This document shows, piece after piece, positions 1 through 64,000 of a stretch of 64,000 bases of DNA (the first letter of the stretch is position 1; the number at the start of each line of letters is the position of its first letter). The DNA comes from an uncultured Lachnospiraceae bacterium (GTDB lineage Bacteria > Bacillota > Clostridia > Lachnospirales > Lachnospiraceae). The notes under the pieces were generated by a model. The model searched no databases. It saw only the letters and a list, made by a program, of their open reading frames with translations, and had not been told where the DNA came from. The stretch lies in contig CANOMQ010000008.1 of the NCBI GenBank assembly GCA_947567595.1, positions 1 to 64,000 of the forward strand, in the 5' to 3' direction. The translations under genes and the position numbers were made by a program.

Positions 1-194
1 AGTGGAAAGTTATCCACATCGAAGAATAAAATCATTTAACAATTACCTAAAAATTGAAATTTGCCACAATGAAATCGTCATTTTAAGTTACCGTCCAAAT
101 GTGTTTGCACAATGCCTTTGTGAGTTACTGTAAGGCTTGTACAGACGTTTTAATGTTACATATATAAGTTTGTCGCTATATAATTTCAATCACT

Positions 195-242
195 AAAATA
201 AGCCCTGTATGCCTTACCGAAAATATGACACACAGGACTTTT
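195..242 (-). terminator. Intrinsic terminator of the small gene at 256-492
   Basis: On the minus strand TCCTGTGTG pairs with CATACAGGG, the flanking AAAAG and CTTATTTT extend the stem, and the 3' side ends in a T-rich run. It sits just after the stop codon of the small gene. Confidence 0.6.
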
Positions 243-255
243 AGCACTAAGGATT

Positions 256-492
256 TTATCGATCCTTGTATATCCATCCCCCATTTTCGTCCTGCCCGAG
301 TACATGTTCGTCATACCATTGGTTATAAAAACGGGCAAGCTCCTGATACTGCCTTTGCAGTTCCAACACACCATTGTCTGTCCCTGATAAATGTTCCGTA
401 ATCTTTTGCCTTGATTGCGATTTTGATTTCGCATGTTTCCCTGCTTTTGACTGTTTCCTTGCTTTTACCTCTTCAAAATTGATTATCTCCAT
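256..492 (-). CDS. Small charged hypothetical protein (78 aa)
   Basis: I do not recognise this protein. It is short and hydrophilic. The N-terminal part (about residues 9-30) is very basic, with many Lys, Ser and Gln, and a more acidic, aromatic second half ends in GGWIYKDR. The start is well supported: AAGGAGGT lies 6 nt before the ATG. A terminator-like hairpin follows the stop. Nothing indicates an enzyme or a membrane protein. Its position between a truncated riboswitch and the window edge, together with the repeats around it, suggests cargo or a small DNA-associated protein of a mobile element, but that is inference from context only. Confidence 0.6.
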   Translation of the reverse strand: MEIINFEEVKARKQSKAGKHAKSKSQSRQKITEHLSGTDNGVLELQRQYQELARFYNQWYDEHVLGQDENGGWIYKDR

Positions 493-540
493 TGTGATAC
501 CTCCTTAATATTTTTTTGTCTTACTGTTTTTGGCGCACTA

Positions 541-590
541 AAATAAGCCCACCATCAATCATATTTCTATAACTGATAATGGACTTATTC
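541..590 (-). terminator. Terminator-like hairpin related to the one at 195-242
   Basis: On the minus strand AATAAGTCC (581-589) pairs with GGGCTTATT (542-550) with one G-T wobble, followed by TTAG. The 3' arm repeats the sequence at 191-205. It would stop transcription entering from the riboswitch promoter at 760-788. Confidence 0.5.
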
Positions 591-640
591 AGATGTCCAA
601 ATATTTAGTTCATATCATATTAAGGCTCTCATTTTGCGTT

Positions 641-660
641 TGGTGTAAAACTGGTGTAAA
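641..660. repeat. Tandem 9-bp repeat TGGTGTAAA
   Basis: TGGTGTAAA occurs at 641-649 and 652-660, separated by 2 bp, and a GTGTTTACACC-like inverted copy follows. Short direct repeats like these occur near the ends of elements moved by tyrosine recombinases, where they bind the integrase arm domain. No integrase gene is visible here, so the role is inferred. Confidence 0.35.
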
Positions 661-711
661 CACACCTACTGTACCCTCTGAAATGCCTTATTTTACACGG
701 TTTTGAGCTAT

Positions 712-736
712 GGGAATTTCACCCTGCCCCGAAGAA
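712..736 (-). promoter_or_regulatory. Truncated FMN riboswitch (5' part of RFN element)
   Basis: Read on the minus strand, 736 to 712 gives TTCTTCGGGGCAGGG followed by TGAAATTCCC. This is the conserved opening of the FMN (RFN) aptamer: the 5' strand of P1 and the complete P2 hairpin. An intact aptamer continues with the P3 segment (GACCGG...) and ends with the CCGACAGT and GGATGRGAGAAG blocks. None of these occurs between 711 and 1. A good promoter (760-788) still lies at the right distance upstream. The element is therefore broken and cannot bind FMN as it stands. No riboflavin gene is in the window. Confidence 0.75.
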
Positions 737-759
737 TTTTCTATTTTGTTTACCCGTTC

Positions 760-788
760 ATTGTAATACAATATTATACCAAATGCAA
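760..788 (-). promoter_or_regulatory. Sigma-A promoter of the truncated riboswitch
   Basis: Minus strand: TTGCAT (783-788), 17-bp spacer, TACAAT (760-765). The predicted start near 753 is about 17 nt before the riboswitch remnant, as expected for an RFN leader. Confidence 0.6.
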
Positions 789-817
789 GTCTTTTTTCAC
801 ATCCTCCTGACATCCTC

Positions 818-2506
818 TTAATGCCCGTTTCCACGAAGCCGGAATTTCTGAACAGAAATCTTCAAATCTTTTGCATGGTTCTGCAATTCCTCTGCAGAAG
901 CCGCCGACTCCTGTGCAGTCGCCGCATTGGACTGTACCACATCAGAAATTTGACGCATTCCTTCCGTTACCTGTGCCAAAGACTGCGCCTGCTGCATTGC
1001 CGATTCTGCAATCCGGTCAACCAGCTCTGTTGACTGCTGCCCTCCGGCAATGACGTGCGTCAGAGCTTCCATCGTATCAACGGACAGCGAAGCACCGCTT
1101 TGCACCAGCTTAATCGAATTTTCAATCAGCTCCGCAATATTCTTCGCCGAATCTGAACTTTTGTTTGCCAAACTCTGCACCTCATCCGCAACGACTGCAA
1201 ATCCTTTTCCTGCCTCACCTGCGCGCGCCGCTTCCACGGAAGCATTCAGTGCAAGGATATTCGTCTGGAATGAAATATCCTCAATCGTTTTGGTAATGCC
1301 ACCAATTTGACGCGATGATGTGGAAATGTCCTCAATTGCCGCCTTTAGCGCTTCCATCTTTTCGTTGCAGGTCATCAGATGTGTCATCGCGCTCATTGAC
1401 GCCTTGCGGGCATCCTCCGCGTCCGCGGACGTGCTGTTGACCTCCTTGGAGATTTCCTGAATGCTTGCGGAAAGCTCCTCGACTGCTGCCGCCTGTTGTA
1501 CTGTGCCGCTTGAAAGGCGGTGTGAACCCATCGCTACCCGGTCGGACTCCTCTGCCACCTGCTCGGAAGTCACATTGATTTTTAACAGCGCACCGTTTAA
1601 CGCCTCCAAAATTTGACGCATTGCACTCTGAATCGGAAGAAATTCGCCGCGGTAATCGCTGTCAATTGTCAGATCCATATTCCCCTGTGCCATCTGTGTA
1701 AGCTTCGCGTCAATATCACTGATATACTTTTTCAACTCGCGCTTTGTCTCATGGATAGAGTCCACAAGCCTGCCGATTTCCGAAGTATCAGACTGCAAGT
1801 CAAATTGCGTGGACAGATTTCCTTTTGAAATCTCAAGCATTTGACCTTTCACAATTCTTACAGGGCGTAAAACTTTTGCCTGAATATAAAGCATATTACT
1901 AAATTGCATGATGGCAACGATTATAAAGACCACAATCATTTCTATTCTAATCTGATTGGTCTGCTTGATTAAGTAATCCACCTGTGCCAGCGTGCGCGTA
2001 TTCAATGCCGACAGAAACTGCTCCTTCAAGGCGTTGATTTTTGCAATCGCATTGCTATATTCCTCACCGTAAACATAGTCAAACGCGGCTACCCGTTCGC
2101 CCGCCTGCACGTTCTTCATCGCCTCCTCCTCCAACGGAACCAGTTGGTTGGAAAGCGCATACATATCGTCAATCATCTTTTGCTCTTCCGAAGTAATCCC
2201 AATTTCCTGCATGGCGGCAACACCCTTGTCACGGTTTTTGAGGTTGTTGACCTCGTTCCAATAATTATCATAGTGCTCCTGATTTGCCGTCGCCGCATAC
2301 GCCCGCACCTCGTTTGTCAGATAAGCGGAGCCATTCATAAAGCGGTTTGCATTGTAGGTCAAATCAAAGCGCTGCTCGTTTGCAGTATTCAGCGCATTGT
2401 TTGCCCGCCCGTAGGAAAACAGGGAAACCACTAAAAAAATCAACGACACAATCGAAATGCCGTTTAAAATAGATGTCATCAAGGACTGACTAATCGTTCT
2501 TTTCAT
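818..2506 (-). CDS. Methyl-accepting chemotaxis protein
   Basis: Transmembrane chemoreceptor that passes ligand signals to CheA/CheW. In order: TM1 (about 11-33), an extracellular four-helix-type sensing region (about 35-188), TM2 (about 190-210), HAMP (about 211-265, with a second HAMP-like stretch after it), then the coiled-coil signalling domain. The highly conserved hairpin tip is present (about 411-448, including [20 protein letters not shown] and [13 protein letters not shown]). There is no C-terminal CheR-tethering pentapeptide. The ATG at 2506 is chosen because GGAG lies 7 nt upstream; an in-frame TTG one codon earlier is too close. No other che genes are nearby, so this is a dispersed receptor. 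The ligand is unknown. Confidence 0.93.
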
Positions 2507-2529
2507 CAAAAATCTCCTTTCCCAATCGT

Positions 2530-2576
2530 CCCCTCTTGTTAAAAAATTATCAATGCTGCCATTGACAAAAGAGGGG
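2530..2576 (-). promoter_or_regulatory. Structured 5' leader of the chemoreceptor gene
   Basis: Within the leader, CCCCTC (2571-2576 on the minus strand) can pair with GAGGGG (2530-2535). Inside this, TCAATG pairs with CATTGA around a GCAG loop and is followed by a run of six T. The inner hairpin is terminator-like; the outer one ends about 12 nt before the Shine-Dalgarno. This may be attenuation or only RNA stability; no known riboswitch was recognised. Confidence 0.35.
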
Positions 2577-2653
2577 GTGTCTTTGTTCTGTTATCTATAT
2601 TGTACAGGAAATTTCAGAATTTTTCAATCAGTTTTGCAAAATTGTCTGATATT

Positions 2654-3541
2654 TCAGTCTCCATTAATTTCCTGTATAAACGAGCGCGGCGTCATGTGGT
2701 ATTTTTTCTTAAATGCCCTGTGAAAATAGGAAAGATTGTGAAAGCCGACGGACAACGAGACCTCCAAAATGGACGTATTCCCCTTCTCAAACAGCTCCAC
2801 CGACTTCTCAAGCCGCAGGTTGTTAATATATTCTATGCAGGTCATGCTCATATGTTTTTTAAAAAAACGCATAAAATGATAATCGCTGAAATAGCATAAC
2901 TTTGCCAACTCAGAAACGCTGATTTGCTCCGCGTAATGCGCCTCGATATAATCAAGCACCTGCTTGAGCTTGTCGGAAAACACCTTCGTGTCGGCGGACG
3001 ACGATTCCCCGCGGTATTGCAGCAGTAAAAACACCGCCTGCAAAAAAAGCGACTTGATTGCAAGCTCATAGCCCGTCATTTCCTTATTATATAAAGAAGC
3101 AATCTGCCCAAAAATCTCCCGCAAAAAACCATAGGCTGGATGCGAAGGCGTAATCAGGCAGGGAAGGGAAATCTCCTGATTGAAAATCGGCGTCAGATAA
3201 CGCGTCGAACAGATGTCCGTCGAATTGCCGCCCAAAAAATTCATGTGAAACACATACGTCTCCGAAACTGCCTGCTCCTCCCCGCTGCGCGAAATCGCGT
3301 GAAGCAGCAGCGGCGGCACAAACAGCAAATCGCCCTCCTTCACCGCGTGATCCGTCAAATCAATCTGATACAGGCACGCCCCCTGCGTAATCAGCGTAAA
3401 TTCCGCCTCATCATGCCAGTGAAGCACAACCGACGGATGCTCCTCGTTAAAATGCGTGACGTATTTTTTCACCGGAAAGGCAGCTTCCCCGTGCTTTGTC
3501 GCTTCCTTCTGCTCGAGTACAAGCGAATGCAGCTTTTTCAT
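2654..3541 (-). CDS. AraC-family transcriptional regulator
   Basis: One-component regulator with an N-terminal cupin sensing fold (HWHDEAEFTLITQG, about 35-55) and a C-terminal AraC-type pair of helix-turn-helix motifs (about 195-290, with YFSDYHFMRFFKKH and VGFHNLSYFHRAFKKKY). The ATG at 3541 is selected by GGAGG 5-6 nt upstream. A longer frame from a TTG would put that Shine-Dalgarno inside the gene. It is transcribed divergently from the alpha-glucosidase at 3699, with a palindromic site between them, so it probably controls that gene in response to a sugar. No signal peptide is present; it acts in the cytoplasm. Confidence 0.9.
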   Translation of the reverse strand: MKKLHSLVLEQKEATKHGEAAFPVKKYVTHFNEEHPSVVLHWHDEAEFTLITQGACLYQIDLTDHAVKEGDLLFVPPLLLHAISRSGEEQAVSETYVFHMNFLGGNSTDICSTRYLTPIFNQEISLPCLITPSHPAYGFLREIFGQIASLYNKEMTGYELAIKSLFLQAVFLLLQYRGESSSADTKVFSDKLKQVLDYIEAHYAEQISVSELAKLCYFSDYHFMRFFKKHMSMTCIEYINNLRLEKSVELFEKGNTSILEVSLSVGFHNLSYFHRAFKKKYHMTPRSFIQEINGD

Positions 3542-3575
3542 CAATTCCTCCAATCCACTGCATATAGCAGTATTG

Positions 3576-3585
3576 TGTTATAACA
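3576..3585. promoter_or_regulatory. Palindrome in the araC/alpha-glucosidase divergent promoter
   Basis: TGTTATAACA is a perfect 10-bp palindrome in the 157-bp gap between divergent genes, followed by a second TGTAACA half-site. TATAAT-like hexamers on the plus strand at 3623-3628 and 3634-3639 are likely -10 elements for the glucosidase gene. Its operator role is inferred. Confidence 0.35.
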
Positions 3586-3698
3586 TGTAACAATATTGCA
3601 AGAAAAATTAAAAATCTCCCTATATAATAGCAGTATAATACATTGAAAAGGAAAGCGCAAGAAAAGCGCAGGAAACGATATGAAGGAGGTATGGACTT

Positions 3699-5390
3699 AT
3701 GGACATCGCAAAGAAATGGTGGCACGACAAGGCTGCGTATCAGATTTATCCCAAGAGCTTTTTGGACACAAACGGGGACGGTATCGGCGACTTGCGGGGA
3801 ATTATCACAAAGCTTGATTATTTAAAGGAGCTTGGCATTGACATTATATGGCTCTCCCCCATCTACAAATCCCCGTTCGTTGACCAAGGCTATGATATTG
3901 CGGATTACTATGCAATTGCGGAAGAATTTGGTACGATGGAAGATTTTGACGAGCTGCTTATGGAAACCAAAAAGCGGGGAATGTATCTTGTGATGGATTT
4001 GGTCATCAACCACTGCTCCGACAAGCACGAGTGGTTTCAAAAGGCGTTGGAAAATCCCGACGGGGAATACGCGGACTACTTTTATATCCGCAAGGGAACA
4101 GACGGCAATCCGCCCAGCAACTGCCGCTCTTACTTTGGTGGAAACTGCTGGGAACCAATTGCAGGCACGGACAAATATTATTTCCATATGTTTGCCAAGG
4201 AGCAGCCGGACTTAAACTGGGAAAACCCGAAATTGTTAAACGAGCTTTACACCATGATTAACTGGTGGCTTGACAAGGGCGTGGCGGGCTTTCGGATTGA
4301 TGCCATTGTCAATATCGGAAAAAATACGGCCTTCCCTTCCTATGAGCCGGATGGACCAGACGGGCTTGCAAGCTGTTGGAAAATGATTGACAGCATGGAG
4401 CGGCTTGGGAACCTTTTGCAGGATTTAAAGAAAAACACGTTTGATAAATATAACGCGTTTACAGTCGGCGAGGTGTTCTCCATTGATGAAGACGCTTTAG
4501 AGCAGTTTATCGGCGAAAACGGACATTTTTCCACCATCTTTGATTTTAGCGCCCACTGCCTAAGCGACGGCGAGCATGGCTGGTACGACGCGCCGCCAAT
4601 TGAATTTAACCGTTGGAGAAAAACCATCATAAACGCCCAGCTTGAAGCGCAAAGATGCGGTTTTAAGGCAAATATCATCGAAAACCACGATGAGCCAAGA
4701 GGCGTGTCCCGTTTTCTTCCAGACCACGCCAAAACACCCGCGGGCGCCAAAATGCTTGGCACCGTCAACGTCCTTCTGCGCGGCATTCCGTTCCTCTATC
4801 AGGGGCAGGAAATCGGCATGACAAATGCCACATGGAATAGCATTGAAGAATATGACGACATTAGCACAAAAGACCAGTATCAGATGGCGCGCGCGGCAGG
4901 CTGTTCCGACGCCGAGGCTTTGGAAGCGTGCAGCAAGATGAGCCGTGACAATGCAAGAACACCTGTGCAGTGGAGTGACGCGCAAAATGCCGGATTTACC
5001 ACAGGTACTCCTTGGATGAAGGTCAATTCCAACTATCCCGAAATCAATGTGGCAAAGCAGGAGCAGGACGAAGACTCCGTACTGCATTACTACCGCAATT
5101 TGATTGCGCTGCGCAAGTCTGACGCGTATCGGGAAGTATTTACTTATGGGGAGTTTATTCCGGCGTATGAGACGGTGGAAAATGTGATGGCGTATTACCG
5201 TGCGGACGAAAACAAGCGGGTATTCGTCGCTGCTAACTTCGGGGAAACACCGGCGCAGCTTGTTTTGGAATATGACGTGAATGCGGTTCTTTTAACCAAC
5301 CAAACGCAGCCGCCTGCGCGAACAACATGGCAGGCAAAAGAGACGCTTACGCTTGCGCCTTGTGAGGTTATGGTGCTGGCTTGCGTATAA
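3699..5390 (+). CDS. GH13 alpha-glucosidase / oligo-1,6-glucosidase family
   Basis: Cytoplasmic retaining alpha-glucosidase that releases glucose from short malto- or isomalto-oligosaccharides. The family regions are clear: DLVINH (about 100-105), GFRID with nucleophile Asp201, GEVF with acid/base Glu258, and ENHDEPR with Asp331. The length of 563 aa is usual for subfamily 31. The residue after the nucleophile is Ala rather than the Val typical of oligo-1,6-glucosidases, which hints at alpha-1,4 preference (inference). Trehalose-6-phosphate hydrolase is a less likely alternative. AAGGAGG lies upstream of the ATG. There is no signal peptide, so the substrate must be imported, perhaps by the Mal transporter at 23-26 kb. 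Confidence 0.9.
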   Translation: MDIAKKWWHDKAAYQIYPKSFLDTNGDGIGDLRGIITKLDYLKELGIDIIWLSPIYKSPFVDQGYDIADYYAIAEEFGTMEDFDELLMETKKRGMYLVMDLVINHCSDKHEWFQKALENPDGEYADYFYIRKGTDGNPPSNCRSYFGGNCWEPIAGTDKYYFHMFAKEQPDLNWENPKLLNELYTMINWWLDKGVAGFRIDAIVNIGKNTAFPSYEPDGPDGLASCWKMIDSMERLGNLLQDLKKNTFDKYNAFTVGEVFSIDEDALEQFIGENGHFSTIFDFSAHCLSDGEHGWYDAPPIEFNRWRKTIINAQLEAQRCGFKANIIENHDEPRGVSRFLPDHAKTPAGAKMLGTVNVLLRGIPFLYQGQEIGMTNATWNSIEEYDDISTKDQYQMARAAGCSDAEALEACSKMSRDNARTPVQWSDAQNAGFTTGTPWMKVNSNYPEINVAKQEQDEDSVLHYYRNLIALRKSDAYREVFTYGEFIPAYETVENVMAYYRADENKRVFVAANFGETPAQLVLEYDVNAVLLTNQTQPPARTTWQAKETLTLAPCEVMVLACV

Positions 5391-5422
5391 TCATTGACAA
5401 ACCAATGTTATTCTATCATTTG

Positions 5423-5455
5423 AAAGAGGGCAGTACCGTTTGGTCTGCCCTCGTC
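5423..5455. terminator. Bidirectional terminator between convergent genes
   Basis: GAGGGCAG (5426-5433) and CTGCCCTC (5445-5452) form a perfect 8-bp stem with flanking AAA and TTT, between the glucosidase stop and the tex stop. Confidence 0.65.
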
Positions 5456-5462
5456 CCTTTCA

Positions 5463-7841
5463 TTAAGCCTTCGCGTCCGCAAGCCGCATGGTCAGCGAAA
5501 TGCGCTTCTTTGCCATATCCACGTCGAGCACCTTTACATCCACAATATCACCGACGCTCACCGCCTCAAGGGGGTGCTTGATATATTTTTCGGTAATCTG
5601 CGAAATGTGCACCAGTCCGTCCTGATGGACGCCAATATCCACAAACACGCCAAAATCAATGACGTTCCTGACCGTTCCTTTCAAAATCATGCCGGGCTTT
5701 AAGTCCTTCATATCCAGCACGTCACTGCGCAAAATCGGTTTTGGCATATCCTCGCGCGGATCTCTTGCAGGCTTTTCAAGCTCCTTTAAAATATCCGTCA
5801 GCGTAATTTCACCGATACCAAGCTCCTCGGCCATCTTCGCCTTATCCTTCACGCGCTTTTCAAGGCTCCCTGCTGATACTGCCGCCGAGGTTTCCGCTTC
5901 CTTTATGACACCTGTGTCATTTTTCTTCGTACTGCCCGTATCGACTTCCATCTGCCCGATTGCCGCCGCAAGCGCTTTTCCCATTGCCGTATTCGTGTTG
6001 CGGATAACAATGGACTGCTTTTTATTGCGGTTATTTTTGTTTTTGTCCTGCTTCGCGGGCTTCGTCTTTGCCGGCTTTGCAAGCGCCGCCTTTTTCTGAA
6101 TTTCCTTCAAGTCCTCCATCGACACGCCAAGCCTGTCCAAAAGCTGCATTGCCGCCGCATAAGACTCTGGGTGGACGCTTGTCGCGTCAAGCGGATTCTC
6201 GCCATCCGTAATCCGCATAAAGCCTGCACACTGCTCAAATGCCTTTGGTCCAAGCTTGGCCACCTTTAGAAGCTGCTTTCTGTTTGTAAACCTTCCGTTT
6301 GTCTCGCGGTAATCAACAATATTCTTCGCAATCGTCTTGTTAATGCCCGAGATATATTCCAACAGCGACGCAGACGCCGTGTTCAAATCCACGCCAACCT
6401 TGTTTACGGAGTCCTCCACCACGCCGTTTAACGCCTCACTTAATTTCTTTTGGTTCATGTCATGCTGATACTGCCCCACGCCAATCGACTTCGGATCTAT
6501 CTTTACCAGCTCCGCAAGCGGGTCCTGCAAACGTCTCGCAATCGATGCCGCACTTCTTTGCCCCACGTCAAAATTCGGAAACTCCTCCGTCGCAAGCTTG
6601 CTCGCCGAATAAACCGACGCGCCCGCCTCGTTCACGATTACATACTGTACCGGAGTATCAAGCTCCTTAATCAGCTCCACAATCACCTGCTCCGACTCCC
6701 TTGACGCCGTGCCGTTTCCAACAGAAATGAGACTGACATTGTACTTGCTAATAAGCTTTTTCAGCTCCTTCTTTGACTCCTCCACCTTGTTTTGGGGAGC
6801 AGTCGGATAAATCACCTTTGTATCAAGAACCTTTCCCGTCGCGTCCACAACGGCAAGCTTACAGCCTGTCCGAAACGCAGGGTCCCAGCCCAGCACAACC
6901 TTGCCCGCGATTGGCGGCTGCATTAAAAGCTGCTCCAAATTCTTTCCGAAGACGGAGATCGCACCGTCCTCCGCCTTTTCCGTCAGCTCGTTTCGGATAT
7001 CACGCTCAATCGCAGGCGCAATCAGACGCTCGTAACTGTCCTTGATGGTTTCCTGCAATGCGGGCGTCGTATTTTCGTTGTCGGCAGTAATCACCTTTGT
7101 CTCAAGGAAGCGGATAATGCGCTCTTCAGGCGCTTCCACCTTGACGGTCAGAATTTTTTCGTTCTCGCCGCGGTTAATCGCAAGCACCCTGTGACCTGCA
7201 ACCTTGCTTACCGGTTCCTCAAAATCATAGTACATTTCATACACGCTCTGTGCCTTCTCATCCTTTGCCTGACTAATGAGCTTTCCTTCCTCAAAGGTTG
7301 CTTCTCGAATGTATGTTCTAAATTCGGCATTGTCCGAAATCTGTTCCGCAATAATATCCATTGCGCCCTGTAATGCTTCCTTGACGTTTTTGACTTCCTT
7401 CTCCTCATTGACATAAGGCTCTGCTTCCGCAATCAGCGTATTCTGTGTTTCCTGTGCAAGGATAATCTGCGCCAGTCCTTCCAGTCCCCGTTCCTTTGCC
7501 ACGCTTGCCCTCGTCTTTCGCTTCGGACGATACGGAAGATACAAATCATCAACTGCCACCATCGTCTCCGCCGCAAGGATTTTTTCTCGCAGCTCGTCGG
7601 TAAGCTTACCCTGCTCCTCTATACTTCCAAGCACCTGAGTCTTTTTCTCCTCAAGATTTCTAAGATAGCCAAGCCGTTCGTTTAGGTTTCTTAGCACCTC
7701 ATCGTTCAAAGAACCCGTGACCTCCTTGCGGTATCTTGAGATGAAGGGAATGGTGTTCCCCTCGTCAATCAGCTTGACCGCCGCCTCCGCCTGCCACTTT
7801 TCAATGCCTAATTCCTCTTTTAGTTTTAAAATAATATCCAT
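5463..7841 (-). CDS. tex: Tex/YhgF-family S1 RNA-binding transcription factor
   Basis: Tex homologue that acts on transcription complexes and RNA. Visible parts: the N-terminal Tex helical region, the YqgF/RNase H-like domain (about 320-450, with GWDPAFRTGCKLAVVDATG), helix-hairpin-helix repeats (about 480-570) and a C-terminal S1 domain (about 715-790, GTVRNVIDFGVFVDIGVHQDG). At 792 aa it is longer than the usual 710-730. The excess is a Lys/Ala/Asn-rich linker (about 590-690) between the HhH and S1 domains. That linker contains the palindrome at 5905-5920. The gene stands alone, with its own promoter and a terminator. Confidence 0.93.
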   Translation of the reverse strand: MDIILKLKEELGIEKWQAEAAVKLIDEGNTIPFISRYRKEVTGSLNDEVLRNLNERLGYLRNLEEKKTQVLGSIEEQGKLTDELREKILAAETMVAVDDLYLPYRPKRKTRASVAKERGLEGLAQIILAQETQNTLIAEAEPYVNEEKEVKNVKEALQGAMDIIAEQISDNAEFRTYIREATFEEGKLISQAKDEKAQSVYEMYYDFEEPVSKVAGHRVLAINRGENEKILTVKVEAPEERIIRFLETKVITADNENTTPALQETIKDSYERLIAPAIERDIRNELTEKAEDGAISVFGKNLEQLLMQPPIAGKVVLGWDPAFRTGCKLAVVDATGKVLDTKVIYPTAPQNKVEESKKELKKLISKYNVSLISVGNGTASRESEQVIVELIKELDTPVQYVIVNEAGASVYSASKLATEEFPNFDVGQRSAASIARRLQDPLAELVKIDPKSIGVGQYQHDMNQKKLSEALNGVVEDSVNKVGVDLNTASASLLEYISGINKTIAKNIVDYRETNGRFTNRKQLLKVAKLGPKAFEQCAGFMRITDGENPLDATSVHPESYAAAMQLLDRLGVSMEDLKEIQKKAALAKPAKTKPAKQDKNKNNRNKKQSIVIRNTNTAMGKALAAAIGQMEVDTGSTKKNDTGVIKEAETSAAVSAGSLEKRVKDKAKMAEELGIGEITLTDILKELEKPARDPREDMPKPILRSDVLDMKDLKPGMILKGTVRNVIDFGVFVDIGVHQDGLVHISQITEKYIKHPLEAVSVGDIVDVKVLDVDMAKKRISLTMRLADAKA
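5905..5920. repeat. 16-bp palindrome ATGACACCTGTGTCAT inside tex
   Basis: This sequence falls in the linker-coding part of tex and encodes NDTGVI. A near-identical copy is inside the RsmF-like gene (54529-54544), and a related TGACA-N4-TGTCA lies upstream of nrdD (19416-19429). It appears to be a dispersed short palindromic element. Confidence 0.45.
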
Positions 7842-7891
7842 TGCTCTATTCCTTTTCCGGTATTTATTGTCACGGACAACGCCGCTTCTCT

Positions 7892-7920
7892 ATTATATGA
7901 TAAATTGGGGTTGGGTTCAA
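7892..7920 (-). promoter_or_regulatory. Sigma-A promoter of tex
   Basis: Minus strand: TTGAAC (7915-7920), 17-bp spacer, TATAAT (7892-7897), about 50 bp before the tex start. The remaining gap up to 8163 (about 240 bp) shows only AT-rich sequence and a weak plus-strand promoter near 8104 for the toxin-antitoxin pair. Confidence 0.65.
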
Positions 7921-8163
7921 GAAGCTTTTCTCTTACATCAAAAACTCCGTATTCAGACATACTGTCATGAAAATCCCCCCTTGCGCGTCCTGTGCTAATG
8001 CTTCTAAAATTATATCAATTCTCACCAGACAATGCAAACAATTCCGCAAAGAACGGCTTCTATAATAAAACAATATAAAACTGGCTTGGCTCTATCGTGT
8101 TATTGATTTTTACTTTAAATTATGATACGCTTTTAAAAACCATAAAAAAGGAGGCAGGAACAA

Positions 8164-8406
8164 ATGACATTATTGCAGGAAGCATATACCCTTATGCAGG
8201 GACAGTCCGAGAAAAATATCCAGTTGATTGTGGAGCTGCTTCAAACAATGTCCCCAAAGGAAAATATGACAGCAAAAGCACCCGCGGAATCCTTTAAACG
8301 GACTGGTCTTTCGAAAAAAGCAGTAACTCTGCCAGATGATTTCGATGAAACCTTTGACGCACTTGATAAAGAAATTGAAGATCTGTTTTATGGAGGCACC
8401 TTATGA
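8164..8406 (+). CDS. Putative antitoxin partner of the PIN toxin
   Basis: An 80-residue acidic protein encoded directly before a PIN-domain toxin, overlapping it by 4 bp (ATGA). AAGGAGG precedes the ATG. The C-terminal part, with LPDDFDETFDALDKEIEDLFY, is strongly acidic and of the type that occupies a toxin active site. The N-terminal half (about 1-40) is helical and I see no clear AbrB, ribbon-helix-helix or Phd signature. The antitoxin role rests on gene order, size and overlap rather than on a recognised domain. It would bind and neutralise the PIN toxin in the cytoplasm and may bind its own promoter. Confidence 0.7.
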   Translation: MTLLQEAYTLMQGQSEKNIQLIVELLQTMSPKENMTAKAPAESFKRTGLSKKAVTLPDDFDETFDALDKEIEDLFYGGTL

Positions 8407-8807
8407 AATACTTATTAGATTCCCATATCCTGATTTGGGCTTTATTTGCTGATGAAAAACTGCCACAGGAAGCCTTTACTGTTATCAATGATCCGAAAAA
8501 CGAAATTTATTACAGCGTTGCCTCTGTTTGGGAAATTGGGATTAAGCATAATAAATCCCCAGAAAAAATGCCGATTTCCAGCCAGCTTTTAGCCGAGGGC
8601 TGCGATAAAGCTGATATGCGCTCATTACCAATCACAAAGGAGCATGTCATTGCCGTGACATGCCTTAGCCGTGCGAAAAATACACCACCCCACAACGATC
8701 CGTTTGACAGAATACTCATCGCTCAGGCAAAAACAGAAGGTATGACCTTCCTAACACATGATCACTTATTAAAAGATTATAATGAAGCTTGTGTCAGGAC
8801 AATATGA
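8403..8807 (+). CDS. PIN-domain ribonuclease toxin (VapC-like, type II TA)
   Basis: PIN-fold endoribonuclease of 134 aa, of the group seen in type II toxin-antitoxin modules. The acidic metal-binding set is visible: Asp6 (LLDSH), Glu44 (SVWEIGIK), Asp99/Asp102 (HNDPFDRILIAQA) and Asp120 (THD). The start overlaps the antitoxin stop by 4 bp, which implies translational coupling. The family cleaves RNA, often tRNA; the target here is unknown. The module stands alone between tex and a DUF975 gene. No mobile-element genes flank it. Confidence 0.85.
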   Translation: MKYLLDSHILIWALFADEKLPQEAFTVINDPKNEIYYSVASVWEIGIKHNKSPEKMPISSQLLAEGCDKADMRSLPITKEHVIAVTCLSRAKNTPPHNDPFDRILIAQAKTEGMTFLTHDHLLKDYNEACVRTI

Positions 8808-8923
8808 TATATTTCTACCACAACAGCAATGTACAGGCACGCACCGCTTCTTGTCTGATAGCCGTTTACCAATCAATGATTTTTTCCATCGTCAAAACCG
8901 CACAAACTTTTATTTCGATTTCA

Positions 8924-8952
8924 TTGTTTTATTCCCCATAACGTGGTAGAAT
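8924..8952 (+). promoter_or_regulatory. Sigma-A promoter for the DUF975-ddh operon
   Basis: TTGTTT (8924-8929), 17-bp spacer, TAGAAT (8947-8952). The predicted start is at about 8959. Confidence 0.6.
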
Positions 8953-8961
8953 GGACTACAA

Positions 8962-8984
8962 TGCACGGCAAAGCATTCCGTGCA
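8962..8984 (+). promoter_or_regulatory. 5' UTR stem-loop before the DUF975 gene
   Basis: TGCACGG and CCGTGCA form a perfect 7-bp stem with a 9-nt loop almost at the predicted transcript 5' end, 10 nt before the Shine-Dalgarno GGAGG. It is probably an mRNA-stabilising hairpin; an operator is also possible. Confidence 0.4.
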
Positions 8985-9005
8985 CACAAAAATGGAGGTT
9001 TTATT

Positions 9006-9791
9006 ATGGAACAGTCACACTATAAAAGCAACGCGGAGCTGAAATACCTCGCGCGAATGCAGATGGGCGGGCACTTTGGTCTGTTAATCGGGACAATGCT
9101 CATACCCTTTCTCATTTCCTTTTTCTGCACCAGCATTCTGTTATCCCAAAGCTATCTTGTCAATTTTGTGATAGGCATTATCATTCAGACGTTGCTTTCC
9201 GTCCTGCAGGTCGGTGCAACCCTGATTTATTTAAAGACAGCCTGCAACATGCCCGCGCAGATTGGCGATTTGTTTGACGGCTTTCGAAACAATCTGCCCG
9301 TCGTGCTAGAGATTGGGCTTTTGCTCACAATCATCAGCTCCGTCTGCATGATTCCTTCTGACATCATGAGCATACGCGTGCTCAACTCGCCCGCCCTGTC
9401 CGTTCCCGAGATTACGGAAACGACCACACTCAATGAAATGATGGAATTTTACGGCATATTTTACAGTATCATGGGCACCTACTACCTGCTCACCCTTGCC
9501 TGTATCCTTGTGTCATTTCTGTTACAGCTTGTGTTCGTCCCCGCCTACTATCTCATGCTCGACTTTCCCGAATGGGGCGCAATGAAAATCCTCAAAAAAA
9601 GTATTGAGGTCATGCATGGAAATAAGCTGCGCTATGTGCTTTTGCAAATCAGCTTCCTGCCCCTTATCCTTTTGAGCGTCTTTACCTGCGGTCTGACAAT
9701 GATTTGGGTTGCGCCTTACATGCAGATGACGAACGCGAATTTTTACCTTGATATTATGGCAGTCAAAAACAGAAACATGAACAACGGTTAA
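9006..9791 (+). CDS. DUF975-family integral membrane protein
   Basis: A multi-pass membrane protein of 261 aa, with hydrophobic segments near residues 20-45, 50-75, 95-120, 150-180 and 210-240. It resembles the DUF975 family of unknown function common in Firmicutes (N-terminal NAELKYLARMQMGGHFG, later PAYYLMLDFPEWGAMKILKKSIEVMHGNK). The ATG at 9006 is chosen because GGAGG lies 7 nt upstream; the longer frame from 8943 starts inside the promoter. It is followed after 18 bp by ddh on the same transcript. The biochemical role is unknown. Confidence 0.8.
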   Translation: MEQSHYKSNAELKYLARMQMGGHFGLLIGTMLIPFLISFFCTSILLSQSYLVNFVIGIIIQTLLSVLQVGATLIYLKTACNMPAQIGDLFDGFRNNLPVVLEIGLLLTIISSVCMIPSDIMSIRVLNSPALSVPEITETTTLNEMMEFYGIFYSIMGTYYLLTLACILVSFLLQLVFVPAYYLMLDFPEWGAMKILKKSIEVMHGNKLRYVLLQISFLPLILLSVFTCGLTMIWVAPYMQMTNANFYLDIMAVKNRNMNNG

Positions 9792-9809
9792 GAAAGGAGA
9801 TACAATGTT

Positions 9810-10796
9810 ATGAAAACACGGATTGGAATTTTAGGTTATGGAAATCTCGGACGCGGCGTGGAATGCGCCGTGCGCCAAAACGAGGACATGGAGCTTATCG
9901 CGGTCTTTACAAGGCGCAACCCTGCCGACGTTTCCATTCTTACAGAATGTGCGCAGGTTTGTTCCGTCGATACGGTGGCAGACTGGAAGGACAAGCTTGA
10001 CGTCCTGATTTTATGCGGTGGCAGCGCAACGGATTTGCCACAGCAGACACCGAAATATGTCAAATATTTTAACGTCATTGACAGCTTTGACACCCATGCA
10101 CGCATTCCCGAGCACTTTGCAAATGTGGACGCTGCCGCAAAGGAGCATGGGCATATCGGCATTATTTCTGTCGGCTGGGACCCCGGAATGTTTTCCCTAA
10201 ACCGCCTTTATGCAAACGCGATTTTACCGGACGGCAAGGACTACACCTTTTGGGGCAAGGGCGTCAGCCAGGGGCATTCCGACGCGCTGCGCCGCATTGA
10301 GGGCGTAAAAAATGCCAAGCAGTATACCATTCCCATTGACAGCGCGCTTGAGGCAGTCCGCGCAGGCAGCAACCCGGAGCTTTCCACACGCGAAAAGCAT
10401 ACGAGGGAATGCTTTGTCGTTTTGGAGGACGGCGCTGATGCGGCAAAAATCGAACAGGAAATCAAGACAATGCCAAATTACTTTGCGGATTATGACACAA
10501 CCGTTCATTTTATCAGCGAAGAGGAGCTGCTCGCAAACCACAGCGGCATACCGCATGGAGGATTTGTGCTGCGAAGCGGCGTGACGGGGTGGAATAAAGA
10601 AAACAAGCATTTAATCGAATACAGCTTAAAGCTTGACTCCAACCCGGAATTTACATCAAGCGTCCTAATCGCCTACGCAAGGGCTGCGCACCGCCTTGCA
10701 GAGGAAGGACAAAGCGGCTGCAAAACCGTATTTGACATTGCACCCGCGTATCTTAGCGCAAAGAGCGGGGAGGAGCTTCGGGCTTCTTTGCTATAA
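9810..10796 (+). CDS. ddh: meso-Diaminopimelate D-dehydrogenase
   Basis: Converts L-tetrahydrodipicolinate, ammonia and NADPH to meso-diaminopimelate in one step (EC 1.4.1.16), feeding peptidoglycan and lysine synthesis. The N-terminal Rossmann motif GYGNLGRG is at about 9-16. The family blocks CGGSATDLPQQTP, IDSFDTHA, SVGWDPGMFSLNR and FWGKGVSQGHSDALRRIEGV are all clear, and 328 aa is the normal length. AAAGGAG precedes the ATG. It is cotranscribed with the DUF975 gene and ends at a strong terminator. The enzyme is patchily distributed in Gram-positives, so it is a useful taxonomic hint. Confidence 0.96.
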   Translation: MKTRIGILGYGNLGRGVECAVRQNEDMELIAVFTRRNPADVSILTECAQVCSVDTVADWKDKLDVLILCGGSATDLPQQTPKYVKYFNVIDSFDTHARIPEHFANVDAAAKEHGHIGIISVGWDPGMFSLNRLYANAILPDGKDYTFWGKGVSQGHSDALRRIEGVKNAKQYTIPIDSALEAVRAGSNPELSTREKHTRECFVVLEDGADAAKIEQEIKTMPNYFADYDTTVHFISEEELLANHSGIPHGGFVLRSGVTGWNKENKHLIEYSLKLDSNPEFTSSVLIAYARAAHRLAEEGQSGCKTVFDIAPAYLSAKSGEELRASLL

Positions 10797-10812
10797 ACAT
10801 AGAACAAAAAAA

Positions 10813-10850
10813 GTCGGACACTTGCGTTTTCCAAAGTGTCCGGCTTTTTT
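10813..10850. terminator. Strong bidirectional terminator
   Basis: GTCGGACACTT (10813-10823) pairs with AAGTGTCCGGC (10834-10844) with one G-T wobble. It is flanked by a run of seven A on one side and seven T on the other, serving both ddh and the convergent secA operon. Confidence 0.85.
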
Positions 10851-11734
10851 TACTGCCTGTTATAATAATCAAGATCCGCCAAAAAATACGTCCGAATGTA
10901 TCCATCTGTGGAAACGACGACAAACTCCCTTGTGCTTTCCACATAATAAACATCGTCCCCGTCCTCCGCTTCAAGCTTATGGAGCGCGTCGGGATTTTGA
11001 ATGACATTGTTTGCGCCAAGCAGATAGTCCTCCTGCGTGGCATACGGAAACTCCGCGCCGTGCTTTTCAAAATGCTCCGTAAGATACTGCTGCTTTCGGA
11101 AACTGTACGTTTTCGCTTCAGGTGCAGGCTCCAACTCTACATCGGCGGCTGGCTCCTGCGTTTCCTGTACTTCCTGCACATCTGCAAGCGGCTCAGCCGT
11201 TTCTTTTACCGCTACTTCCTGCGTTGCCTCTGCTGTCGGCAACACGGAAAGCTGCGTTTCCTGCTGCTTGGTATCTCCAACGCTTTCCGTTGGCAGCGCG
11301 TCCTTCGGTATCTCCTCTGGAAGCTGCGCCTGCGCTTCCTGTCCTGCCTCTATATTGGGCGAAACAACATCTTCCTGAACCGCCGGCGCATCAGCCAAGC
11401 TGCCCAAAACACCCTTTATCAGAACCGCAAGCACAATGAACAGCACCGCCGCCACCGATATGACAAGACGACTCTTATCCGTTCCATTTTGATTACGACC
11501 GCTGCCCTGCCCACTCCTTACATCATTCGAAGCAGCACGCTCCACCGAAACGGGTGTCTGCGTCTGCCCCTGTTTTTGCCCCTGTGATACCGCAGCACGA
11601 CCGCCCTGCCCCTTATTCTGATCCCTACACGCCTTACAGCGCTTGGGCAGTGCCAGTCCCTTGCTCTTATAAAAACTGATTTCACTTTCCGACAGCACAA
11701 ACTCTTTGCCGCACTGCTTACATATTCTTTTCAT
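10850..11734 (-). CDS. Zinc-ribbon, membrane-anchored protein with a toxin-nuclease-like C-terminus
   Basis: Three parts are visible. The N-terminal probable zinc ribbon (about 1-40) has CKQCGKEF and CKACRDQ. A single TM helix (about 90-112) is followed by a long Glu/Gln/Ala/Pro-rich spacer (about 113-210). The C-terminal domain (about 211-294) has YLTEHFEKHG, EDYLLGANNVI, YYVESTREFVVVS and GYIRTYF. That pattern resembles the RelE/BECR-type nuclease-like domains found at the ends of polymorphic toxins and in phage proteins; the assignment is from memory of motif shape. If the zinc ribbon is cytoplasmic, this domain would be outside the cell. Its Shine-Dalgarno lies in the last codons of prfB, 6 bp upstream, so it belongs to the secA-prfB operon. 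Confidence 0.65.
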   Translation of the reverse strand: MKRICKQCGKEFVLSESEISFYKSKGLALPKRCKACRDQNKGQGGRAAVSQGQKQGQTQTPVSVERAASNDVRSGQGSGRNQNGTDKSRLVISVAAVLFIVLAVLIKGVLGSLADAPAVQEDVVSPNIEAGQEAQAQLPEEIPKDALPTESVGDTKQQETQLSVLPTAEATQEVAVKETAEPLADVQEVQETQEPAADVELEPAPEAKTYSFRKQQYLTEHFEKHGAEFPYATQEDYLLGANNVIQNPDALHKLEAEDGDDVYYVESTREFVVVSTDGYIRTYFLADLDYYNRQ

Positions 11735-11740
11735 AAATGC

Positions 11741-12863
11741 CTATCCCTTCTGTGCGGCACCGCTGCTTCTCCACTTCAAAAATGCATTGATAAACCCGTC
11801 CAGCCCGCCGTCCATGACAGCGTCCACATTGCCGGACTCAAAATTGGTTCTGTGGTCTTTCACCATTGTATAAGGCTGCATGACATACGACCGGATTTGG
11901 TTTCCCCAGCCAATCTCCTTGACCTCGCCGCGAATATCGGATAATTTTTCCGCATTCGCCTCCTGCTTGAGCAAAAAGAGCTTTGCCTTCAACATCTGCA
12001 TTGCCTTGTCCTTATTCTGAAACTGCGAACGCTCATTCTGGCACTGAACAACAGTTCCTGTCGGAATATGCGTAATGCGGATTGCCGAAGACGTCTTGTT
12101 GATATGCTGACCGCCCGCGCCGCTGCTTCGATATGTGTCGATACGCAAATCGTCCTCATTGATTTCAACGTCCAAGTCCTCCTCAATATCCGGCATTACA
12201 TCAAGCGACACAAAGGAGGTCTGCCGCTTTCCCTGTGCATTGAACGGTGAAATGCGCACAAGCCTGTGCACGCCCTTCTCCGACTTCAAGTACCCGTAAG
12301 CGTTTTCCCCGTTTACCTGAAACGTAACCGACTTAATCCCCGCCTCGTCGCCGTCCAAAAAGTCAAGCACGTCAATCGAAAAGCCCTTGCGCTCCGCCCA
12401 CCGCGTATACATGCGGTAAAGCATTCCTGCCCAGTCGCAGCTCTCCGTACCGCCCGCACCCGCGTTCAACTTCAAAATCGCATTGCACTTGTCGTACTCC
12501 TCCGATAAAAGCGTGCCAATCCGCAGTGTCTCAAAGGCTTCGATAAACCGGTCAAGCTCCTCCCTGATTTCCGGTATCATCTCGGCGTCCTGCGCCTCAT
12601 ATCCCATCTCAATCAGTGTCTCAATGTCCTCATACTGCGTCTTTAATCCATTGCACTCGTCAACCGTGTCCTTAAGCTGCTTCAATTCCTTCATCAGCTT
12701 GTTGGAACGGTCGGGATCGTCCCAAAATCCGGGCGCCTCCATCTCCCGCTCAAGCTCCTCTATGCGCTTTTCCCTGCCAGCGAGGTCAAAGTGAATCCCT
12801 CACTTCCGCTAATGGACTTTCGTAGGTCTGTAACTCCTGTTTCATTTGGTCGAGTTCTACCAT
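11741..12863 (-). CDS. prfB: Peptide chain release factor 2 (programmed +1 frameshift)
   Basis: RF2 releases finished peptides at UGA and UAA codons. The reading frame begins at ATG 12863 (AGGTGG upstream) and runs 25 codons to an in-frame TGA at 12786-12788. It continues in the +1 frame to 11741, giving about 373 aa, the normal length. The frameshift site is classical: AGGGAT, TCA, CTT, TGA, C, with the TGA as codon 26 as in E. coli. The stop-codon recognition motif SPF (VRISPFNAQ) and the catalytic GGQ (SGAGGQHINKTSSA) are present. An annotation starting at 12742 would miss about 40 residues. It lies 91 bp downstream of secA, a common Firmicutes order. Confidence 0.96.
12786..12800 (-). promoter_or_regulatory. 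prfB programmed +1 frameshift site
   Basis: The minus strand reads AGGGAT-TCA-CTT-TGA-C. The internal Shine-Dalgarno-like AGGGA, slippery CTT and slowly decoded TGA at codon 26 allow autoregulation: low RF2 favours the shift and so more RF2. Confidence 0.93.
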
Positions 12864-12954
12864 TGCGTTTCACCACCTTTATTCTAATTCCGTTATTTTA
12901 CATGTAGCGTTCGGCTTTCTTAATTCATGTCCTTTGCCGACTTCGAAAATTTCC

Positions 12955-15519
12955 TTATGCTTTCCTGCCACAACACATCTTATACTTCTTGCCGCTGCCG
13001 CACGGACACGGATCGTTCGGATAAATCCTTGCCTCCTTCTTGACAGGTCCCTTCTGCACCGTATCGTCCTTGTTGGTGCCCGTCACCTTGGCAACCTCCT
13101 CACGCTCTACCTTCTGCTCTACCTTCACATGCATTAACAGGCGCACCGTATCCTGCTTCATGCTCGCAATCATCGCGTCAAACATGTCATAGCCGCTCAT
13201 CTTGTACTCAACAAGCGGATTTTTCTGCCCATATGCCTGTAAGCCGACGCCTTGGCGAAGCTGATCCATATCATCAAGATGATCCATCCACTTGCGGTCA
13301 ATGACCTTGAGCAAAATCACGCGCTCCGCCTCACGGATACTCTCCGGCTCGGGGAACTCCGCCTCCTTGCTCTCATAAAGCTTAACCGCCTCTTCCTTCA
13401 ACTGGTGCTTCACGCCGTTTTTCGTCTTTTTGCTAATCCGGTCAAGTACAACAGGCTGTAACGGGATAATCGGCAGCAAAAGTGTGTTCAGTTCCTTCAA
13501 ATCCCACTCTTCCGGCTCCAAATCCTCATTGATCGCCGTATCGACCGCACTCTCCACAATGTCCGTAATCATCTTATAGATAAAGTCGCGCATACTCTCG
13601 CCGTTTAGCACGCGGCGGCGCTCCTCATAGATAATCTCCCTCTGCTCATTCATTACCTGATCATATTCGAGCAGGTTCTTTCTGATACCAAAGTTGTTGC
13701 TCTCAATCTTCTTCTGCGCGTTCTCAATCGCGCTCGTGAGCATTTTATGCTCAATCTCCTGTCCCTCGGGAATGCCGAGCGTATTAAACATGTTAATCAG
13801 ACGCTCCGAACCAAACAGACGCATCAAATCGTCTTCCAACGAAATATAAAACCGTGACATACCCGGATCGCCCTGTCGTCCGGAACGACCGCGGAGCTGA
13901 TTGTCAATACGCCTTGACTCGTGCCGCTCCGTGCCGATAATCATCAGACCACCCGCAGCGCGCGCCTCCTCGTCAAGCTTGATATCCGTACCACGTCCAG
14001 CCATGTTGGTCGCAATCGTAACCGCGCCGTGCTGTCCTGCGTCCGCCACGATTTCCGCCTCAAGCTCATGGAATTTCGCATTCAAAACCTTATGCTGAAT
14101 GCCGCGCCGTGTCAAAAGCTTGCTTAACTCCTCACTCGCGTCAATCGTAATCGTACCGACAAGCACCGGCTGCCCTGTCGCGTGCGCCGCCTCCACCGCG
14201 TCCACAATCGCGTGCAGCTTTTCCTTCCTTGTCTTATAAACACTGTCCTGCTGGTCCACACGCGCAACCGGACGGTTTGTCGGAACCGCCACAACGTCCA
14301 TTCCGTAAATATCACGGAACTCATGTTCTTCTGTCAGCGCCGTACCCGTCATGCCGCACTTTTTGTCAAATTTATTGAAAAAGTTCTGAAACGTGATTGT
14401 CGCAAGTGTCTTGCTCTCACGCTTCACCTTCACATGCTCCTTCGCCTCAATCGCCTGATGTAGTCCGTCGGAATAACGCCGCCCCGGCATGATACGCCCC
14501 GTAAACTCATCGACAATCAATACTTGGTCGTCTTTGACAACGTAATCTTGGTCGCGGAACATCAGGTTGTGTGCCCGCAATGCCAAAATAATGTTATGCT
14601 GGATTTCAAGGTTTTCGGGGTCTGCAAGATTTTCAATCTGGAAAAACTTCTCAACCCTGTCCACGCCTGCCGCCGTCAGATTGACAACTTTATCCTTCTC
14701 GTTTACGATAAAGTCTCCCGTTTCCTCCTGCTCGACGCCCATGACAAAATCCATTTTTGTCATCTCGGGAACGTCCTCGCCGCGCTTCATCTGTCTTGCC
14801 AAAATATCGCAGACCTCGTAAAGCTTTGTGGACTTGCTGCTCTGTCCTGAAATGATGAGCGGGGTTCTCGCCTCGTCGATTAAAACGGAGTCCACCTCGT
14901 CGATGATTGCATAATGCAAATCCCGCAAAACAAGCTGTTCCTTGTAGATAACCATATTGTCACGCAGATAGTCGAACCCAAGTTCGTTATTTGTGACATA
15001 GGTAATGTCGCAACCGTATGCTTCGCGCCGCTCCTCGGGCTTCATGTCATTTAAGACAACGCCAACCTTCAAGCCCAAAAATTCATGCACCTGTCCCATC
15101 CACTCGGCATCTCGCTTTGCAAGATAGTCATTTACCGTGACAACGTGGACGCCCTTTCCCTCCAGCGCATTCAGATACGCGGGAAGAAGCGCGGTCTGTG
15201 TCTTACCTTCACCTGTCCTCATCTCGGCAATCCGTCCCTGATGAAGGATAATGCCGCCTATCAACTGTACCCTGTAATGTTCCTGATTAAGCACGCGCTT
15301 TGCGCCCTCGCGCACGACCGCATACGCCTCCGGCAGAATATCGTCAAGACTTGTCCCCTCCGAAACGCGCTTTTTAAACTCCGCAGTCTTCGCCCGCAGC
15401 TCGTCGTCCGTAAGCCGTCCCATCTCCTCACGATAGCTCTCAATTTTTTTCACGATCGGCTCAATTCTTCTAAGCTCACGGTCGCTGTGCGTACCAAATA
15501 CTTTTTCTATAATACTCAT
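12955..15519 (-). CDS. secA: Preprotein translocase ATPase SecA
   Basis: ATP-driven motor that pushes unfolded preproteins through SecYEG. Walker [12 protein letters not shown] and the DEVD box ([20 protein letters not shown]) are in the first third. The preprotein cross-linking domain, the second NBD ([19 protein letters not shown]) and the scaffold/wing regions follow in order. The C-terminus carries the zinc finger [19 protein letters not shown], which binds SecB-type chaperones or phospholipid. The start MSIIEKVFG at 15519 is selected by GGAGC just upstream; the longer frame adds a hydrophobic tail not seen in SecA. The 854 aa length is typical. It is the first gene of the secA-prfB-zinc-ribbon operon. 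Confidence 0.97.
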
Positions 15520-15581
15520 GTCTGCTCCAATCATTCCTAAATCTATAATCCTACAGTGCGCGATTGCACACACTATTATGT

Positions 15582-15610
15582 ATTGTAACAGATTCAAAAT
15601 ATAAATTCAA
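15582..15610 (-). promoter_or_regulatory. Sigma-A promoter of secA
   Basis: Minus strand: TTGAAT (15605-15610), 17-bp spacer, TACAAT (15582-15587), about 60 bp before the secA ATG. The leader contains a small GTGC...GCAC inverted repeat. Confidence 0.6.
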
Positions 15611-15655
15611 TGAATTTTCGATTAACAAAGCGTAAACAAGCGCAAACACGTCAAA

Positions 15656-15682
15656 AAAGAGTGGCAACGGATACCACTCTTT
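15656..15682 (-). terminator. Terminator after the small ORF / pyrF operon
   Basis: AAAGAGTGG (15656-15664) and CCACTCTTT (15674-15682) form a perfect 9-bp stem followed by a run of T on the minus strand. Confidence 0.75.
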
Positions 15683-15689
15683 GTCGTTT

Positions 15690-15839
15690 TTATTCATTCT
15701 CTTTCTCCGCCAAATCTATCAACCCGTCAGAATGCTGTCTGATTTCCTTATTCAGTTCATGCACTTCCTCAATCGTTGTACATTGATCTGTTACTGTCGT
15801 AATTAACCATATTAAAAATCTTACCTGTTTGTCAGTCAT
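15690..15839 (-). CDS. Possible small protein (49 aa)
   Basis: A short frame starting MTDKQVRFLIWLITTVTDQ and ending LAEKENE. It fills the gap between pyrF and a strong terminator, which begins only a few bases after its stop. The second half (TIEEVHELNKEI) looks helical and acidic, like small accessory proteins of phages and Clostridia. The Shine-Dalgarno is weak (GGTGGG about 13 nt upstream), so translation may be coupled to pyrF or poor. Supporting it are the fit between gene and terminator and a protein-like composition. Function unknown. Confidence 0.45.
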   Translation of the reverse strand: MTDKQVRFLIWLITTVTDQCTTIEEVHELNKEIRQHSDGLIDLAEKENE

Positions 15840-15865
15840 CACTTTTATCTAACCCACCGTTTGAT

Positions 15866-16795
15866 TTACGCATTCCCAAGCGCCGCGTCAATATCCTCCC
15901 GCATATCAATCACTGCCTGTCTGGAAGCCTCCGCGAAATGCTCCGCCCCAAACTTCTGATACTTCTCATTCTGATAAGCCGCAATAATCCCCCGCGAGGA
16001 ATTGACAATCGCGCCCAAGCCCTGCTTGTCAAAGAAATGCACCAAATCCTTCCCGGACGCCCCCTGTGCGCCATAGCCCGGCACAAGAATAAACGAATGC
16101 GGCATCAACTTGCGCAAAACCTTCCCCTGTTCGGGATACGTCGCGCCCACAACCGCCCCGACATAGCTGTAGCCTTCCGTGCCCACAATCTGTTCACCCC
16201 ACGCCGCAACCTTCTCGCCGACATGCTCATAAAGCGGTCTGCCATCAATCAGCCTGTCCTGAAACTCGCCGCTGCTTGGATTCGAGGTCTTGACCAAAAG
16301 AAACAGCCCCTTCTTCTCCTCCCTGCAAACGTCAATAAACGGCTGCACACCATCAATCCCAAAATACGGATTGACCGTCACAAAATCCTCGCCAAAGCCA
16401 GCATACACATTCGCCCCGACCTGCACCTTGCCCAAATGCGCCGCCGCATACGCCGCGGAAGTCGAGCCAATATCGCCGCGCTTAATGTCGCCAATCACAA
16501 TCAGCCCTTTTTCCTTGCAATACTGCACCGTCCTTTGAAACGCCACAAGCCCCGGAATGCCGAACTGCTCATACATCGCAATCTGCGGCTTCACCGCCGG
16601 AATTAAGTCATAAATGTGATCAATGATTTCCTTATTATAAAGCCAAACCGCTTCCGCCGCACCCTCAAGCGTCTCGCCCTTCTCCGCAAACGCCCTTTCC
16701 TGAAGGTGCTTTGGTATAAACTTCATCATCGGGTCAAGCCCCACAACAATCGGCGCTCCCGTGTTTACTATCAATTTTATCAACTGGTCTATCAT
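15866..16795 (-). CDS. pyrF: Orotidine 5'-phosphate decarboxylase, type 2
   Basis: Last step of UMP synthesis: decarboxylation of OMP. The catalytic block GDIKRGDIGSTSAAYA (about 105-120) and GLDPMMKFIP near the N-terminus are characteristic of the longer type 2 enzymes; 309 aa fits this class. The phosphate-binding region VPGYGAQG is at about 235-242. GAGG lies upstream of the ATG at 16795. It is 51 bp downstream of nrdD on the same strand with no terminator between, so both nucleotide genes may be cotranscribed. Other pyr genes are not in the window. Confidence 0.95.
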   Translation of the reverse strand: MIDQLIKLIVNTGAPIVVGLDPMMKFIPKHLQERAFAEKGETLEGAAEAVWLYNKEIIDHIYDLIPAVKPQIAMYEQFGIPGLVAFQRTVQYCKEKGLIVIGDIKRGDIGSTSAAYAAAHLGKVQVGANVYAGFGEDFVTVNPYFGIDGVQPFIDVCREEKKGLFLLVKTSNPSSGEFQDRLIDGRPLYEHVGEKVAAWGEQIVGTEGYSYVGAVVGATYPEQGKVLRKLMPHSFILVPGYGAQGASGKDLVHFFDKQGLGAIVNSSRGIIAAYQNEKYQKFGAEHFAEASRQAVIDMREDIDAALGNA

Positions 16796-16846
16796 CGCAT
16801 TTTCCTCTGTTCTCTATAAAATATCAACCGTTATGTATATCAAATC

Positions 16847-19282
16847 CTATATCCGCGTCCGCAAAAACTCTGCATAACGCCTGATATTTGACGCGTTCAC
16901 GTACTTCTGCTGCGACTGCCCCGACACAATGACCAGCGTCGGCGCCTGCATAACGCCATACTGTACCGCAAGGTCATAATTCTCCTCCGCGTCAACCACC
17001 ATATAATCCACGTCCTTCAAATACTCCTTTGCAAGCTTGCAGTTCGGACAAGTCTTGGTGGTAAAGAGCATTGTCTTACTCCGGTCACTGCGCTTTCCGG
17101 CACTCTGCGCACCTGCGCGCCCTGTCGCCACGCTCTCACGCACTGCCGTCTTTTTCCCCGCACTTTGCGCGGCAGCTCCTTTCGCCGCTTTCTCATGCGC
17201 CGCATAAACCATACCGCCCATCTTGTACTCCGTGCGGTTTTCATATTCCTGAAGCTTTCCGTCATTCCAGTTCTGCACCGGACGGTAATACCCCGTAATC
17301 CGGCTGTAAACCTCCGTGACGCTTCCACAGCTCGGGCAGCGCTTCTGCTCCCCGCTCAGGTAACCATGCTCCCGGCAAATCGAGTACGTAGGAGACATCG
17401 TATAATAAGGAAGCTTATAATGTTCCGCAATCGTCCGCACAAGCTGCGCCGCCGCCTTCCAGTCCGGCAACTTCTCGCCCAAAAAGGCATGGAACACTGT
17501 TCCCGACGTATAGAGCGTCTGCAATTCGTCCTGCACGTCAAGCGCGTCAAAAATGTCCGTCGTATAGTCAACCGGCAAATGGGAAGAATTGGTGTAATAA
17601 GGCGTGTCGCCCGCATTCCCCGCTGTGATGATGTCCGCAAACTGCTCCTTATCATGCTTTGCAAGCCGGTACGTCGTACTCTCCGCAGGCGTCGCCTCAA
17701 GGTTGTACAAATCCCCGTAAAGCTCCTGATAATCCGAAAGCCGCTCACGCATATGATTCAAGACCTCTTTTGTAAAGTCCTGCGTCTCCTTGTGCGATAA
17801 ATCCTTCCTAAGCCACTTGGCGTTTAACCCCGCCTCATTCATGCCAATCAGCCCGATTGTCGAAAAATGGTTGTCAAAACTGCCAAGATAGCGCTTTGTA
17901 TAAGGATAAAGCCCCTCGTCCAAAAGCTTCGAAATCACGCTGCGCTTCACCTTCAGCGAACGCGCACTAATATCCATCATGCGGTCAAGACGCCGGTAAA
18001 AGTCCTTTTCGTCCGTGGCAAGATACGCAATGCGCGGCATGTTAATCGTCACGACGCCGACGCTCCCCGTGCTCTCGCCCGAGCCAAAGAAACCACCTGT
18101 TTTTTTACGAAGCTCCCGCAAGTCAAGACGCAGGCGGCAGCACATGCTGCGCACGTCGGAGGGCTCCATGTCCGAGTTGATATAGTTGGAAAAATACGGC
18201 GTCCCGTACTTTGCCGTCATTTCAAATAACAGGCGGTTGTTTTCTGTGTCCGACCAATCAAAATCACGCGTTATCGAATACGTCGGTATCGGGTACTGGA
18301 ACCCTCTGCCATTCGAATCACCCTCAATCATCGTCTCAATAAACGCCTTGTTTATCATATCCATCTCACGCTTGCAGTCCTTATAGCAGAAATCCATCTC
18401 CCTGCCACCGACAATCACGGGCAGCTCTGCCAAATCATTCGGCACCGTCCAGTCCAGCGTAATATTGCTAAAGGGCGCCTGCGTCCCCCAGCGGCTTGGC
18501 GTGTTCACGCCATAGATAAACGCCTCAATGCACTTTTTCACCTCCGCATAGGAAAGCTTATCAACCTTCACAAACGGCGCAAGATACGTATCAAAAGAAG
18601 AGAACGCCTGTGCGCCTGCCCATTCGTTCTGCATAATTCCAAGAAAATTCACCATTTGGTTGCAGAGCACGGACAGATGTCTTGCCGGAGCGGAAGTAAT
18701 CTTCCCCGAAATGCCGCCAAGCCCCTCCTTAATCAACTGCTTGAGCGACCAGCCTGCACAATACCCCGTCAGCATGGACAAATCATGGATATGGATATCC
18801 GCGTTCCTGTGCGCATTGGCAATCTCCTCGTCATAAATCTCCGAAAGCCAGTAATTTGCCGTGACAGCCCCCGAATTGGATAAAATCAGACCGCCGACAG
18901 AGTACGTCACCGTCGAATTTTCCTTTACGCGCCAGTCCTCAACCTTCACATAGCTGTTGACAACCTCCCTGTAGTCAAGAATGGTCGATTTCATATTGCG
19001 CATTTTTTCCCGCTGTTTGCGGTACAGGATAAACGCCTTCGCCGTCTGCGTATACCCCGCCTGCTCCAAAACCTTCTCCACGCTGTCCTGAATATCCTCA
19101 ACGTGAACCATTCCCGCCTTTACCTTATCCTGAATGTCCGCAGTCACGCGAAGCGCCAGTAAATCCACAATATCTTGATTATACTGCACCTGCGTTGCCT
19201 CAAATGCCTTGACAATGGCAGAGCTGATTTTCCCCAGCCCAAACTGCGTCTCACTGCCATCACGCTTAATCACCTCAAACAT
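16847..19282 (-). CDS. nrdD: Anaerobic ribonucleotide reductase NrdD with fused glutaredoxin-like domain
   Basis: Class III glycyl-radical reductase that makes dNTPs without oxygen. Parts in order: ATP-cone (about 1-95, allosteric site), the catalytic ten-stranded barrel, a zinc site (CREHG and CPSCG), and the glycyl radical motif RITGYY (about 660). An Ala/Lys/Gly-rich linker (about 682-731) then leads to a thioredoxin-fold domain (about 732-811) with redox motif CPNC and a cis-Pro loop APTL. The fused redoxin suggests that a dithiol rather than formate supplies the electrons (inference). The activase NrdG is not adjacent. Upstream are a strong promoter and two NrdR-like boxes. Confidence 0.95.
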   Translation of the reverse strand: MFEVIKRDGSETQFGLGKISSAIVKAFEATQVQYNQDIVDLLALRVTADIQDKVKAGMVHVEDIQDSVEKVLEQAGYTQTAKAFILYRKQREKMRNMKSTILDYREVVNSYVKVEDWRVKENSTVTYSVGGLILSNSGAVTANYWLSEIYDEEIANAHRNADIHIHDLSMLTGYCAGWSLKQLIKEGLGGISGKITSAPARHLSVLCNQMVNFLGIMQNEWAGAQAFSSFDTYLAPFVKVDKLSYAEVKKCIEAFIYGVNTPSRWGTQAPFSNITLDWTVPNDLAELPVIVGGREMDFCYKDCKREMDMINKAFIETMIEGDSNGRGFQYPIPTYSITRDFDWSDTENNRLLFEMTAKYGTPYFSNYINSDMEPSDVRSMCCRLRLDLRELRKKTGGFFGSGESTGSVGVVTINMPRIAYLATDEKDFYRRLDRMMDISARSLKVKRSVISKLLDEGLYPYTKRYLGSFDNHFSTIGLIGMNEAGLNAKWLRKDLSHKETQDFTKEVLNHMRERLSDYQELYGDLYNLEATPAESTTYRLAKHDKEQFADIITAGNAGDTPYYTNSSHLPVDYTTDIFDALDVQDELQTLYTSGTVFHAFLGEKLPDWKAAAQLVRTIAEHYKLPYYTMSPTYSICREHGYLSGEQKRCPSCGSVTEVYSRITGYYRPVQNWNDGKLQEYENRTEYKMGGMVYAAHEKAAKGAAAQSAGKKTAVRESVATGRAGAQSAGKRSDRSKTMLFTTKTCPNCKLAKEYLKDVDYMVVDAEENYDLAVQYGVMQAPTLVIVSGQSQQKYVNASNIRRYAEFLRTRI

Positions 19283-19327
19283 CTACCTCAACCTGCTCCT
19301 TCCTATGGCAAGTAACCATATGAGTAA

Positions 19328-19356
19328 ATCATATCAGATACAGAAAGGCAAGTCAA
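19328..19356 (-). promoter_or_regulatory. Sigma-A promoter of nrdD
   Basis: Minus strand: TTGACT (19351-19356), 17-bp spacer, TATGAT (19328-19333). The predicted start is about 40 bp before the nrdD ATG. Confidence 0.75.
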
Positions 19357-19359
19357 TCG

Positions 19360-19410
19360 AACACTACTAAATATCAGGTGTTGTTTTTATGTCAATACAA
19401 TATCTTGTGT
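19360..19410 (-). promoter_or_regulatory. Pair of NrdR-box-like sites upstream of nrdD
   Basis: Two AT-rich inverted sites lie directly upstream of the -35: AACACCTGATATTTAGTAGT running on to GTT (19360-19382) and ACACAAGATATTGTAT (19395-19410). Both follow the ACAC-ATAT-GTGT-like NrdR box pattern and start about 30 bp apart, roughly three helical turns. NrdR is the ATP-cone repressor of bacterial RNR genes. The match is by eye. Confidence 0.5.
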
Positions 19411-19415
19411 TTTTA

Positions 19416-19429
19416 TGACACCCCTGTCA
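19416..19429. repeat. Palindrome TGACA-N4-TGTCA upstream of nrdD
   Basis: TGACACCCCTGTCA, related to the palindromes inside tex and the RsmF-like gene; on the minus strand all three continue as GTGTCATAAA. Confidence 0.4.
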
Positions 19430-19432
19430 CCT

Positions 19433-20497
19433 TTAGCGCGTCTGCAGAAACTCGTTCTCCCGCTTCGCCTTCGCGTCGTCAGGATAGCTTTGCAGGTACG
19501 CCTCCATCAGGCTCTTTGCCTGTGAAAAATTCCCGAGATACTCATTGACCACAATCTGATTGTACTTAAGCTCCTGCAAATAATCCGAGCTTCCCATGTC
19601 AATCCCCGCCTCAAACGCTTCAAGCGCTTCCTCGTACTTTTCCTGCTTCACAAGGCACATTCCCAAATTATTGTAAATCGCGGCGTCGGGATTATTGCCG
19701 CTAAGATACGTCTGATACACCGTCGTCGCGTAGTTCATGTCGCCAAGCTTTTCATACGTCTGCCCCAAAATCAGCGATTTTGACGCGTCATTCCCATTCA
19801 GAAACCCGTCAAGATACGTCCGCGCATTCTGATAATCCTCAAGATAATAATAAATCGTGCCACGCTCCCCGTCGGAAAGCTTCTTGCCCTTCTGCTCCAT
19901 CAGGTCGGAAAGGTATTTCTTCCCCTCCTCGCCAAAGCCCGCCGCCTCCATCTCCACATAAGCGTCCGTCACAAGCGTCAGGTTGTCCGGCGCAAGCGAA
20001 AATGCCTTCTCAAAATCGGCAACCGCCTTCTCGTAATCGTTTTTCCTAAGCGATACACAGGCACGAAGGTAATACGCGTCCAGCTCCTTACGCTTTAGCG
20101 CAATGATTGCCGAATAAATCGCCTCTGCGTCGTCATACTTCCCCTGCTTCATATACGTCGCTGCAAGATAATAATTCGTGTCGTATTCGAGCGCCGTAAG
20201 CGTATTTCCGGCATTTTGTATCGACTCTAAAAACGCGCCCTCCGCCGCCGCATAGTCGCCAAGCCCCATATAGGCAAGCCCCTCGCCCCGGCTTGTAAGC
20301 TGCAAATCCTCCTTGCCAAGCCTTGCCAAGTCAAAGCATTCAAGCGCACCCTGAAAATCGTACTGCTCGACAAGTGCCATTCCCTGTTCCAAATTCGTAT
20401 TCTGTGCCTTCTTCCCACAGCCAAAAAGGCATACTGCCGCCGTCGCGGCAAGTATGCTCATTTTTAATATCCGTATTTTATTCCTTGGCTTTCCCAT
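19433..20497 (-). CDS. TPR-repeat lipoprotein
   Basis: A secreted, lipid-anchored protein of 354 aa. Its signal peptide (about 1-30) ends in the lipobox LFGC, followed by tetratricopeptide repeats along most of the chain (for example AEAIYSAIIALKRKELDAYY, ADFEKAFSLAPDNLTLV, YNNLGMCLVKQEKYEEALEA). TPR folds mediate protein contacts; no catalytic motif is seen. The ATG overlaps the stop of the LacI gene by one base (TGATG), so translation is coupled and it is the last gene of the mal operon. That suggests a role at the cell surface connected with maltodextrin use, but this is inference. Confidence 0.85.
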   Translation of the reverse strand: MGKPRNKIRILKMSILAATAAVCLFGCGKKAQNTNLEQGMALVEQYDFQGALECFDLARLGKEDLQLTSRGEGLAYMGLGDYAAAEGAFLESIQNAGNTLTALEYDTNYYLAATYMKQGKYDDAEAIYSAIIALKRKELDAYYLRACVSLRKNDYEKAVADFEKAFSLAPDNLTLVTDAYVEMEAAGFGEEGKKYLSDLMEQKGKKLSDGERGTIYYYLEDYQNARTYLDGFLNGNDASKSLILGQTYEKLGDMNYATTVYQTYLSGNNPDAAIYNNLGMCLVKQEKYEEALEAFEAGIDMGSSDYLQELKYNQIVVNEYLGNFSQAKSLMEAYLQSYPDDAKAKRENEFLQTR

Positions 20498-21534
20498 CAA
20501 TTCACAATTCCCCCTGTTGACTCTCTCTCCATAAGCGTTGCCTCATATACCATGTGCTGATGCTCCTTCTGCCCTGATATAATGGCAAACAAAAGCTTAA
20601 CCGTTGCCCTTGCCATGTCCTCCACCGGCTGGCGCATGGTGGTAAGACGGGGAGTTATGTAGTTTCCGATGTCAATGCCGTCATAGCCCGCGACCGAAAC
20701 ATCGTCCGGGATATGGTAGCCTGCCTCGTACAACGCCCTGCACGCGCCGATTGCAAGCGTGTCTGACACCGCGTAAACTGCACTGAATTTTTCGCCGCTC
20801 TCAATCAGGCGTTTCGTCGTGATATAACCGTTTTCCATCGAAAAGTGGTTGATTTCCTCGTCTGTCTCAAAAATCAGCTTCTCGTCCGCTGCAATGCCAT
20901 GCTTTTTGAGCGCGTCATAATAGCCCTCAAGGCGCAGCCGCCCGATACATTCCTCATAAGTCTCCGCCGCGATAATCGCAATGCGCTTATGCCCAAGGCT
21001 GATTAAATAATCCACCATCTTTTCACTTTCCAAGCGGTCGTCCACCCCGATATTGGAGTATGACTCCTTTGCAATATTTTCCGGAATCCCGCCCGCCGTG
21101 CTGAACACAAACGGGACATTGAGCTTCTTTAGCTTCTCCTCCGAGCGCGAAAAATATCCTCCGAGAAATATTATACCACGAAGCCGTTTTTCTTTCACTA
21201 CTTTTTGTGCAATATCCACCTCATCTTCATCGGATTCAATGTGGGACAGCTCCATTGCATAGCCTTTTTTCTTGCATTCCTGCTCGATTATGGCAATCAT
21301 ATTCGTAAAGAACGGATTGGAAATGCCCTTGACAAGCACCGCAATCGCCCGTGCGTCCGAACGCTTCAGGTTGCGTGCGCTGTCATTCGGAACATAGCCA
21401 TATTCCTTGATGGTCTCAAGTATTTTCTCCTTCGTAGCCGGATTGATGTCGGGGTGATTGTTCATCGCCCGCGATACCGTGCTGACCCCCACACCGCATA
21501 TCTTTGCAATGTCCTTAATTGTCGGTTCAAACAC
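20497..21534 (-). CDS. LacI-family regulator of the mal operon
   Basis: DNA-binding repressor with an N-terminal helix-turn-helix (IKDIAKICGVGVSTVSRAMN, about 5-24), the hinge helix, and a periplasmic-binding-protein-like sugar domain (about 60-345). The start is a GTG with AGGTGG 5 nt upstream. It lies 40 bp downstream of malQ and overlaps the TPR gene by one base, so it is inside the operon it most likely controls. The probable operators are the ACGTT-centred palindromes before malE (26379-26427). The effector is probably a malto-oligosaccharide (inference). Confidence 0.92.
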   Translation of the reverse strand: MFEPTIKDIAKICGVGVSTVSRAMNNHPDINPATKEKILETIKEYGYVPNDSARNLKRSDARAIAVLVKGISNPFFTNMIAIIEQECKKKGYAMELSHIESDEDEVDIAQKVVKEKRLRGIIFLGGYFSRSEEKLKKLNVPFVFSTAGGIPENIAKESYSNIGVDDRLESEKMVDYLISLGHKRIAIIAAETYEECIGRLRLEGYYDALKKHGIAADEKLIFETDEEINHFSMENGYITTKRLIESGEKFSAVYAVSDTLAIGACRALYEAGYHIPDDVSVAGYDGIDIGNYITPRLTTMRQPVEDMARATVKLLFAIISGQKEHQHMVYEATLMERESTGGIVN

Positions 21535-21574
21535 CGAACCACCTCATTCCTCTTAATGTCGTTTCGTCCGAGGG

Positions 21575-23059
21575 CTAGTATCTTTTTGCCCTTCCGTAAA
21601 GACGCGCAAGCTCCAGCATACGCGCTGAAAGCTCCTTTGTAAGTGCGTCATGCCCCATTCTCCACTCCCAGTTTCCGCCAAGTGTGGACGGCGTGTTAAT
21701 CCGCGCCTCGCCGCCAAGCTCCAAGTAATCCTGAATCGGAATGACCGCCGTGTCCGCCACGCACCCAAGCGCCGCACGGATTAAGCTGTCGCAGATTGCA
21801 GCGTTTCGTTTCACGCCAAGATACTTCTTTGCAAACGACAAATCCTTCCTGCTAAGGCTCGTAATCCAGCCGTTTACCGTGTCGTTGTCATGCGTTCCCG
21901 TATAGACCACACAGTTCTTGGGATAATTATAGGGAAGATAATCACTCTCCTCCCGCGAATCAAACGCGAACTGCAAGACCTTCATGCCCGGATACCCCGT
22001 CTTTTTCACAAGCTTTAAGACACTCGGCGTAAGGAAGCCTAAGTCCTCCGCAATGACCGCGCGGTTCCCAAGCGCCTTCTTCACCGTCTCAAACAGCTTA
22101 TAACCCGGTCCCTTCTTCCACTCACCGTTCTGAGCGGTATCGTCTCCGTACGGAATAGACCAGTATTCGTCAAATCCGCGGAAATGGTCAATACGCACCA
22201 CATCATAAATCTTGAAGCAATACGCAAGCCGCTTAATCCACCAAGCAAAGTTCGTCTTTTCATGGTAATCCCATCGGTACAATGGGTTTCCCCAAAGCTG
22301 CCCCGTCGCTGAGAACGCGTCGGGCGGACAGCCTGCCACCGCCACGGGATAATTGTTTTCGTCAAGCTGGAACAGCTCCGGGCTTGCCCATGTATCGGCG
22401 CTGTCAAATGCCACATAAATCGGAATGTCGCCCACAATCTCAATGCCCTTTTTGTTCGCATACGCCTTAAGCGCGAGCCACTGTGACGCAAACAGGTACT
22501 GCTGGTAACAGTAAAACACAATCTCGTCGGCAAGCTTCTTCTCGTACTCCGCCATCACCTCGGGTTTTCTAAGGCGAAGCCCCTCGTCCCACTCAATCCA
22601 TGAAACACCGTCAAGCGAGTCCTTGACCGCCATATACATGGCATAGTCCTTAAGCCACCCGTCGTTTTCCTCCACGAATTTCCTGTAATCGGCATTCTCA
22701 CCGATATGCGACCTGTCAAACGCCTTCCGAAGCAGCACAAACCGCGTATTGTAAATCTTTTCGTAGTCCACCTTCCCTGCGTCGTCCCCGCAGTCTGCCT
22801 CCATACACTCCGCTTCCGTAAGCAGTCCCTCGTCAATCAGGCTCTCAAGGCTGATATAATACGGATTGCCCGCAAAGGTCGAGAAGGACTGGTAGGGGGA
22901 ATCCCCGTAGCCCGTAGGGCCAAGGGGAAGAATTTGCCAAAGCGACTGCCCCGACTCTGCCAGAAAATCCACAAAGTCATACGCATCCTTGGAAAAGCCC
23001 CCGATGCCAAAACGCGTCGGAATACTCGATACAGGCATTAATACGCCACATCTTCTCAT
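21575..23059 (-). CDS. malQ: 4-alpha-glucanotransferase (amylomaltase)
   Basis: GH77 enzyme that transfers glucan segments between malto-oligosaccharides, producing longer chains for phosphorylase plus glucose. Family signatures: SGQSLWQILPLGPTGYGDSP (about 35-54), DVVRIDHFRGFDEYW with the nucleophile Asp, VIAEDLGFLTP with the acid/base Glu, and GTHDNDTVNGW with the stabilising Asp. The start at 23059 is preferred because AAGGGA lies 9 nt before it; a frame starting three codons earlier has no spacing to the Shine-Dalgarno. The 494 aa length is typical. It is a cytoplasmic member of the mal operon and pairs functionally with GlgP. Confidence 0.95.
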   Translation of the reverse strand: MRRCGVLMPVSSIPTRFGIGGFSKDAYDFVDFLAESGQSLWQILPLGPTGYGDSPYQSFSTFAGNPYYISLESLIDEGLLTEAECMEADCGDDAGKVDYEKIYNTRFVLLRKAFDRSHIGENADYRKFVEENDGWLKDYAMYMAVKDSLDGVSWIEWDEGLRLRKPEVMAEYEKKLADEIVFYCYQQYLFASQWLALKAYANKKGIEIVGDIPIYVAFDSADTWASPELFQLDENNYPVAVAGCPPDAFSATGQLWGNPLYRWDYHEKTNFAWWIKRLAYCFKIYDVVRIDHFRGFDEYWSIPYGDDTAQNGEWKKGPGYKLFETVKKALGNRAVIAEDLGFLTPSVLKLVKKTGYPGMKVLQFAFDSREESDYLPYNYPKNCVVYTGTHDNDTVNGWITSLSRKDLSFAKKYLGVKRNAAICDSLIRAALGCVADTAVIPIQDYLELGGEARINTPSTLGGNWEWRMGHDALTKELSARMLELARLYGRAKRY

Positions 23060-23094
23060 ATTGCACATTCCCTTTCTTTTCGTAATAACTCGTA

Positions 23095-23937
23095 TTAGCC
23101 TTTGACCGCGCCTGCAACAACGCCTTCAATGATGTATTTCTGACATGAAATGTAGAAAATGATAATCGGAATAATCGCAAGCACGATCATCGCCATCATC
23201 GCGCCCATATCAATCGCGCCGTAACCGCCTTTTAAGTACTGGATTGCAATTGGAATGGTCTTATATTTCTTGATGTCAAGTACAAGGTATGGGAGAAGAT
23301 AGTCATTCCAAACCCACATTGCCTCCAAAATCGCAACTGAAATCGCTGTCGGCTTCATAACCGGAAATACAATCTTGAAATAAGTCTGAATGGGTGTGCA
23401 GCCGTCAATCATCGCCGCCTCTTCAATCTCAAGCGGTATCGACTTCACAAAGCCGCAGAACATGAACACTGCAAGCCCCGCGCCAAAGCCAAGGTATACA
23501 ATAATTATACCAACCGGATTGCCCAAATGCAACATATCTGCAATTTTCGACAAGGTAAACATTACCATTTGGAACGGTACAATCATGGAAAATGCAAAGA
23601 GCATATACATACCTGATGTAAACTTATTTTTTACCCTTGTGATGTACCAAGCGCACATGGAAGTACACAGGATAATCACAAATACAGAGCAGACCGTAAT
23701 AAAGAGCGAGTAGCCAAACGCCTTTGGAAGCTCAATCTTTTCAAAACCGCTGATATAGTTCTCCAGTCCGACAAACGACTTCGCGTCGGGAAGCGCAAAC
23801 GGACGGTTGCTGATAAAGATTTTCTTTTTAAACGAGTTGTACAACACAATGATAATCGGCATGATATAAATCACGGATACCACGGAGAAAATCGCCGTTA
23901 AAAGTCCGCCGTGTTTTGCCTTTCTTACGTCTGACAT
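23095..23937 (-). CDS. malG: Maltodextrin ABC transporter permease (MalG type)
   Basis: Inner permease subunit of a carbohydrate ABC importer (CUT1). Six membrane segments are visible across 280 aa. The ATPase-docking EAA loop reads EEAAMIDGCTPIQTYFKIVFP (about 185-205). A TAATG overlap joins it to the preceding permease gene. Together with the second permease, the binding protein and malQ it makes a malto-oligosaccharide uptake operon. The substrate is inferred from malQ, glgP and the alpha-glucosidase. No ATPase gene is present; CUT1 systems of Firmicutes commonly share an MsmX/UgpC-type ATPase encoded elsewhere. Confidence 0.88.
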   Translation of the reverse strand: MSDVRKAKHGGLLTAIFSVVSVIYIMPIIIVLYNSFKKKIFISNRPFALPDAKSFVGLENYISGFEKIELPKAFGYSLFITVCSVFVIILCTSMCAWYITRVKNKFTSGMYMLFAFSMIVPFQMVMFTLSKIADMLHLGNPVGIIIVYLGFGAGLAVFMFCGFVKSIPLEIEEAAMIDGCTPIQTYFKIVFPVMKPTAISVAILEAMWVWNDYLLPYLVLDIKKYKTIPIAIQYLKGGYGAIDMGAMMAMIVLAIIPIIIFYISCQKYIIEGVVAGAVKG

Positions 23938-24779
23938 TATGCCTGCACCTCCTTATCTCTCGTTGCGCGAAGCTGGACAATCGCAATAATTGCTACAAGG
24001 ATTGAGAATACGACTGCCTTTGCCTGACCAACGCCCTCCCAGCCGTTTCTTCCATAGAATGTGTTAAAAATGTTGAGGGCGAGCATTTCTGACTTGTTTG
24101 ACGGCTCACCTGCGGTCAGCGCAAGGTTCTGGTCAAAGAGCTTGAACGAATTTGTCAAGGTCAAAAATGAACAGATTGTGATGGACGGCATGACCATCGG
24201 CAATGTCACATGTCGCAGGAGCTGTCTGCTGTTTGCACCGTCAATCTTTGCCGCTTCAATCAAATCGCCGGGAATGTTCTGAATGCCCGCGATGTAAATA
24301 ATCATCATGTATCCGACCTGCTGCCAGCACATCAGGATAATCAAGCCCCAAAAGCCGTAAGCCGAGTTGTATGTCAAGGTACGCTCAAGGTTTGCCAAAA
24401 GACCGTTTAAAATCAACTGCCAGATGTAACCCAAGATGATACCGCCGATTAAGTTCGGCATGAAGAAAACCGTTCTGAAAATATTTGTTCCCTTAATTCC
24501 CTTTGTCAGAAGCATTGCCACTGCAAATGCGATGATGTTGATTAAAAGCACCGACACAATTGTAAACAGCGCCGTGTACCAAAGGGAATGGGTAAAGGTG
24601 GAGTCCCCCCAAATTCTGATGTAGTTTTTGAAGCCTACAAATTTGGAGTCCGTTACCGTGGTAAACTCACAAAAGGACAGATACAAGCCCAACAGGAACG
24701 GAAGGATAAACCCGATTGTAAACGCTGCAAGCGTCGGCAGTGCGAATATTGGGAAATATCGTTTAATTGCTTTTTCCAT
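23937..24779 (-). CDS. malF: Maltodextrin ABC transporter permease (MalF type)
   Basis: Partner permease of 280 aa with about six TM helices and the EAA loop IEAAKIDGANSRQLLRHVTLP (about 180-200). It lacks the large periplasmic insertion of enterobacterial MalF, as is normal in Gram-positives. The ATG at 24779 has AGGTG 7 nt upstream; the frame could open two codons earlier but without spacing. A hairpin at 24851-24883 separates it from the binding-protein gene, which would make the binding protein more abundant than the permeases. Confidence 0.88.
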   Translation of the reverse strand: MEKAIKRYFPIFALPTLAAFTIGFILPFLLGLYLSFCEFTTVTDSKFVGFKNYIRIWGDSTFTHSLWYTALFTIVSVLLINIIAFAVAMLLTKGIKGTNIFRTVFFMPNLIGGIILGYIWQLILNGLLANLERTLTYNSAYGFWGLIILMCWQQVGYMMIIYIAGIQNIPGDLIEAAKIDGANSRQLLRHVTLPMVMPSITICSFLTLTNSFKLFDQNLALTAGEPSNKSEMLALNIFNTFYGRNGWEGVGQAKAVVFSILVAIIAIVQLRATRDKEVQA

Positions 24780-24850
24780 AATCATTCACCTTTCTTGATT
24801 TTCATTTTCTTTTCTTTCGTCTGTAATCTGTTGAAAATTGTGTTGAAAAA

Positions 24851-24883
24851 ACAGGTGCAGTCGTTACTGCACGATGCACCTGT
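24851..24883 (-). terminator. Intra-operon attenuating hairpin after the binding-protein gene
   Basis: ACAGGTGCA and TGCACCTGT form a 9-bp stem followed by TTTTTT on the minus strand. An alternative inner stem GTGCAGT/ACTGCAC overlaps it. The position suggests partial termination that sets the binding protein to permease ratio. Confidence 0.7.
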
Positions 24884-24904
24884 CTTAGCCGTTAAAGTTT
24901 TTAT

Positions 24905-26317
24905 TTAGTTGTTTACTGCCGCATACTCCTCAGCCCAGCCATCAACAAATGCTGTTACAACTGCGTCCCACTGGCCTGTGCCCTGTGCATACTCCAAGAG
25001 CGCGCTGCCGACATTGTTCTTCCAGTTCTCAGAAGGCATTGTCGTAAATGTCCATGCTACGGAAGTCTTGCCGTCTGAAACATAGTCGTTTGCAATGTTT
25101 ACAAGCGGATTGCTTGCAGGATAGTTGTCAAATGCCTTGAACGGACATACAAAGCCCATATCCTCTGTGAGTGACTTGCAGCCTGTATCCGATGTTACAA
25201 CCCAGTTCATGAAGTCAAGTGTCGCCTGAATGTCCTCGGGAGAAGCATTCTTGTTCACGCACCAGTAGTTCTCGCTGCCTGTGCAAAGTCCCTGATTTTC
25301 CTCGCCGTCCACACCGATGTAAATCGGAAGCATTCCAAGGGAGTCACCGTCCATGCCTGCATCTACCAAATCATTGTAAGCCCATGTACCGTTCTGATAG
25401 AATACCGCGTCGCCAAGTGCGAAGTCAGCCGTTGCGTCCTCACCGGTCTTGCTTGAAAGCAGTGTCGGTGCGCATACAGAATCTGTGATATATAAATCCC
25501 AAATGTTCTTGTAGTTATCTAAGTATGTTCCCTTGATTGCGTCTGTCGAGCCAATGCCGTCTGCCTGATACTCATAGTAAATCGGAAGGTTTGCAAGGTG
25601 TGTCTTAAATCTCCAGTCAGAGCTTGAGTCCATACCTGCTGATGTGAATGCGCCCTTTACGCCAAGGTCGTCAGCGTTTGCCTGAATGCTGTCCGCAACT
25701 GCCTTCAACTGGTCAAACGAATTGATTTCCTCAACGCTTGTCACAACCGCATAATCCTTTGTGAAGTAGTCATTTAAAATATCCACATTGTAAATCAAGC
25801 CATATGTCTCTACAACGTATGCAAGACCCTTAACCTCATCGCCCTCTTTCAATGCGAAGTCGTCGCTCTTTAACTGTCCGTAAACATCAGAGCCGGAAAG
25901 GTCATAGCAGTAATCCTTCCATGTCGCAAGTCCGACCGGGTCGTTTACCTGAAACAGTGTCGGCGCTTCTGTCTTTGCGATTTCTGACTTCAAGGTTGAC
26001 TCATATGTTCCTGACGCTGCTGTCTGTACGGAAACGGGAACGCCTGTCTCCTCCGTGTATTTTGCCGCAAGCGCTTCCCATGCCGGTCCCTGCTCAGGCT
26101 TGAAGTTTAAGTAGTAAACCTTTCCCTCGCCGGAAGCTGCGGGTGTCTGTGCGTCTGCCGCGGGCTGCTGTGTATCTGCTGCCGGCTGCTGTTGCTGTGC
26201 CTGATCCTGTGCGGGCTGCTGTGCGTCTGTGCTGCCACTGTCGCTGCTGCCACAGCCTGTAAGCATTGCCGCTACCATTGTCGCGCTCAGAATGGCGCTG
26301 ATTAATTTCTTTTTCAT
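24905..26317 (-). CDS. malE: Extracellular sugar-binding lipoprotein (MalE type)
   Basis: Solute-binding protein of the CUT1 importer, anchored outside the membrane. The signal peptide ends at the lipobox LTGC (Cys at about 22), followed by a Gln/Pro/Ala-rich tether (about 30-62) and a family 1 binding domain (about 65-470) with PTLFQVNDPVGLATWKDY and VFYQNGTWAYNDLVDAG. AGAGGT lies 8 nt before the ATG. It is the first gene of the operon and lies directly behind a strong promoter with LacI-type operators. Maltodextrin is the inferred ligand, from gene context. Confidence 0.9.
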   Translation of the reverse strand: MKKKLISAILSATMVAAMLTGCGSSDSGSTDAQQPAQDQAQQQQPAADTQQPAADAQTPAASGEGKVYYLNFKPEQGPAWEALAAKYTEETGVPVSVQTAASGTYESTLKSEIAKTEAPTLFQVNDPVGLATWKDYCYDLSGSDVYGQLKSDDFALKEGDEVKGLAYVVETYGLIYNVDILNDYFTKDYAVVTSVEEINSFDQLKAVADSIQANADDLGVKGAFTSAGMDSSSDWRFKTHLANLPIYYEYQADGIGSTDAIKGTYLDNYKNIWDLYITDSVCAPTLLSSKTGEDATADFALGDAVFYQNGTWAYNDLVDAGMDGDSLGMLPIYIGVDGEENQGLCTGSENYWCVNKNASPEDIQATLDFMNWVVTSDTGCKSLTEDMGFVCPFKAFDNYPASNPLVNIANDYVSDGKTSVAWTFTTMPSENWKNNVGSALLEYAQGTGQWDAVVTAFVDGWAEEYAAVNN

Positions 26318-26378
26318 AATGACATACCTCTTTCTTTTTTCTGTTTTTTTAGTATTACTGATTTGCGGAAATATTATT

Positions 26379-26427
26379 CCGAAACGTTTTCGGCACCGTT
26401 TCCAGTAACGTTATCGGTAACGTTTCC
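26379..26427. promoter_or_regulatory. Cluster of three ACGTT-centred operators before malE
   Basis: CCGAAACGTTTTCGG (26379-26393), TAACGTTA (26406-26413) and GGTAACGTTTCC (26416-26427) are palindromic around a central CG, with centres 24 and 12 bp apart. They lie just downstream of the predicted start site. This is the LacI/CcpA operator type; they may serve the operon's LacI, CcpA, or both. Confidence 0.7.
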
Positions 26428-26440
26428 AAGTGACAATTGT

Positions 26441-26469
26441 ATAATAGCATTTTGCCGAATAAATTGCAA
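26441..26469 (-). promoter_or_regulatory. Sigma-A promoter of the mal operon
   Basis: Minus strand: TTGCAA (26464-26469), 17-bp spacer, TATTAT (26441-26446). The predicted start at about 26434 lies just upstream of the operators, so a bound repressor would block initiation or early elongation. Confidence 0.75.
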
Positions 26470-26554
26470 TAGTGAAATAAAAATAAACTTTTTTTTGGTA
26501 GTTATGGCAGTTTTTCAGATAGTATTTTGTGCAAAACAGACAGGAAAATAAAAT

Positions 26555-26594
26555 GTGCAGCGTCCCACAATGATACAAATGTAAGACACTGCAC
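26555..26594 (-). terminator. Terminator of ugd
   Basis: GTGCAGTGTC and GACGCTGCAC pair over 10 bp (one wobble) on the minus strand, followed by ATTTTATTTT. Confidence 0.7.
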
Positions 26595-26626
26595 AATTTT
26601 TCGGATATCCGTCCCGCCGCGCCGTA

Positions 26627-27793
26627 CTAATCGCGTCCGTAAATATCCCTTGTATAAATTTTTTCCGCCACATCTGCAAGCTCGTCCGTCATACGATTTG
26701 CAATGATGACGTCCGACATTTCCTTGAATGCCGCCAAATCCCGTATCACCCTAGAACGGAAGAAATGCTCCTCCTTTAGGGACGGCTCGTAAACGACAAC
26801 CTCGATGCCCTTTGCCTTAATGCGCTTCATAATGCCCTGAATGGACGACTGCCTGAAATTGTCGGAGTTCGTTTTCATGGTCAGACGATAGACGCCGACA
26901 ATCTGCGGGCGCTTCGCCAAGATCATGTCCGCGATATGATCCTTTCTCGTGCGGTTCGCGTCAACAATCGCCGAGATAATGTTGTTCGGCACATTGTGGA
27001 AATTCGCGCGAAGCTGCTTTGTGTCCTTTGGCAGACAGTAGCCACCGTAGCCAAACGACGGGTTATTGTAGTGCGTGCCAATTCGCGGGTCAAGCCCTAC
27101 GCCCTCGATAATCTGCTTCGTGTTGAGCCCGCGCACCTCCGCATAGGTATCAAGCTCGTTAAAATACGCCACGCGAAGCGCAAGGTACGTGTTGGAGAAG
27201 AGCTTGATGGACTCGGCTTCCGTCGCACCCGTAAAAAGCGTCGGAATATCCTGCTTGATTGCGCCCTCTTTTAATAAATTTGCAAACGTTTCCGCGCGCT
27301 TGGAACACTCACCCACAATAATCCGCGACGGATACAGGTTGTCATAAAGCGCCTTGCCCTCGCGCAGAAATTCCGGTGAAAAAATCAGGTTGTCAATACC
27401 GTAGCGCTTTTTTGTCTCTTCCGTATAGCCTACGGGAACCGTCGATTTAATGATCATGACCGCTGACGGATTGACTTTTTGTACCAGTTCAATTACCGTC
27501 TCAATAGAGCTCGTGTCAAAAAAGTTTTTATCCGGATCATAGTTTGTCGGCGTTGCAATAATAATATATTCCGCGTCCCGATATGCTTCCTCGCCGTTTG
27601 TGGTCGCCTTTAAATGCAGCTCCTTGTTGGCGAGATACTCCTCGATTTCCTTGTCGATAATCGGTGATTTCCTGTTGTTAATCATATCTGCCTTCTCTGC
27701 AAATACATCCACCGCAGTCACCTCATTGTGCTGCGCAAGAAGGATGGCATTCGAAAGCCCTACATATCCGATTCCTGCTACTGCAATTTTCAT
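26627..27793 (-). CDS. ugd: UDP-glucose 6-dehydrogenase
   Basis: Oxidises UDP-glucose to UDP-glucuronate, a precursor for capsule or exopolysaccharide. The NAD-binding motif [10 protein letters not shown] opens the protein, then [19 protein letters not shown] and [20 protein letters not shown]. The catalytic Cys sits in [14 protein letters not shown] (about 255). The start MKIAVAGIG at 27793 gives the typical 388 aa; the longer frame adds 20 unrelated residues. It is a single gene between mal and glgP with its own terminator. UDP-mannose-type dehydrogenases are related, but the NNRKSPI and YPSRI blocks favour the glucose enzyme. Confidence 0.92.
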
Positions 27794-27891
27794 TTTAATT
27801 GATTGTCCTTTCTGTGTTCCGTGCACACCATACTCCGCATTCCGCCCCAACAAATATTACGTTTACGCAAAAATTGACCGTAAAATTTAAA

Positions 27892-27926
27892 AATACTCAG
27901 GCGGCGTATTTTGCCGCCTTCGTATT
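27892..27926 (-). terminator. Terminator of glgP
   Basis: AGGCGGC/GCCGCCT forms the core and AATAC/GTATT the base of the stem, with an internal loop; TTTTT follows on the minus strand. Confidence 0.8.
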
Positions 27927-27943
27927 TCTTTTTTTTACAGTTC

Positions 27944-30211
27944 TTACAGTTTCCAGATATCGCGGTCGTACTCGGCTATGGTTCTGTCTGATGAGAAGAA
28001 TCCTGCCTTCGCAATATTAACCAGCATCATGCGTTTCCATTTTTCCTCGTTCTGATAATCCTCAAACATTCTGTCCTTTGTGGCAATATAATCCTCAAGG
28101 TCAAGCAGCGTCATGAACCAGTCCTTGTTGATTAATTCCTTCTGCAATCTGACAAGGCGTGTCTTGTTGCCTGCCTTTAAAATCTCCTTGCTTGTAATAA
28201 AGTCCACTGCCTCCCTGATGGTCTTGCTCTTCTTATAGAAGTCCTTCGCCACATAATCCGCCTTTTCATAATGCGCAATGACCTCCTCCGACTTCTCGCC
28301 GAAGATATAGATATTGTCATCGCCCACCAGCTCATGGATTTCCACATTCGCGCCGTCGCTCGTGCCAAGCGTTACTGCACCGTTTAACATAAACTTCATG
28401 TTTCCGGTACCGCTTGCCTCCTTAGACGCAAGGGAAATCTGCTCCGAAATGTCACACGCCGGAATCAGGCGCTCCGCATAGCTGACATTGTAATTTTCGA
28501 CCATAACCACCTTCATGTAATCCTTCACGTCCGGATCATTGTTGATGATTTCCTGCAGGCATAAAAGCAAGTGGATAATATCCTGCGCAATCACATACGC
28601 CGGAGCCGCTTTTGCGCCAAAGATAAACGTAATCGGTGTAGAAGGCTTTTTGCCGCCCTTAATCTCAAGATACTTGTGGATAATATACAGCGCGTTCATC
28701 TGCTGGCGCTTATACTCATGAAGCCGCTTAATCTGAATGTCGAAGATGGAGTTTGGATTAATCTCCACGCCCTCATGCTCCTTGATATAAGCCGCAAGCT
28801 CTGCCTTTTTATCCTTCTTAATCGCCTTGATTTCCGTCAGAAGCGCCTCGTCATCCATATGCTTTAACAGATTTTCCAACTGCGCCGCATCCTTCTTATA
28901 GCCCTCTCCGATGGTCTTTGTAATGCACGCCGCAAGCTCCCTGTTGCACGAAAGCAGCCAGCGCCGGAAGGTAATGCCGTTTGTCTTGTTGTTGAACTTC
29001 TCGGGATAAATCTTGTAGAAATGATTTAACTCCGTATCCTTCAAAATCTCCGTATGGATTGCCGCAACGCCGTTTACCGAAAATCCGTAGTGAATGTCGA
29101 TGTGCGCCATATGCACCCTGTTGTCCTTGTCGATAATCTGCACCTTCTCTTCAGTGTACTTCGCCGCAACGCGCTTGTCAAGCTCTCTGATAATCGGCAT
29201 CAACTGCGGAACCACCTTCTCAAGGAAACTTACAGGCCATTTTTCAAGCGCCTCTGCAAGGATGGTGTGGTTGGTGTAAGCGCAGGTCTTGCTGACAACC
29301 TCAATCGCCTCGTCCATGTGAAAGCCCTCTTCTTCTGTCAGAATGCGGATTAACTCCGGAATGACCATTGTCGGGTGCGTATCGTTAATCTGAATGACTG
29401 CGTGCTCGTTTAACTTGTGAAGGTCATAACCGTTCTCCTTCATTTCCTTTAAAATCAACTGTGCGCCGTTGCATACCATAAAATACTGCTGGTAAATACG
29501 AAGCTGCTGACCTGCCTCGTCGGAATCGTCGGGATAGAGGAAAAGTGTTAAATTCTTATCAATATCTTCTTTATCAAAATCAATGCCTTCTTTTACAATG
29601 CTCTCATCCACTGTCTCAATGTCAAACAAATGCAGCTTGTTCATGCCCTGCTCATAACCGATGACATCAATGTCATACAGTCTTGAGACAACCTTCTTAT
29701 CGCCAAAATATACGGGAAACGAAATGTCTGTCTTGGTCAGCCATGACTGCTTCTCAATCCAGTCGTTCTTCTCGGCAGTCTGCTGTCTGTTTTGGAAAAC
29801 CTGTTTAAACAGTCCGAAATGATAATTTAAACCAATACCGTCGCCCGCAAGTCCCAGGCTTGCAATCGAGTCCAAAAAGCACGCTGCAAGACGTCCAAGT
29901 CCGCCGTTTCCAAGCGAAGGCTCCGGCTCCGCCTCCTCGATCAGACTCAAATCCTTTCCTTCCTGCTTCAAAACATCCGCAAGCTCCTCGTAAATGCCTA
30001 AATTAATCAGGTTGTTTGACAAAAGCTTTCCGATTAAGAACTCTGCCGAAATATAGTACACTTTTTTCGTACCCTTGATGACGCCTTTACCTTCCATCAT
30101 GTCCTTGGTCATGTTCAGAATGGCAAAATAAAGGTCTTTGTCGCTTAAGTCCCTGACTGCCTTTCCGTACATTTTCTGTGTCATTGTTTCCAAACTTGTT
30201 TTCACGCTCAT
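27944..30211 (-). CDS. glgP: Glycogen/maltodextrin phosphorylase
   Basis: PLP-dependent phosphorolysis of alpha-1,4-glucans to glucose-1-phosphate. Family marks: [19 protein letters not shown] (about 95-113), [12 protein letters not shown], the [12 protein letters not shown] block, and the pyridoxal-binding Lys in [13 protein letters not shown] (about 600-615). At 755 aa it is slightly short of the 800-840 usual for animal and enteric enzymes, common in Clostridia. It lies 53 bp downstream of a LacI-family gene on the same strand. It probably shares that promoter and its twin operators, so glucan breakdown is under LacI control. Confidence 0.95.
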
Positions 30212-30264
30212 TGTTTTACTCCTTTTCTTATATGAGAAAGTTAATTGGTTTCTAAGATATATTG

Positions 30265-31269
30265 TTATGAAATTACGTCCAAGTATTTAATGCGCATCAG
30301 CTTATGCGGCATGATGATTTCCCTGCCTGCCTCTCCGCCAATCAGCCGTCCCGCCTCCTCGACGGCGCACGCCGCTGTCCTTTTAAAATCCTGACCGACC
30401 GTATGCATCTGCTTCCCCGCATAGCCCATCAGGTTCGTACCGTCAAAGCCGCACACCGGGCGGTAAATATCCATGTCAATCAGCGCCTTCATCGCACCGA
30501 TTGCCATCAAGTCCGACGCGCAGATAATCGCGTCTTTGTGCGGTGCGTACTGCATGGTGAGCTTTCTTGCCTCAAGCTCGCTGAAATTCCCCACACGTAC
30601 TAAGAGCGAAAGCTCCATTTCCTGTGCAAGCTTCTGCATTCCCTTCAAACGTTCTCCCGACACATAGCCTTCCTTTTTTCCTGCTATATAGAGTATCCGT
30701 TTTGACGTGCAAAATGCGGTGCTTTCTGTCAGGAACGTTTTTGCCACCTCATACTGCGCCTTTTGGTTGTCAATGTGAATGCTTGATGTATTTTCGTCCA
30801 CGCCGGGCGCATTGATTAGTACCGTCTTAAAATTACCGCTCTTCACCATCTTGCAAAGCGCCTCGTCCTCCGTGCGCGAAAGGCTGCATACAATCAGCGC
30901 CTCGACGCTCTGCGACTGGAAATAGCGTGTCATTTCCTCGGCGCTCATGTCGCTAAGCATTGCCGCAAACACGGTGATGATGTCCATTCCAAGCTCCTTT
31001 GCCCGATTGATTGCGCCAATCATGTACTGCATTGGAATTTCATCGACCGCCTGCGCGTTGCGGTTCACGTCAAGCACCAGCGCCACGCGTCCCGATCGTT
31101 TGGAGGAAAGTGCGGAAGCTATGGAGTTTGGTACAAAGCCTAACTGCTCGATTGCCCTGTTCACCCGCTCCTTTGTCTCGCCGCGCACGTTTGGATAGTT
31201 GTTTAGAACCTTTGAAACCGTGGAGATTGCCACGCCTGCTTCTTTTGCAACGTCTCTGATGGAAACCAC
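30265..31269 (-). CDS. LacI-family regulator upstream of glgP
   Basis: Repressor-type protein of 334 aa with [27 protein letters not shown] (about 3-26) and a periplasmic-binding-protein-like effector domain. The GTG at 31269 is preferred: AAGG lies 6 nt before it, and the alternative longer frame would run through the operators and the -10 element. Two perfect GAAAACGTTTTC sites lie between its promoter and start codon, so autoregulation is very likely. glgP follows in the same transcript. The effector is unknown; glucose, maltose or a glucan fragment is plausible. Confidence 0.9.
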
Positions 31270-31294
31270 GTAATCCTTCGCCCTCCTTCTTTTG

Positions 31295-31319
31295 GAAAAC
31301 GTTTTCTGAAAACGTTTTC
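31295..31319. promoter_or_regulatory. Twin LacI-type operators GAAAACGTTTTC
   Basis: Two perfect copies of the 12-bp palindrome GAAAACGTTTTC at 31295-31306 and 31308-31319 (13-bp pitch), immediately downstream of the -10 of the lacI-glgP promoter. Confidence 0.8.
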
Positions 31320-31322
31320 TTA

Positions 31323-31351
31323 ATAATACAACAAAAATAACGGTTTGTCTA
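31323..31351 (-). promoter_or_regulatory. Promoter of the lacI-glgP unit
   Basis: Minus strand: TAGACA (31346-31351), 17-bp spacer, TATTAT (31323-31328). The -35 lies in the loop of the sortase terminator hairpin. Confidence 0.65.
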
Positions 31352-31359
31352 CCGTTATT
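31336..31359 (-). terminator. Terminator of the sortase gene
   Basis: AATAACGGT and ACCGTTATT form a perfect 9-bp stem around AGACAA, followed by TTTG on the minus strand. It overlaps the -35 of the next promoter. Confidence 0.65.
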
Positions 31360-31388
31360 TTGAATTTTTTTCAAAAAAATATTCTTTT

Positions 31389-32138
31389 TTATTCCACCCG
31401 TTTTGCAGCGACCGCAAAACGCCCGTTTTTCGTGTGGTACGCGCAGGTGGAAAGCGTCAGGATTTCGTCGCCAAACTGCGCTGTCACGCCTGTATCGTAC
31501 AACGACAATCGTTTGATGTTGTCATAGTATTCGTCAAACTGTTCTGCTGTATCAAAGCCAAAATATGCGTAATAGCGGAATTTGTCTGTTTTGTTCTTGT
31601 ACACCTTTGCCTGAAACGCCGCAAGCACCTCATATGTGCGCACCTCGTCTTTTGTATAAAGGTAAATCTTGGAATGCGCTTTGCAAAAATCCGCGTCCGC
31701 ATATTTTTCAAGGCTTCCGAACATCGCGCCGGATTTCATGTGATGACCGTGTATAATTAAGTTGCTGCGCTCCTTCCCTAAGTCGCAGTCCGTGTCCATA
31801 AACAGGGTACCGTTTTTGTCGTCCTCCCCGAAGAAATTCCGGTACAGGTAATATTCCTCGTCGTCCATTGTCTGCATGACGGGGTAGTCAATGTTGGTGT
31901 CCGGTATGTTCAGCCATGCGATACAGTCCTCGTTGGACGCGAAAACGGCTGCGTACGGGCTTTGATAGACGGACTCCTCCTGCGCCGTCCTGACAGGCGC
32001 GTATTCCTCCTGTATTCTTGCACGCACCGCGCCCGCCTGTTTGGCAAGCGCTGCATTGTGATAACTTATCGCACCGTAAATGCCAAAGCATACAACCGCT
32101 ATGGCAAGAAACAGCAGGTCAAACCGAAATTTTTTCAT
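31389..32138 (-). CDS. Class B sortase
   Basis: Membrane-anchored transpeptidase that cuts a C-terminal sorting signal and joins the protein to peptidoglycan. There is an N-terminal TM anchor (about 6-25) followed by the sortase barrel with IAWLNIPDTNIDYPVMQ, the catalytic His in IIHGHHM, Cys in LTLSTCAY and the active-site Arg in NGRFAV. The extra helices and TLSTC motif are class B. The ATG at 32138 has AAGGA upstream; 249 aa is typical. It lies 66 bp downstream of a surface protein ending in MPDTG and is probably dedicated to it, since a partial terminator separates the two. Confidence 0.92.
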   Translation of the reverse strand: MKKFRFDLLFLAIAVVCFGIYGAISYHNAALAKQAGAVRARIQEEYAPVRTAQEESVYQSPYAAVFASNEDCIAWLNIPDTNIDYPVMQTMDDEEYYLYRNFFGEDDKNGTLFMDTDCDLGKERSNLIIHGHHMKSGAMFGSLEKYADADFCKAHSKIYLYTKDEVRTYEVLAAFQAKVYKNKTDKFRYYAYFGFDTAEQFDEYYDNIKRLSLYDTGVTAQFGDEILTLSTCAYHTKNGRFAVAAKRVE

Positions 32139-32167
32139 TGTATTCCTTTCTGACGTTCTGAAAACAG

Positions 32168-32192
32168 CCGCCACCCGTAAGCTGGGTGGCGG
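32168..32192 (-). terminator. Hairpin between the surface protein and sortase genes
   Basis: CCGCCACCC and GGGTGGCGG form a perfect 9-bp GC-rich stem with a 7-nt loop, followed by CTGTTTTC on the minus strand. It would lower sortase expression relative to its substrate. Confidence 0.7.
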
Positions 32193-32204
32193 TAAAATAA
32201 CGTT

Positions 32205-34721
32205 TTATTTTTCTTCTAACTCCTGCTGGCGTTTTCTGTTTGCCGCGTAAGCTGCCGCAAGCGCCAGTGTTCCTGCAAGTGCGAACGGTGCGGGGTTTCT
32301 TGAGTAGTCGCCCGTGTCCGGCATACTTGCTAATGGTACCTCCTCGTCAATGATTACCGCAAGCGGTACTTCCTCGTCAAGAATGGTGATGGTATCCGGC
32401 ATACTTGCAAGCGGTGTGTCTTCATCAATCAGTGTTACAAGATCCGGTACCGGGATTAGCGGTATCGGTTCTTCCGGTATCACTGGCAGCGTCGGAACAG
32501 TTGGTGTCGGTGTCGTCGGATTGGTTGGTGTATCGTCGCTTGGTTTTGACGGTTTAGAAGGCTTTGAAGGTTTTGAGGGCTTCGAAGGCTTCGTTCCCGG
32601 TGTGGAGCTTGACTCCTCGCTGGAGCTTGATTCTTCGCTTACGCTCTCCTCCTCGCTGGGCTTCTCTGTTGTCGGTACGCTCTCGTCAGGAATGGTTGTT
32701 GTCGGTGTAGAGCTTTCGTCCTCGGGTGTGTCGTCGGGGTCCGGATCAGAGCCGCTTGGCGTCTGTCCGCTTGGCTTGCTCTCGCTGGACTCGCTTGGGT
32801 CTTCGTTCGGAACGCTTGACTCGTCGCTGGATGAGCTTTCTTCCTCCGGCTTGTATGGCTCACTGTCCGGTTCGGTCTCGCTTTCCGGGGTTGATGAACC
32901 TTCCTCCTCCTCAGGGCTTTCCTCGGTTTTGGAGCTTTCCTCTACTTTCGAACTTTCTTCAACTTTTGAGCTTTCTTCTGTTTTAGAGCTTTCTTCTACT
33001 TTTGAGCTTTCCTCAGTCTTTGAACTTTCCTCTATTTTAGAACTTTCTTCTACTTTTGAGCTTTCTTCCGTCTTCGAGCTCTCCTCTACTTTTGAACTCT
33101 CTTCGGTCTTTGAACTTTCCTCGACTTTCGAACTTTCTTCTGTTTTGGAACTTTCCTCTACCTTTGAGCTCTCCTCTGTTTTAGAGCTTTCCTCGACTTT
33201 CGAGCTTTCTTCTGTTTTAGAGCTTTCCTCCTCACTTGGTGTCTCCTCAGGTGTTTCCTCTGTCTTATCATTATTATTAGGAAGATGAATTTCCATTGAA
33301 TGCTCTACTGCACTTGCAACAATTGCACCATTAATGACACCCCAGCCCTGAACACTCGCATTCGGTGCAATAATGATACCGGGGATTGTCTGTGAAATTT
33401 GTACCGTTCCCGAATAGCCGCCAAAATTCCAAATAAAATGTGCTGTATCTGACGCATATGCGTCACTGTTTACAGGATTGCTGATTTGAATGCTGTCGCC
33501 ACTATTTGCTACATTAAATATAATTGTCGCGCCAACATTTTTGTTTTTATTATATAGCTCCTGCACTTCATTCCCAATCTCATTGGCATTGATTGCAATG
33601 GCTATCACGTCTCCTGCGCTTAGCTCACCACTCTCAAGCTGCCTGATAACTGCCGAAACGGCTTCCCTTCCGGCAGCGCCCTGTGCCGGCGAAACACTCT
33701 TCGCCGCTGTGCTGATACTGGCAAGGTTTCCGTCAATCTGCATATGGTTTGCAAAGTTGGCACTAATTCCCTCGGTCTGCAATGCAGCCCGCACTGCGGA
33801 CACGTCTGTCTTTGAAACTTCGGACAAATCAACAAGTCTTCCGTTATTGTTGTTCGGACAAATATCATTTCCCAGTCTTCCGTTTGTATTTCCTAGAACA
33901 ATTGTTCCACCGTTGTTTACTGCAATCCTTGCATTGCTGCCAACATTTTCAATATATGATATGTATCCTGAACCCACCTTATTGTTTTCTGTTTTCAATG
34001 CCTCAAGCCAACTATTCAGGTTTTTAACGGCAATATTACCGTCAATGTGGGTACGCGGCGTATAATCCCTTGCATAAATTACAAAGCTCTTTACCCTGTC
34101 AATCGAGCGGATAAAAGACTTTGCCGATGATTTCTGTTTCTCACCAAATTCAAGCGTAACCGCCTCTTTATTTTCTTCCTCTGTCAGCTCCTCTTCTGTT
34201 GTCTCTTCCTCTGTAATGATTTCGGTTTCCTCTGCGGTTGTGGTTTCCTGTGAAGCAGTATCTGTCTGCGTGGCTTCCTCTGTCGTATGCTCCATATCTG
34301 TCTGCGGTTCGGTTGTAGTAACACCCTCAAAATCCGTGTCAGCAGGTGCCTGCGTTTCCGTCGCAGTCGCAGCTTCTGTCGCTTCTATTGTATCGGTATC
34401 GGTTGTATCTGTTTTCGTATCGGTGCTGTCAGACGTATTTTGATTTTCTGCTTCCTCCTGATTTTGCTGTTCGTCCTGTGTGGCTTCCCCGTCATCTGAC
34501 ACGCCGTCCTCTCCATTGTCGCCATCATTCACCGCGTCATCGCCGCCTTCGTCCGCGTTGTCCTCCTGTGAAGTCGTCTCCACTTCTGACTCAGCAGAGT
34601 TGTCCTCCGCCGCATATGCAAGCAGCGTATTTGATGTGGCAGTATGAAGCAGCAATGCTGCCGTAAGAATTGCAACCCTTACCTTGTTCCCCAACCGTCT
34701 GAGTTTGTTTTTCCTATTCAT
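32205..34721 (-). CDS. Cell-wall-anchored choice-of-anchor-A surface protein with MPDTG signal
   Basis: Secreted, 838 aa. Signal peptide (about 1-38, ending LLAYAAE), an acidic Thr/Glu-rich stalk (about 39-190), then a folded region (about 215-475). That region ends PGIIIAPNASVQ and GVINGAIVASAVEHSMEIHLP, matching the choice-of-anchor A domain of surface adhesins. A tract of about 17 hexapeptides EESSK(T/V) follows, then Ser/Pro-rich sequence with PSKPSKPSKP. The C-terminus has MPDTG, a hydrophobic helix and a basic tail RKRQQ. PLASMPDT occurs twice before the tail, and only the last copy has Gly. The ATG at 34721 has AAAGGA upstream. The adjacent class B sortase is the likely anchoring enzyme. 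Confidence 0.88.
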   Translation of the reverse strand: MNRKNKLRRLGNKVRVAILTAALLLHTATSNTLLAYAAEDNSAESEVETTSQEDNADEGGDDAVNDGDNGEDGVSDDGEATQDEQQNQEEAENQNTSDSTDTKTDTTDTDTIEATEAATATETQAPADTDFEGVTTTEPQTDMEHTTEEATQTDTASQETTTAEETEIITEEETTEEELTEEENKEAVTLEFGEKQKSSAKSFIRSIDRVKSFVIYARDYTPRTHIDGNIAVKNLNSWLEALKTENNKVGSGYISYIENVGSNARIAVNNGGTIVLGNTNGRLGNDICPNNNNGRLVDLSEVSKTDVSAVRAALQTEGISANFANHMQIDGNLASISTAAKSVSPAQGAAGREAVSAVIRQLESGELSAGDVIAIAINANEIGNEVQELYNKNKNVGATIIFNVANSGDSIQISNPVNSDAYASDTAHFIWNFGGYSGTVQISQTIPGIIIAPNASVQGWGVINGAIVASAVEHSMEIHLPNNNDKTEETPEETPSEEESSKTEESSKVEESSKTEESSKVEESSKTEESSKVEESSKTEESSKVEESSKTEESSKVEESSKIEESSKTEESSKVEESSKTEESSKVEESSKVEESSKTEESPEEEEGSSTPESETEPDSEPYKPEEESSSSDESSVPNEDPSESSESKPSGQTPSGSDPDPDDTPEDESSTPTTTIPDESVPTTEKPSEEESVSEESSSSEESSSTPGTKPSKPSKPSKPSKPSKPSDDTPTNPTTPTPTVPTLPVIPEEPIPLIPVPDLVTLIDEDTPLASMPDTITILDEEVPLAVIIDEEVPLASMPDTGDYSRNPAPFALAGTLALAAAYAANRKRQQELEEK
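32922..33230. repeat. 18-bp coding tandem repeat (EESSKT/V), about 17 copies
   Basis: Alternating EESSKT and EESSKV units with varied synonymous codons, and one Ile variant. It is an in-frame, length-variable stalk of the surface protein. The codon drift between copies argues for an old expansion rather than a recent slip. Confidence 0.9.
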
Positions 34722-34842
34722 GGATCCGATCCTTTCCAAAATATCATTACAGTGTCATCGCAAAGTTGTATACTTTTTGTTTATTTTTTATAGTTTATGT
34801 ATCTGTGGAAACCATCTCTAACCATTAATATAACATAAAAAT

Positions 34843-34914
34843 GCGGACTTTTGTGCGAAAAGTTGTCTGTTTTTCGCTTTTTCGTCAAAACACATAACTT
34901 TTCCAAAAATCCGC
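34843..34914. terminator. Long imperfect hairpin between glgX and the surface protein gene
   Basis: GCGGA (34843-34847) with TCCGC (34910-34914) and AAAAGTTGT (34858-34866) with ACATAACTTTT (34892-34902) form a long interrupted stem. On the minus strand it ends in GCATTTTTATG, so it can terminate glgX transcription. Confidence 0.5.
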
Positions 34915-34967
34915 GCCTTATTTTTGTTGTTTTTATTCTATTTTTGTTTCATATCCATACGGTTGTT

Positions 34968-37079
<2,112 letters not shown>

Positions 37080-37163
37080 CCGATCATCCCCTTCCTATAC
37101 AATCAGTATATCCAAATACGATGACATTTTAACCCTTATAACATATATATTACACTATTTTTC

Positions 37164-37181
37164 AAATTGTTGCAACAATTT
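37164..37181. promoter_or_regulatory. Perfect 18-bp palindrome between glgX and an EAL gene
   Basis: AAATTGTTGCAACAATTT sits in the divergent intergenic region, directly upstream of a TTGAAA -35-like hexamer for glgX. A strong candidate operator; the cognate regulator is unknown. Confidence 0.5.
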
Positions 37182-37309
37182 ATGCAATTTTATGTGACAA
37201 ATTTACAAAAACAGACGAAATAAATATCAAATGTTAAATATTGTGCCCACTGCCGTTTAATGATATGATAGGATTATCATGGAGAAATATGGCGAAGGAG
37301 AAACCGCAG

Positions 37310-39031
37310 ATGAACTTGTGCAGTAATGAATTTTTAGATTTTTTTATGGCAATTCCCGACACAGCAGGCTCAATCGAGGAGCTTTCCGGGTACATTGCAA
37401 AATCCGTTCCGCCCGTGTGTGACGCACTTGGGATTGGTAAAATCGAGCTGTGTCTGAACAACCCCGAATCGCCTTACGAGGAGCGCATTAAAGACAATCT
37501 CACAATGTTATATTGCTTTGCGGAGGGTTACGTCAATACCCCGCTGCGCAATCTCTATACCACGCACTCCGGCGGAACCGCAGAGATTTTATTTTACCCG
37601 CGCGAGCTGGTTGTATGGAACAGCGGCGATTTGGAATACCTGCGCTTTTTTGCGTCCATTATCAACGTCCTTTGCGGAAAGGCTGGACTGGCAAAGCTTG
37701 CAGGCATTTCGTCTGTCACCGACGCCGTTACCGGAATCGCAAACACGGAAGGCTTAAATGCCTTTATCGCGGACTGCTGCGCACGCGGCGTAGAAACCGC
37801 ATACACCGCGCTTTACACAAACATCAAAAACTTCCGCTATTTTAACCGACAGCTCGGCGCAAAATACAGCGACATGATCTTAAAAGAATATGCCGAGCGC
37901 CTGCGCGATTTTCTGCGCAGGGACGAGGTCTGCGGCAGGCTTGGCGACGATACCTACCTTGTCGTCATCAAAAACGAGCGCACGAACAAGTTTTTGGAAT
38001 ATATTTCCGACATCCGCTTACGGCTCAACATTGGCGACATGCTCAACACCTTCAATATCCAATCCAAAACCTGCGTCTACCCGATTGCAAAAGGCGATAC
38101 CGCAAGCACGATTTTGTACAATATTTCCATTGCAATCAACCAGTCAAAGGGAATGCCCGACAGTAACCATATATGGTTTGAACCGCATATGCTTGACACG
38201 CTCAAGCGCGAGCAGGAAATTGCAAGCAGCTTCTCGAAGGCAATCGCCCTAAAGGAATTTGACGTCTACTACCAGCCAAAACTCGACCTAAACGACAGTT
38301 CGCTGTGCGGCTGCGAGGCGTTGGTGCGCTGGAGCAGGACGGACGGTCTGCTTGCGCCTCCCGATTTTTTACATGTGCTTGAAAAGGACGGAACCGTCTG
38401 CGCCCTCGACCTTTACGTGCTTGAGGAGGTCTGCATAAAGCTGCGCGCATGGCTTGATTTGGGACTGACGCCCGTGCGCATTTCCACCAATTTTTCGAAG
38501 GTGCACCTGCACAACCGTTTTCTTGCGGAGGACATTATGGGCATTATCAACAAATACGCCATTCCTCCCGAATATATTGAAATTGAGCTGACCGAAAGCA
38601 GCGGATACGAGGATTTTGCCTCGCTCTCCGATTTTATAAACAGAATTAAGCATTACGGCGTTTTCACGTCCATTGATAATTTCGGCACGGGCTATTCTTC
38701 CCTAAAGCTGATGAGCGACCTCGAAATCGACGTGATTAAGCTTGACAAGTCTTTTCTTGCTGACACATCCGATCTTGCCCAAAAGAAAGACGACGCCGCA
38801 GCCGCAAATGGCAGGACAACCCTGAAACGCGCGCAGAACAACACCGTTGTCATCAAAGCAATTATTGAAATGGCGCACGCACTTGGCATTCGGGTTATCT
38901 GCTCCGGCGTGGAAAATGAGGAACAAAAGGATTTGCTGACACGGCTTGGCTGCGATATGATACAGGGCTTTTTGTACGACAAACCGCTTCCGCACAGTGA
39001 ATTTCAAAAACGATTACAGGGCATTTCATAA
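37310..39031 (+). CDS. GGDEF/EAL protein with degenerate GGDEF (c-di-GMP signalling)
   Basis: Cytoplasmic signalling protein of 573 aa. An N-terminal GAF-like region (about 15-145) precedes a GGDEF domain (about 160-310) whose signature is RLGDDTYL, so it cannot make c-di-GMP in the normal way. The EAL domain (about 320-570) has CEALVRW, ELTES, KLDKSFL and GVENEEQ, but the usual DDFGTGYSS reads DNFGTGYSS, losing one conserved acidic residue. It may therefore be a weak phosphodiesterase or a c-di-GMP or GTP sensor. The ATG at 37310 has AAGGAG 9 nt upstream; the longer frame begins at a TTG without support. A terminator overlaps its stop. Confidence 0.88.
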   Translation: MNLCSNEFLDFFMAIPDTAGSIEELSGYIAKSVPPVCDALGIGKIELCLNNPESPYEERIKDNLTMLYCFAEGYVNTPLRNLYTTHSGGTAEILFYPRELVVWNSGDLEYLRFFASIINVLCGKAGLAKLAGISSVTDAVTGIANTEGLNAFIADCCARGVETAYTALYTNIKNFRYFNRQLGAKYSDMILKEYAERLRDFLRRDEVCGRLGDDTYLVVIKNERTNKFLEYISDIRLRLNIGDMLNTFNIQSKTCVYPIAKGDTASTILYNISIAINQSKGMPDSNHIWFEPHMLDTLKREQEIASSFSKAIALKEFDVYYQPKLDLNDSSLCGCEALVRWSRTDGLLAPPDFLHVLEKDGTVCALDLYVLEEVCIKLRAWLDLGLTPVRISTNFSKVHLHNRFLAEDIMGIINKYAIPPEYIEIELTESSGYEDFASLSDFINRIKHYGVFTSIDNFGTGYSSLKLMSDLEIDVIKLDKSFLADTSDLAQKKDDAAAANGRTTLKRAQNNTVVIKAIIEMAHALGIRVICSGVENEEQKDLLTRLGCDMIQGFLYDKPLPHSEFQKRLQGIS

Positions 39032-39048
39032 CAAAATGCCCTGTTTTT
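39017..39048 (+). terminator. Terminator of the first EAL gene
   Basis: CAGGGCATTT (39017-39026) and AAATGCCCTG (39034-39043) form a 10-bp stem followed by TTTTT; it overlaps the stop codon. Confidence 0.85.
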
Positions 39049-39068
39049 ATGTCCCTATTCAATTTCTG

Positions 39069-40469
39069 TCATGACCTTAAAAATGCCGTATAGCCTCTGA
39101 CCGCCTCATAAATGTCCGCCTTGCTGCTGCCCTCATACGGCGCATGCATGTTGAGCACCGCGACGCCGCTGTCAATCACGTTCATTCCGTAATTTGCCAT
39201 AATATAGGCAATCGTACCGCCTCCGCCGACATCGACCTTTCCAAGCTCCGCAAACTGATACTTTACATTCGCGTCGTCCATGACCTTGCGAAGCTGCGCA
39301 ATGTACTCCGCATTCGCGTCGTTCGAGCCGCTCTTTCCGCGCGAACCCGTAAATTTGTTGAACGTAAGCCCATGCGCCAAAAATGCCGCGTTATTTTTCT
39401 CAAACGCGCTCGCGTACAGCGGATCATAGCCCGCGCTCACATCAGAGGAAAGCATGTTGGAATTTGCAAGCGCCCTGCGCACCAAGCGCTGCGACTCCTG
39501 CTCGGTAGCCGCAACCAGCTCCGCAACCGCATTCTCAAAAAACAGCGAATGCATTCCCGTAGCGCCCACACTGCCAATCTCCTCCTTGTCCACCAAAAGG
39601 CAGCAAAGCGTCCTGTCCGTAACCTCCGAAGCCAAGTCCAGCATTGCAAAAAGCGAGGTGAACGCACAAATCCGGTCGTCCTGTCCGTACGCCAAAATCA
39701 TGCTCCTGTCAAAGCCCAAATCCCTTGCCTTCCCCGCCGGGACAATCTCAAGCTCCGCAGACAAAAAGTCCTCCTCCTCAATCTCATAGGTCTCCTTCAA
39801 AAGCTTTATGATATTTGCCTTGAGCGCTTCCTTCTCCTCCTTCTCAAGCTCCTCGTTTTCCTCAAGCGGACAGTTTCCGATTAAAAGGTCAAGGTTTTCT
39901 CCTGTCACAACCTCGTTTGCCTTTTTCGCCATCTGCTCCCCCGCAAGATGGACAAGCAAATCCGTAATGACAAATACGGGATCATCGTCCTTCTCGCCAA
40001 TGCAAACCCGCACCGTCGTGCCGTCCTTCTTCGCCACTACCCCGTGAAGCGCCAAAGGGATTGCCGTCCACTGGTATTTCTTGATACCGCCATAATAATG
40101 CGTGTCAAAATATGCAAAGCCGTCCTTTTCATACAACGGGTTTTGCTTGACATCAATCCTCGGCGAGTCAATATGCGCGCCCAAAATATTCATTCCCGCG
40201 GATAACGGCTTTTTGCCGAGCTGAAACAGCGCCACGCTCTTGTTCATCTGAACCACATAAAGCTTATCGCCTGCCTTTGGCACCTCCCCCGCCTCAAGCG
40301 CCGCGTAAAGCTCCCGATAGCCCTTCTCCTGCGCCATTTTTACGATAACCTCTACGCATTCCCGCTCGGTCTTTCCCTCGTCCATGCAGGTCTTATAAAG
40401 ACTGCACACCTTCTCCAGCTCTTTTTTGTCCTCGTCCTTGTACCCAAGCCACAAACTCTCTCTCTTCAT
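39069..40469 (-). CDS. M18-family aminopeptidase
   Basis: Zinc aminopeptidase of the aspartyl/leucyl M18 family that removes N-terminal residues from peptides in the cytoplasm. Metal and catalytic blocks are visible: LGAHIDSPRID (about 95-105), DKEEIGSVGATG (about 290-301), SSDVSAGYDP (about 345-354) and NMHAPYEGSSKADI near the C-terminus. The 466 aa length is normal. GGAG precedes the ATG at 40469. It is a single gene, convergent with the first EAL gene and divergent from the second; no operon partner. Confidence 0.93.
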   Translation of the reverse strand: MKRESLWLGYKDEDKKELEKVCSLYKTCMDEGKTERECVEVIVKMAQEKGYRELYAALEAGEVPKAGDKLYVVQMNKSVALFQLGKKPLSAGMNILGAHIDSPRIDVKQNPLYEKDGFAYFDTHYYGGIKKYQWTAIPLALHGVVAKKDGTTVRVCIGEKDDDPVFVITDLLVHLAGEQMAKKANEVVTGENLDLLIGNCPLEENEELEKEEKEALKANIIKLLKETYEIEEEDFLSAELEIVPAGKARDLGFDRSMILAYGQDDRICAFTSLFAMLDLASEVTDRTLCCLLVDKEEIGSVGATGMHSLFFENAVAELVAATEQESQRLVRRALANSNMLSSDVSAGYDPLYASAFEKNNAAFLAHGLTFNKFTGSRGKSGSNDANAEYIAQLRKVMDDANVKYQFAELGKVDVGGGGTIAYIMANYGMNVIDSGVAVLNMHAPYEGSSKADIYEAVRGYTAFLRS

Positions 40470-40588
40470 TTGATCCGTCTCCTTACCTTTCTAATAATAG
40501 AATGCCGCAATCTCAGCACCGTATAACTACAATATCACAAATAAATCACCGATTACAATATTTTTATGCAATTTGTAGCAAAAATACC

Positions 40589-40616
40589 TTGTATTTTCCT
40601 TTTTCTTTGATAAAAT
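40589..40616 (+). promoter_or_regulatory. Promoter of the second EAL gene
   Basis: TTGTAT (40589-40594), 16-bp spacer, TAAAAT (40611-40616). A leader of about 105 nt follows before the TTG start; no riboswitch was recognised in it. Confidence 0.5.
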
Positions 40617-40728
40617 AGTATGTATAGTTGTTAAATATTAGGAAATGCATGTTAATTTTTTCACATTTCTTAGTCCAATCTGTCGGTTCTAAAACACACC
40701 GGCGTTTCATAATCAGGGAGGGATTTTT

Positions 40729-42390
40729 TTGGCATCCGAATTTACCGGTCTTTCTGTTGCCCAAATCTGCGAGGCTATTGACACACTCACCCCATGTATG
40801 GATGATTTTGTTTATGTCTATGATCTGGTCAATGACTTTTATTACATTTCGAAGCTTGCAGTAGAACGTTTCTGCCTGCCTTCCAATCGATTTCATAACG
40901 TAATCGAAAACCATGCAAAATTTGTATACCCCGCAGACATTCCCATGCTCCAGCAGGATCTTGAGGAGCTGGTCGCCGGAAAGAAGGAATTTCACGACCT
41001 GCTCTACCGTTGGATTTCGGTGGACAACGATCCCATATGGATTAACTGCCGCGGGTTTGTCGTGCGGCATGAAGGCACGCCGCTATATATGCTTGGCTGT
41101 ATCAACGAAATCGGCGCGCGCCAAAAAGCGGACAATGTCAGCGGACTGCTTGGCGTCACAAGCCTGCAGAACTATTTTTTGGAGGAGGAAACGCCCCCAA
41201 TCGGCTACCTGCTGCGGCTTGGTCTTGATGATTTTAAAGAAATCAACGAAAAGCTTGGCAGCGATTACGGTGATTTAATCCTGAAACGTACCGCGGAATG
41301 TATCACCGCCTGCCTCTTGCCAAACCAAAAGCTGTTTCGCGCAGTCGCCGACGAATACCTCATTATCAATTTCTCGGATCGCAGCACGGAAGAAGCCATC
41401 GACCAATATAAACACATACGCCAGACAATCGATACTTTTATTAAGGAAAACAATTATGAAGTCATCTATACAATCTCGGGCGGAATTCTAAAAAGCGAAC
41501 AGTTTATCGGGTGCTCTTTCTCTGATGCAATGAAATTCTCTGAATTTTCACTCAACGAGGCGAAACGACATGGTAAAAACTGCTGTTATATTTTCTGTCA
41601 GGCAGACTATGAAAAATTTTTGAGGAGGCGCAAGCTGTCTCAATTGCTGCGTCGTGCCGTCACGCATGATTTTGAAGGCTTTGAAGCATACTTACAGCCG
41701 CTGATTGACACGGACACCAACACAATTTACGGCGCGGAATCCCTCATGCGGTTCCACACACAGGAATTTGGCATGGTATCGCCCGGCGAATTTATCCCGC
41801 TGCTTGAGGAAACCGGTTTGATTATTCCGGTCGGAAAGTGGATGCTCAATGAGGCAATGCATTTTTGCCATAAAATACAGAAAAAAATCCCGGACTTTAA
41901 AATCAGCATTAACATCTCCTATGTGCAGATTGTCAAAAGTAACATTATCGCGGAAATTTTAAACGCTGTTGATTATTATCAAATTCCGCCCGCAACCGTT
42001 ATCATCGAGCTTACGGAAAGCGGAATTGTCGAGCTTGACACCCGCATTACCAAGCTGTGGCAGCGCTTGAAGGAAAGGGGAATACGCCTTGCGCTTGACG
42101 ACTTTGGAACAGGCTATTCCAATTTCCATTATTTAAATGAGCTGAAACCCGACATTATCAAGATAGACCGCACCTTTACCCTGAAGGCGGTTGCAAACGA
42201 CTACGAATTTAAGATGCTGTCCTTGATGAGCAATATGGTACACAGCATGGATTTGCGCATTTGCGTCGAGGGTGTGGAAAATACGACTGAGCTTAGCCGC
42301 ATGAAGGAGCTTTTGCCGGATTACTATCAGGGATATTACTTTGGAAAACCTTGTCCGTATCAGGAGTTTTCGGAAAAGTTTGTAAATTAG
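40729..42390 (+). CDS. PAS-GGDEF-EAL protein with degenerate GGDEF
   Basis: Soluble signalling protein of 553 aa. The N-terminal part (about 20-130) is PAS-like, then a degenerate GGDEF (about 140-290) with RAVADEYLII, lacking the GG. The EAL domain (about 300-550) reads GAESLMRF (E-S-L for E-A-L) but keeps ELTES, LDDFGTGYSN, KIDRTF and GVENTTE, so phosphodiesterase activity is plausible. The start is TTG: GGGAGGG lies 7 nt before it and no ATG is nearby. It shares layout with the EAL gene at 37310 but the two differ in sequence and sensor, so they are not a recent duplication. Confidence 0.88.
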   Translation: MASEFTGLSVAQICEAIDTLTPCMDDFVYVYDLVNDFYYISKLAVERFCLPSNRFHNVIENHAKFVYPADIPMLQQDLEELVAGKKEFHDLLYRWISVDNDPIWINCRGFVVRHEGTPLYMLGCINEIGARQKADNVSGLLGVTSLQNYFLEEETPPIGYLLRLGLDDFKEINEKLGSDYGDLILKRTAECITACLLPNQKLFRAVADEYLIINFSDRSTEEAIDQYKHIRQTIDTFIKENNYEVIYTISGGILKSEQFIGCSFSDAMKFSEFSLNEAKRHGKNCCYIFCQADYEKFLRRRKLSQLLRRAVTHDFEGFEAYLQPLIDTDTNTIYGAESLMRFHTQEFGMVSPGEFIPLLEETGLIIPVGKWMLNEAMHFCHKIQKKIPDFKISINISYVQIVKSNIIAEILNAVDYYQIPPATVIIELTESGIVELDTRITKLWQRLKERGIRLALDDFGTGYSNFHYLNELKPDIIKIDRTFTLKAVANDYEFKMLSLMSNMVHSMDLRICVEGVENTTELSRMKELLPDYYQGYYFGKPCPYQEFSEKFVN

Positions 42391-42407
42391 AATAGCGCAT
42401 ATTATAA

Positions 42408-42445
42408 GCGGTCCCGCATTCTGAAATGCCAGACCGCCTATTTTT
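42408..42445 (+). terminator. Terminator of the second EAL gene
   Basis: GCGGTC (42408-42413) and GACCGC (42432-42437) enclose GCATT/AATGC, followed by TATTTTTATG. Confidence 0.75.
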
Positions 42446-42471
42446 ATGCAATATCCTGTTCTATCCTGCCA

Positions 42472-43956
42472 TTAAGCAAACGGATTTTCTGTCGGGTACG
42501 GAAGGGACTTTGGCTGGTTGTAGTTTAAGTCCTCTACCGGTACGCCGATATACTTAAATACTTCATACAGTGCCTTACCGAAATGCCCGAACGCAACCGC
42601 CCCGTGGTGCGGATAATTCTTCTCAATCAAAACGTGTCTGTAGAACCGCTGCATTTCGGGAATTGCAAATACGCCAATGCTACCGAACGACTTTGTTGCC
42701 ACCGGAAGAACCTCGCCCTGTGCGATATACGCACGCAGCTTGCAGTCCGCTGTTGACTGTAAACGGTAGAACGTAATATCGCCGGGGATAATGTCGCCCT
42801 CAAGCGTTCCCTGTGTAACCTCCTCGGGAAGCGTTCTAGCCATAATCATCTGATACTTCATATTGCAGAAGCTAAGCTTCTTGGTATTCGTATTTCCGCA
42901 GTGGAATCCCATGAACGTATCGTTGTGTGTATACTGGAACTTATCCTTAATCGACTCCTGATACATGTCTGCCGGAACCGTATTGTTGATGTCAAGAAGC
43001 GTAACAGCGTCCTGACTGACACATGTACCGATAAACTCACTCAGACAGCCGTAAATATCAACCTCGCAGGAAACAGGAATGCCCATGCCTGTCAGGCGGC
43101 TGTTTACATAACAAGGAACAAATCCAAACTGTGTCTGGAATGCAGGCCAGCACTTTCCGGCGATTGCAACATATTTTCTGTATCCCTTATGCGCCTCAAC
43201 CCAGTCAAGAAGCGTCAGCTCATACTGCGCAAGCTTCGGAAGCACCTCGGGCTTTAAGTTGCCCTCGCCAAGCTCTTCCTCCATCTCTTTAATCTTTGCC
43301 GGAATACGCTCGTCGCCATCATGCTTTTTGAACGCCTCAAAAAGGTCAAGCTCGGAATTTTCCTCAATCTCAACGCCAAGATTGTAGAGCTGCTTAATCG
43401 GCGCATTACATGCAAGGAAGTTTAACGGTCTCGGGCCAAATGAAATAATCTTTAAATCAGAAAGACCGATAATCGCTCTTGCAATCGGTAAAAATTCGTT
43501 TATCATAACGGCACATTCCTCCGCCGTACCCACCGGATACTCGGGAATATATGCCTTGATATTGCGCAGTTTCAAATTATAGCTTGCATTTAACATTCCG
43601 CAGTAAGCATCGCCGCGCCCGCCGACAAGGTTCCCCTGTGTCTCCTCTGCCGCCGCAATAAACATTGCAGGACCGTCAAAGTGCTTTGCGAGAAGCGTCT
43701 CTGAAATCTCGGGACCGAAGTTTCCAAGATATACACAAAGTGCGTTACAACCTGCCTTCTTGATGTCCTCAAGTGCCTGAACCATATGTATCTCGCTCTC
43801 TACAATACAAATCGGGCATTCATAAATCGCATCTGCGCCAAATTTTTCCGTGTACGCCTTTATCAAAGCTTTTCTTCTGTCCACTGACAGGCTCTCGGGA
43901 AAACAGTCACGGCTTACAGCCACAATACCAACTTTTACCTGCGGTAAATTATTCAT
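42472..43956 (-). CDS. L-fucose/L-arabinose isomerase-family protein
   Basis: Ketol-isomerase fold of 494 aa. Family blocks: NALCVYLGNFGPE (about 90-102), the AARAIIGLSD region, CWPAFQTQFGFVPC, SCEVDIYGCLSEFIG, and the C-terminal YPHHGAVAFGHFGKAL, which supplies metal and substrate contacts. It is too divergent for me to name the sugar. There is no kinase, aldolase or transporter next to it. It is divergent from a LacI regulator with which it shares a near-identical operator, so expression is presumably induced by its sugar. It is cytoplasmic, with a Shine-Dalgarno AAGGAGG before the ATG. Confidence 0.85.
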   Translation of the reverse strand: MNNLPQVKVGIVAVSRDCFPESLSVDRRKALIKAYTEKFGADAIYECPICIVESEIHMVQALEDIKKAGCNALCVYLGNFGPEISETLLAKHFDGPAMFIAAAEETQGNLVGGRGDAYCGMLNASYNLKLRNIKAYIPEYPVGTAEECAVMINEFLPIARAIIGLSDLKIISFGPRPLNFLACNAPIKQLYNLGVEIEENSELDLFEAFKKHDGDERIPAKIKEMEEELGEGNLKPEVLPKLAQYELTLLDWVEAHKGYRKYVAIAGKCWPAFQTQFGFVPCYVNSRLTGMGIPVSCEVDIYGCLSEFIGTCVSQDAVTLLDINNTVPADMYQESIKDKFQYTHNDTFMGFHCGNTNTKKLSFCNMKYQMIMARTLPEEVTQGTLEGDIIPGDITFYRLQSTADCKLRAYIAQGEVLPVATKSFGSIGVFAIPEMQRFYRHVLIEKNYPHHGAVAFGHFGKALYEVFKYIGVPVEDLNYNQPKSLPYPTENPFA

Positions 43957-44012
43957 TTTGAAATCCTCCTTAAAAACAAGCTATCGTATCACACTTTTTG
44001 TTATTCTGTTGA

Positions 44013-44026
44013 TGTGCTCGTGCACA
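44013..44026. promoter_or_regulatory. Operator A, downstream of the isomerase start site
   Basis: TGTGCTCGTGCACA is an inverted repeat (TGTGC...GCACA) about 10-20 bp downstream of the predicted isomerase transcription start. It shares eight bases (TGTGCACG) with operator B at 44244-44257. Confidence 0.6.
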
Positions 44027-44042
44027 GTTAACAACTAACTCT

Positions 44043-44071
44043 ATCATAGTTGCTGTCTGTCCAAAAATCAA
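44043..44071 (-). promoter_or_regulatory. Promoter of the isomerase gene
   Basis: Minus strand: TTGATT (44066-44071), 17-bp spacer, TATGAT (44043-44048). Confidence 0.65.
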
Positions 44072-44234
44072 GTAACATTTTGTTAATATTTATTTTTCGT
44101 CAAAATATTGTATTTTGCTACGCAAATTCTGTTAAAAATGCCTAGACTTCTACCCTGTTGCATGCCGTACTACATACTGCGCGTTTGGAACGTGCTTTTT
44201 AACGTGCCCTTTGGCGTGCTTTTTTATATTTCTC

Positions 44235-44263
44235 TTGCAAAATGGAGCACGTGCACATATAAT
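44235..44263 (+). promoter_or_regulatory. Promoter of the lacI gene with embedded operator B
   Basis: TTGCAA (44235-44240), 17-bp spacer, TATAAT (44258-44263). The spacer is almost entirely occupied by GGAGCACGTGCACA (44244-44257), which matches operator A, so the regulator should repress itself. Confidence 0.7.
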
Positions 44264-44371
44264 AAAACCAACAGCCCCGAAACAGTCAGATACTTTGCGA
44301 CAGTTGAGCATTGCCCGCAAAGCTGCTATAGGTATCTGCCACCAATATAATAGAAAGCATAGGGACACAAT

Positions 44372-45391
44372 ATGGCTACCATAAAAGAAATTGCAGCACT
44401 CGCCGGAGTCTCCCGCGGAACGGTTGACCGTGTGCTCAACAACCGCGGCTGCGTAAACCCCAACACCGCCGAAAAAATAAGGGAAATCGCCAAAGCGCTT
44501 GACTACAGGCCAAACAAGGCAGGTCTTGTGCTTGCTGCCTCGAAAAAGAGGCTTAAGCTCGGAGTCATCATATTTTCCGCGGAAAATCCGTTTTTCTCCG
44601 ATGTGCTAAACGGCATCAATGATAAAGCGGAAGAGCTTGCTGAATACGGGTGCTCCGTGCTCATCAAGCAAATTCCAATCAATACGGAATTGCAGCTAAA
44701 GGCAATTGATGAGCTGGTCGCCGCAGAGGTCAACGGCATCGCGCTTGCCCCCTGCAATGACAACCGTATCCGCGCCCGCATCAATGAGCTGGTTGAACAG
44801 GGAATTCCTGTTGTCACCCTTAACACGGATATTGAAAACGCGAAACGTATTGCATATGTCGGCAGCCATTACACCAAAAGCGGCGCTACTGCCGCAGGGC
44901 TTTTGCGGCTTATGACAAGCGAAGAGGTCTTTGTCGGCATACTGACCGGTTCGTCTGATATTTTATGCCATACAGAGCGCATTGCGGGCTTTTCAAACAC
45001 GCTTGCTCCCGATCAGGAGCGCATTCACATTGTTTCCATTACGGAAACACATGATGATGAAATAGAGAGCTATGAAAAAACCACAGCGCTGTTAAAGGAA
45101 CACCCTGAAATCAATGCATTGTATTTTGCCGCGGGCGGCGTATATGGCGGGTGCCGCGCAGTATCCTCCCTAGGGCTTGCGCGTAAGCTCAAAATTATTG
45201 CTTATGATAAGGCGGACACAACCGAGGATTTCTTAAGAAAAGGCATTCTGTCTGCCGTAATCTGCCAGCAGCCGCGCACACAGGGCAAAAAACCGCTTGA
45301 TATTCTCTTTTCATACCTTACCACCGGAGAACTGCCGGAGCAGGAATATAACTATACTGCCGTAGATATCCGGATTTTGGAAAATATTTAA
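44372..45391 (+). CDS. LacI-family regulator divergent from the isomerase
   Basis: HTH IKEIAALAGVSRGTVDRVLNNRG (about 4-26) and a type I periplasmic-binding domain (about 60-330) with ENPFFSDVLNGINDKAEELA, closest in style to RbsR/xylose-binding-type LacI members. Binding of a pentose or deoxy-hexose is therefore plausible (inference). AGGGA lies 7 nt upstream of the ATG. It should control the isomerase and itself through operators A and B. Its stop codon overlaps that of the convergent DNA-metabolism gene by 4 bp. Confidence 0.92.
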   Translation: MATIKEIAALAGVSRGTVDRVLNNRGCVNPNTAEKIREIAKALDYRPNKAGLVLAASKKRLKLGVIIFSAENPFFSDVLNGINDKAEELAEYGCSVLIKQIPINTELQLKAIDELVAAEVNGIALAPCNDNRIRARINELVEQGIPVVTLNTDIENAKRIAYVGSHYTKSGATAAGLLRLMTSEEVFVGILTGSSDILCHTERIAGFSNTLAPDQERIHIVSITETHDDEIESYEKTTALLKEHPEINALYFAAGGVYGGCRAVSSLGLARKLKIIAYDKADTTEDFLRKGILSAVICQQPRTQGKKPLDILFSYLTTGELPEQEYNYTAVDIRILENI

Positions 45392-46170
45392 GGTGACTGG
45401 AACTCTGTCATATTCGGTCTGAACCGCAGCGGCAGGAAGCCTGTCTGGAGCCTTTTATTCGTTCTTGATTCGATGGCAATCGTCTTGCAGAACCGTCTGA
45501 ACAGCTCCTGATAGTCCTTCTCTGCCGCTGTCAGGTTTAATCTCTCACTGTCAATCTCGATTCCCTGCACAAGATACCACTGCTTTTGTTTTTCATGAAT
45601 CCCGTATACATCTGTATTTTCATCGTAAATCATGAAATTTTCGGAAGGAAGCCTGTCTGCAAAATGCGGCATCAGAAACGGCAGAATATGGTGCTTGACA
45701 TTAATCTTTGCGTACAGTATCCCTCCCTCAAGCTCCGCAAAGCGCGTAAATTCTATCATGTGCCCCAATTCATTGGAAGATGCCCGCGCATATTTGAATG
45801 TCTGCTGCACCCAGTCCTCGCCAAGCCTGTCCATAATCAGGCTGTCATTGTTTCTGAGTGCCAGCACAATGGTATGGTAGACCGCATCTGCCTTCTCCAT
45901 AAAGCATGACACCATTGCAAGACACAAACGATAATAGACCTCATTGCCAAGCCTGCTTCTGATCGTATTGATGACCTTATCCGCATTTTCATAATTTGTT
46001 TCAACCGTTCTGTAATCCGTGAAAAGACGATAGGTATCAGGATTGTTTACGGCTAAGTGAATGACCTCGTGACTCTCTATGCCTTGTTCCTTTTTAAACC
46101 TGTATGCTTCATAAACACCGCTTAAAATCCCCTCCATGCTGTCCTCACACAGCAATACATACTCACACAT
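45388..46170 (-). CDS. Putative DNA metabolism protein (TIGR03915/DUF4130 type)
   Basis: Protein of 260 aa matching the family regularly encoded next to a radical SAM DNA-repair/modification protein. Conserved-looking stretches include YVLLCEDSMEGILSGVYEAY at the N-terminus, FARFAELEGG-like EFTRFAELEGGILYAKI (about 155-170), and HHILPFLMPHFADRLP. In other bacteria this domain is found with or fused to a uracil-DNA-glycosylase-like domain, pointing to DNA repair. The exact reaction is unknown. The ATG at 46170 overlaps the radical SAM gene by 8 bp and has AAGGGG upstream, so the two are translationally coupled. Confidence 0.8.
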   Translation of the reverse strand: MCEYVLLCEDSMEGILSGVYEAYRFKKEQGIESHEVIHLAVNNPDTYRLFTDYRTVETNYENADKVINTIRSRLGNEVYYRLCLAMVSCFMEKADAVYHTIVLALRNNDSLIMDRLGEDWVQQTFKYARASSNELGHMIEFTRFAELEGGILYAKINVKHHILPFLMPHFADRLPSENFMIYDENTDVYGIHEKQKQWYLVQGIEIDSERLNLTAAEKDYQELFRRFCKTIAIESRTNKRLQTGFLPLRFRPNMTEFQSP

Positions 46171-47572
46171 ATGCCGTCCCCTTCCCTTCGTGCGCCATGC
46201 CAAACATTGCCGCGTTTTCCATGCCGTCATCAAACAGCGACAACTGCTTATAGGTCATGCCGTCCTTGTCAAAGGGCAGCTTCTCATGCTCCGATAAAAG
46301 GTTGCGTGTAATGTAGTCCTCATCAATCTTGGTATGGTACATCATTTTTCCATTGCAGGTGATAAAGTACAATGCTCTTTTGAGCACCACACCGATTTTC
46401 TTTAGATTGTCAAAGCCAAGCGCACTGCTTTTTCTTGCCTTGCAGATACGCTGTGCGCTCTTTACGCCAATTCCCGGCACGCGCAGCAGCGTTGTGTAGT
46501 CCGCCTTGTTAATCTCCACCGGAAACTGCTCTAAATGGCGGAGCGCCCAGTCGCACTTTGGATCTAAGAGGATATTGAAATTTTGGTGCTTTTCATTTAA
46601 AAGCTCGTTTACCCGAAAGCTGTAGTAACGAAGCAGCCAATCTGCCTGATAAAGGCGGTGCTCCCGAAGAAGCGGAGATGCCGTCGTCACCGCAGGGAGC
46701 GCTTTATCCTCATTCACACCCACATATGCGGAATAGAAAACCCTTTTCAAAGCAAATTTGTCATATAAGCTCTCTGCTACCGACATAATCTGATAATCGC
46801 TCTCCGGCGTTGCCCCGATAATCATTTGCGTTGATTGTCCCGCAGGCACAAACGATGGCGCACTTTTATAAAGCGCAAGCTCCTGCTTCCCCTGTGCAAT
46901 ACCGTTTTGTATCTGACGCATCGGCTTTAGAATGCTTTTCCGGTGCTTATTGGGCGCAAGCTTTTCTAACCCCTCCGCGGTTGGCAGCTCCAGATTGACA
47001 CTCATTCTGTCCGCAAGATATCCCGTCTGCTGAATGAGCACCGGATCGGCTCCCGGAATGCCCTTGACATGAACATACCCGCGGAAACGGTACACGTTCC
47101 GAAGCAGGTATAAAGTCTGATAAATCCGTTCCATTGTATCGTTCGGATTATTGACAATGCCGGAGCTTAGAAAAAATCCTTCTATATAATTGCGCTTATA
47201 AAAATTCATGGTAAGCTCACAAATCTCTTCCGGCGTGAAGGTGGCTCTTGGTACGTCATTGCTTCTGCGGTTGATGCAGTACTTACAGTCATAAACGCAC
47301 TCATTTGACATGAGTATTTTTAATAAGGAAATGCATCTTCCGTCTGATGAGAAGCTGTGGCAAATGCCTGCCGCCAGACAGTTGCCCATATCACGTCCGT
47401 TTCCCTTCCTGTTAACACCGGAGCTTGTACATGCCACATCATACTTTGCCGCGTCTGTCAGGATTTCAAGCTTTTCCATAATCGACTTTCTTGTTGTGGA
47501 GTACAATTCAAGCTTTATTTCATTTTCACAAACGACGTTTTCTGACGCCAAATCACTTGAAATCTGTCCCAT
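46163..47572 (-). CDS. Radical SAM DNA repair/modification protein (TIGR03916 type)
   Basis: Radical SAM enzyme with the cluster motif CVYDCKYC (about residues 90-97, CX3CX2C) in the barrel. The C-terminal helix-hairpin-helix LLRVPGIGVKSAQRICKARK (about 365-385) is of the DNA-binding kind. The family is annotated as a putative DNA modification/repair protein and is a constant partner of the gene that follows. GAGGTGG lies before the ATG at 47572. Three LexA/DinR-like boxes cover the promoter region, which would place the pair in the SOS response. The lesion or base acted on is not established. Confidence 0.87.
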   Translation of the reverse strand: MGQISSDLASENVVCENEIKLELYSTTRKSIMEKLEILTDAAKYDVACTSSGVNRKGNGRDMGNCLAAGICHSFSSDGRCISLLKILMSNECVYDCKYCINRRSNDVPRATFTPEEICELTMNFYKRNYIEGFFLSSGIVNNPNDTMERIYQTLYLLRNVYRFRGYVHVKGIPGADPVLIQQTGYLADRMSVNLELPTAEGLEKLAPNKHRKSILKPMRQIQNGIAQGKQELALYKSAPSFVPAGQSTQMIIGATPESDYQIMSVAESLYDKFALKRVFYSAYVGVNEDKALPAVTTASPLLREHRLYQADWLLRYYSFRVNELLNEKHQNFNILLDPKCDWALRHLEQFPVEINKADYTTLLRVPGIGVKSAQRICKARKSSALGFDNLKKIGVVLKRALYFITCNGKMMYHTKIDEDYITRNLLSEHEKLPFDKDGMTYKQLSLFDDGMENAAMFGMAHEGKGTAYV

Positions 47573-47582
47573 TATGCCACCT

Positions 47583-47635
47583 CGAACATTTATTCAGAAA
47601 TTTTGTTCGTATTTATAGTAACACACATTTGTTCT
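47583..47635 (-). promoter_or_regulatory. Three LexA/DinR-like boxes before the radical SAM gene
   Basis: Against the Firmicutes consensus CGAACATATGTTCG I count CGAACATTTATTCA at 47583-47596 (11/14), AGAAATTTTGTTCG at 47596-47609 (10/14) and CACACATTTGTTCT at 47622-47635 (10/14). A TATAAA -10-like hexamer lies at 47612-47617 between boxes two and three. LexA repression is inferred. Confidence 0.5.
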
Positions 47636-47680
47636 GATTGCAAGTATGTTTTTTAAATTTCTTTTGGAACCTTTTTCCAA

Positions 47681-48004
47681 TTATGATAATTCACATATGA
47701 GCTCCAAAATTCTCAATACATTTTGTTTTTGATAGTCGTTGTACTTATTCAGAAGCTTGTTGATGTACAGGTTACAAGGCTCTTCTCCGCTTTTTCCGAC
47801 AAGAATATAGTCACATTTTACCTCAAGCGCGTCGGACAGGTGATAGAGCACCTCTGCCGTAAAGCCTTTCTTTCCTGTTTCGATTTCATATAGAAATTTC
47901 GATGATACATTTGATTTGCTTGCGAGATAATCTCTTGTGTAACCCTTGGTGAGTCTTAACTGGTGAATTCGTTCCCCTGCTTTCACATAAATCTGACTAA
48001 TCAT
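47681..48004 (-). CDS. XRE-family regulator next to agrB
   Basis: A 107-residue single-domain regulator with a Cro/C1-type HTH (about 8-65, with RLTKGYTRDYLASKSNVSSKFLYEIETGKKG) and a short helical C-terminal tail. The ATG at 48004 has AAGGG upstream; a longer frame from 48085 lacks support. It is divergent from agrB across a 308-bp region with a large inverted repeat, so it may control agrBD. An effector domain is absent; control may come from its own level or a partner protein. Repressor or activator cannot be told from sequence. Confidence 0.88.
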   Translation of the reverse strand: MISQIYVKAGERIHQLRLTKGYTRDYLASKSNVSSKFLYEIETGKKGFTAEVLYHLSDALEVKCDYILVGKSGEEPCNLYINKLLNKYNDYQKQNVLRILELICELS

Positions 48005-48175
48005 AATTTCTTCCCTTTCTCTTTTTGCGTGTGCCAGCTCTGCCTTTGGCCTTCCTTGAGCTGGACTGTTACCTTTGTGTTCCAATTAATACCTTCTCAC
48101 TGCTGCCGCTTCGTGCTCGGGCAGTGGTATGAGTTAACATAATATATGTTGCGCGATTTTTGTCGAAAAATGTAT

Positions 48176-48251
48176 TAAAGTATGCGAAATCGCGTTTTAA
48201 CGACAATATTCTCCAATTTTTGGTATTTTATACGCGATTTCACATACTTTA
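48176..48251. promoter_or_regulatory. Inverted repeat with CGCGATTT motifs upstream of agrB
   Basis: TAAAGTATGCGAAATCGCGT (48176-48195) and ACGCGATTTCACATACTTTA (48232-48251) are inverted copies with one mismatch, 36 bp apart. A third CGCGATTT lies at 48152-48159. These are likely binding sites for the neighbouring XRE protein or the LytTR regulator. I see no convincing pair of AgrA-type LytTR direct repeats. Confidence 0.55.
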
Positions 48252-48312
48252 TTCCGATTTTCCATTACATTATGCTTTTTGTATTAATATGGGCGAGGTG
48301 GAGGGATGTGAG

Positions 48313-48876
48313 TTGCAAAACATTTTACATATGGCGAGCGAGAGTGCCAATCTAAACTCTAAGGAGCAAAAGTTTTTAATATTCCGTCTGAAATGTATTT
48401 TATACGATATCAGTAAATTGATTTTGTTTACGGCATTTTTTGCGGTGATGCATAAGCTAAGCGGTTTTATCTTCGCCTTTCTGATTTTTTATCCGATACG
48501 GCAGATATCCGGTGGGCTTCATTTTAAGCACTATTTTTCCTGTTTGGTGTTCTCATTTGTTTATATGCTTCTTGTTGTTGCAGTGCTTTCACCTCTGACA
48601 CTGGAACTTGCGGTTGTCGTCCCTATCTTGGCAGTTTGCGCAACTGTCATTTATGCGATAGGGCCGATACGTCCGCCTTCAAGACCTGCGTTGAGTAAGC
48701 AGGAATTTGCGGAGCACCGTAAGAAGGCGTTTAGCATTGTTTGTTATGAAGCGGTACTGGTTGTATTGTTTTTTGATAGCGAGCTTGCCAGTGTGGGGTA
48801 TTGGACTATTATTTTGCATACGTTGCAGTTGGTAATAGCGTTTATTGTTAAGAAAGGTGGTGAAAGAAATGCTTAA
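48313..48876 (+). CDS. agrB: AgrB-like peptide-processing membrane protease
   Basis: Integral membrane cysteine endopeptidase that cuts the AgrD precursor and closes its thiolactone ring. The catalytic region is complete: R63-x3-GG with His70 in SGGLHF and Cys77 in FSC, at the same 7-residue spacing as in S. aureus AgrB. Several TM helices follow, ending IVKKGGERNA. The start is TTG with GGAGGG 7 nt upstream, giving 187 aa, the usual size; a longer frame would run through the promoter repeats. It overlaps agrD by 8 bp. Confidence 0.92.
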   Translation: MQNILHMASESANLNSKEQKFLIFRLKCILYDISKLILFTAFFAVMHKLSGFIFAFLIFYPIRQISGGLHFKHYFSCLVFSFVYMLLVVAVLSPLTLELAVVVPILAVCATVIYAIGPIRPPSRPALSKQEFAEHRKKAFSIVCYEAVLVVLFFDSELASVGYWTIILHTLQLVIAFIVKKGGERNA

Positions 48877-49015
48877 GAAATTGTCTTTGGAAAAGGTTGA
48901 GTTACTTTTGGCTTCTGCTTTTGCAACTGTTCTTATTACTTTAATTGTTGATTTGCCTTATACAGGTCTGTGTACTTTCTTCTTTGGAGAGCCTGAATAT
49001 CCATTTGATGAGTAA
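48869..49015 (+). CDS. agrD: AgrD-like autoinducing peptide precursor (48 aa)
   Basis: A short gene overlapping agrB by 8 bp, with AGGTGG before the ATG. The N-terminal amphipathic/hydrophobic helix (about 1-28) is followed by DLPYTGLCTFFF and the acidic tail GEPEYPFDE. This is the AgrD plan: membrane helix, ring segment, charged recognition tail. The single Cys35 and four following residues would form a five-membered thiolactone ring C-T-F-F-F, with AgrB cleaving before Gly40. The N-terminal edge of the mature peptide is unknown; YTGL is the likely tail region. The ring sequence is unfamiliar to me. Confidence 0.88.
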   Translation: MLKKLSLEKVELLLASAFATVLITLIVDLPYTGLCTFFFGEPEYPFDE

Positions 49016-49032
49016 GCTCTATTATTCTCGCA

Positions 49033-49068
49033 TTTTTATCGTATAGGAAATTTCCTATACGATAAAAA
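49033..49068. terminator. Perfect 36-bp palindrome between agrD and agrC
   Basis: TTTTTATCGTATAGGAAA is followed at once by its exact reverse complement (49033-49050 and 49051-49068). The stem is flanked by A and T runs on either side, so it can act as a bidirectional terminator for the convergent agrBD and agrAC units. The gap 49069-49241 is AT-rich and has no gene I can support. Confidence 0.8.
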
Positions 49069-49241
49069 GCTTCGAATATCATTATTTCTACTATATTTAA
49101 GCAAATATAAAAAACCACATAAAACCGCATAAAATAATTTTTATATACCACTCACGAACAAAGCAAATATAAGACTCTGAAATTGTCATTGTTAGGGAGA
49201 CAAATTTGTACAGAATTTTAAATTTACTTATTTATAGATTT

Positions 49242-50483
49242 CTAAAAACACACTTTAAAACATAAGTAATTCATATTATCTTTTGTGATGTTTTCTGCTT
49301 GAATACTTGCTTTATATTTTTTCAATAATATATTCACTCTATATAGTCCAACTCCATGTTTCTCCCCCTTTGTGCTATATCCATACTCAAAAAATTTTTC
49401 AATCTCACTATTGGTCTTCCAACTACTTATATTAGCTATAGAAAATAAAATTTTGCTCTCTTTTTTTCCCAATCTTAACTCCATTTCTGTATCCCCTTGT
49501 TCTCTGAGCGCTTCAATAGCATTATCAAAGAGAATACCGATAATCTCTATTAAATCATTTACTGCAATATGTTCAATATTAATATCTTGTATTTCATATG
49601 TTATGTTAATATTGTATGCGGACGCAGTTGTGAACTTAGAGTATAAATAACCTACTAAAATTGGGGACATATTCAATTTCAATAATTTATTATATTTATT
49701 ATCCTGTAATATTCTCTCACAATATTTATCTTGTTCATCAAATAATTCTTCTATATTTCGAATTGTATATCGCATACATTTAATTGCATTAATATGATTA
49801 TCAAATTCATGCTGCTTCAGTCTAATTGTAGTCACTGCATCTTCAAATGTTTTTGTATATAACTCATAAGTTCTCAATTCCTCTTCCTTATGTTTCTTCT
49901 CGTTTTCTGAATTAATCCAAAGAATAAGCATTAGTGCTACTATCAAAAAGCAAATTACCATTTGTCGCATAGAATATGCATTAATCACTTTATATTCTGT
50001 AAAATATGAAATCAAACATATTAGCAAAAAAAATAGCAATATAATAAAAATAACTCTTCCAAACTTGGTAACTATATTCACCAATATGTTAAAATATTCC
50101 CTTTTCCATATTAAAAAAAATGCTGCAATTAAAATATTTATAATTATCATTACCAAATAAATATCAAATATTTTAAGTATTGACTCACCAATTGCCGCAT
50201 ATATCAAAAGTTGAAGCATTGGTATCGTACATATTGTTACACCAAATGGTTTTATTGCCCGTTTCCATGTATTCGTTATTCTAATTCTTATATACAGAAA
50301 CCAATATACATACAATATTAAATTACCGAAACTAGTCCCTTCTAGTATAAATATTAATAACATATAAAATGCAAAATCAAAAACACTAATCCAGCTAATA
50401 TTAATCTTCTTATTAGCCATTTTATGTATACAAAGTACAATACTCACATACTCCGTAAATAGTTTCAAAAAATTACCAATCAT
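49242..50483 (-). CDS. agrC: AgrC-like GHKL sensor histidine kinase
   Basis: Membrane receptor kinase of 413 aa. About six TM segments occupy residues 1-190. The phosphoacceptor box is RLKQHEFDNHINAI with His225, and the GHKL ATPase domain has ILFDNAIEAL (Asn321), SIANIS and STKGEKHGVGLYRV. This is the AgrC/ComD architecture for sensing cyclic peptides. The ATG overlaps the response-regulator stop by 4 bp (ATGA). The gene is markedly more AT-rich than most of the window, which suggests acquisition or fast divergence. The ligand is presumably the AgrD-derived peptide encoded next door. Confidence 0.88.
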   Translation of the reverse strand: MIGNFLKLFTEYVSIVLCIHKMANKKINISWISVFDFAFYMLLIFILEGTSFGNLILYVYWFLYIRIRITNTWKRAIKPFGVTICTIPMLQLLIYAAIGESILKIFDIYLVMIIINILIAAFFLIWKREYFNILVNIVTKFGRVIFIILLFFLLICLISYFTEYKVINAYSMRQMVICFLIVALMLILWINSENEKKHKEEELRTYELYTKTFEDAVTTIRLKQHEFDNHINAIKCMRYTIRNIEELFDEQDKYCERILQDNKYNKLLKLNMSPILVGYLYSKFTTASAYNINITYEIQDINIEHIAVNDLIEIIGILFDNAIEALREQGDTEMELRLGKKESKILFSIANISSWKTNSEIEKFFEYGYSTKGEKHGVGLYRVNILLKKYKASIQAENITKDNMNYLCFKVCF

Positions 50484-51199
50484 AATTCCTCAAAAAACCC
50501 CTTCTTCATCCTACCGCCAATCCGAACAACCTTCCCATTCCGCAGCTTCACCATCAAATTCACCTTATCCACATACTCAATAAACCGCCTGTTCACGACG
50601 GTATTTCTGCTGCATTGGACAAAATGCTTTCTTGGCAAATCCTTCATAAGATTTTTCAGCGATGCATATGGAATTTCAATCGTCTCGTCGAGCGTGTAAA
50701 TCATGACATTTCTAAAGCTTGTCTCCAAATAAATCATTCTGTCGATATTCAGGGCATAAAGCACGCCGTCCTTCCTGTAATAGAAAACGCCGCTGTCCCT
50801 GTCATCACAAAGAGGTGCCTGTAATGCACGGCTTATGATTTTGCCTACATTGTCCATATCGAAAGGCTTTTCAATGTAATCATAACAATGCAGATTGTGA
50901 AACGCGTTCATCGCCTCATCTACAAGGCTTGTGATAAAAATAACAGGTGTAAATTCATAGCGCTTATATTTTCTGAGTCTGTCTATCAGCACAATCCCCG
51001 AAATATCATGTGCGTTTTCGCCGTCCAAAATGATATCCACCAAGAACAGGTCAATTTCATTTTCCATCGCATACTTATACGCGTCCGCACTATTATCAAC
51101 GCAAAAAACAGCACCGACAGTGTCACATTTTCGTGTCAATTCCGCCAGTGCTTCCATACATGATCTATTGTCCTCAATTATCAGTACATTTCTTTTCAT
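50480..51199 (-). CDS. agrA: AgrA-like LytTR response regulator
   Basis: Two-domain regulator of 239 aa. Receiver domain (about 1-125) with the acidic pair Glu9/Asp10, phosphoacceptor Asp55 in LFLVDIILDG, and Lys in YIEKPFD. LytTR DNA-binding domain (about 140-239) with MIYLETSFRNVMIYT and HFVQCSRNTVVNRRFIEYVD. It is cotranscribed with the kinase (4-bp overlap) and lies 20 bp downstream of a small XRE gene. It probably activates agrBD and other targets when phosphorylated; the promoter sites are not obvious. Confidence 0.92.
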   Translation of the reverse strand: MKRNVLIIEDNRSCMEALAELTRKCDTVGAVFCVDNSADAYKYAMENEIDLFLVDIILDGENAHDISGIVLIDRLRKYKRYEFTPVIFITSLVDEAMNAFHNLHCYDYIEKPFDMDNVGKIISRALQAPLCDDRDSGVFYYRKDGVLYALNIDRMIYLETSFRNVMIYTLDETIEIPYASLKNLMKDLPRKHFVQCSRNTVVNRRFIEYVDKVNLMVKLRNGKVVRIGGRMKKGFFEEL

Positions 51200-51219
51200 A
51201 GTTTACAGCATGCCCAATG

Positions 51220-51462
51220 CTAACCGATTTCCTGCTCCAAATCGTGGAACAATCCGCTGTGGAAAAATTCGTCCAGCGGGATATTCAAACCGTCACAGAT
51301 TACTTTAATTGTCACAATTCCCGTATTTTTGCTGTTTCCGTTCATGATGTTTTTCAGTGTTGATGGCGGCATTCCCGCATTATACGCCAATTGTGAGATC
51401 TTCAAGTTCCTTTCATCACAAAGTTTTTTGATTCTGCACACTACTGCTTCCTGTGTCTTCAA
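51220..51462 (-). CDS. Small XRE-family regulator upstream of agrA
   Basis: An 80-residue Cro/C1-type HTH protein with IKKLCDERNLKISQLAYNAGMPPSTLKNIMNG (about 11-42) and a short tail IPLDEFFHSGLFHDLEQEIG. The start is TTG, with GAGGTG about 8 nt upstream. It is the first gene of a probable XRE-agrA-agrC operon. A near-palindrome at 51543-51563 upstream may be its own operator. Stand-alone XRE proteins of this size often autoregulate. Confidence 0.82.
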   Translation of the reverse strand: MKTQEAVVCRIKKLCDERNLKISQLAYNAGMPPSTLKNIMNGNSKNTGIVTIKVICDGLNIPLDEFFHSGLFHDLEQEIG

Positions 51463-51542
51463 TTGCCCTTCACCTCTATATGAAATAATTTCTCATAAAA
51501 GTTCCGCAAACGTATCAGTTATTGTCCATACGTGCTTCCCTT

Positions 51543-51563
51543 TTGTATTATCTCATATTACAA
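51543..51563. promoter_or_regulatory. Near-palindrome upstream of the XRE-agrA-agrC unit
   Basis: TTGTATTAT and ATATTACAA flank CTC; 8 of 9 positions are complementary. It lies about 80 bp before the XRE start. Candidate operator. Confidence 0.4.
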
Positions 51564-51632
51564 GATTTCTATCAGGCAACCGGTTCTTATATGGTCTTTG
51601 TGACATTTTTATACATTTTCTGCATATTCCGC

Positions 51633-52991
51633 CTATGCCTTATCCGTCCGAAGCGCTTTGCGGGAAACAATCAGGAACGTAAGCGCATGCACCAAAAATG
51701 TGACTGTCCAAGTGACCGGATACGATATGTAAATCGTTTTCATGGTGTGGTACTCTGGGATTTGGAAAATTGTCGCAATCCATAAAAGCCGCAGTCCGCA
51801 GGCACCAATCAAAGACACAATCATCGGAACGACGGAATATCCAATTCCCCTTAGCGCCCCGACAAACACGTCCATCATTCCGCAAAGCGCGTAAAGCGTG
51901 CAAATCACGTGCATTCGTCCCAGCCCTGCCGCCACCACATCTGCATTTGGCGAATAAATGCCAAGCAGCGGTTCCCCGAAAAGCACCGCAAGATTTCCGA
52001 GCACAGCTCCCGTGATGATGACATACAGCTCACCCGCAAACAAAATTTTGTAAATGCGCTTGTACTCTTTTGCACCATAATTCTGGCTGGTAAAGGAAAT
52101 GGTCGCCTGATAAAAGGCATTCATTGCCATGTAGACAAAGCCTTCAATATTTGCCGCCGCCGAATTTCCGGCAACCGCCACCGCACCAAACGAGTTCACC
52201 GCCGACTGAATGACCACGTTCGACAGCGAAAACACCATTCCCTGAAAGCCTGCCGGCAGACCGATTTTGACAATCCTTACAAACTTTGCCCCATAAATCC
52301 GAAGCTCCCTTAGCTCTAAATGGATACCTCCCTGCTCCTTTATTAAACAGCGCACGACAAGAAGCGCCGAAATCGTTTGCGAAATCGCGGTTGCCGCCGC
52401 CACGCCTGCCACGCCCATATGACAGACAATGACAAAAAAGAGATTTAAAATCACGTTGATAATCCCTGCGCCAAGCAGATAGTAGAGCGGTCTTTGCGTA
52501 TCGCCGACCGCGCGCAAAATGGCGCTTCCGAAATTGTAAACCATTGTTGATGTCATTCCGAGAAAGTAAATGCGCAGATATATGACCGCAAGCCCCAAAA
52601 CCTCCTCGGGTGCCTGCATCAGCTCCAAAAGCGGTTTTGCACCTAAAATTCCTATAATTGTCAGGATAATGCCGCTGCAAATGCTTAGCAAAATCGACGT
52701 ATGGACGGTTTCCTTTAAATCCTTCTCCTTTTTTGCGCCGTAATACTGCGCTACTAGAACATTCGTTCCTATTGAAAGTCCCACAAATACATTGGTTAGC
52801 AGATTAATCAGTGAGCTGTTTGAACCAACAGCAGCAAGCGCGTTGTCACCTGCAAAACGTCCAACCACCACAATGTCTGCCGCATTAAACAAAAGCTGTA
52901 AAATGCTCGAACACATCAGTGGAATGGCAAAGAGCAGCATTTTCTGAAATACCGAACCGCTGCACATATCGATTTCATATTTCTTCTTCAT
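51633..52991 (-). CDS. MATE-family efflux transporter (first of pair)
   Basis: Cation/drug antiporter of the multidrug and toxin extrusion family, 452 aa with about 12 TM helices in two similar halves. Typical features are IPLMCSSILQLLFNAADIVVVGRFAGDNALAAVG near the N-terminus (about 18-52) and VAQYYGAKKEKDLKETV. The substrate is unknown; MATE proteins commonly export organic cations or flavin-like compounds using Na+ or H+. It lies 17 bp downstream of the second MATE gene and is probably cotranscribed with it. No regulator is adjacent. Confidence 0.92.
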   Translation of the reverse strand: MKKKYEIDMCSGSVFQKMLLFAIPLMCSSILQLLFNAADIVVVGRFAGDNALAAVGSNSSLINLLTNVFVGLSIGTNVLVAQYYGAKKEKDLKETVHTSILLSICSGIILTIIGILGAKPLLELMQAPEEVLGLAVIYLRIYFLGMTSTMVYNFGSAILRAVGDTQRPLYYLLGAGIINVILNLFFVIVCHMGVAGVAAATAISQTISALLVVRCLIKEQGGIHLELRELRIYGAKFVRIVKIGLPAGFQGMVFSLSNVVIQSAVNSFGAVAVAGNSAAANIEGFVYMAMNAFYQATISFTSQNYGAKEYKRIYKILFAGELYVIITGAVLGNLAVLFGEPLLGIYSPNADVVAAGLGRMHVICTLYALCGMMDVFVGALRGIGYSVVPMIVSLIGACGLRLLWIATIFQIPEYHTMKTIYISYPVTWTVTFLVHALTFLIVSRKALRTDKA

Positions 52992-53008
52992 GACCTACAC
53001 CCTCTCTT

Positions 53009-54382
53009 TCACACATTTTCCATGTTATCCGCCATCTGTTTTGTCCCGCTCCATATCGGATTGCGCAAGGTCATCACAATCAATGGAATGACCATCAGAA
53101 ACCAAATTACCGGCTCCGTCCAGATAATTCCCCAGTATCCAAACAGCCGTACAAACACAAAGGTAAACACAAGCTTACCGACAAGCTCGATAAAGCTGGA
53201 AAAAATCGGCGTTTTGTAATCGCCAAAGCCCTGCATGGAATTGCGCAGAATGACGATAAACACGACAACAATCAAAAAGGACATGTCCACCTTCAGATAA
53301 GTCGCGCCCCAGTAAATGATTTTCGCATTGTCCGTGCTTGCAAGAAACGCAATTAAGTACGGCGAAACCGTGTGCGCAAGGACGAAAATAAACGCAACCC
53401 ACATACTTCCTAAAAGCAGGGCGTCCTTCATTCCCTTGCGTATCCTGTCGTATTTGCCCGCGCCGAAATTCTGACCGCAATAGGTCGCCATCGCCGCTCC
53501 CAAGACGCTGACCGGAAGGTTCCAAATCTCAAACACCTTGCGCGCCGCCGTATGTGCCACAATAATCGTTGTCCCAAGCTGGTTAATGCCGCTTTGCAGC
53601 ACCAGTGAGCCAAAATTGACAAGACTTGACATCAGCCCCATCGAAAGCCCGCTCTCGTACATTGCCAAAACCTGACTTTTGGTGAGCGCGAAATCCGACC
53701 TTGTGATATGCAGAACCGGAAAGCCCACGTAAATCCGAATGAGGCATAATATCACGGATACAAGCTGTGCCAAAACCGTCGCCACTGCGGCGCCCTTTAC
53801 GCCCGTGCCAAATCCGAGAATAAACGCATAGTCGAGAACAACGTTTAAGACAGAGGCAATCACAAGAAAAATCAGCGGTGTCAGCGAGTCGCCGATTGCC
53901 CGAAGCATGTTGGCGCACAGATTGTATGCGAGTGTGACAAACATTCCCCATATCAAAATGCTGATATAGGCACATGCCGTCTCAAGCTGTTTATCCGGTA
54001 CATTTAAGAGGAGCAAAATCGGCTGGATAAACAGCACGGTTCCCACAATCAGAACCGCAGCCGTGGCAAAGCCAAGAAGAATGGAGCCTGCCACATTTCG
54101 TTTCAGCCCCCTCTCGTCACCGCTTCCAAAATACCTTGAAGTAATCACGCTAAACCCCAAGCTCAAGCCGTTGAAAAAACCTGTGAACAACGCGTAGAGT
54201 GATGAAACCGCCCCCACTGCCGCAAGCGCGTCCTCGCCCAAAATACTTCCCACAATCTTTGTGTCTACCAAATTATAAAAAATCTGAAACAAATTCCCTA
54301 AAAAAATGGGAATTGCAAATAATAAAATGCGCTTTAACGGTCTGCCCTGTGTCAGGTTTAATGTTGTTTTCGATGCTTTCAT
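53009..54382 (-). CDS. MATE-family efflux transporter (second of pair)
   Basis: A 457-residue, roughly 12-TM MATE transporter, paralogous to the neighbour but clearly divergent. N-terminal block AIPIFLGNLFQIFYNLVDTKIVGSILGEDALAAVGAVS (about 18-55) and SRYFGSGDERGLKRNVAGS. The tandem arrangement suggests either a duplicated exporter with diverged substrates or, less likely, two half-functions of one system. It follows the RsmF-like gene by 1 bp on the same strand, so all may be one transcript led by argC. Confidence 0.92.
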   Translation of the reverse strand: MKASKTTLNLTQGRPLKRILLFAIPIFLGNLFQIFYNLVDTKIVGSILGEDALAAVGAVSSLYALFTGFFNGLSLGFSVITSRYFGSGDERGLKRNVAGSILLGFATAAVLIVGTVLFIQPILLLLNVPDKQLETACAYISILIWGMFVTLAYNLCANMLRAIGDSLTPLIFLVIASVLNVVLDYAFILGFGTGVKGAAVATVLAQLVSVILCLIRIYVGFPVLHITRSDFALTKSQVLAMYESGLSMGLMSSLVNFGSLVLQSGINQLGTTIIVAHTAARKVFEIWNLPVSVLGAAMATYCGQNFGAGKYDRIRKGMKDALLLGSMWVAFIFVLAHTVSPYLIAFLASTDNAKIIYWGATYLKVDMSFLIVVVFIVILRNSMQGFGDYKTPIFSSFIELVGKLVFTFVFVRLFGYWGIIWTEPVIWFLMVIPLIVMTLRNPIWSGTKQMADNMENV

Positions 54383-54383
54383 G

Positions 54384-55802
54384 TCATTTTCTCAATCCCT
54401 TTGGATAGTGGTTTTTCATAATCTGCCCCGCAAGCTTTCCCCAGCCGATACTGTAGCCTGCGCAGGTTATCAGATACCAGCCCTTTTCTCCTTCGTAGTT
54501 TAGTGTCTGCCCGTTTAAATAGGCATTTATGACACTCGTGTCATTTTTATCCTCTCCTGCACATAGCTCCATGTGGCGCTTTACGTCCTCTTTTTTGAGT
54601 GCAAGCGCAAGTGCGTGCGACGGTTCAAAGCGGTTCTTTTTGAAGGTTCCCAAATGCAGTCCGGCGCGCAGTACCTTTAGTCCTTTGATGGACGGCATTC
54701 CCTGCGGCATTCGGTAGAGCTGCTCGCCAAAACAAAGCAGGCAGTCCTCTTTCCCTTCTAAGAGATTGATTGTCAGATTTTCCTGCTGGAAGGTAAAAAA
54801 TTCCTTCACATCTTTTGCCGGACTGCCCTTTTGTAGTCCGTTTTTTAAAAATCCCTGATAAGCGTCCGGCACTTCTCCCGCCTTTTGCAAAACAGCCACA
54901 TAGTGACCCTCCCCGTCTATCAGATGGGGAAACAGCCTTATTGTATCCGCAATATTTTTTACGTCTAAACCACCTGTCCATGCTGCCCTGCCATCGCTCA
55001 TTCCTTCTTTTTTTTCAACCCTGACAATCTCATAATCCGGGTGGCGTGCCAAAAACCGTGCGATCGTTCCTTCATTTTCCTCCGGTGCGAAGGTGCAGGT
55101 GGAGTACACAAGCCTGCCGCCCGGACGCAGCATCTGATTGGCGCAGTCTAAAATTTCGTCCTGTCTGTCCGCACAAAGCCTCACGTTTTCAAGGCTCCAT
55201 TCCCTGCATGCCTCCTCGTTTTTGCGAAACATGCCCTCTCCCGAGCAGGGCGCGTCAACGAGGATTTTATCAAAATATGCATCAAACAGCTCTGACAGCC
55301 GCTTTGGTGCTTCGTTTGTCACAAGCGCGTTTTGAATACCCATGCGCTCTATATTTTCAGAGAGGATTTTTGCCCGCGCAGGGTGGATTTCATTGCACAC
55401 CAAAAGTCCTTCATTTTGCATGTACGCGGCAATCTGCGTCGTTTTTCCGCCGGGCGCTGCGCACAGGTCAAGGATTTTTTCACCGGGCTTTGCGTCCAGA
55501 CAGGGCACGGGCGTCATTGCGCTTGGCTCCTGTATGTAGTAGACGCCCGCCTCGTGAAACGGGTGCTTTCCAAACGGCATGGCTTCCTCATAATAGAATC
55601 CATTTGGCTCCCACGGCACACGGCGCGCCTGCGCGTTTTCAAAGTAAGGCGCTTTCTGCAAAAATTCCTGTGCACTTGTTTTTAGGGTGTTGACACGCAG
55701 CGCCTGCATTTTTGGTTTTTCATAACTACGCACGAACGCAGGATACGCATTTCCAAGCATATCCTGCATTCTGAGTTCAAACGCTTTTGGTAACTTTATC
55801 AT
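54384..55802 (-). CDS. RsmF-like rRNA cytosine-C5 methyltransferase
   Basis: SAM-dependent m5C methyltransferase of the RsmB/NOP/RsmF family. SAM-binding ILDLCAAPGGKTTQIA (about 110-125), motif IV DAPCSGEGMFRK and motif VI VYSTCTFAPEENE carry the two conserved cysteines (catalytic and releasing). A C-terminal PUA-like region (about 300-472) ends GYSIGWGKLAGQIMKNHYPKGLRK, typical of RsmF/YebU-like enzymes. The start overlaps the argC stop by 4 bp. The coding sequence for KNDTSVI contains a 16-bp palindrome also seen in tex. The target is probably a cytosine of 16S rRNA; the exact base is not inferable. Confidence 0.9.
   Translation of the reverse strand: MIKLPKAFELRMQDMLGNAYPAFVRSYEKPKMQALRVNTLKTSAQEFLQKAPYFENAQARRVPWEPNGFYYEEAMPFGKHPFHEAGVYYIQEPSAMTPVPCLDAKPGEKILDLCAAPGGKTTQIAAYMQNEGLLVCNEIHPARAKILSENIERMGIQNALVTNEAPKRLSELFDAYFDKILVDAPCSGEGMFRKNEEACREWSLENVRLCADRQDEILDCANQMLRPGGRLVYSTCTFAPEENEGTIARFLARHPDYEIVRVEKKEGMSDGRAAWTGGLDVKNIADTIRLFPHLIDGEGHYVAVLQKAGEVPDAYQGFLKNGLQKGSPAKDVKEFFTFQQENLTINLLEGKEDCLLCFGEQLYRMPQGMPSIKGLKVLRAGLHLGTFKKNRFEPSHALALALKKEDVKRHMELCAGEDKNDTSVINAYLNGQTLNYEGEKGWYLITCAGYSIGWGKLAGQIMKNHYPKGLRK
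54529..54544. repeat. 16-bp palindrome ATGACACTCGTGTCAT inside the RsmF-like gene
   Basis: Same 16-bp frame as the palindrome in tex (5905-5920), differing only in the two central bases; flanking AAAAATGACAC...GTGTCATAAA is also shared. Confidence 0.5.
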
Positions 55803-56743
55803 AATACAAGTCCCTTATTTTCTTCACAGCCGAGAATGATGTTCAGGCATTGTACTGCCGCGCCGGACGCTCCCTTTCCGAGGTTGTCAAAGCGCGTGCT
55901 CACAAGGAGTCTGTCCTCATTTCCCGTCACATAGACCTCTATGCCGTCCCACCCTGAACAGGTGTTTCCTGCCAAAAATCCGTTGTATTCGGCTTCTTTT
56001 CCAAACGGCATGACTTTGACAAACGGCTCGCCTTTGTAGTAGGCTTCAAACAGCTCGTGCACTTGTTCGGGCGTCGGCTTACCGTTTAGCATGTCTGTGT
56101 AAAACTGCAGGGTTACGACCATGCCACTGTAGTAATCGCAGATGAGCGGCGAAAACAGTGGTGTTCTTGCAAGTCCCGTGACTGCCTGCATTTCCTTTAA
56201 GTGCTTGTGGTTTTGCGACAGCGCGTATTCCCTTGGCGCGTCGAGCTCTTCCTCCCGTACGCAGGACTCATAAACTTCGATTGTCTTTTTTCCGGCGCCG
56301 CTGTAGCCGGACATCGCAAATGCCGCTACAGGGTAATCCTTGGGGAGCATTCCTTTGGCAACCATCGGGTAGGCGATTGTGATAAAGCCTGTCGCGTAAC
56401 AGCCGGGGACGGCTATGCGTTTTCCGGTTTTGATTGCTTCCCTGTGCTCCCACGAAAGCTCGGGGTATCCGTACGCCCAGCCTTCCTGTGTGCGGTGTGC
56501 GGTGGAGGTGTCTATGATAATGGTGTTGTCGTTTTCCACCATTGCGACTGCTTCCCTTGCCGCCGCGTCAGGCAGGCACAGAAATGTGATGTCGGACGCG
56601 TTGATGTATTTTTTGATTTCGTCAGGATTTTTTCGCAGCTCTGACGGGATTTTCAGGATTTCAATGTCGTCGCGTCCCTCAAAACGCTCGAAAATGCGAA
56701 GCCCCGTCGTGCCCTCGCTGCCGTCGATAAAAACTTTTTTCAT
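55799..56743 (-). CDS. argC: N-acetyl-gamma-glutamyl-phosphate reductase, type 2
   Basis: Third step of arginine/ornithine synthesis: NADPH reduction of N-acetylglutamyl phosphate to the semialdehyde. The protein opens KVFIDGSEGTTGLRI (cofactor motif). The catalytic Cys is in AVPGCYATGF (about 115-124), and AMSGYSGAGKKTIEVYE follows. At 314 aa it is the shorter type 2 form. Shine-Dalgarno AAAGGAG precedes the ATG. It has its own promoter and a palindromic site upstream. No other arg genes are adjacent; downstream it overlaps an rRNA methyltransferase, an unrelated partner. Confidence 0.95.
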   Translation of the reverse strand: MKKVFIDGSEGTTGLRIFERFEGRDDIEILKIPSELRKNPDEIKKYINASDITFLCLPDAAAREAVAMVENDNTIIIDTSTAHRTQEGWAYGYPELSWEHREAIKTGKRIAVPGCYATGFITIAYPMVAKGMLPKDYPVAAFAMSGYSGAGKKTIEVYESCVREEELDAPREYALSQNHKHLKEMQAVTGLARTPLFSPLICDYYSGMVVTLQFYTDMLNGKPTPEQVHELFEAYYKGEPFVKVMPFGKEAEYNGFLAGNTCSGWDGIEVYVTGNEDRLLVSTRFDNLGKGASGAAVQCLNIILGCEENKGLVL

Positions 56744-56790
56744 CGGTGTTCTCCTTTGAGTTTTTATGGTTTATCGTCTTTACTTTAATA

Positions 56791-56819
56791 ATATTATGAC
56801 TGAACATGATAAAAGTCAA
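56791..56819 (-). promoter_or_regulatory. Promoter of argC
   Basis: Minus strand: TTGACT (56814-56819), 17-bp spacer, TAATAT (56791-56796). Confidence 0.7.
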
Positions 56820-56829
56820 GCTTGGAAAA

Positions 56830-56843
56830 TAATATGAATATTA
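56830..56843. promoter_or_regulatory. AT-rich palindrome upstream of the argC promoter
   Basis: TAATATGAATATTA has perfect TAATAT/ATATTA arms and sits about 10 bp upstream of the -35. It loosely resembles ARG boxes bound by ArgR/AhrC. Weak evidence. Confidence 0.3.
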
Positions 56844-56854
56844 TAAAGCATTAA

Positions 56855-57244
56855 TCATTGACTATTCCTTACCTGCTGCGTTACTTCGTCCAGCGTTTTT
56901 CTGAGCCTTTGTACTTCTGCAAGACTAAGTCCCGTGTCTTCCGCTATCTCCCCAACTGTCATCTTCCCTCTTTTCAACATCCGCAGTGCGGTTTCCTTTA
57001 AAATTGCCCTTGCGCTTGTTTCAATCAATGCTCCGCCCATAACCTCACCTACGCCTTTCTGTATGTTTTCATATTTCTGTGCAATTTCCTTAATCACATC
57101 ACTGGATAGCTCTATAATTGTCCGCTTGTCAAACGCTCCGATTACGCCTTGTTGCTCCAGTTCGTCAAGCCTTTCTAGGATTTTCTGATACTCCGCTTTT
57201 AACTCCGCCAGCTTCTATTTCCTTCCTGTTTGTGTCTTTATCAT
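56855..57244 (-). pseudogene. Decayed Rpn/PD-(D/E)XK-type nuclease C-terminus with in-frame TAG
   Basis: An ATG at 57244 with GGGGTGG upstream opens MIKTQTGRK and meets TAG at 57215-57217. The same frame then continues uninterrupted for about 120 codons (KLAELKAEYQ..., FDKRTIIELSSDVIKEIAQ...) to 56855. The last part, ALRMLKRGKMTVGEIAEDTGLSLAEVQRLRK, matches the C-terminal tail of Rpn/transposase-like PD-(D/E)XK nucleases; the nuclease core is absent. Translation might restart at the GTG at 57097, giving 80 aa. A remnant is most likely; suppression of the TAG cannot be excluded. Confidence 0.6.
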
Positions 57245-57312
57245 ATCATTATGCCACCCCAAATTCAAGAATTTCACAACATGAAACACGTTTAAAGACT
57301 GAATTTACAAAA

Positions 57313-57364
57313 ACAGAGCCATCATTCCACAGCCAGCACCCCCACCATGAAACAACAGCCCTGT
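57313..57364 (-). terminator. Terminator of the galactan operon
   Basis: ACAGGGC (57358-57364 on the minus strand) pairs with GCTCTGT (57313-57319) with one wobble over a long loop, followed by TTTTG. Confidence 0.45.
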
Positions 57365-57380
57365 TAAACAATCCTTCTAA

Positions 57381-57599
57381 TCAGTCAAAATCAAACTTCG
57401 TAAACCGTTTTGCCATATCCCGGTACCGGAAGCGTACCATCTCGTTCTTCTCGAGCACGTCCGCCTCCTTGCCTGTGTACTGGCAGCGCATACAGTAAAA
57501 CTCGTCCTTTTCCTTGTCGTAAAACATATCGATATCCAAGTCCCTCATAAAGCACGAAGGACATCTGTAATTTAATTTGCCTTTTCTACCTTGAGACAT
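57381..57599 (-). CDS. Small zinc-ribbon protein (72 aa)
   Basis: A short basic protein with two Cys pairs, YRCPSC (about 12-16) and YCMRC (about 35-39), forming a four-cysteine zinc ribbon. A charged tail VRFRYRDMAKRFTKFDFD follows. It could bind nucleic acid or act as a rubredoxin-like structural module; function unknown. AAGGAGG lies 10 nt before its ATG and inside the end of the preceding gene, with which it overlaps by 28 bp. It is the last gene of the galactan operon by position; whether it has anything to do with sugars is not clear. Confidence 0.78.
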   Translation of the reverse strand: MSQGRKGKLNYRCPSCFMRDLDIDMFYDKEKDEFYCMRCQYTGKEADVLEKNEMVRFRYRDMAKRFTKFDFD

Positions 57600-59443
57600 G
57601 TCGCAAATACCTCCTTATTCCTGAGCGTGGTCGTGTAGCCTAATGTGAGCATTGGTGAGAATGCATAGCCCTCCTTCACATAGCCCGTGAAGTCTGTTCC
57701 GCAGGCTGCCATTGATACCTTCGTTTCAATCGGCGGAATGACTGCCGACACCTCCTTTGCACCTGCAAGGCTTTCCTCCCTGCACTTGTATGCGTAGTCG
57801 ATGGTCTTTGTCTCGTTCTCACCCACGCAGCGAAGCGTAATGCCGTTCATATCCTCCGAGTACTCCGTCGTACCGTAGCAGCAAACGATATACTCGTTGA
57901 TTTCCACCTCTGCGTCCGGCTTTGACATCTCCAAAATCGTACGCTCAATCTTAATATCCGAGCTGCCTTCCTCAAAGATAACCCTTGACTGCAATTTCAC
58001 CGTCAAATCATAAAACTCAATATCCACCGGGTCCAGCGTCAGGATACGCGTCTTACCCTGTCCATTCGCATTCGGCTCCTCCGAAAAATGCGCTTTCGTA
58101 CGGCATAAGCAAAGGTCAACCTCCTCGCCGTTATAACATACCTTCGCACTCCTGACCGTGCCCTCGCCTGCGTAATGCGTGAAGTAACCCGCCCGGTACT
58201 TCTCCTGAATAAGGAACGGATACGACGCGTCCCAAACGTGCTTTGTCCCGATACCAGTCTGCCACTCAAGCTTTGCGGCATACGGACGCAAGTCCACAAT
58301 CGCGCCGCCCTGATCCATGTTGACGCACGCCCTCATAAACGGGTCACAGTACCAGAAAAGCTGTTTCTCGGAACCATATAAAATATCTCTCCAAAGCGCA
58401 CACTCCGGCTCCGTGTAAACGCCCTTTGTCACGCCCTTCTTCTCCCTGTAGTAATCGGCAAACTCCGACATGGTCATATCGTCAAGCTTTCCCTCTTTTT
58501 TCAACTGCCCGTAATATGCGCAGCCGTCCTCATACGACTTTAACAAAAGCTCATACGGCGCTTCCCAGCGCCCCATCTTGTTCATCCAGCCGGGGCCGAC
58601 AAACATCATATTGTAAGCGTAGCCGTTATTGTATTTCTCCAAATCCCTGTACTGGTCAATCAGGTTGTACATGTAAGGAAAATCCCATGTCTTGGAATCA
58701 TAAATCATGCCGCGCAAGACGTTTTGCGGGTGCGTGCCGAAGTTCGAGCCGTTTCCGTCATAGCACGCAATCAAATCCCTTGACAAATGCGGGATTGCCA
58801 CAATGCCCGAATCCTCCGCCTCGTTTGCGGCAGGTGCATGTGTATTCTGCTTTGAGGGAATCCACGGTGCCCACGGGCCGCCGTCCATAAAAGTATACCA
58901 CGAATTGTTGCAGGTATGGTATGCCTTCGGGCCTTCCTCCCAGCAGGTCGCAACGGCACATTTTACCATCGGATATTTGCTCTTTATGTAATTAATAAGG
59001 TCTGCGTCCATATAATAAGAGCCTGTCGACTCGGGATAAAAGCCGAACCGCTCATGGAATTTGCCAAACACATCGTCCACAATCGATTTTTTATCTTCCA
59101 TGGAAAACATCCAAATGCAGAAGTCCTTCGTCTTATACTTCTCGCGAAACTCCGTGCAGGGAAGCCCTAACAAGGTGAGCGCAATCTCATCACCATATTG
59201 TTCGTGGTGCTCCTTTGCAAGCGCAACCGCCTCATCGTTGAACAGGCTTGCGTACGTCATCTGAATGGTTGTCTTCAAGCCATTTTTGTGCGCACACTCC
59301 TGCTGCGTCTTAAAAATGTCGAGCGACTCCGTAAGCAGCGCTTTTCTTCCGATATCCTCCGTTTTTCCATGCCCTGTCACCTTTTCCGCATATTCCGGAA
59401 CCATCTCCGGGCGATGGATAATATTTACCACAAATTTATCCAC
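57572..59443 (-). CDS. Large protein of unknown function in the galactan operon (623 aa)
   Basis: I do not recognise this family with confidence. The first 300 residues look like a beta/alpha barrel related in style to GH57 or polysaccharide-deacetylase proteins (VVNIIHRPEMVPEYAEKV, DEIALTLLGLPC, FHERFGFYPESTGSYYMDADLINYIKSKYP). The C-terminal half is beta-rich and looks like a sandwich. Many aromatic residues (HTCNNSWYTFMDGGPWAPW, GPGWMNKMGRWEAPYELL) suggest carbohydrate binding. The GTG at 59443 is preferred since GGAGG lies 7 nt upstream. No signal peptide, so cytoplasmic. Neighbours (GH53, GalT, AraC) suggest it acts on galactose-containing oligosaccharides. Confidence 0.7.
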   Translation of the reverse strand: MDKFVVNIIHRPEMVPEYAEKVTGHGKTEDIGRKALLTESLDIFKTQQECAHKNGLKTTIQMTYASLFNDEAVALAKEHHEQYGDEIALTLLGLPCTEFREKYKTKDFCIWMFSMEDKKSIVDDVFGKFHERFGFYPESTGSYYMDADLINYIKSKYPMVKCAVATCWEEGPKAYHTCNNSWYTFMDGGPWAPWIPSKQNTHAPAANEAEDSGIVAIPHLSRDLIACYDGNGSNFGTHPQNVLRGMIYDSKTWDFPYMYNLIDQYRDLEKYNNGYAYNMMFVGPGWMNKMGRWEAPYELLLKSYEDGCAYYGQLKKEGKLDDMTMSEFADYYREKKGVTKGVYTEPECALWRDILYGSEKQLFWYCDPFMRACVNMDQGGAIVDLRPYAAKLEWQTGIGTKHVWDASYPFLIQEKYRAGYFTHYAGEGTVRSAKVCYNGEEVDLCLCRTKAHFSEEPNANGQGKTRILTLDPVDIEFYDLTVKLQSRVIFEEGSSDIKIERTILEMSKPDAEVEINEYIVCCYGTTEYSEDMNGITLRCVGENETKTIDYAYKCREESLAGAKEVSAVIPPIETKVSMAACGTDFTGYVKEGYAFSPMLTLGYTTTLRNKEVFATCLKVEKAN

Positions 59444-59564
59444 TGTTCTTCCTCCTTCTATCATCTTATTGCCATTTCACGACGGCTTATAGATGAAGTA
59501 TAGCATTTCTGTCTGTTTTTTGTATCCAATATCCATTTAATTTCGTGCAATTTCAACCATTCTG

Positions 59565-60491
59565 TCACCAGCCCTTGAGCGCGGAAATTTTGTAATCCGC
59601 AAGCTTGCGCTCATGGCTGTCGGGACGCTTTTTCCACTGGTACGGCGAAGTCCCCACAATGCGCCGGAAATTCCTGTTAAAGGTGGACGGGGTGACAAAG
59701 CCGACCTTCTGCGCCACCTCCTCCATGCTGATGTCCGTCTTGTCAATCAGCTCACACGCTTTTCGGATACGCACGAAATTGACATACTCAATCGGCGTCA
59801 TGTTCATTTTTTCCTGAAAAACGCGTCGGAAATGGGTTTCACTCATATGGCAGACCTGCGCCAAATCCGCAATTCGGAAATTGTTGGAATAATTTTTCTC
59901 CACATAATCAATCGCCCGCTCAAGTTGTAACGTTCCGTTGCGGATTTGCGTATGCGCCTCGTTTTTATCATTAAAGCGCGCAATTTCAAACACAAGCGCA
60001 TACGCAATGCCCCATATGCACTCCTGATGGTATTCCCCCTTATGCCGAAATTCCTCCAAAAGCGTACGAACCAGCGTCGCAAAAGCCGGGTGCTCCTGCG
60101 CCTGCACAAAAAATGCCCTGTCATTTACCGTCTCCAATATATTGCGAATTTCCTGCGGCGTCCTGTTACTGCGCTTGAGCAGCTCCTTGGGGTCGATATA
60201 GATATATTCCCAATACGCAACTACCTCCTGATCGCTTCTTGTCACATGCAGGAAATTTGCCGGAATGCAGGATACCATCTGCGCGTCAAAGCGGTGCATA
60301 TCCTCCTCAATCACCAAATCACCTGTTCCATAATGGCAGTAGCCGATTTCCAGCAGGTTATGGAAATGAAGATTGTTAATATTTTCACCATATACCTGCT
60401 TCCACTTGTCGCCGACTAAAACAAGCGCAGGTTTATCATTGGAAAGCTCATAAAATCGAAATTCTGTGGACTCCTTTTTCTTCTTGGACAT
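59565..60491 (-). CDS. AraC-family regulator of the galactan operon
   Basis: 308 aa with an N-terminal cupin-like sensing domain (about 20-150, INNLHFHNLLEIGYCHYGTGDLVIE) and two C-terminal HTH motifs (about 210-295, FRIADLAQVCHMSETHFRRVFQEK and VAQKVGFVTPSTFNRNFRRIVG). GGAGG precedes the ATG at 60491. It lies between galT and the unrecognised 623-aa gene on the same strand. It likely senses a galactose-type sugar and activates the surrounding genes; this is inference from context. An upstream TATACT -10-like hexamer near 59505 may give the next gene a separate promoter. Confidence 0.9.
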   Translation of the reverse strand: MSKKKKESTEFRFYELSNDKPALVLVGDKWKQVYGENINNLHFHNLLEIGYCHYGTGDLVIEEDMHRFDAQMVSCIPANFLHVTRSDQEVVAYWEYIYIDPKELLKRSNRTPQEIRNILETVNDRAFFVQAQEHPAFATLVRTLLEEFRHKGEYHQECIWGIAYALVFEIARFNDKNEAHTQIRNGTLQLERAIDYVEKNYSNNFRIADLAQVCHMSETHFRRVFQEKMNMTPIEYVNFVRIRKACELIDKTDISMEEVAQKVGFVTPSTFNRNFRRIVGTSPYQWKKRPDSHERKLADYKISALKGW

Positions 60492-60549
60492 ATCAAACCT
60501 CCGTCTTGCATAACCTGCGCATTTTCATACAGCTACAAGCACCTGCCTG

Positions 60550-62067
60550 TTATGGCTGCAGGCTCCCGATAAAACGCATAAACGCTGCCTGCCCCTTCTC
60601 GTCCCGCTTATAAACGCCGGCGTGCTCAAGCACCTGACCAAAAACAATGCCGACCTCCTTTTGCAGGATTTCCATAACATTCTCTTTCGTCACGGTATCA
60701 TATTTTGGCAGGATTTCCTCCACCCAGTCCGCGTGCTTTTCGAGCGTTTCATCGGCACGAATATCCGCCTGATTGACAATCGCGTCAGCTAAAAGCTCAA
60801 GCTCTGACTTTAGGCGCGACGGCAGTACGGCAAGTCCCATGACCTCAATTAATCCGATGTTTTCCTTCTTAATATGATGTAATTCTGCGTGCGGGTGGTA
60901 AACGCCAAGCGGGTGCTCCTCGGTCGTGATGTTGTTGCGCAGCACAAGGTCAAGCTCATAATTCCCACCGCGCTTTCTTGCAATCGGCGTAATCGTATTG
61001 TGCGGCTCGCCGTCCGTCTCGGCAAAGATAAACGCGTCCTCGTCCGTATAGCCCCGCCACTTATTTAAAATAATGTCCGCAAGCGCAATAATGCGGTTAT
61101 AGTCCGCATGGGAAAGACGGATTACCGACATCGGCCACTTCACAATGCCTGACGCAATGTCCTCAAAGCCCTTTACCACAAGGGTTTTTTCTACCGGAGC
61201 CTTCGCCATCGCAAACTCGTAGCAGCCGCCCTGAAAATGGTCGTGGCTTAAAATCGAACCGCCGACAATCGGCAAATCCGCGTTGGAGCCGACAAAATAA
61301 TGCGGAAACTGCTCCACAAAATGAAAGAGCTTGACAAACGTGTCATGATTGATTTTCATCGGAATGTGCTGCGAATTAAACACAATGCAGTGCTCGTTAT
61401 AATATACATAAGGAGAGTACTGGAAGCCCCACTGGTTTCCCTGAATTTCCACGGGGATAATCCTGTGGTTCTGCCTTGCGGGGTGGTTTACCCGTCCGGC
61501 ATAGCCCTCGTTTTCCATACAAAGCTGGCATTTCGGATAGCCGCTCTGCTTTGCGTTTTTCGCCGCCGCAATCGCCTTCGGGTCCTTCTCCGGCTTGGAG
61601 AGATTAATCGTAATATCCATCTCGCCATACTCCGTGCCCGCCTTCCACTTCCTGTCGCGCGCAATGCGGTAGCGCCGGATATAGTCCGTATTCTGACTAA
61701 ACGCATAGTACCAGTCTGTCGCCGCCTTTGCGCCCTGTTCCTCATAAATATGGTTGAAGGTATAAATCACATCGGACGGGCGCGGCACAAGCCTTCCCAT
61801 AATCTTCGTATCAAACAAATCCCTGTAGACAATGCTGTCGTCCGTCAAAAGCCCATGCGCTGCCGCATAGTCAAGCAGCTCCTTTAACAAGCCCTCCAAA
61901 TCAAATTCTGCCGGATCTTTTATTTCAGGAAGCGTCTCCGGCTCCTCATAATCCTCAATGCCAAACAGCTCCAAAAGGCTGTTGATTGCATAAATCCTGT
62001 CCGTCTCATCTAAAAGTCCTGCTGTCATCGCATATTGTACCAGTGTGGCGATATTCTCTGTAATCAT
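60550..62067 (-). CDS. galT: UDP-glucose--hexose-1-phosphate uridylyltransferase, class II
   Basis: Leloir pathway: exchanges galactose-1-phosphate with UDP-glucose. At 505 aa this is the Firmicutes class II form, not the shorter HIT-type E. coli enzyme. Visible blocks: RVNHPARQNHRIIPVEI (about 215-231), WGFQYSPYVYYNEHCIVF, SILSHDHFQGG (about 270-280) and HPHAELHHIKKENIGLIEVMGLAVLP. The ATG overlaps the GH53 stop by 4 bp, with AAGGAGG upstream, so the two are translationally coupled. galK and galE are not in the window. It channels galactose released by the upstream galactanase. Confidence 0.95.
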   Translation of the reverse strand: MITENIATLVQYAMTAGLLDETDRIYAINSLLELFGIEDYEEPETLPEIKDPAEFDLEGLLKELLDYAAAHGLLTDDSIVYRDLFDTKIMGRLVPRPSDVIYTFNHIYEEQGAKAATDWYYAFSQNTDYIRRYRIARDRKWKAGTEYGEMDITINLSKPEKDPKAIAAAKNAKQSGYPKCQLCMENEGYAGRVNHPARQNHRIIPVEIQGNQWGFQYSPYVYYNEHCIVFNSQHIPMKINHDTFVKLFHFVEQFPHYFVGSNADLPIVGGSILSHDHFQGGCYEFAMAKAPVEKTLVVKGFEDIASGIVKWPMSVIRLSHADYNRIIALADIILNKWRGYTDEDAFIFAETDGEPHNTITPIARKRGGNYELDLVLRNNITTEEHPLGVYHPHAELHHIKKENIGLIEVMGLAVLPSRLKSELELLADAIVNQADIRADETLEKHADWVEEILPKYDTVTKENVMEILQKEVGIVFGQVLEHAGVYKRDEKGQAAFMRFIGSLQP

Positions 62068-63209
62068 GATTTTCCTCCTTTAACGATTTCATCCTGCGGT
62101 TGATATGCCTTGATTACCTGCAATGCCGGAAGCGCGTTTCCGTCGTAATCAAAAAGCGCCTGATTTGCCCATTCGTTTCCGCATGGCCCCTTTTCCTGAA
62201 TATAAGGAAGCGATGTTTCCGTCGCCCAGCCGCTGCCGCTTACGGGAAGCCACGCAGGCTCCCAGTAGAAAAAGCCCCTGCCCTTCTTTTCCGGCACGTT
62301 TTCAAGCGTCTGCAAAAACGCCTTCATAAAGTCACACTGCCCCTCCTTTGTCATGGCAAACGGCACCTTCGCGCAAAGCTCGGGCTTGGTCGCCATGCCC
62401 TTTCGCTTGTCGGGTGCAAGCTTTTCATACGCAATATAATCCTGCGTTGTATGCCCCATTGACACCTCGGCAACAACCAGCTCCTTTCCATAGCGAACCG
62501 CAATGTCGTTCATGTTGTTTGCAAGGTCGTCGAGTGAGCCATGCCAAAACGGATAATACGAAAGCCCGATAATGTCAAAATCGGCGCCTTTATTTTCATA
62601 TATGTACTGGTCAAACCATGTGCGGTAAAGCTCATTCTTTCCGCCGTTGTCCAAATGAATCATAACCCTTGCAGCCGGACACGCCTCCCTGACCGCCCGT
62701 ACTCCGGCACTTACAAAGCGCGCAATATTGTCATAATGCGGCACCTGTCCCTCCGGCCAGAGCAGACCGTTTGTCAGCTCATTTCCGACCTGAACCATAT
62801 CGGGCACCGCACCGTCGCGGGCAAAATCTGCGAGTGTCTGCTTCGTAAAATCATACACCGCCTGCTCAAGCTGCTCCACATTATAGCCTTCCCACGCCTT
62901 GGGTTTGCGCTGTTTTCCGGGGTCTGTCCAAAAATCACTGTAATGAAAATCCAGCAGAAATCCAAGCCCTGCCGCCTTTACGCGCTTTGCCATGCGAAGC
63001 GTCGCCGCATAGTCGTTGTTTCCGCCGCCATAGGGCACACCCTCCGGCGATTTGGGATCGTTCCAAAGACGCAGGCGGATATAATTGACATCATAGCTTT
63101 TCAGGATTTCAATCAAATCCCCTTCCCTGCCATTATCGAAAAACCGCGCGCCGAGCCGTTCAATTTCATCAAGCGATGAAATATCCATTCCTTTCATATA
63201 GTCCGACAT
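62064..63209 (-). CDS. GH53 arabinogalactan endo-beta-1,4-galactanase
   Basis: Endo-acting hydrolase of beta-1,4-galactan, the side chain of pectic arabinogalactan. The acid/base Glu is in VQVGNELTNGLLWPEG (about 140) and the nucleophile Glu in LVVAEVSMGHT (about 250). KGMDISSLDEIERLGARFFDNG and YIRLRLWNDP are standard GH53 blocks. The ATG at 63209 has GGAGG 6 nt upstream. No signal peptide or anchor is present, so it acts in the cytoplasm on imported galacto-oligosaccharides rather than on polymer outside. The 381-aa catalytic domain stands alone. Confidence 0.93.
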   Translation of the reverse strand: MSDYMKGMDISSLDEIERLGARFFDNGREGDLIEILKSYDVNYIRLRLWNDPKSPEGVPYGGGNNDYAATLRMAKRVKAAGLGFLLDFHYSDFWTDPGKQRKPKAWEGYNVEQLEQAVYDFTKQTLADFARDGAVPDMVQVGNELTNGLLWPEGQVPHYDNIARFVSAGVRAVREACPAARVMIHLDNGGKNELYRTWFDQYIYENKGADFDIIGLSYYPFWHGSLDDLANNMNDIAVRYGKELVVAEVSMGHTTQDYIAYEKLAPDKRKGMATKPELCAKVPFAMTKEGQCDFMKAFLQTLENVPEKKGRGFFYWEPAWLPVSGSGWATETSLPYIQEKGPCGNEWANQALFDYDGNALPALQVIKAYQPQDEIVKGGKS

Positions 63210-63260
63210 AATCACCCTCCGTTTCCTATTTAAAATATTTGAAAAAACCGCTTAAATCAT

Positions 63261-63986
63261 TTATATTTTATCAATTACAGCCGCATTCGTAAACAAAATT
63301 TCCTCCAATTCCTCCAAATTTTTTATCTCATAATCAATACGCAGTCCCTTTGTATTCTGAAGTCCCTCGGGATTGTACCAGCAGCACACAATTCCCGCAT
63401 TGTTTCCGCCCTGCATGTCGCTTGTGAGGGAGTCGCCGACAATCATGATTTCGTCTTTTTGGAATGTCCCAAACCGCGAAAGCGCCTCGAATGTATATTC
63501 GAAAAACCCGGCATTTGGCTTCTGCACCCCGATTTCGTCCGAAATCATCACTGCGTCAAACAGCTTGTCAAAGCCTGACGCCGCAAGCTTTCTTCTCTGC
63601 GCCGCAACCGTTCCGTTTGTCGCGGCAGCCTGTATCATTCCCCGCGCCCGAAGCGATTCCACAAGCGTTTTCGCATTGTCGTTAAAAAAGACCTTATCGC
63701 CCATTCGTAGCTGATATTCCTCATTAAACGGCTCCGCTTTTTCTTTTGGAAGTCCCTCGGTCTCAAAAAATTCAAGGAAGCGTCCTATCAGCACCTCCTG
63801 CTTGCTTATCTCGTTTCGCTCAAGACGCTCCCAATACTTTATATTAATCGCGGCGTAACGCTCCACCATCTCATCGGTACAGACGCCCATATCCAAAACC
63901 GCAAAGCATTTTTTCATGGCGTAATTCTCCGCCTTTGCGAAATTCAAGAGCGTCCCGTCAATATCCCACAATACCACCTTAATCAT
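63261..63986 (-). CDS. HAD-superfamily hydrolase (YjjG-type 5'-nucleotidase)
   Basis: Phosphatase of 241 aa with the HAD motifs LWDIDGTLL (nucleophile Asp8, acid/base Asp10), ATNGT (motif II Thr/Asn), KPNAGFFEY (motif III Lys) and IVGDSLTSDMQGG (motif IV). The cap region YAAINIKYWERLERNEI resembles YjjG-like pyrimidine 5'-nucleotidases. A role in sugar-phosphate dephosphorylation is equally possible given the galactan genes downstream, 51 bp away on the same strand. GGAGG precedes the ATG at 63986, so the gene is complete at the window edge. Confidence 0.88.
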   Translation of the reverse strand: MIKVVLWDIDGTLLNFAKAENYAMKKCFAVLDMGVCTDEMVERYAAINIKYWERLERNEISKQEVLIGRFLEFFETEGLPKEKAEPFNEEYQLRMGDKVFFNDNAKTLVESLRARGMIQAAATNGTVAAQRRKLAASGFDKLFDAVMISDEIGVQKPNAGFFEYTFEALSRFGTFQKDEIMIVGDSLTSDMQGGNNAGIVCCWYNPEGLQNTKGLRIDYEIKNLEELEEILFTNAAVIDKI

Positions 63987-64000
63987 CTGTTTCCTCCGTT

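Follow-up and report, generated by a model that had tools for sequence, protein, structure and literature searches.

Agr was reportedly covered across the Firmicutes by an early survey. According to PMC4227749, the P2 and P3 promoters are each closely preceded by direct repeats to which AgrA binds, and the promoter-proximal repeats lie about -60 from the start site. Separate agrBD and agrCA operons have already been described for clostridia in the accessible text of PMC12312760, so a split layout alone is not new, and no RNAIII counterpart is known in clostridia according to the same source and PMC8748961, as far as the available portions of both extend. Lactone autoinducing peptides (AIPs) with Ser in the ring are described, in the source material available, for S. 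pseudintermedius and for E. faecalis (GBAP), together with a lactone pentapeptide of C. thermocellum and a Ser-ring entry for C. difficile agr2 in the AIP table of PMC12312760.

The window, a 64,000-nucleotide stretch of DNA from an uncultured Lachnospiraceae bacterium, carries six genes at positions 47681-51462: agrB and agrD on the plus strand, XRE1-agrA-agrC on the minus strand, and XRE2 divergent from agrB. A preliminary description, made from the letters and open reading frames alone, had proposed an agrB/agrD/AgrC/AgrA-type set in this arrangement; all six genes were found at the coordinates it gave, AgrB, AgrC and AgrA match their families, and the layout is as claimed, unlike the staphylococcal single operon. 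The features are as follows.

47681..48004, minus strand: XRE2, 107 aa, a Cro/C1-type HTH protein whose gene diverges from agrB (Pfam HTH_3 at 5.5e-08, scored with the longer ORF 47681-48085).
48139..48166, minus strand: predicted XRE2 promoter, -35 TCGACA, 16 nt, -10 TATTAT (10/12 in a consensus scan; aligned in relatives), a prediction not above chance by itself because one site was found against an average of 1.2 in shuffles.
48165..48195, minus strand: candidate operator arm 1, toward XRE2 (inverted repeat; matrix score 43.6, 0/200 shuffles as high, the arm being one of those that built the matrix).
48232..48262, plus strand: candidate operator arm 2, toward agrB (inverted repeat; matrix score 41.9, 0/200 shuffles, likewise a matrix-building arm).
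48259..48287, plus strand: candidate agrB promoter, TTTCCA, 17 nt, TATTAA, with a weak -35 (by eye and alignment; missed by the consensus scan).
48313..48876, plus strand: agrB, membrane endopeptidase, 187 aa (Pfam AgrB, PF04647, E 8.3e-27).
48869..49015, plus strand: agrD, 48-aa precursor (ORF; counterparts beside agrB in relatives).
48971..48985, plus strand: coding sequence of the predicted ring C35-T-F-F-F39, with GEPEYP coming next (ring inferred from sequence).
49033..49068, plus strand: perfect 18-bp palindrome that separates the convergent operons and may be a bidirectional terminator (repeat search; folding).
49242..50483, minus strand: agrC, sensor kinase, 413 aa, N-terminal half hydrophobic (Pfam, NCBIfam, structure search).
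50480..51199, minus strand: agrA, response regulator with a LytTR domain, 239 aa (Pfam).
51220..51462, minus strand: XRE1, an 80-aa Cro/C1-type HTH protein leading the agrA-agrC gene run (Pfam HTH_26, 2e-09).
51547..51575, minus strand: predicted XRE1-agrA-agrC promoter, CTGATA, 17 nt, GATAAT, with TG (9/12 in the consensus scan; 3 sites against 1.8 in shuffles).
51582..51599, minus strand: element AAAGACCATATAAGAACC upstream of that promoter (alignment of 7 loci), exact in the window, L036, L037 and L038 and similar in L039, L041 and L043.

The Arg, Gly-Gly, His and Cys set ascribed to AgrB is present as Arg63, Gly67-Gly68, His70 and Cys77 and is invariant in 15/15 aligned AgrBs, with His70 and Cys77 presumably the catalytic residues of the endopeptidase. 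The best agrB start, chosen by eye, is TTG 48313, which is preceded by GGAGGG at 48300-48305 and agrees with the aligned relatives. AgrC matches HATPase_c_5 (5.7e-13), and the only two solved structures that it matched at E <= 0.01 are both kinase parts of staphylococcal AgrC (best 3.9e-11). It is placed as a sensor kinase, though in NCBIfam the staphylococcal AgrC model (7e-13, residues 41-384) comes third behind the best-scoring DcuS/MalK kinase (6.1e-22), both below their cut-offs. AgrA possesses a receiver and a LytTR domain (Response_reg 5.5e-14, LytTR 2.3e-13), whereas the NCBIfam AgrA model reached only 3.2e-06, below its cut-off. Domain matches and strand together bear out the proposed AgrC-like kinase and AgrA-like regulator convergent with agrBD. 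The agrBD and agrA-agrC genes form separate, convergent units and not a single agrBDCA operon, and the palindrome between them folds at -22.5 and -24.1 kcal/mol (z -8.4 and -7.2); it is absent from the list produced by a terminator scan. A mobile origin of the locus is unsupported, with no plasmid match and one weak match to a phage record. By its predicted products the locus is an Agr-type quorum-sensing cassette in rearranged form.

AgrD has no match in Pfam or NCBIfam, and counterparts were found adjoining agrB in relatives. The 48-aa precursor overlaps agrB, by 8 nt, and carries the predicted ring C-T-F-F-F, both as first proposed; it has a hydrophobic leader of low helical moment (0.07-0.22), a Cys ring segment, and an acidic tail, PEYP, that fits the Pro-X-X-Pro of clostridial AgrD in the available text of PMC8748961, although the acidic Pro tail was partly selected for, since AgrD candidates were chosen with that pattern. 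The comparison among relatives that had been called for gives a motif, [S/C]-x-x-x-[F/L]-GE, common to 27/27 readable precursors including that of the window, so that Ser or Cys stands five places ahead of Gly-Glu in every one; 18 have Ser at the ring position and nine, the window's among them, have Cys. This count leaves aside L035, whose agrD is interrupted by a run of Ns, L069, which meets a contig end, and L070, in which no agrD turned up; the tree leaves aside the last two. The predicted ring had been called very hydrophobic and novel-looking: the hydrophobicity is evident but is the rule in this AgrD clade and not peculiar to the window, and the ring is absent from the table of known AIPs in the accessible part of PMC12312760, where S. 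hyicus [CTVFF] is nevertheless close. The evidence supports a complete Agr-type gene set with C-T-F-F-F as its predicted ring.

XRE1 and XRE2 are both Cro/C1-type HTH proteins according to Pfam. Alignment with 15 relatives, judged by eye, places the XRE2 start at ATG 48004 rather than the first TTG, and no solved structure matched the protein at 1e-4. XRE2 is divergent from agrB in 17/30 compared agrB loci (13/14 within the genus, 4/16 outside it; L057, with its upstream region cut by a contig end, is counted among the 30), and in 19/22 convergent loci the gene immediately upstream of agrA encodes an XRE protein, L047 and L060 resting on HTH matches below Pfam cut-offs for the agrA-adjacent gene. 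The three convergent loci without one are L064, L068 and L071; contig ends exclude L035, L063 and L069 from the 22, and L034, L040, L066, L067 and L070 are excluded as having no convergent order or no nearby agrA/agrC matches. All locus counts omit L016 and L026, which are fragments of G018, and one further G134 match (C66). These genes might belong to an ordinary clostridial Agr system whose neighbouring XRE genes have no part in Agr: XRE genes are common, among 16 further agrB loci in the genus two likewise show XRE matches in their 1.5-kb flanks, and most agrB loci outside the genus are without XRE2. The linkage nevertheless persists while AgrB identity among the compared loci drops to about 30 percent or less, and within the same short flanks the XRE2 profile matches 13/14 clade loci against 2/16 controls, albeit with a profile built from the clade that it scores. 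Mere proximity is thus judged unlikely, and conserved linkage supports both XRE genes as members of the locus; a further layer of control through them, as the preliminary description suggested, is plausible. No prior description of XRE genes flanking agr was noticed among the top-listed titles and abstract openings, drawn mostly from openly accessible literature, so an earlier account may exist.

The region between XRE2 and agrB contains a site of about 31 bp twice, in mirror image, which went unnoticed in the preliminary description and provides the main concrete evidence for coupling of XRE2 to agrBD. A predicted promoter sits at the end of each arm, that of agrB having been placed by eye. 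The exact core, TAAAGTATGYGAAATC, has two copies in the 4.16-Mb genome, both in this region, and none with one mismatch. A site matrix made from five arms of three species recovered the inverted pair in the corresponding position of L037 and L038, neither of which contributed to it, with arm scores of 12.3 (0/200 shuffles as high) and 6.4 (14/200) in the former and 19.4 (0) and 13.4 (1) in the latter. From one arm start to the other the distance is 67-68 bp in each of the five species, and the site pair with its conserved spacing is shown in close relatives. A single arm was found in L039, and the pair is unconvincing in seven further scanned loci (L040, L041, L043-L047), the scan being confined to loci other than the four outside the genus that have XRE2. 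Plain inverted-repeat scoring of 15 loci singled out only the window and L035 as beating all 40 shuffles.

Elsewhere in the genomes, one-mismatch core copies away from the agr locus occur once each in G002, G005 and G008. A near-match search of six genomes, followed up for one recurrent 20-mer, found no clear second target; that near-identical 20-mer occurs once per genome in 5/6, all five times inside one conserved coding gene of about 1200 aa, and therefore reflects protein conservation. A different near-match 20-mer is common to G008 and G009.

Such a repeat might act as RNA, forming in a transcript leader a long hairpin through which agrB or XRE2 is controlled once transcription has begun, and the plus strand at 48160-48270 does fold at -28.6 kcal/mol (z -5.35). 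The predicted start sites, however, partly placed by eye, flank the repeat, one beyond each end, and both arms would then not be present together in either transcript. In L036-L038 the arms match the site matrix without being conspicuous as an inverted repeat, a pattern more expected of protein sites than of a stem. A hairpin is accordingly very improbable.

The protein bound there may be AgrA. AgrA sites have a 21-bp spacing, and the strongest direct-repeat period inside the arms is 21 bp (matched by 0/500 column permutations at this lag; 0.034 when all lags are taken together), a value that is optimistic because permutation breaks T-runs; the signal stems largely from two T-tracts, and p is likewise below 0.05 at lags 8, 20 and 22. 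The AgrA repeat of staphylococci was not above chance in any of the three intergenic regions (p 0.38, 0.87 and 0.81), and the arm centres lie about -46 to -48 from start sites estimated by eye, nearer than the roughly -60 of the promoter-proximal AgrA repeats. Cro/C1-type proteins often repress divergent promoters, and XRE2 itself could instead occupy both arms, repressing its own gene and agrBD, so that signal production would have a threshold or an off-switch. In favour are the tight linkage of XRE2 to the region and the position of the arms, which overlap or adjoin the two predicted -35 hexamers, where repressors commonly sit; an exact core confined to this locus in the window's genome also suits a local autoregulator more than a response regulator of global reach. 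The whole arms, however, are not palindromic by eye, unlike the usual Cro/C1 dimer operator, and the recognition-helix region, again by eye, is largely conserved in 16 aligned XRE2 proteins, across genera too, yet the site is unrecognisable in seven loci of the genus that are more distantly related. Repression by XRE2 is possible but somewhat doubtful.

The preferred reading, with a probability of roughly 0.45, is that AgrA acts at the mirror-image sites to switch on agrBD and XRE2 in both directions, with XRE2 as the output. The genes and their conserved order are observed; for the binder, the sign of control and the peptide, what we infer is as follows. Judging from family membership, AgrB would cut AgrD after Phe39, closing the five-residue thiolactone, and the cyclic peptide would be exported and then sensed by AgrC, which would phosphorylate AgrA. 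Phospho-AgrA on both sites would drive transcription of agrBD, as positive feedback, and of XRE2, a protein transcription factor in the position of staphylococcal RNAIII; XRE1, on the same strand ahead of agrA and agrC, probably sets the level of those genes. If this is true, these organisms would possess a P2/P3 arrangement with a protein output where no RNAIII counterpart has been described, and the transcription-factor gene conserved next to the agrBD promoter offers a direct candidate for clostridial Agr output without RNAIII. Natural Cys/Ser ring exchange in related AgrD-AgrB-AgrC sets also offers a way into how AgrB and AgrC accept lactone versus thiolactone. Only tentatively can this be extended to a clade of Agr systems in which XRE2 takes the place of RNAIII, co-activated with agrBD from mirror-image sites, and in which the peptide alternates between thiolactone and lactone through Cys/Ser exchange.

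RNAIII has an Rfam model, and the whole window gave no Rfam match at the gathering threshold; opposite agrB stands XRE2 instead. The locus shares with agrBDCA of Staphylococcus aureus all of AgrB, AgrD, AgrC and AgrA, a five-residue ring (predicted here), and a divergent promoter region with paired sites ahead of agrB. It differs in that agrBD and agrA-agrC are separate and convergent, XRE1 precedes agrA, a protein gene occupies the place of RNAIII, and no match to the staphylococcal AgrA repeat is present. At both predicted divergent promoters the window has mirror-image sites with an internal period of 21, largely driven by T-tracts, which may or may not correspond to the AgrA direct repeats found there in staphylococci. 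By analogy, the XRE2-agrB region may be the counterpart of P2/P3 with XRE2 replacing RNAIII, at a little under even odds. Clostridial agr, such as that of C. acetobutylicum (PMC12312760, Table 1), likewise has split agrBD and agrCA and no known RNAIII counterpart, but its peptide differs and flanking XRE genes are not mentioned in the accessible portion of that source. As in the lactone AIPs, the Ser at the ring in 18/27 clade precursors would give a lactone, whereas the AgrD of the window has Cys, and Ser and Cys alternate among the related loci.

The preliminary description placed a complete Agr-type locus of six genes at 47681-51462 of the window, and all six were found there: agrB and agrD on the plus strand, XRE1-agrA-agrC convergent with them on the minus strand, and XRE2 divergent from agrB. 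Five of the proteins (AgrB, AgrC, AgrA and the two HTH proteins) have Pfam matches, and AgrD has none among the curated family models of Pfam and NCBIfam. The Arg, Gly-Gly, His and Cys set described for AgrB corresponds to Arg63, Gly67-Gly68, His70 and Cys77, which do not vary among the 15 AgrBs aligned. General sensor-kinase models fit the AgrC kinase better than the staphylococcal AgrC model does (NCBIfam DcuS/MalK, 6.1e-22, against 7e-13, both below cut-off), and its only two matches among solved structures at E <= 0.01 are both AgrC kinase parts (best E 3.9e-11). The genome of the window (4.16 Mb, 99 contigs) carries two more AgrB genes on a different contig (locus L048, G000:C35 15097-18579), about 3 kb apart from start to start, with no AgrD evident alongside on a quick look. 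Overlapping genes for a radical-SAM protein (TIGR03916, 2.2e-211) and a DNA-repair-like partner (TIGR03915, 7.5e-58) at 45388-47572 adjoin the agr locus, and still do so in the related loci L035-L039. MT839371.1, a 4.7-kb unannotated record titled Bacteriophage sp., encodes at 596-886 a stretch resembling AgrB, 35 percent identical to the query and covering 52 percent of it.

With the AgrB of the window as query, matches at E <= 0.001 were obtained in 21 of 38 genomes of the genus, its own included. The clade is uncommon in the family at E <= 1e-25, since an AgrB profile search at that threshold gave matches in only 16 of 299 genomes, from 15 of 298 genera. Thirty loci were compared (the window, L034-L047 and L057-L071), and 17 of them have an XRE2 divergent from agrB (the window, L035-L039, L041-L047, L058, L060, L068 and L069), which amounts to 13/14 within the genus and 4/16 outside it. 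The sole exception in the genus, L040, has two XRE2-like genes elsewhere in its locus. In a control on short loci (about 1.5 kb each side of agrB), an XRE2 profile built from this clade, and so biased toward it, matched 13/14 loci of the clade against 2/16 other agrB loci of the genus; these two matches (L020 and L022) are weaker and lie downstream of agrB on the same strand. Both loci have two XRE-like frames in tandem at that place. In L036-L038, which are close relatives, the neighbourhood is syntenic all the way from the efflux genes at one end to the radical-SAM gene at the opposite end.

An inverted-repeat search located two inverted arms in the XRE2-agrB intergenic region and a palindrome between the convergent gene runs:

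48165-48195, minus strand: arm 1, a site of about 31 bp directed toward XRE2
48232-48262, plus strand: arm 2, its mirror image, directed toward agrB
49033-49068: perfect 18-bp palindrome

The palindrome folds well on either strand and may be a two-way terminator; a consensus terminator scan did not list it. Arm 1 ends at a predicted XRE2 -35, of a kind of promoter match that shuffles yield too, and the end of arm 2 falls at a weak agrB -35 candidate, picked out by eye in the alignment. Five arms (two each from the window and L035, one from L036) went into a site matrix, which finds an inverted pair at the same position in L036, L037 and L038. Each score below is followed by how many of 200 shuffles reach it with their best match. 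Held-out arm 2 of L036 scores 15.8 (0/200), the held-out arms of L037 12.3 (0/200) and 6.4 (14/200), and those of L038 19.4 (0/200) and 13.4 (1/200). The spacing between arm starts is 67 or 68 bp in all five species. A single arm is present in L039 (20.3, 0/200). Scanning of seven other loci of the genus, L040, L041 and L043-L047, gave nothing convincing, the best score in L041 being 7.8 (6/200) at another place in the region. Under plain inverted-repeat scoring of 15 loci, only the window and L035 beat all 40 shuffles.

The core of the sites, TAAAGTATGYGAAATC, has exactly two exact copies in the genome of the window, both in the XRE2-agrB region, with none at one mismatch and seven at two. 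Because the totals up to three mismatches (50 forward, 43 reverse) are near those of a reversed-pattern control (38 and 37), only the exact copies stand out from background. Of five relatives searched, genome G005 has the exact pair at its agr locus, and G002 has a single exact arm at its own. Away from the agr locus, a one-mismatch match occurs once each in G002, G005 and G008; the reversed-pattern control in six genomes gave none. A second operator-like 20-mer (three mismatches) is common to two close relatives (G008:C98:5308 and G009:C25:5816).

In staphylococci, P2 and P3 each have direct repeats upstream to which AgrA binds, as described in PMC4227749. The arms resemble the P2/P3 arrangement in that one site faces each of two divergent promoters, although their distance from the estimated starts is somewhat shorter. 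The strongest direct-repeat period within the arms is 21 bp, the spacing of AgrA sites, and it argues only weakly for AgrA as the binder because T-tracts drive the period signal. The staphylococcal AgrA repeat itself is absent from the three intergenic regions scanned. From the likeness to P2/P3, the weak period and the absent repeat together, AgrA is given slightly less than an even chance (roughly 0.45) of binding the arms, and XRE2 is a somewhat less likely candidate, as an autorepressor that would bind them and act as a brake on signal production. Were AgrA the binder, XRE2 would be a quorum output occupying the place of RNAIII. Whichever of the two binds, what is new here is that XRE2 and agrBD are coupled.

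Alignment of seven loci revealed a conserved element upstream of XRE1:

51582-51599: AAAGACCATATAAGAACC

Four of the seven loci (the window and L036-L038) have it exactly and three (L039, L041 and L043) in similar form; they include more distant loci in which the XRE2-agrB sites were not recognised. Of the 22 loci in which agrA-agrC is convergent with agrBD and the region upstream of agrA is readable, 19 have an XRE gene immediately upstream of agrA. Nine loci of the genus carry the short XRE1 type there, about 80 aa long; a 223-260-codon open frame with two HTH matches takes the position in L045, L046, L057, L058, L059, L061 and L065, and two adjacent HTH genes do so in L060. In L040 (genome G015), a 61-aa frame at 5801-5986 with a weak HicB-like match (E 0.0015, below cut-off) is directly upstream of agrA, and no XRE gene is there. 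XRE1 in L036-L039 is 94-99 percent identical to that of the window, against 74-79.5 percent for AgrA. XRE1 probably tunes the level of agrA-agrC.

In the comparison of AgrD sequences proposed in the preliminary description, all 27 fully readable precursors, window included, have Ser or Cys five places before Gly-Glu (18 Ser, 9 Cys), with Phe or Leu preceding the Gly. Candidates were picked adjacent to agrB by an acidic, Pro-containing tail pattern (L067 by BLAST), which selects in part for the tail but, among the precursors picked in this way, not for the Ser/Cys residue. The window and its closest relatives have Cys, and by analogy with the lactone AIPs of S. pseudintermedius and E. faecalis the Ser-type precursors would form a lactone. 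The two states require a minimum of four changes on the AgrB tree, whose deep forks are weakly supported, but a single well-supported group of 14 (100/96) already contains both. The AgrDs of L041, L042 and L044 have Cys-Gly-Pro-Ser ahead of hydrophobic residues; because this Cys lies three residues before the Ser, their ring is ambiguous, possibly a five-residue Ser-lactone or a larger Cys ring. The C-T-F-F-F ring predicted for the window is not among the known AIPs tabulated in the part of PMC12312760 concerned, where the C-T-V-F-F of S. hyicus is nearest.

Agr systems as such are known, as are agrBD and agrCA in separate units and lactone forms of the peptide. No description of an XRE-flanked form was noticed in the open-licence literature, mostly surveyed by title and abstract, and we rate this form as a new version of the known Agr system.
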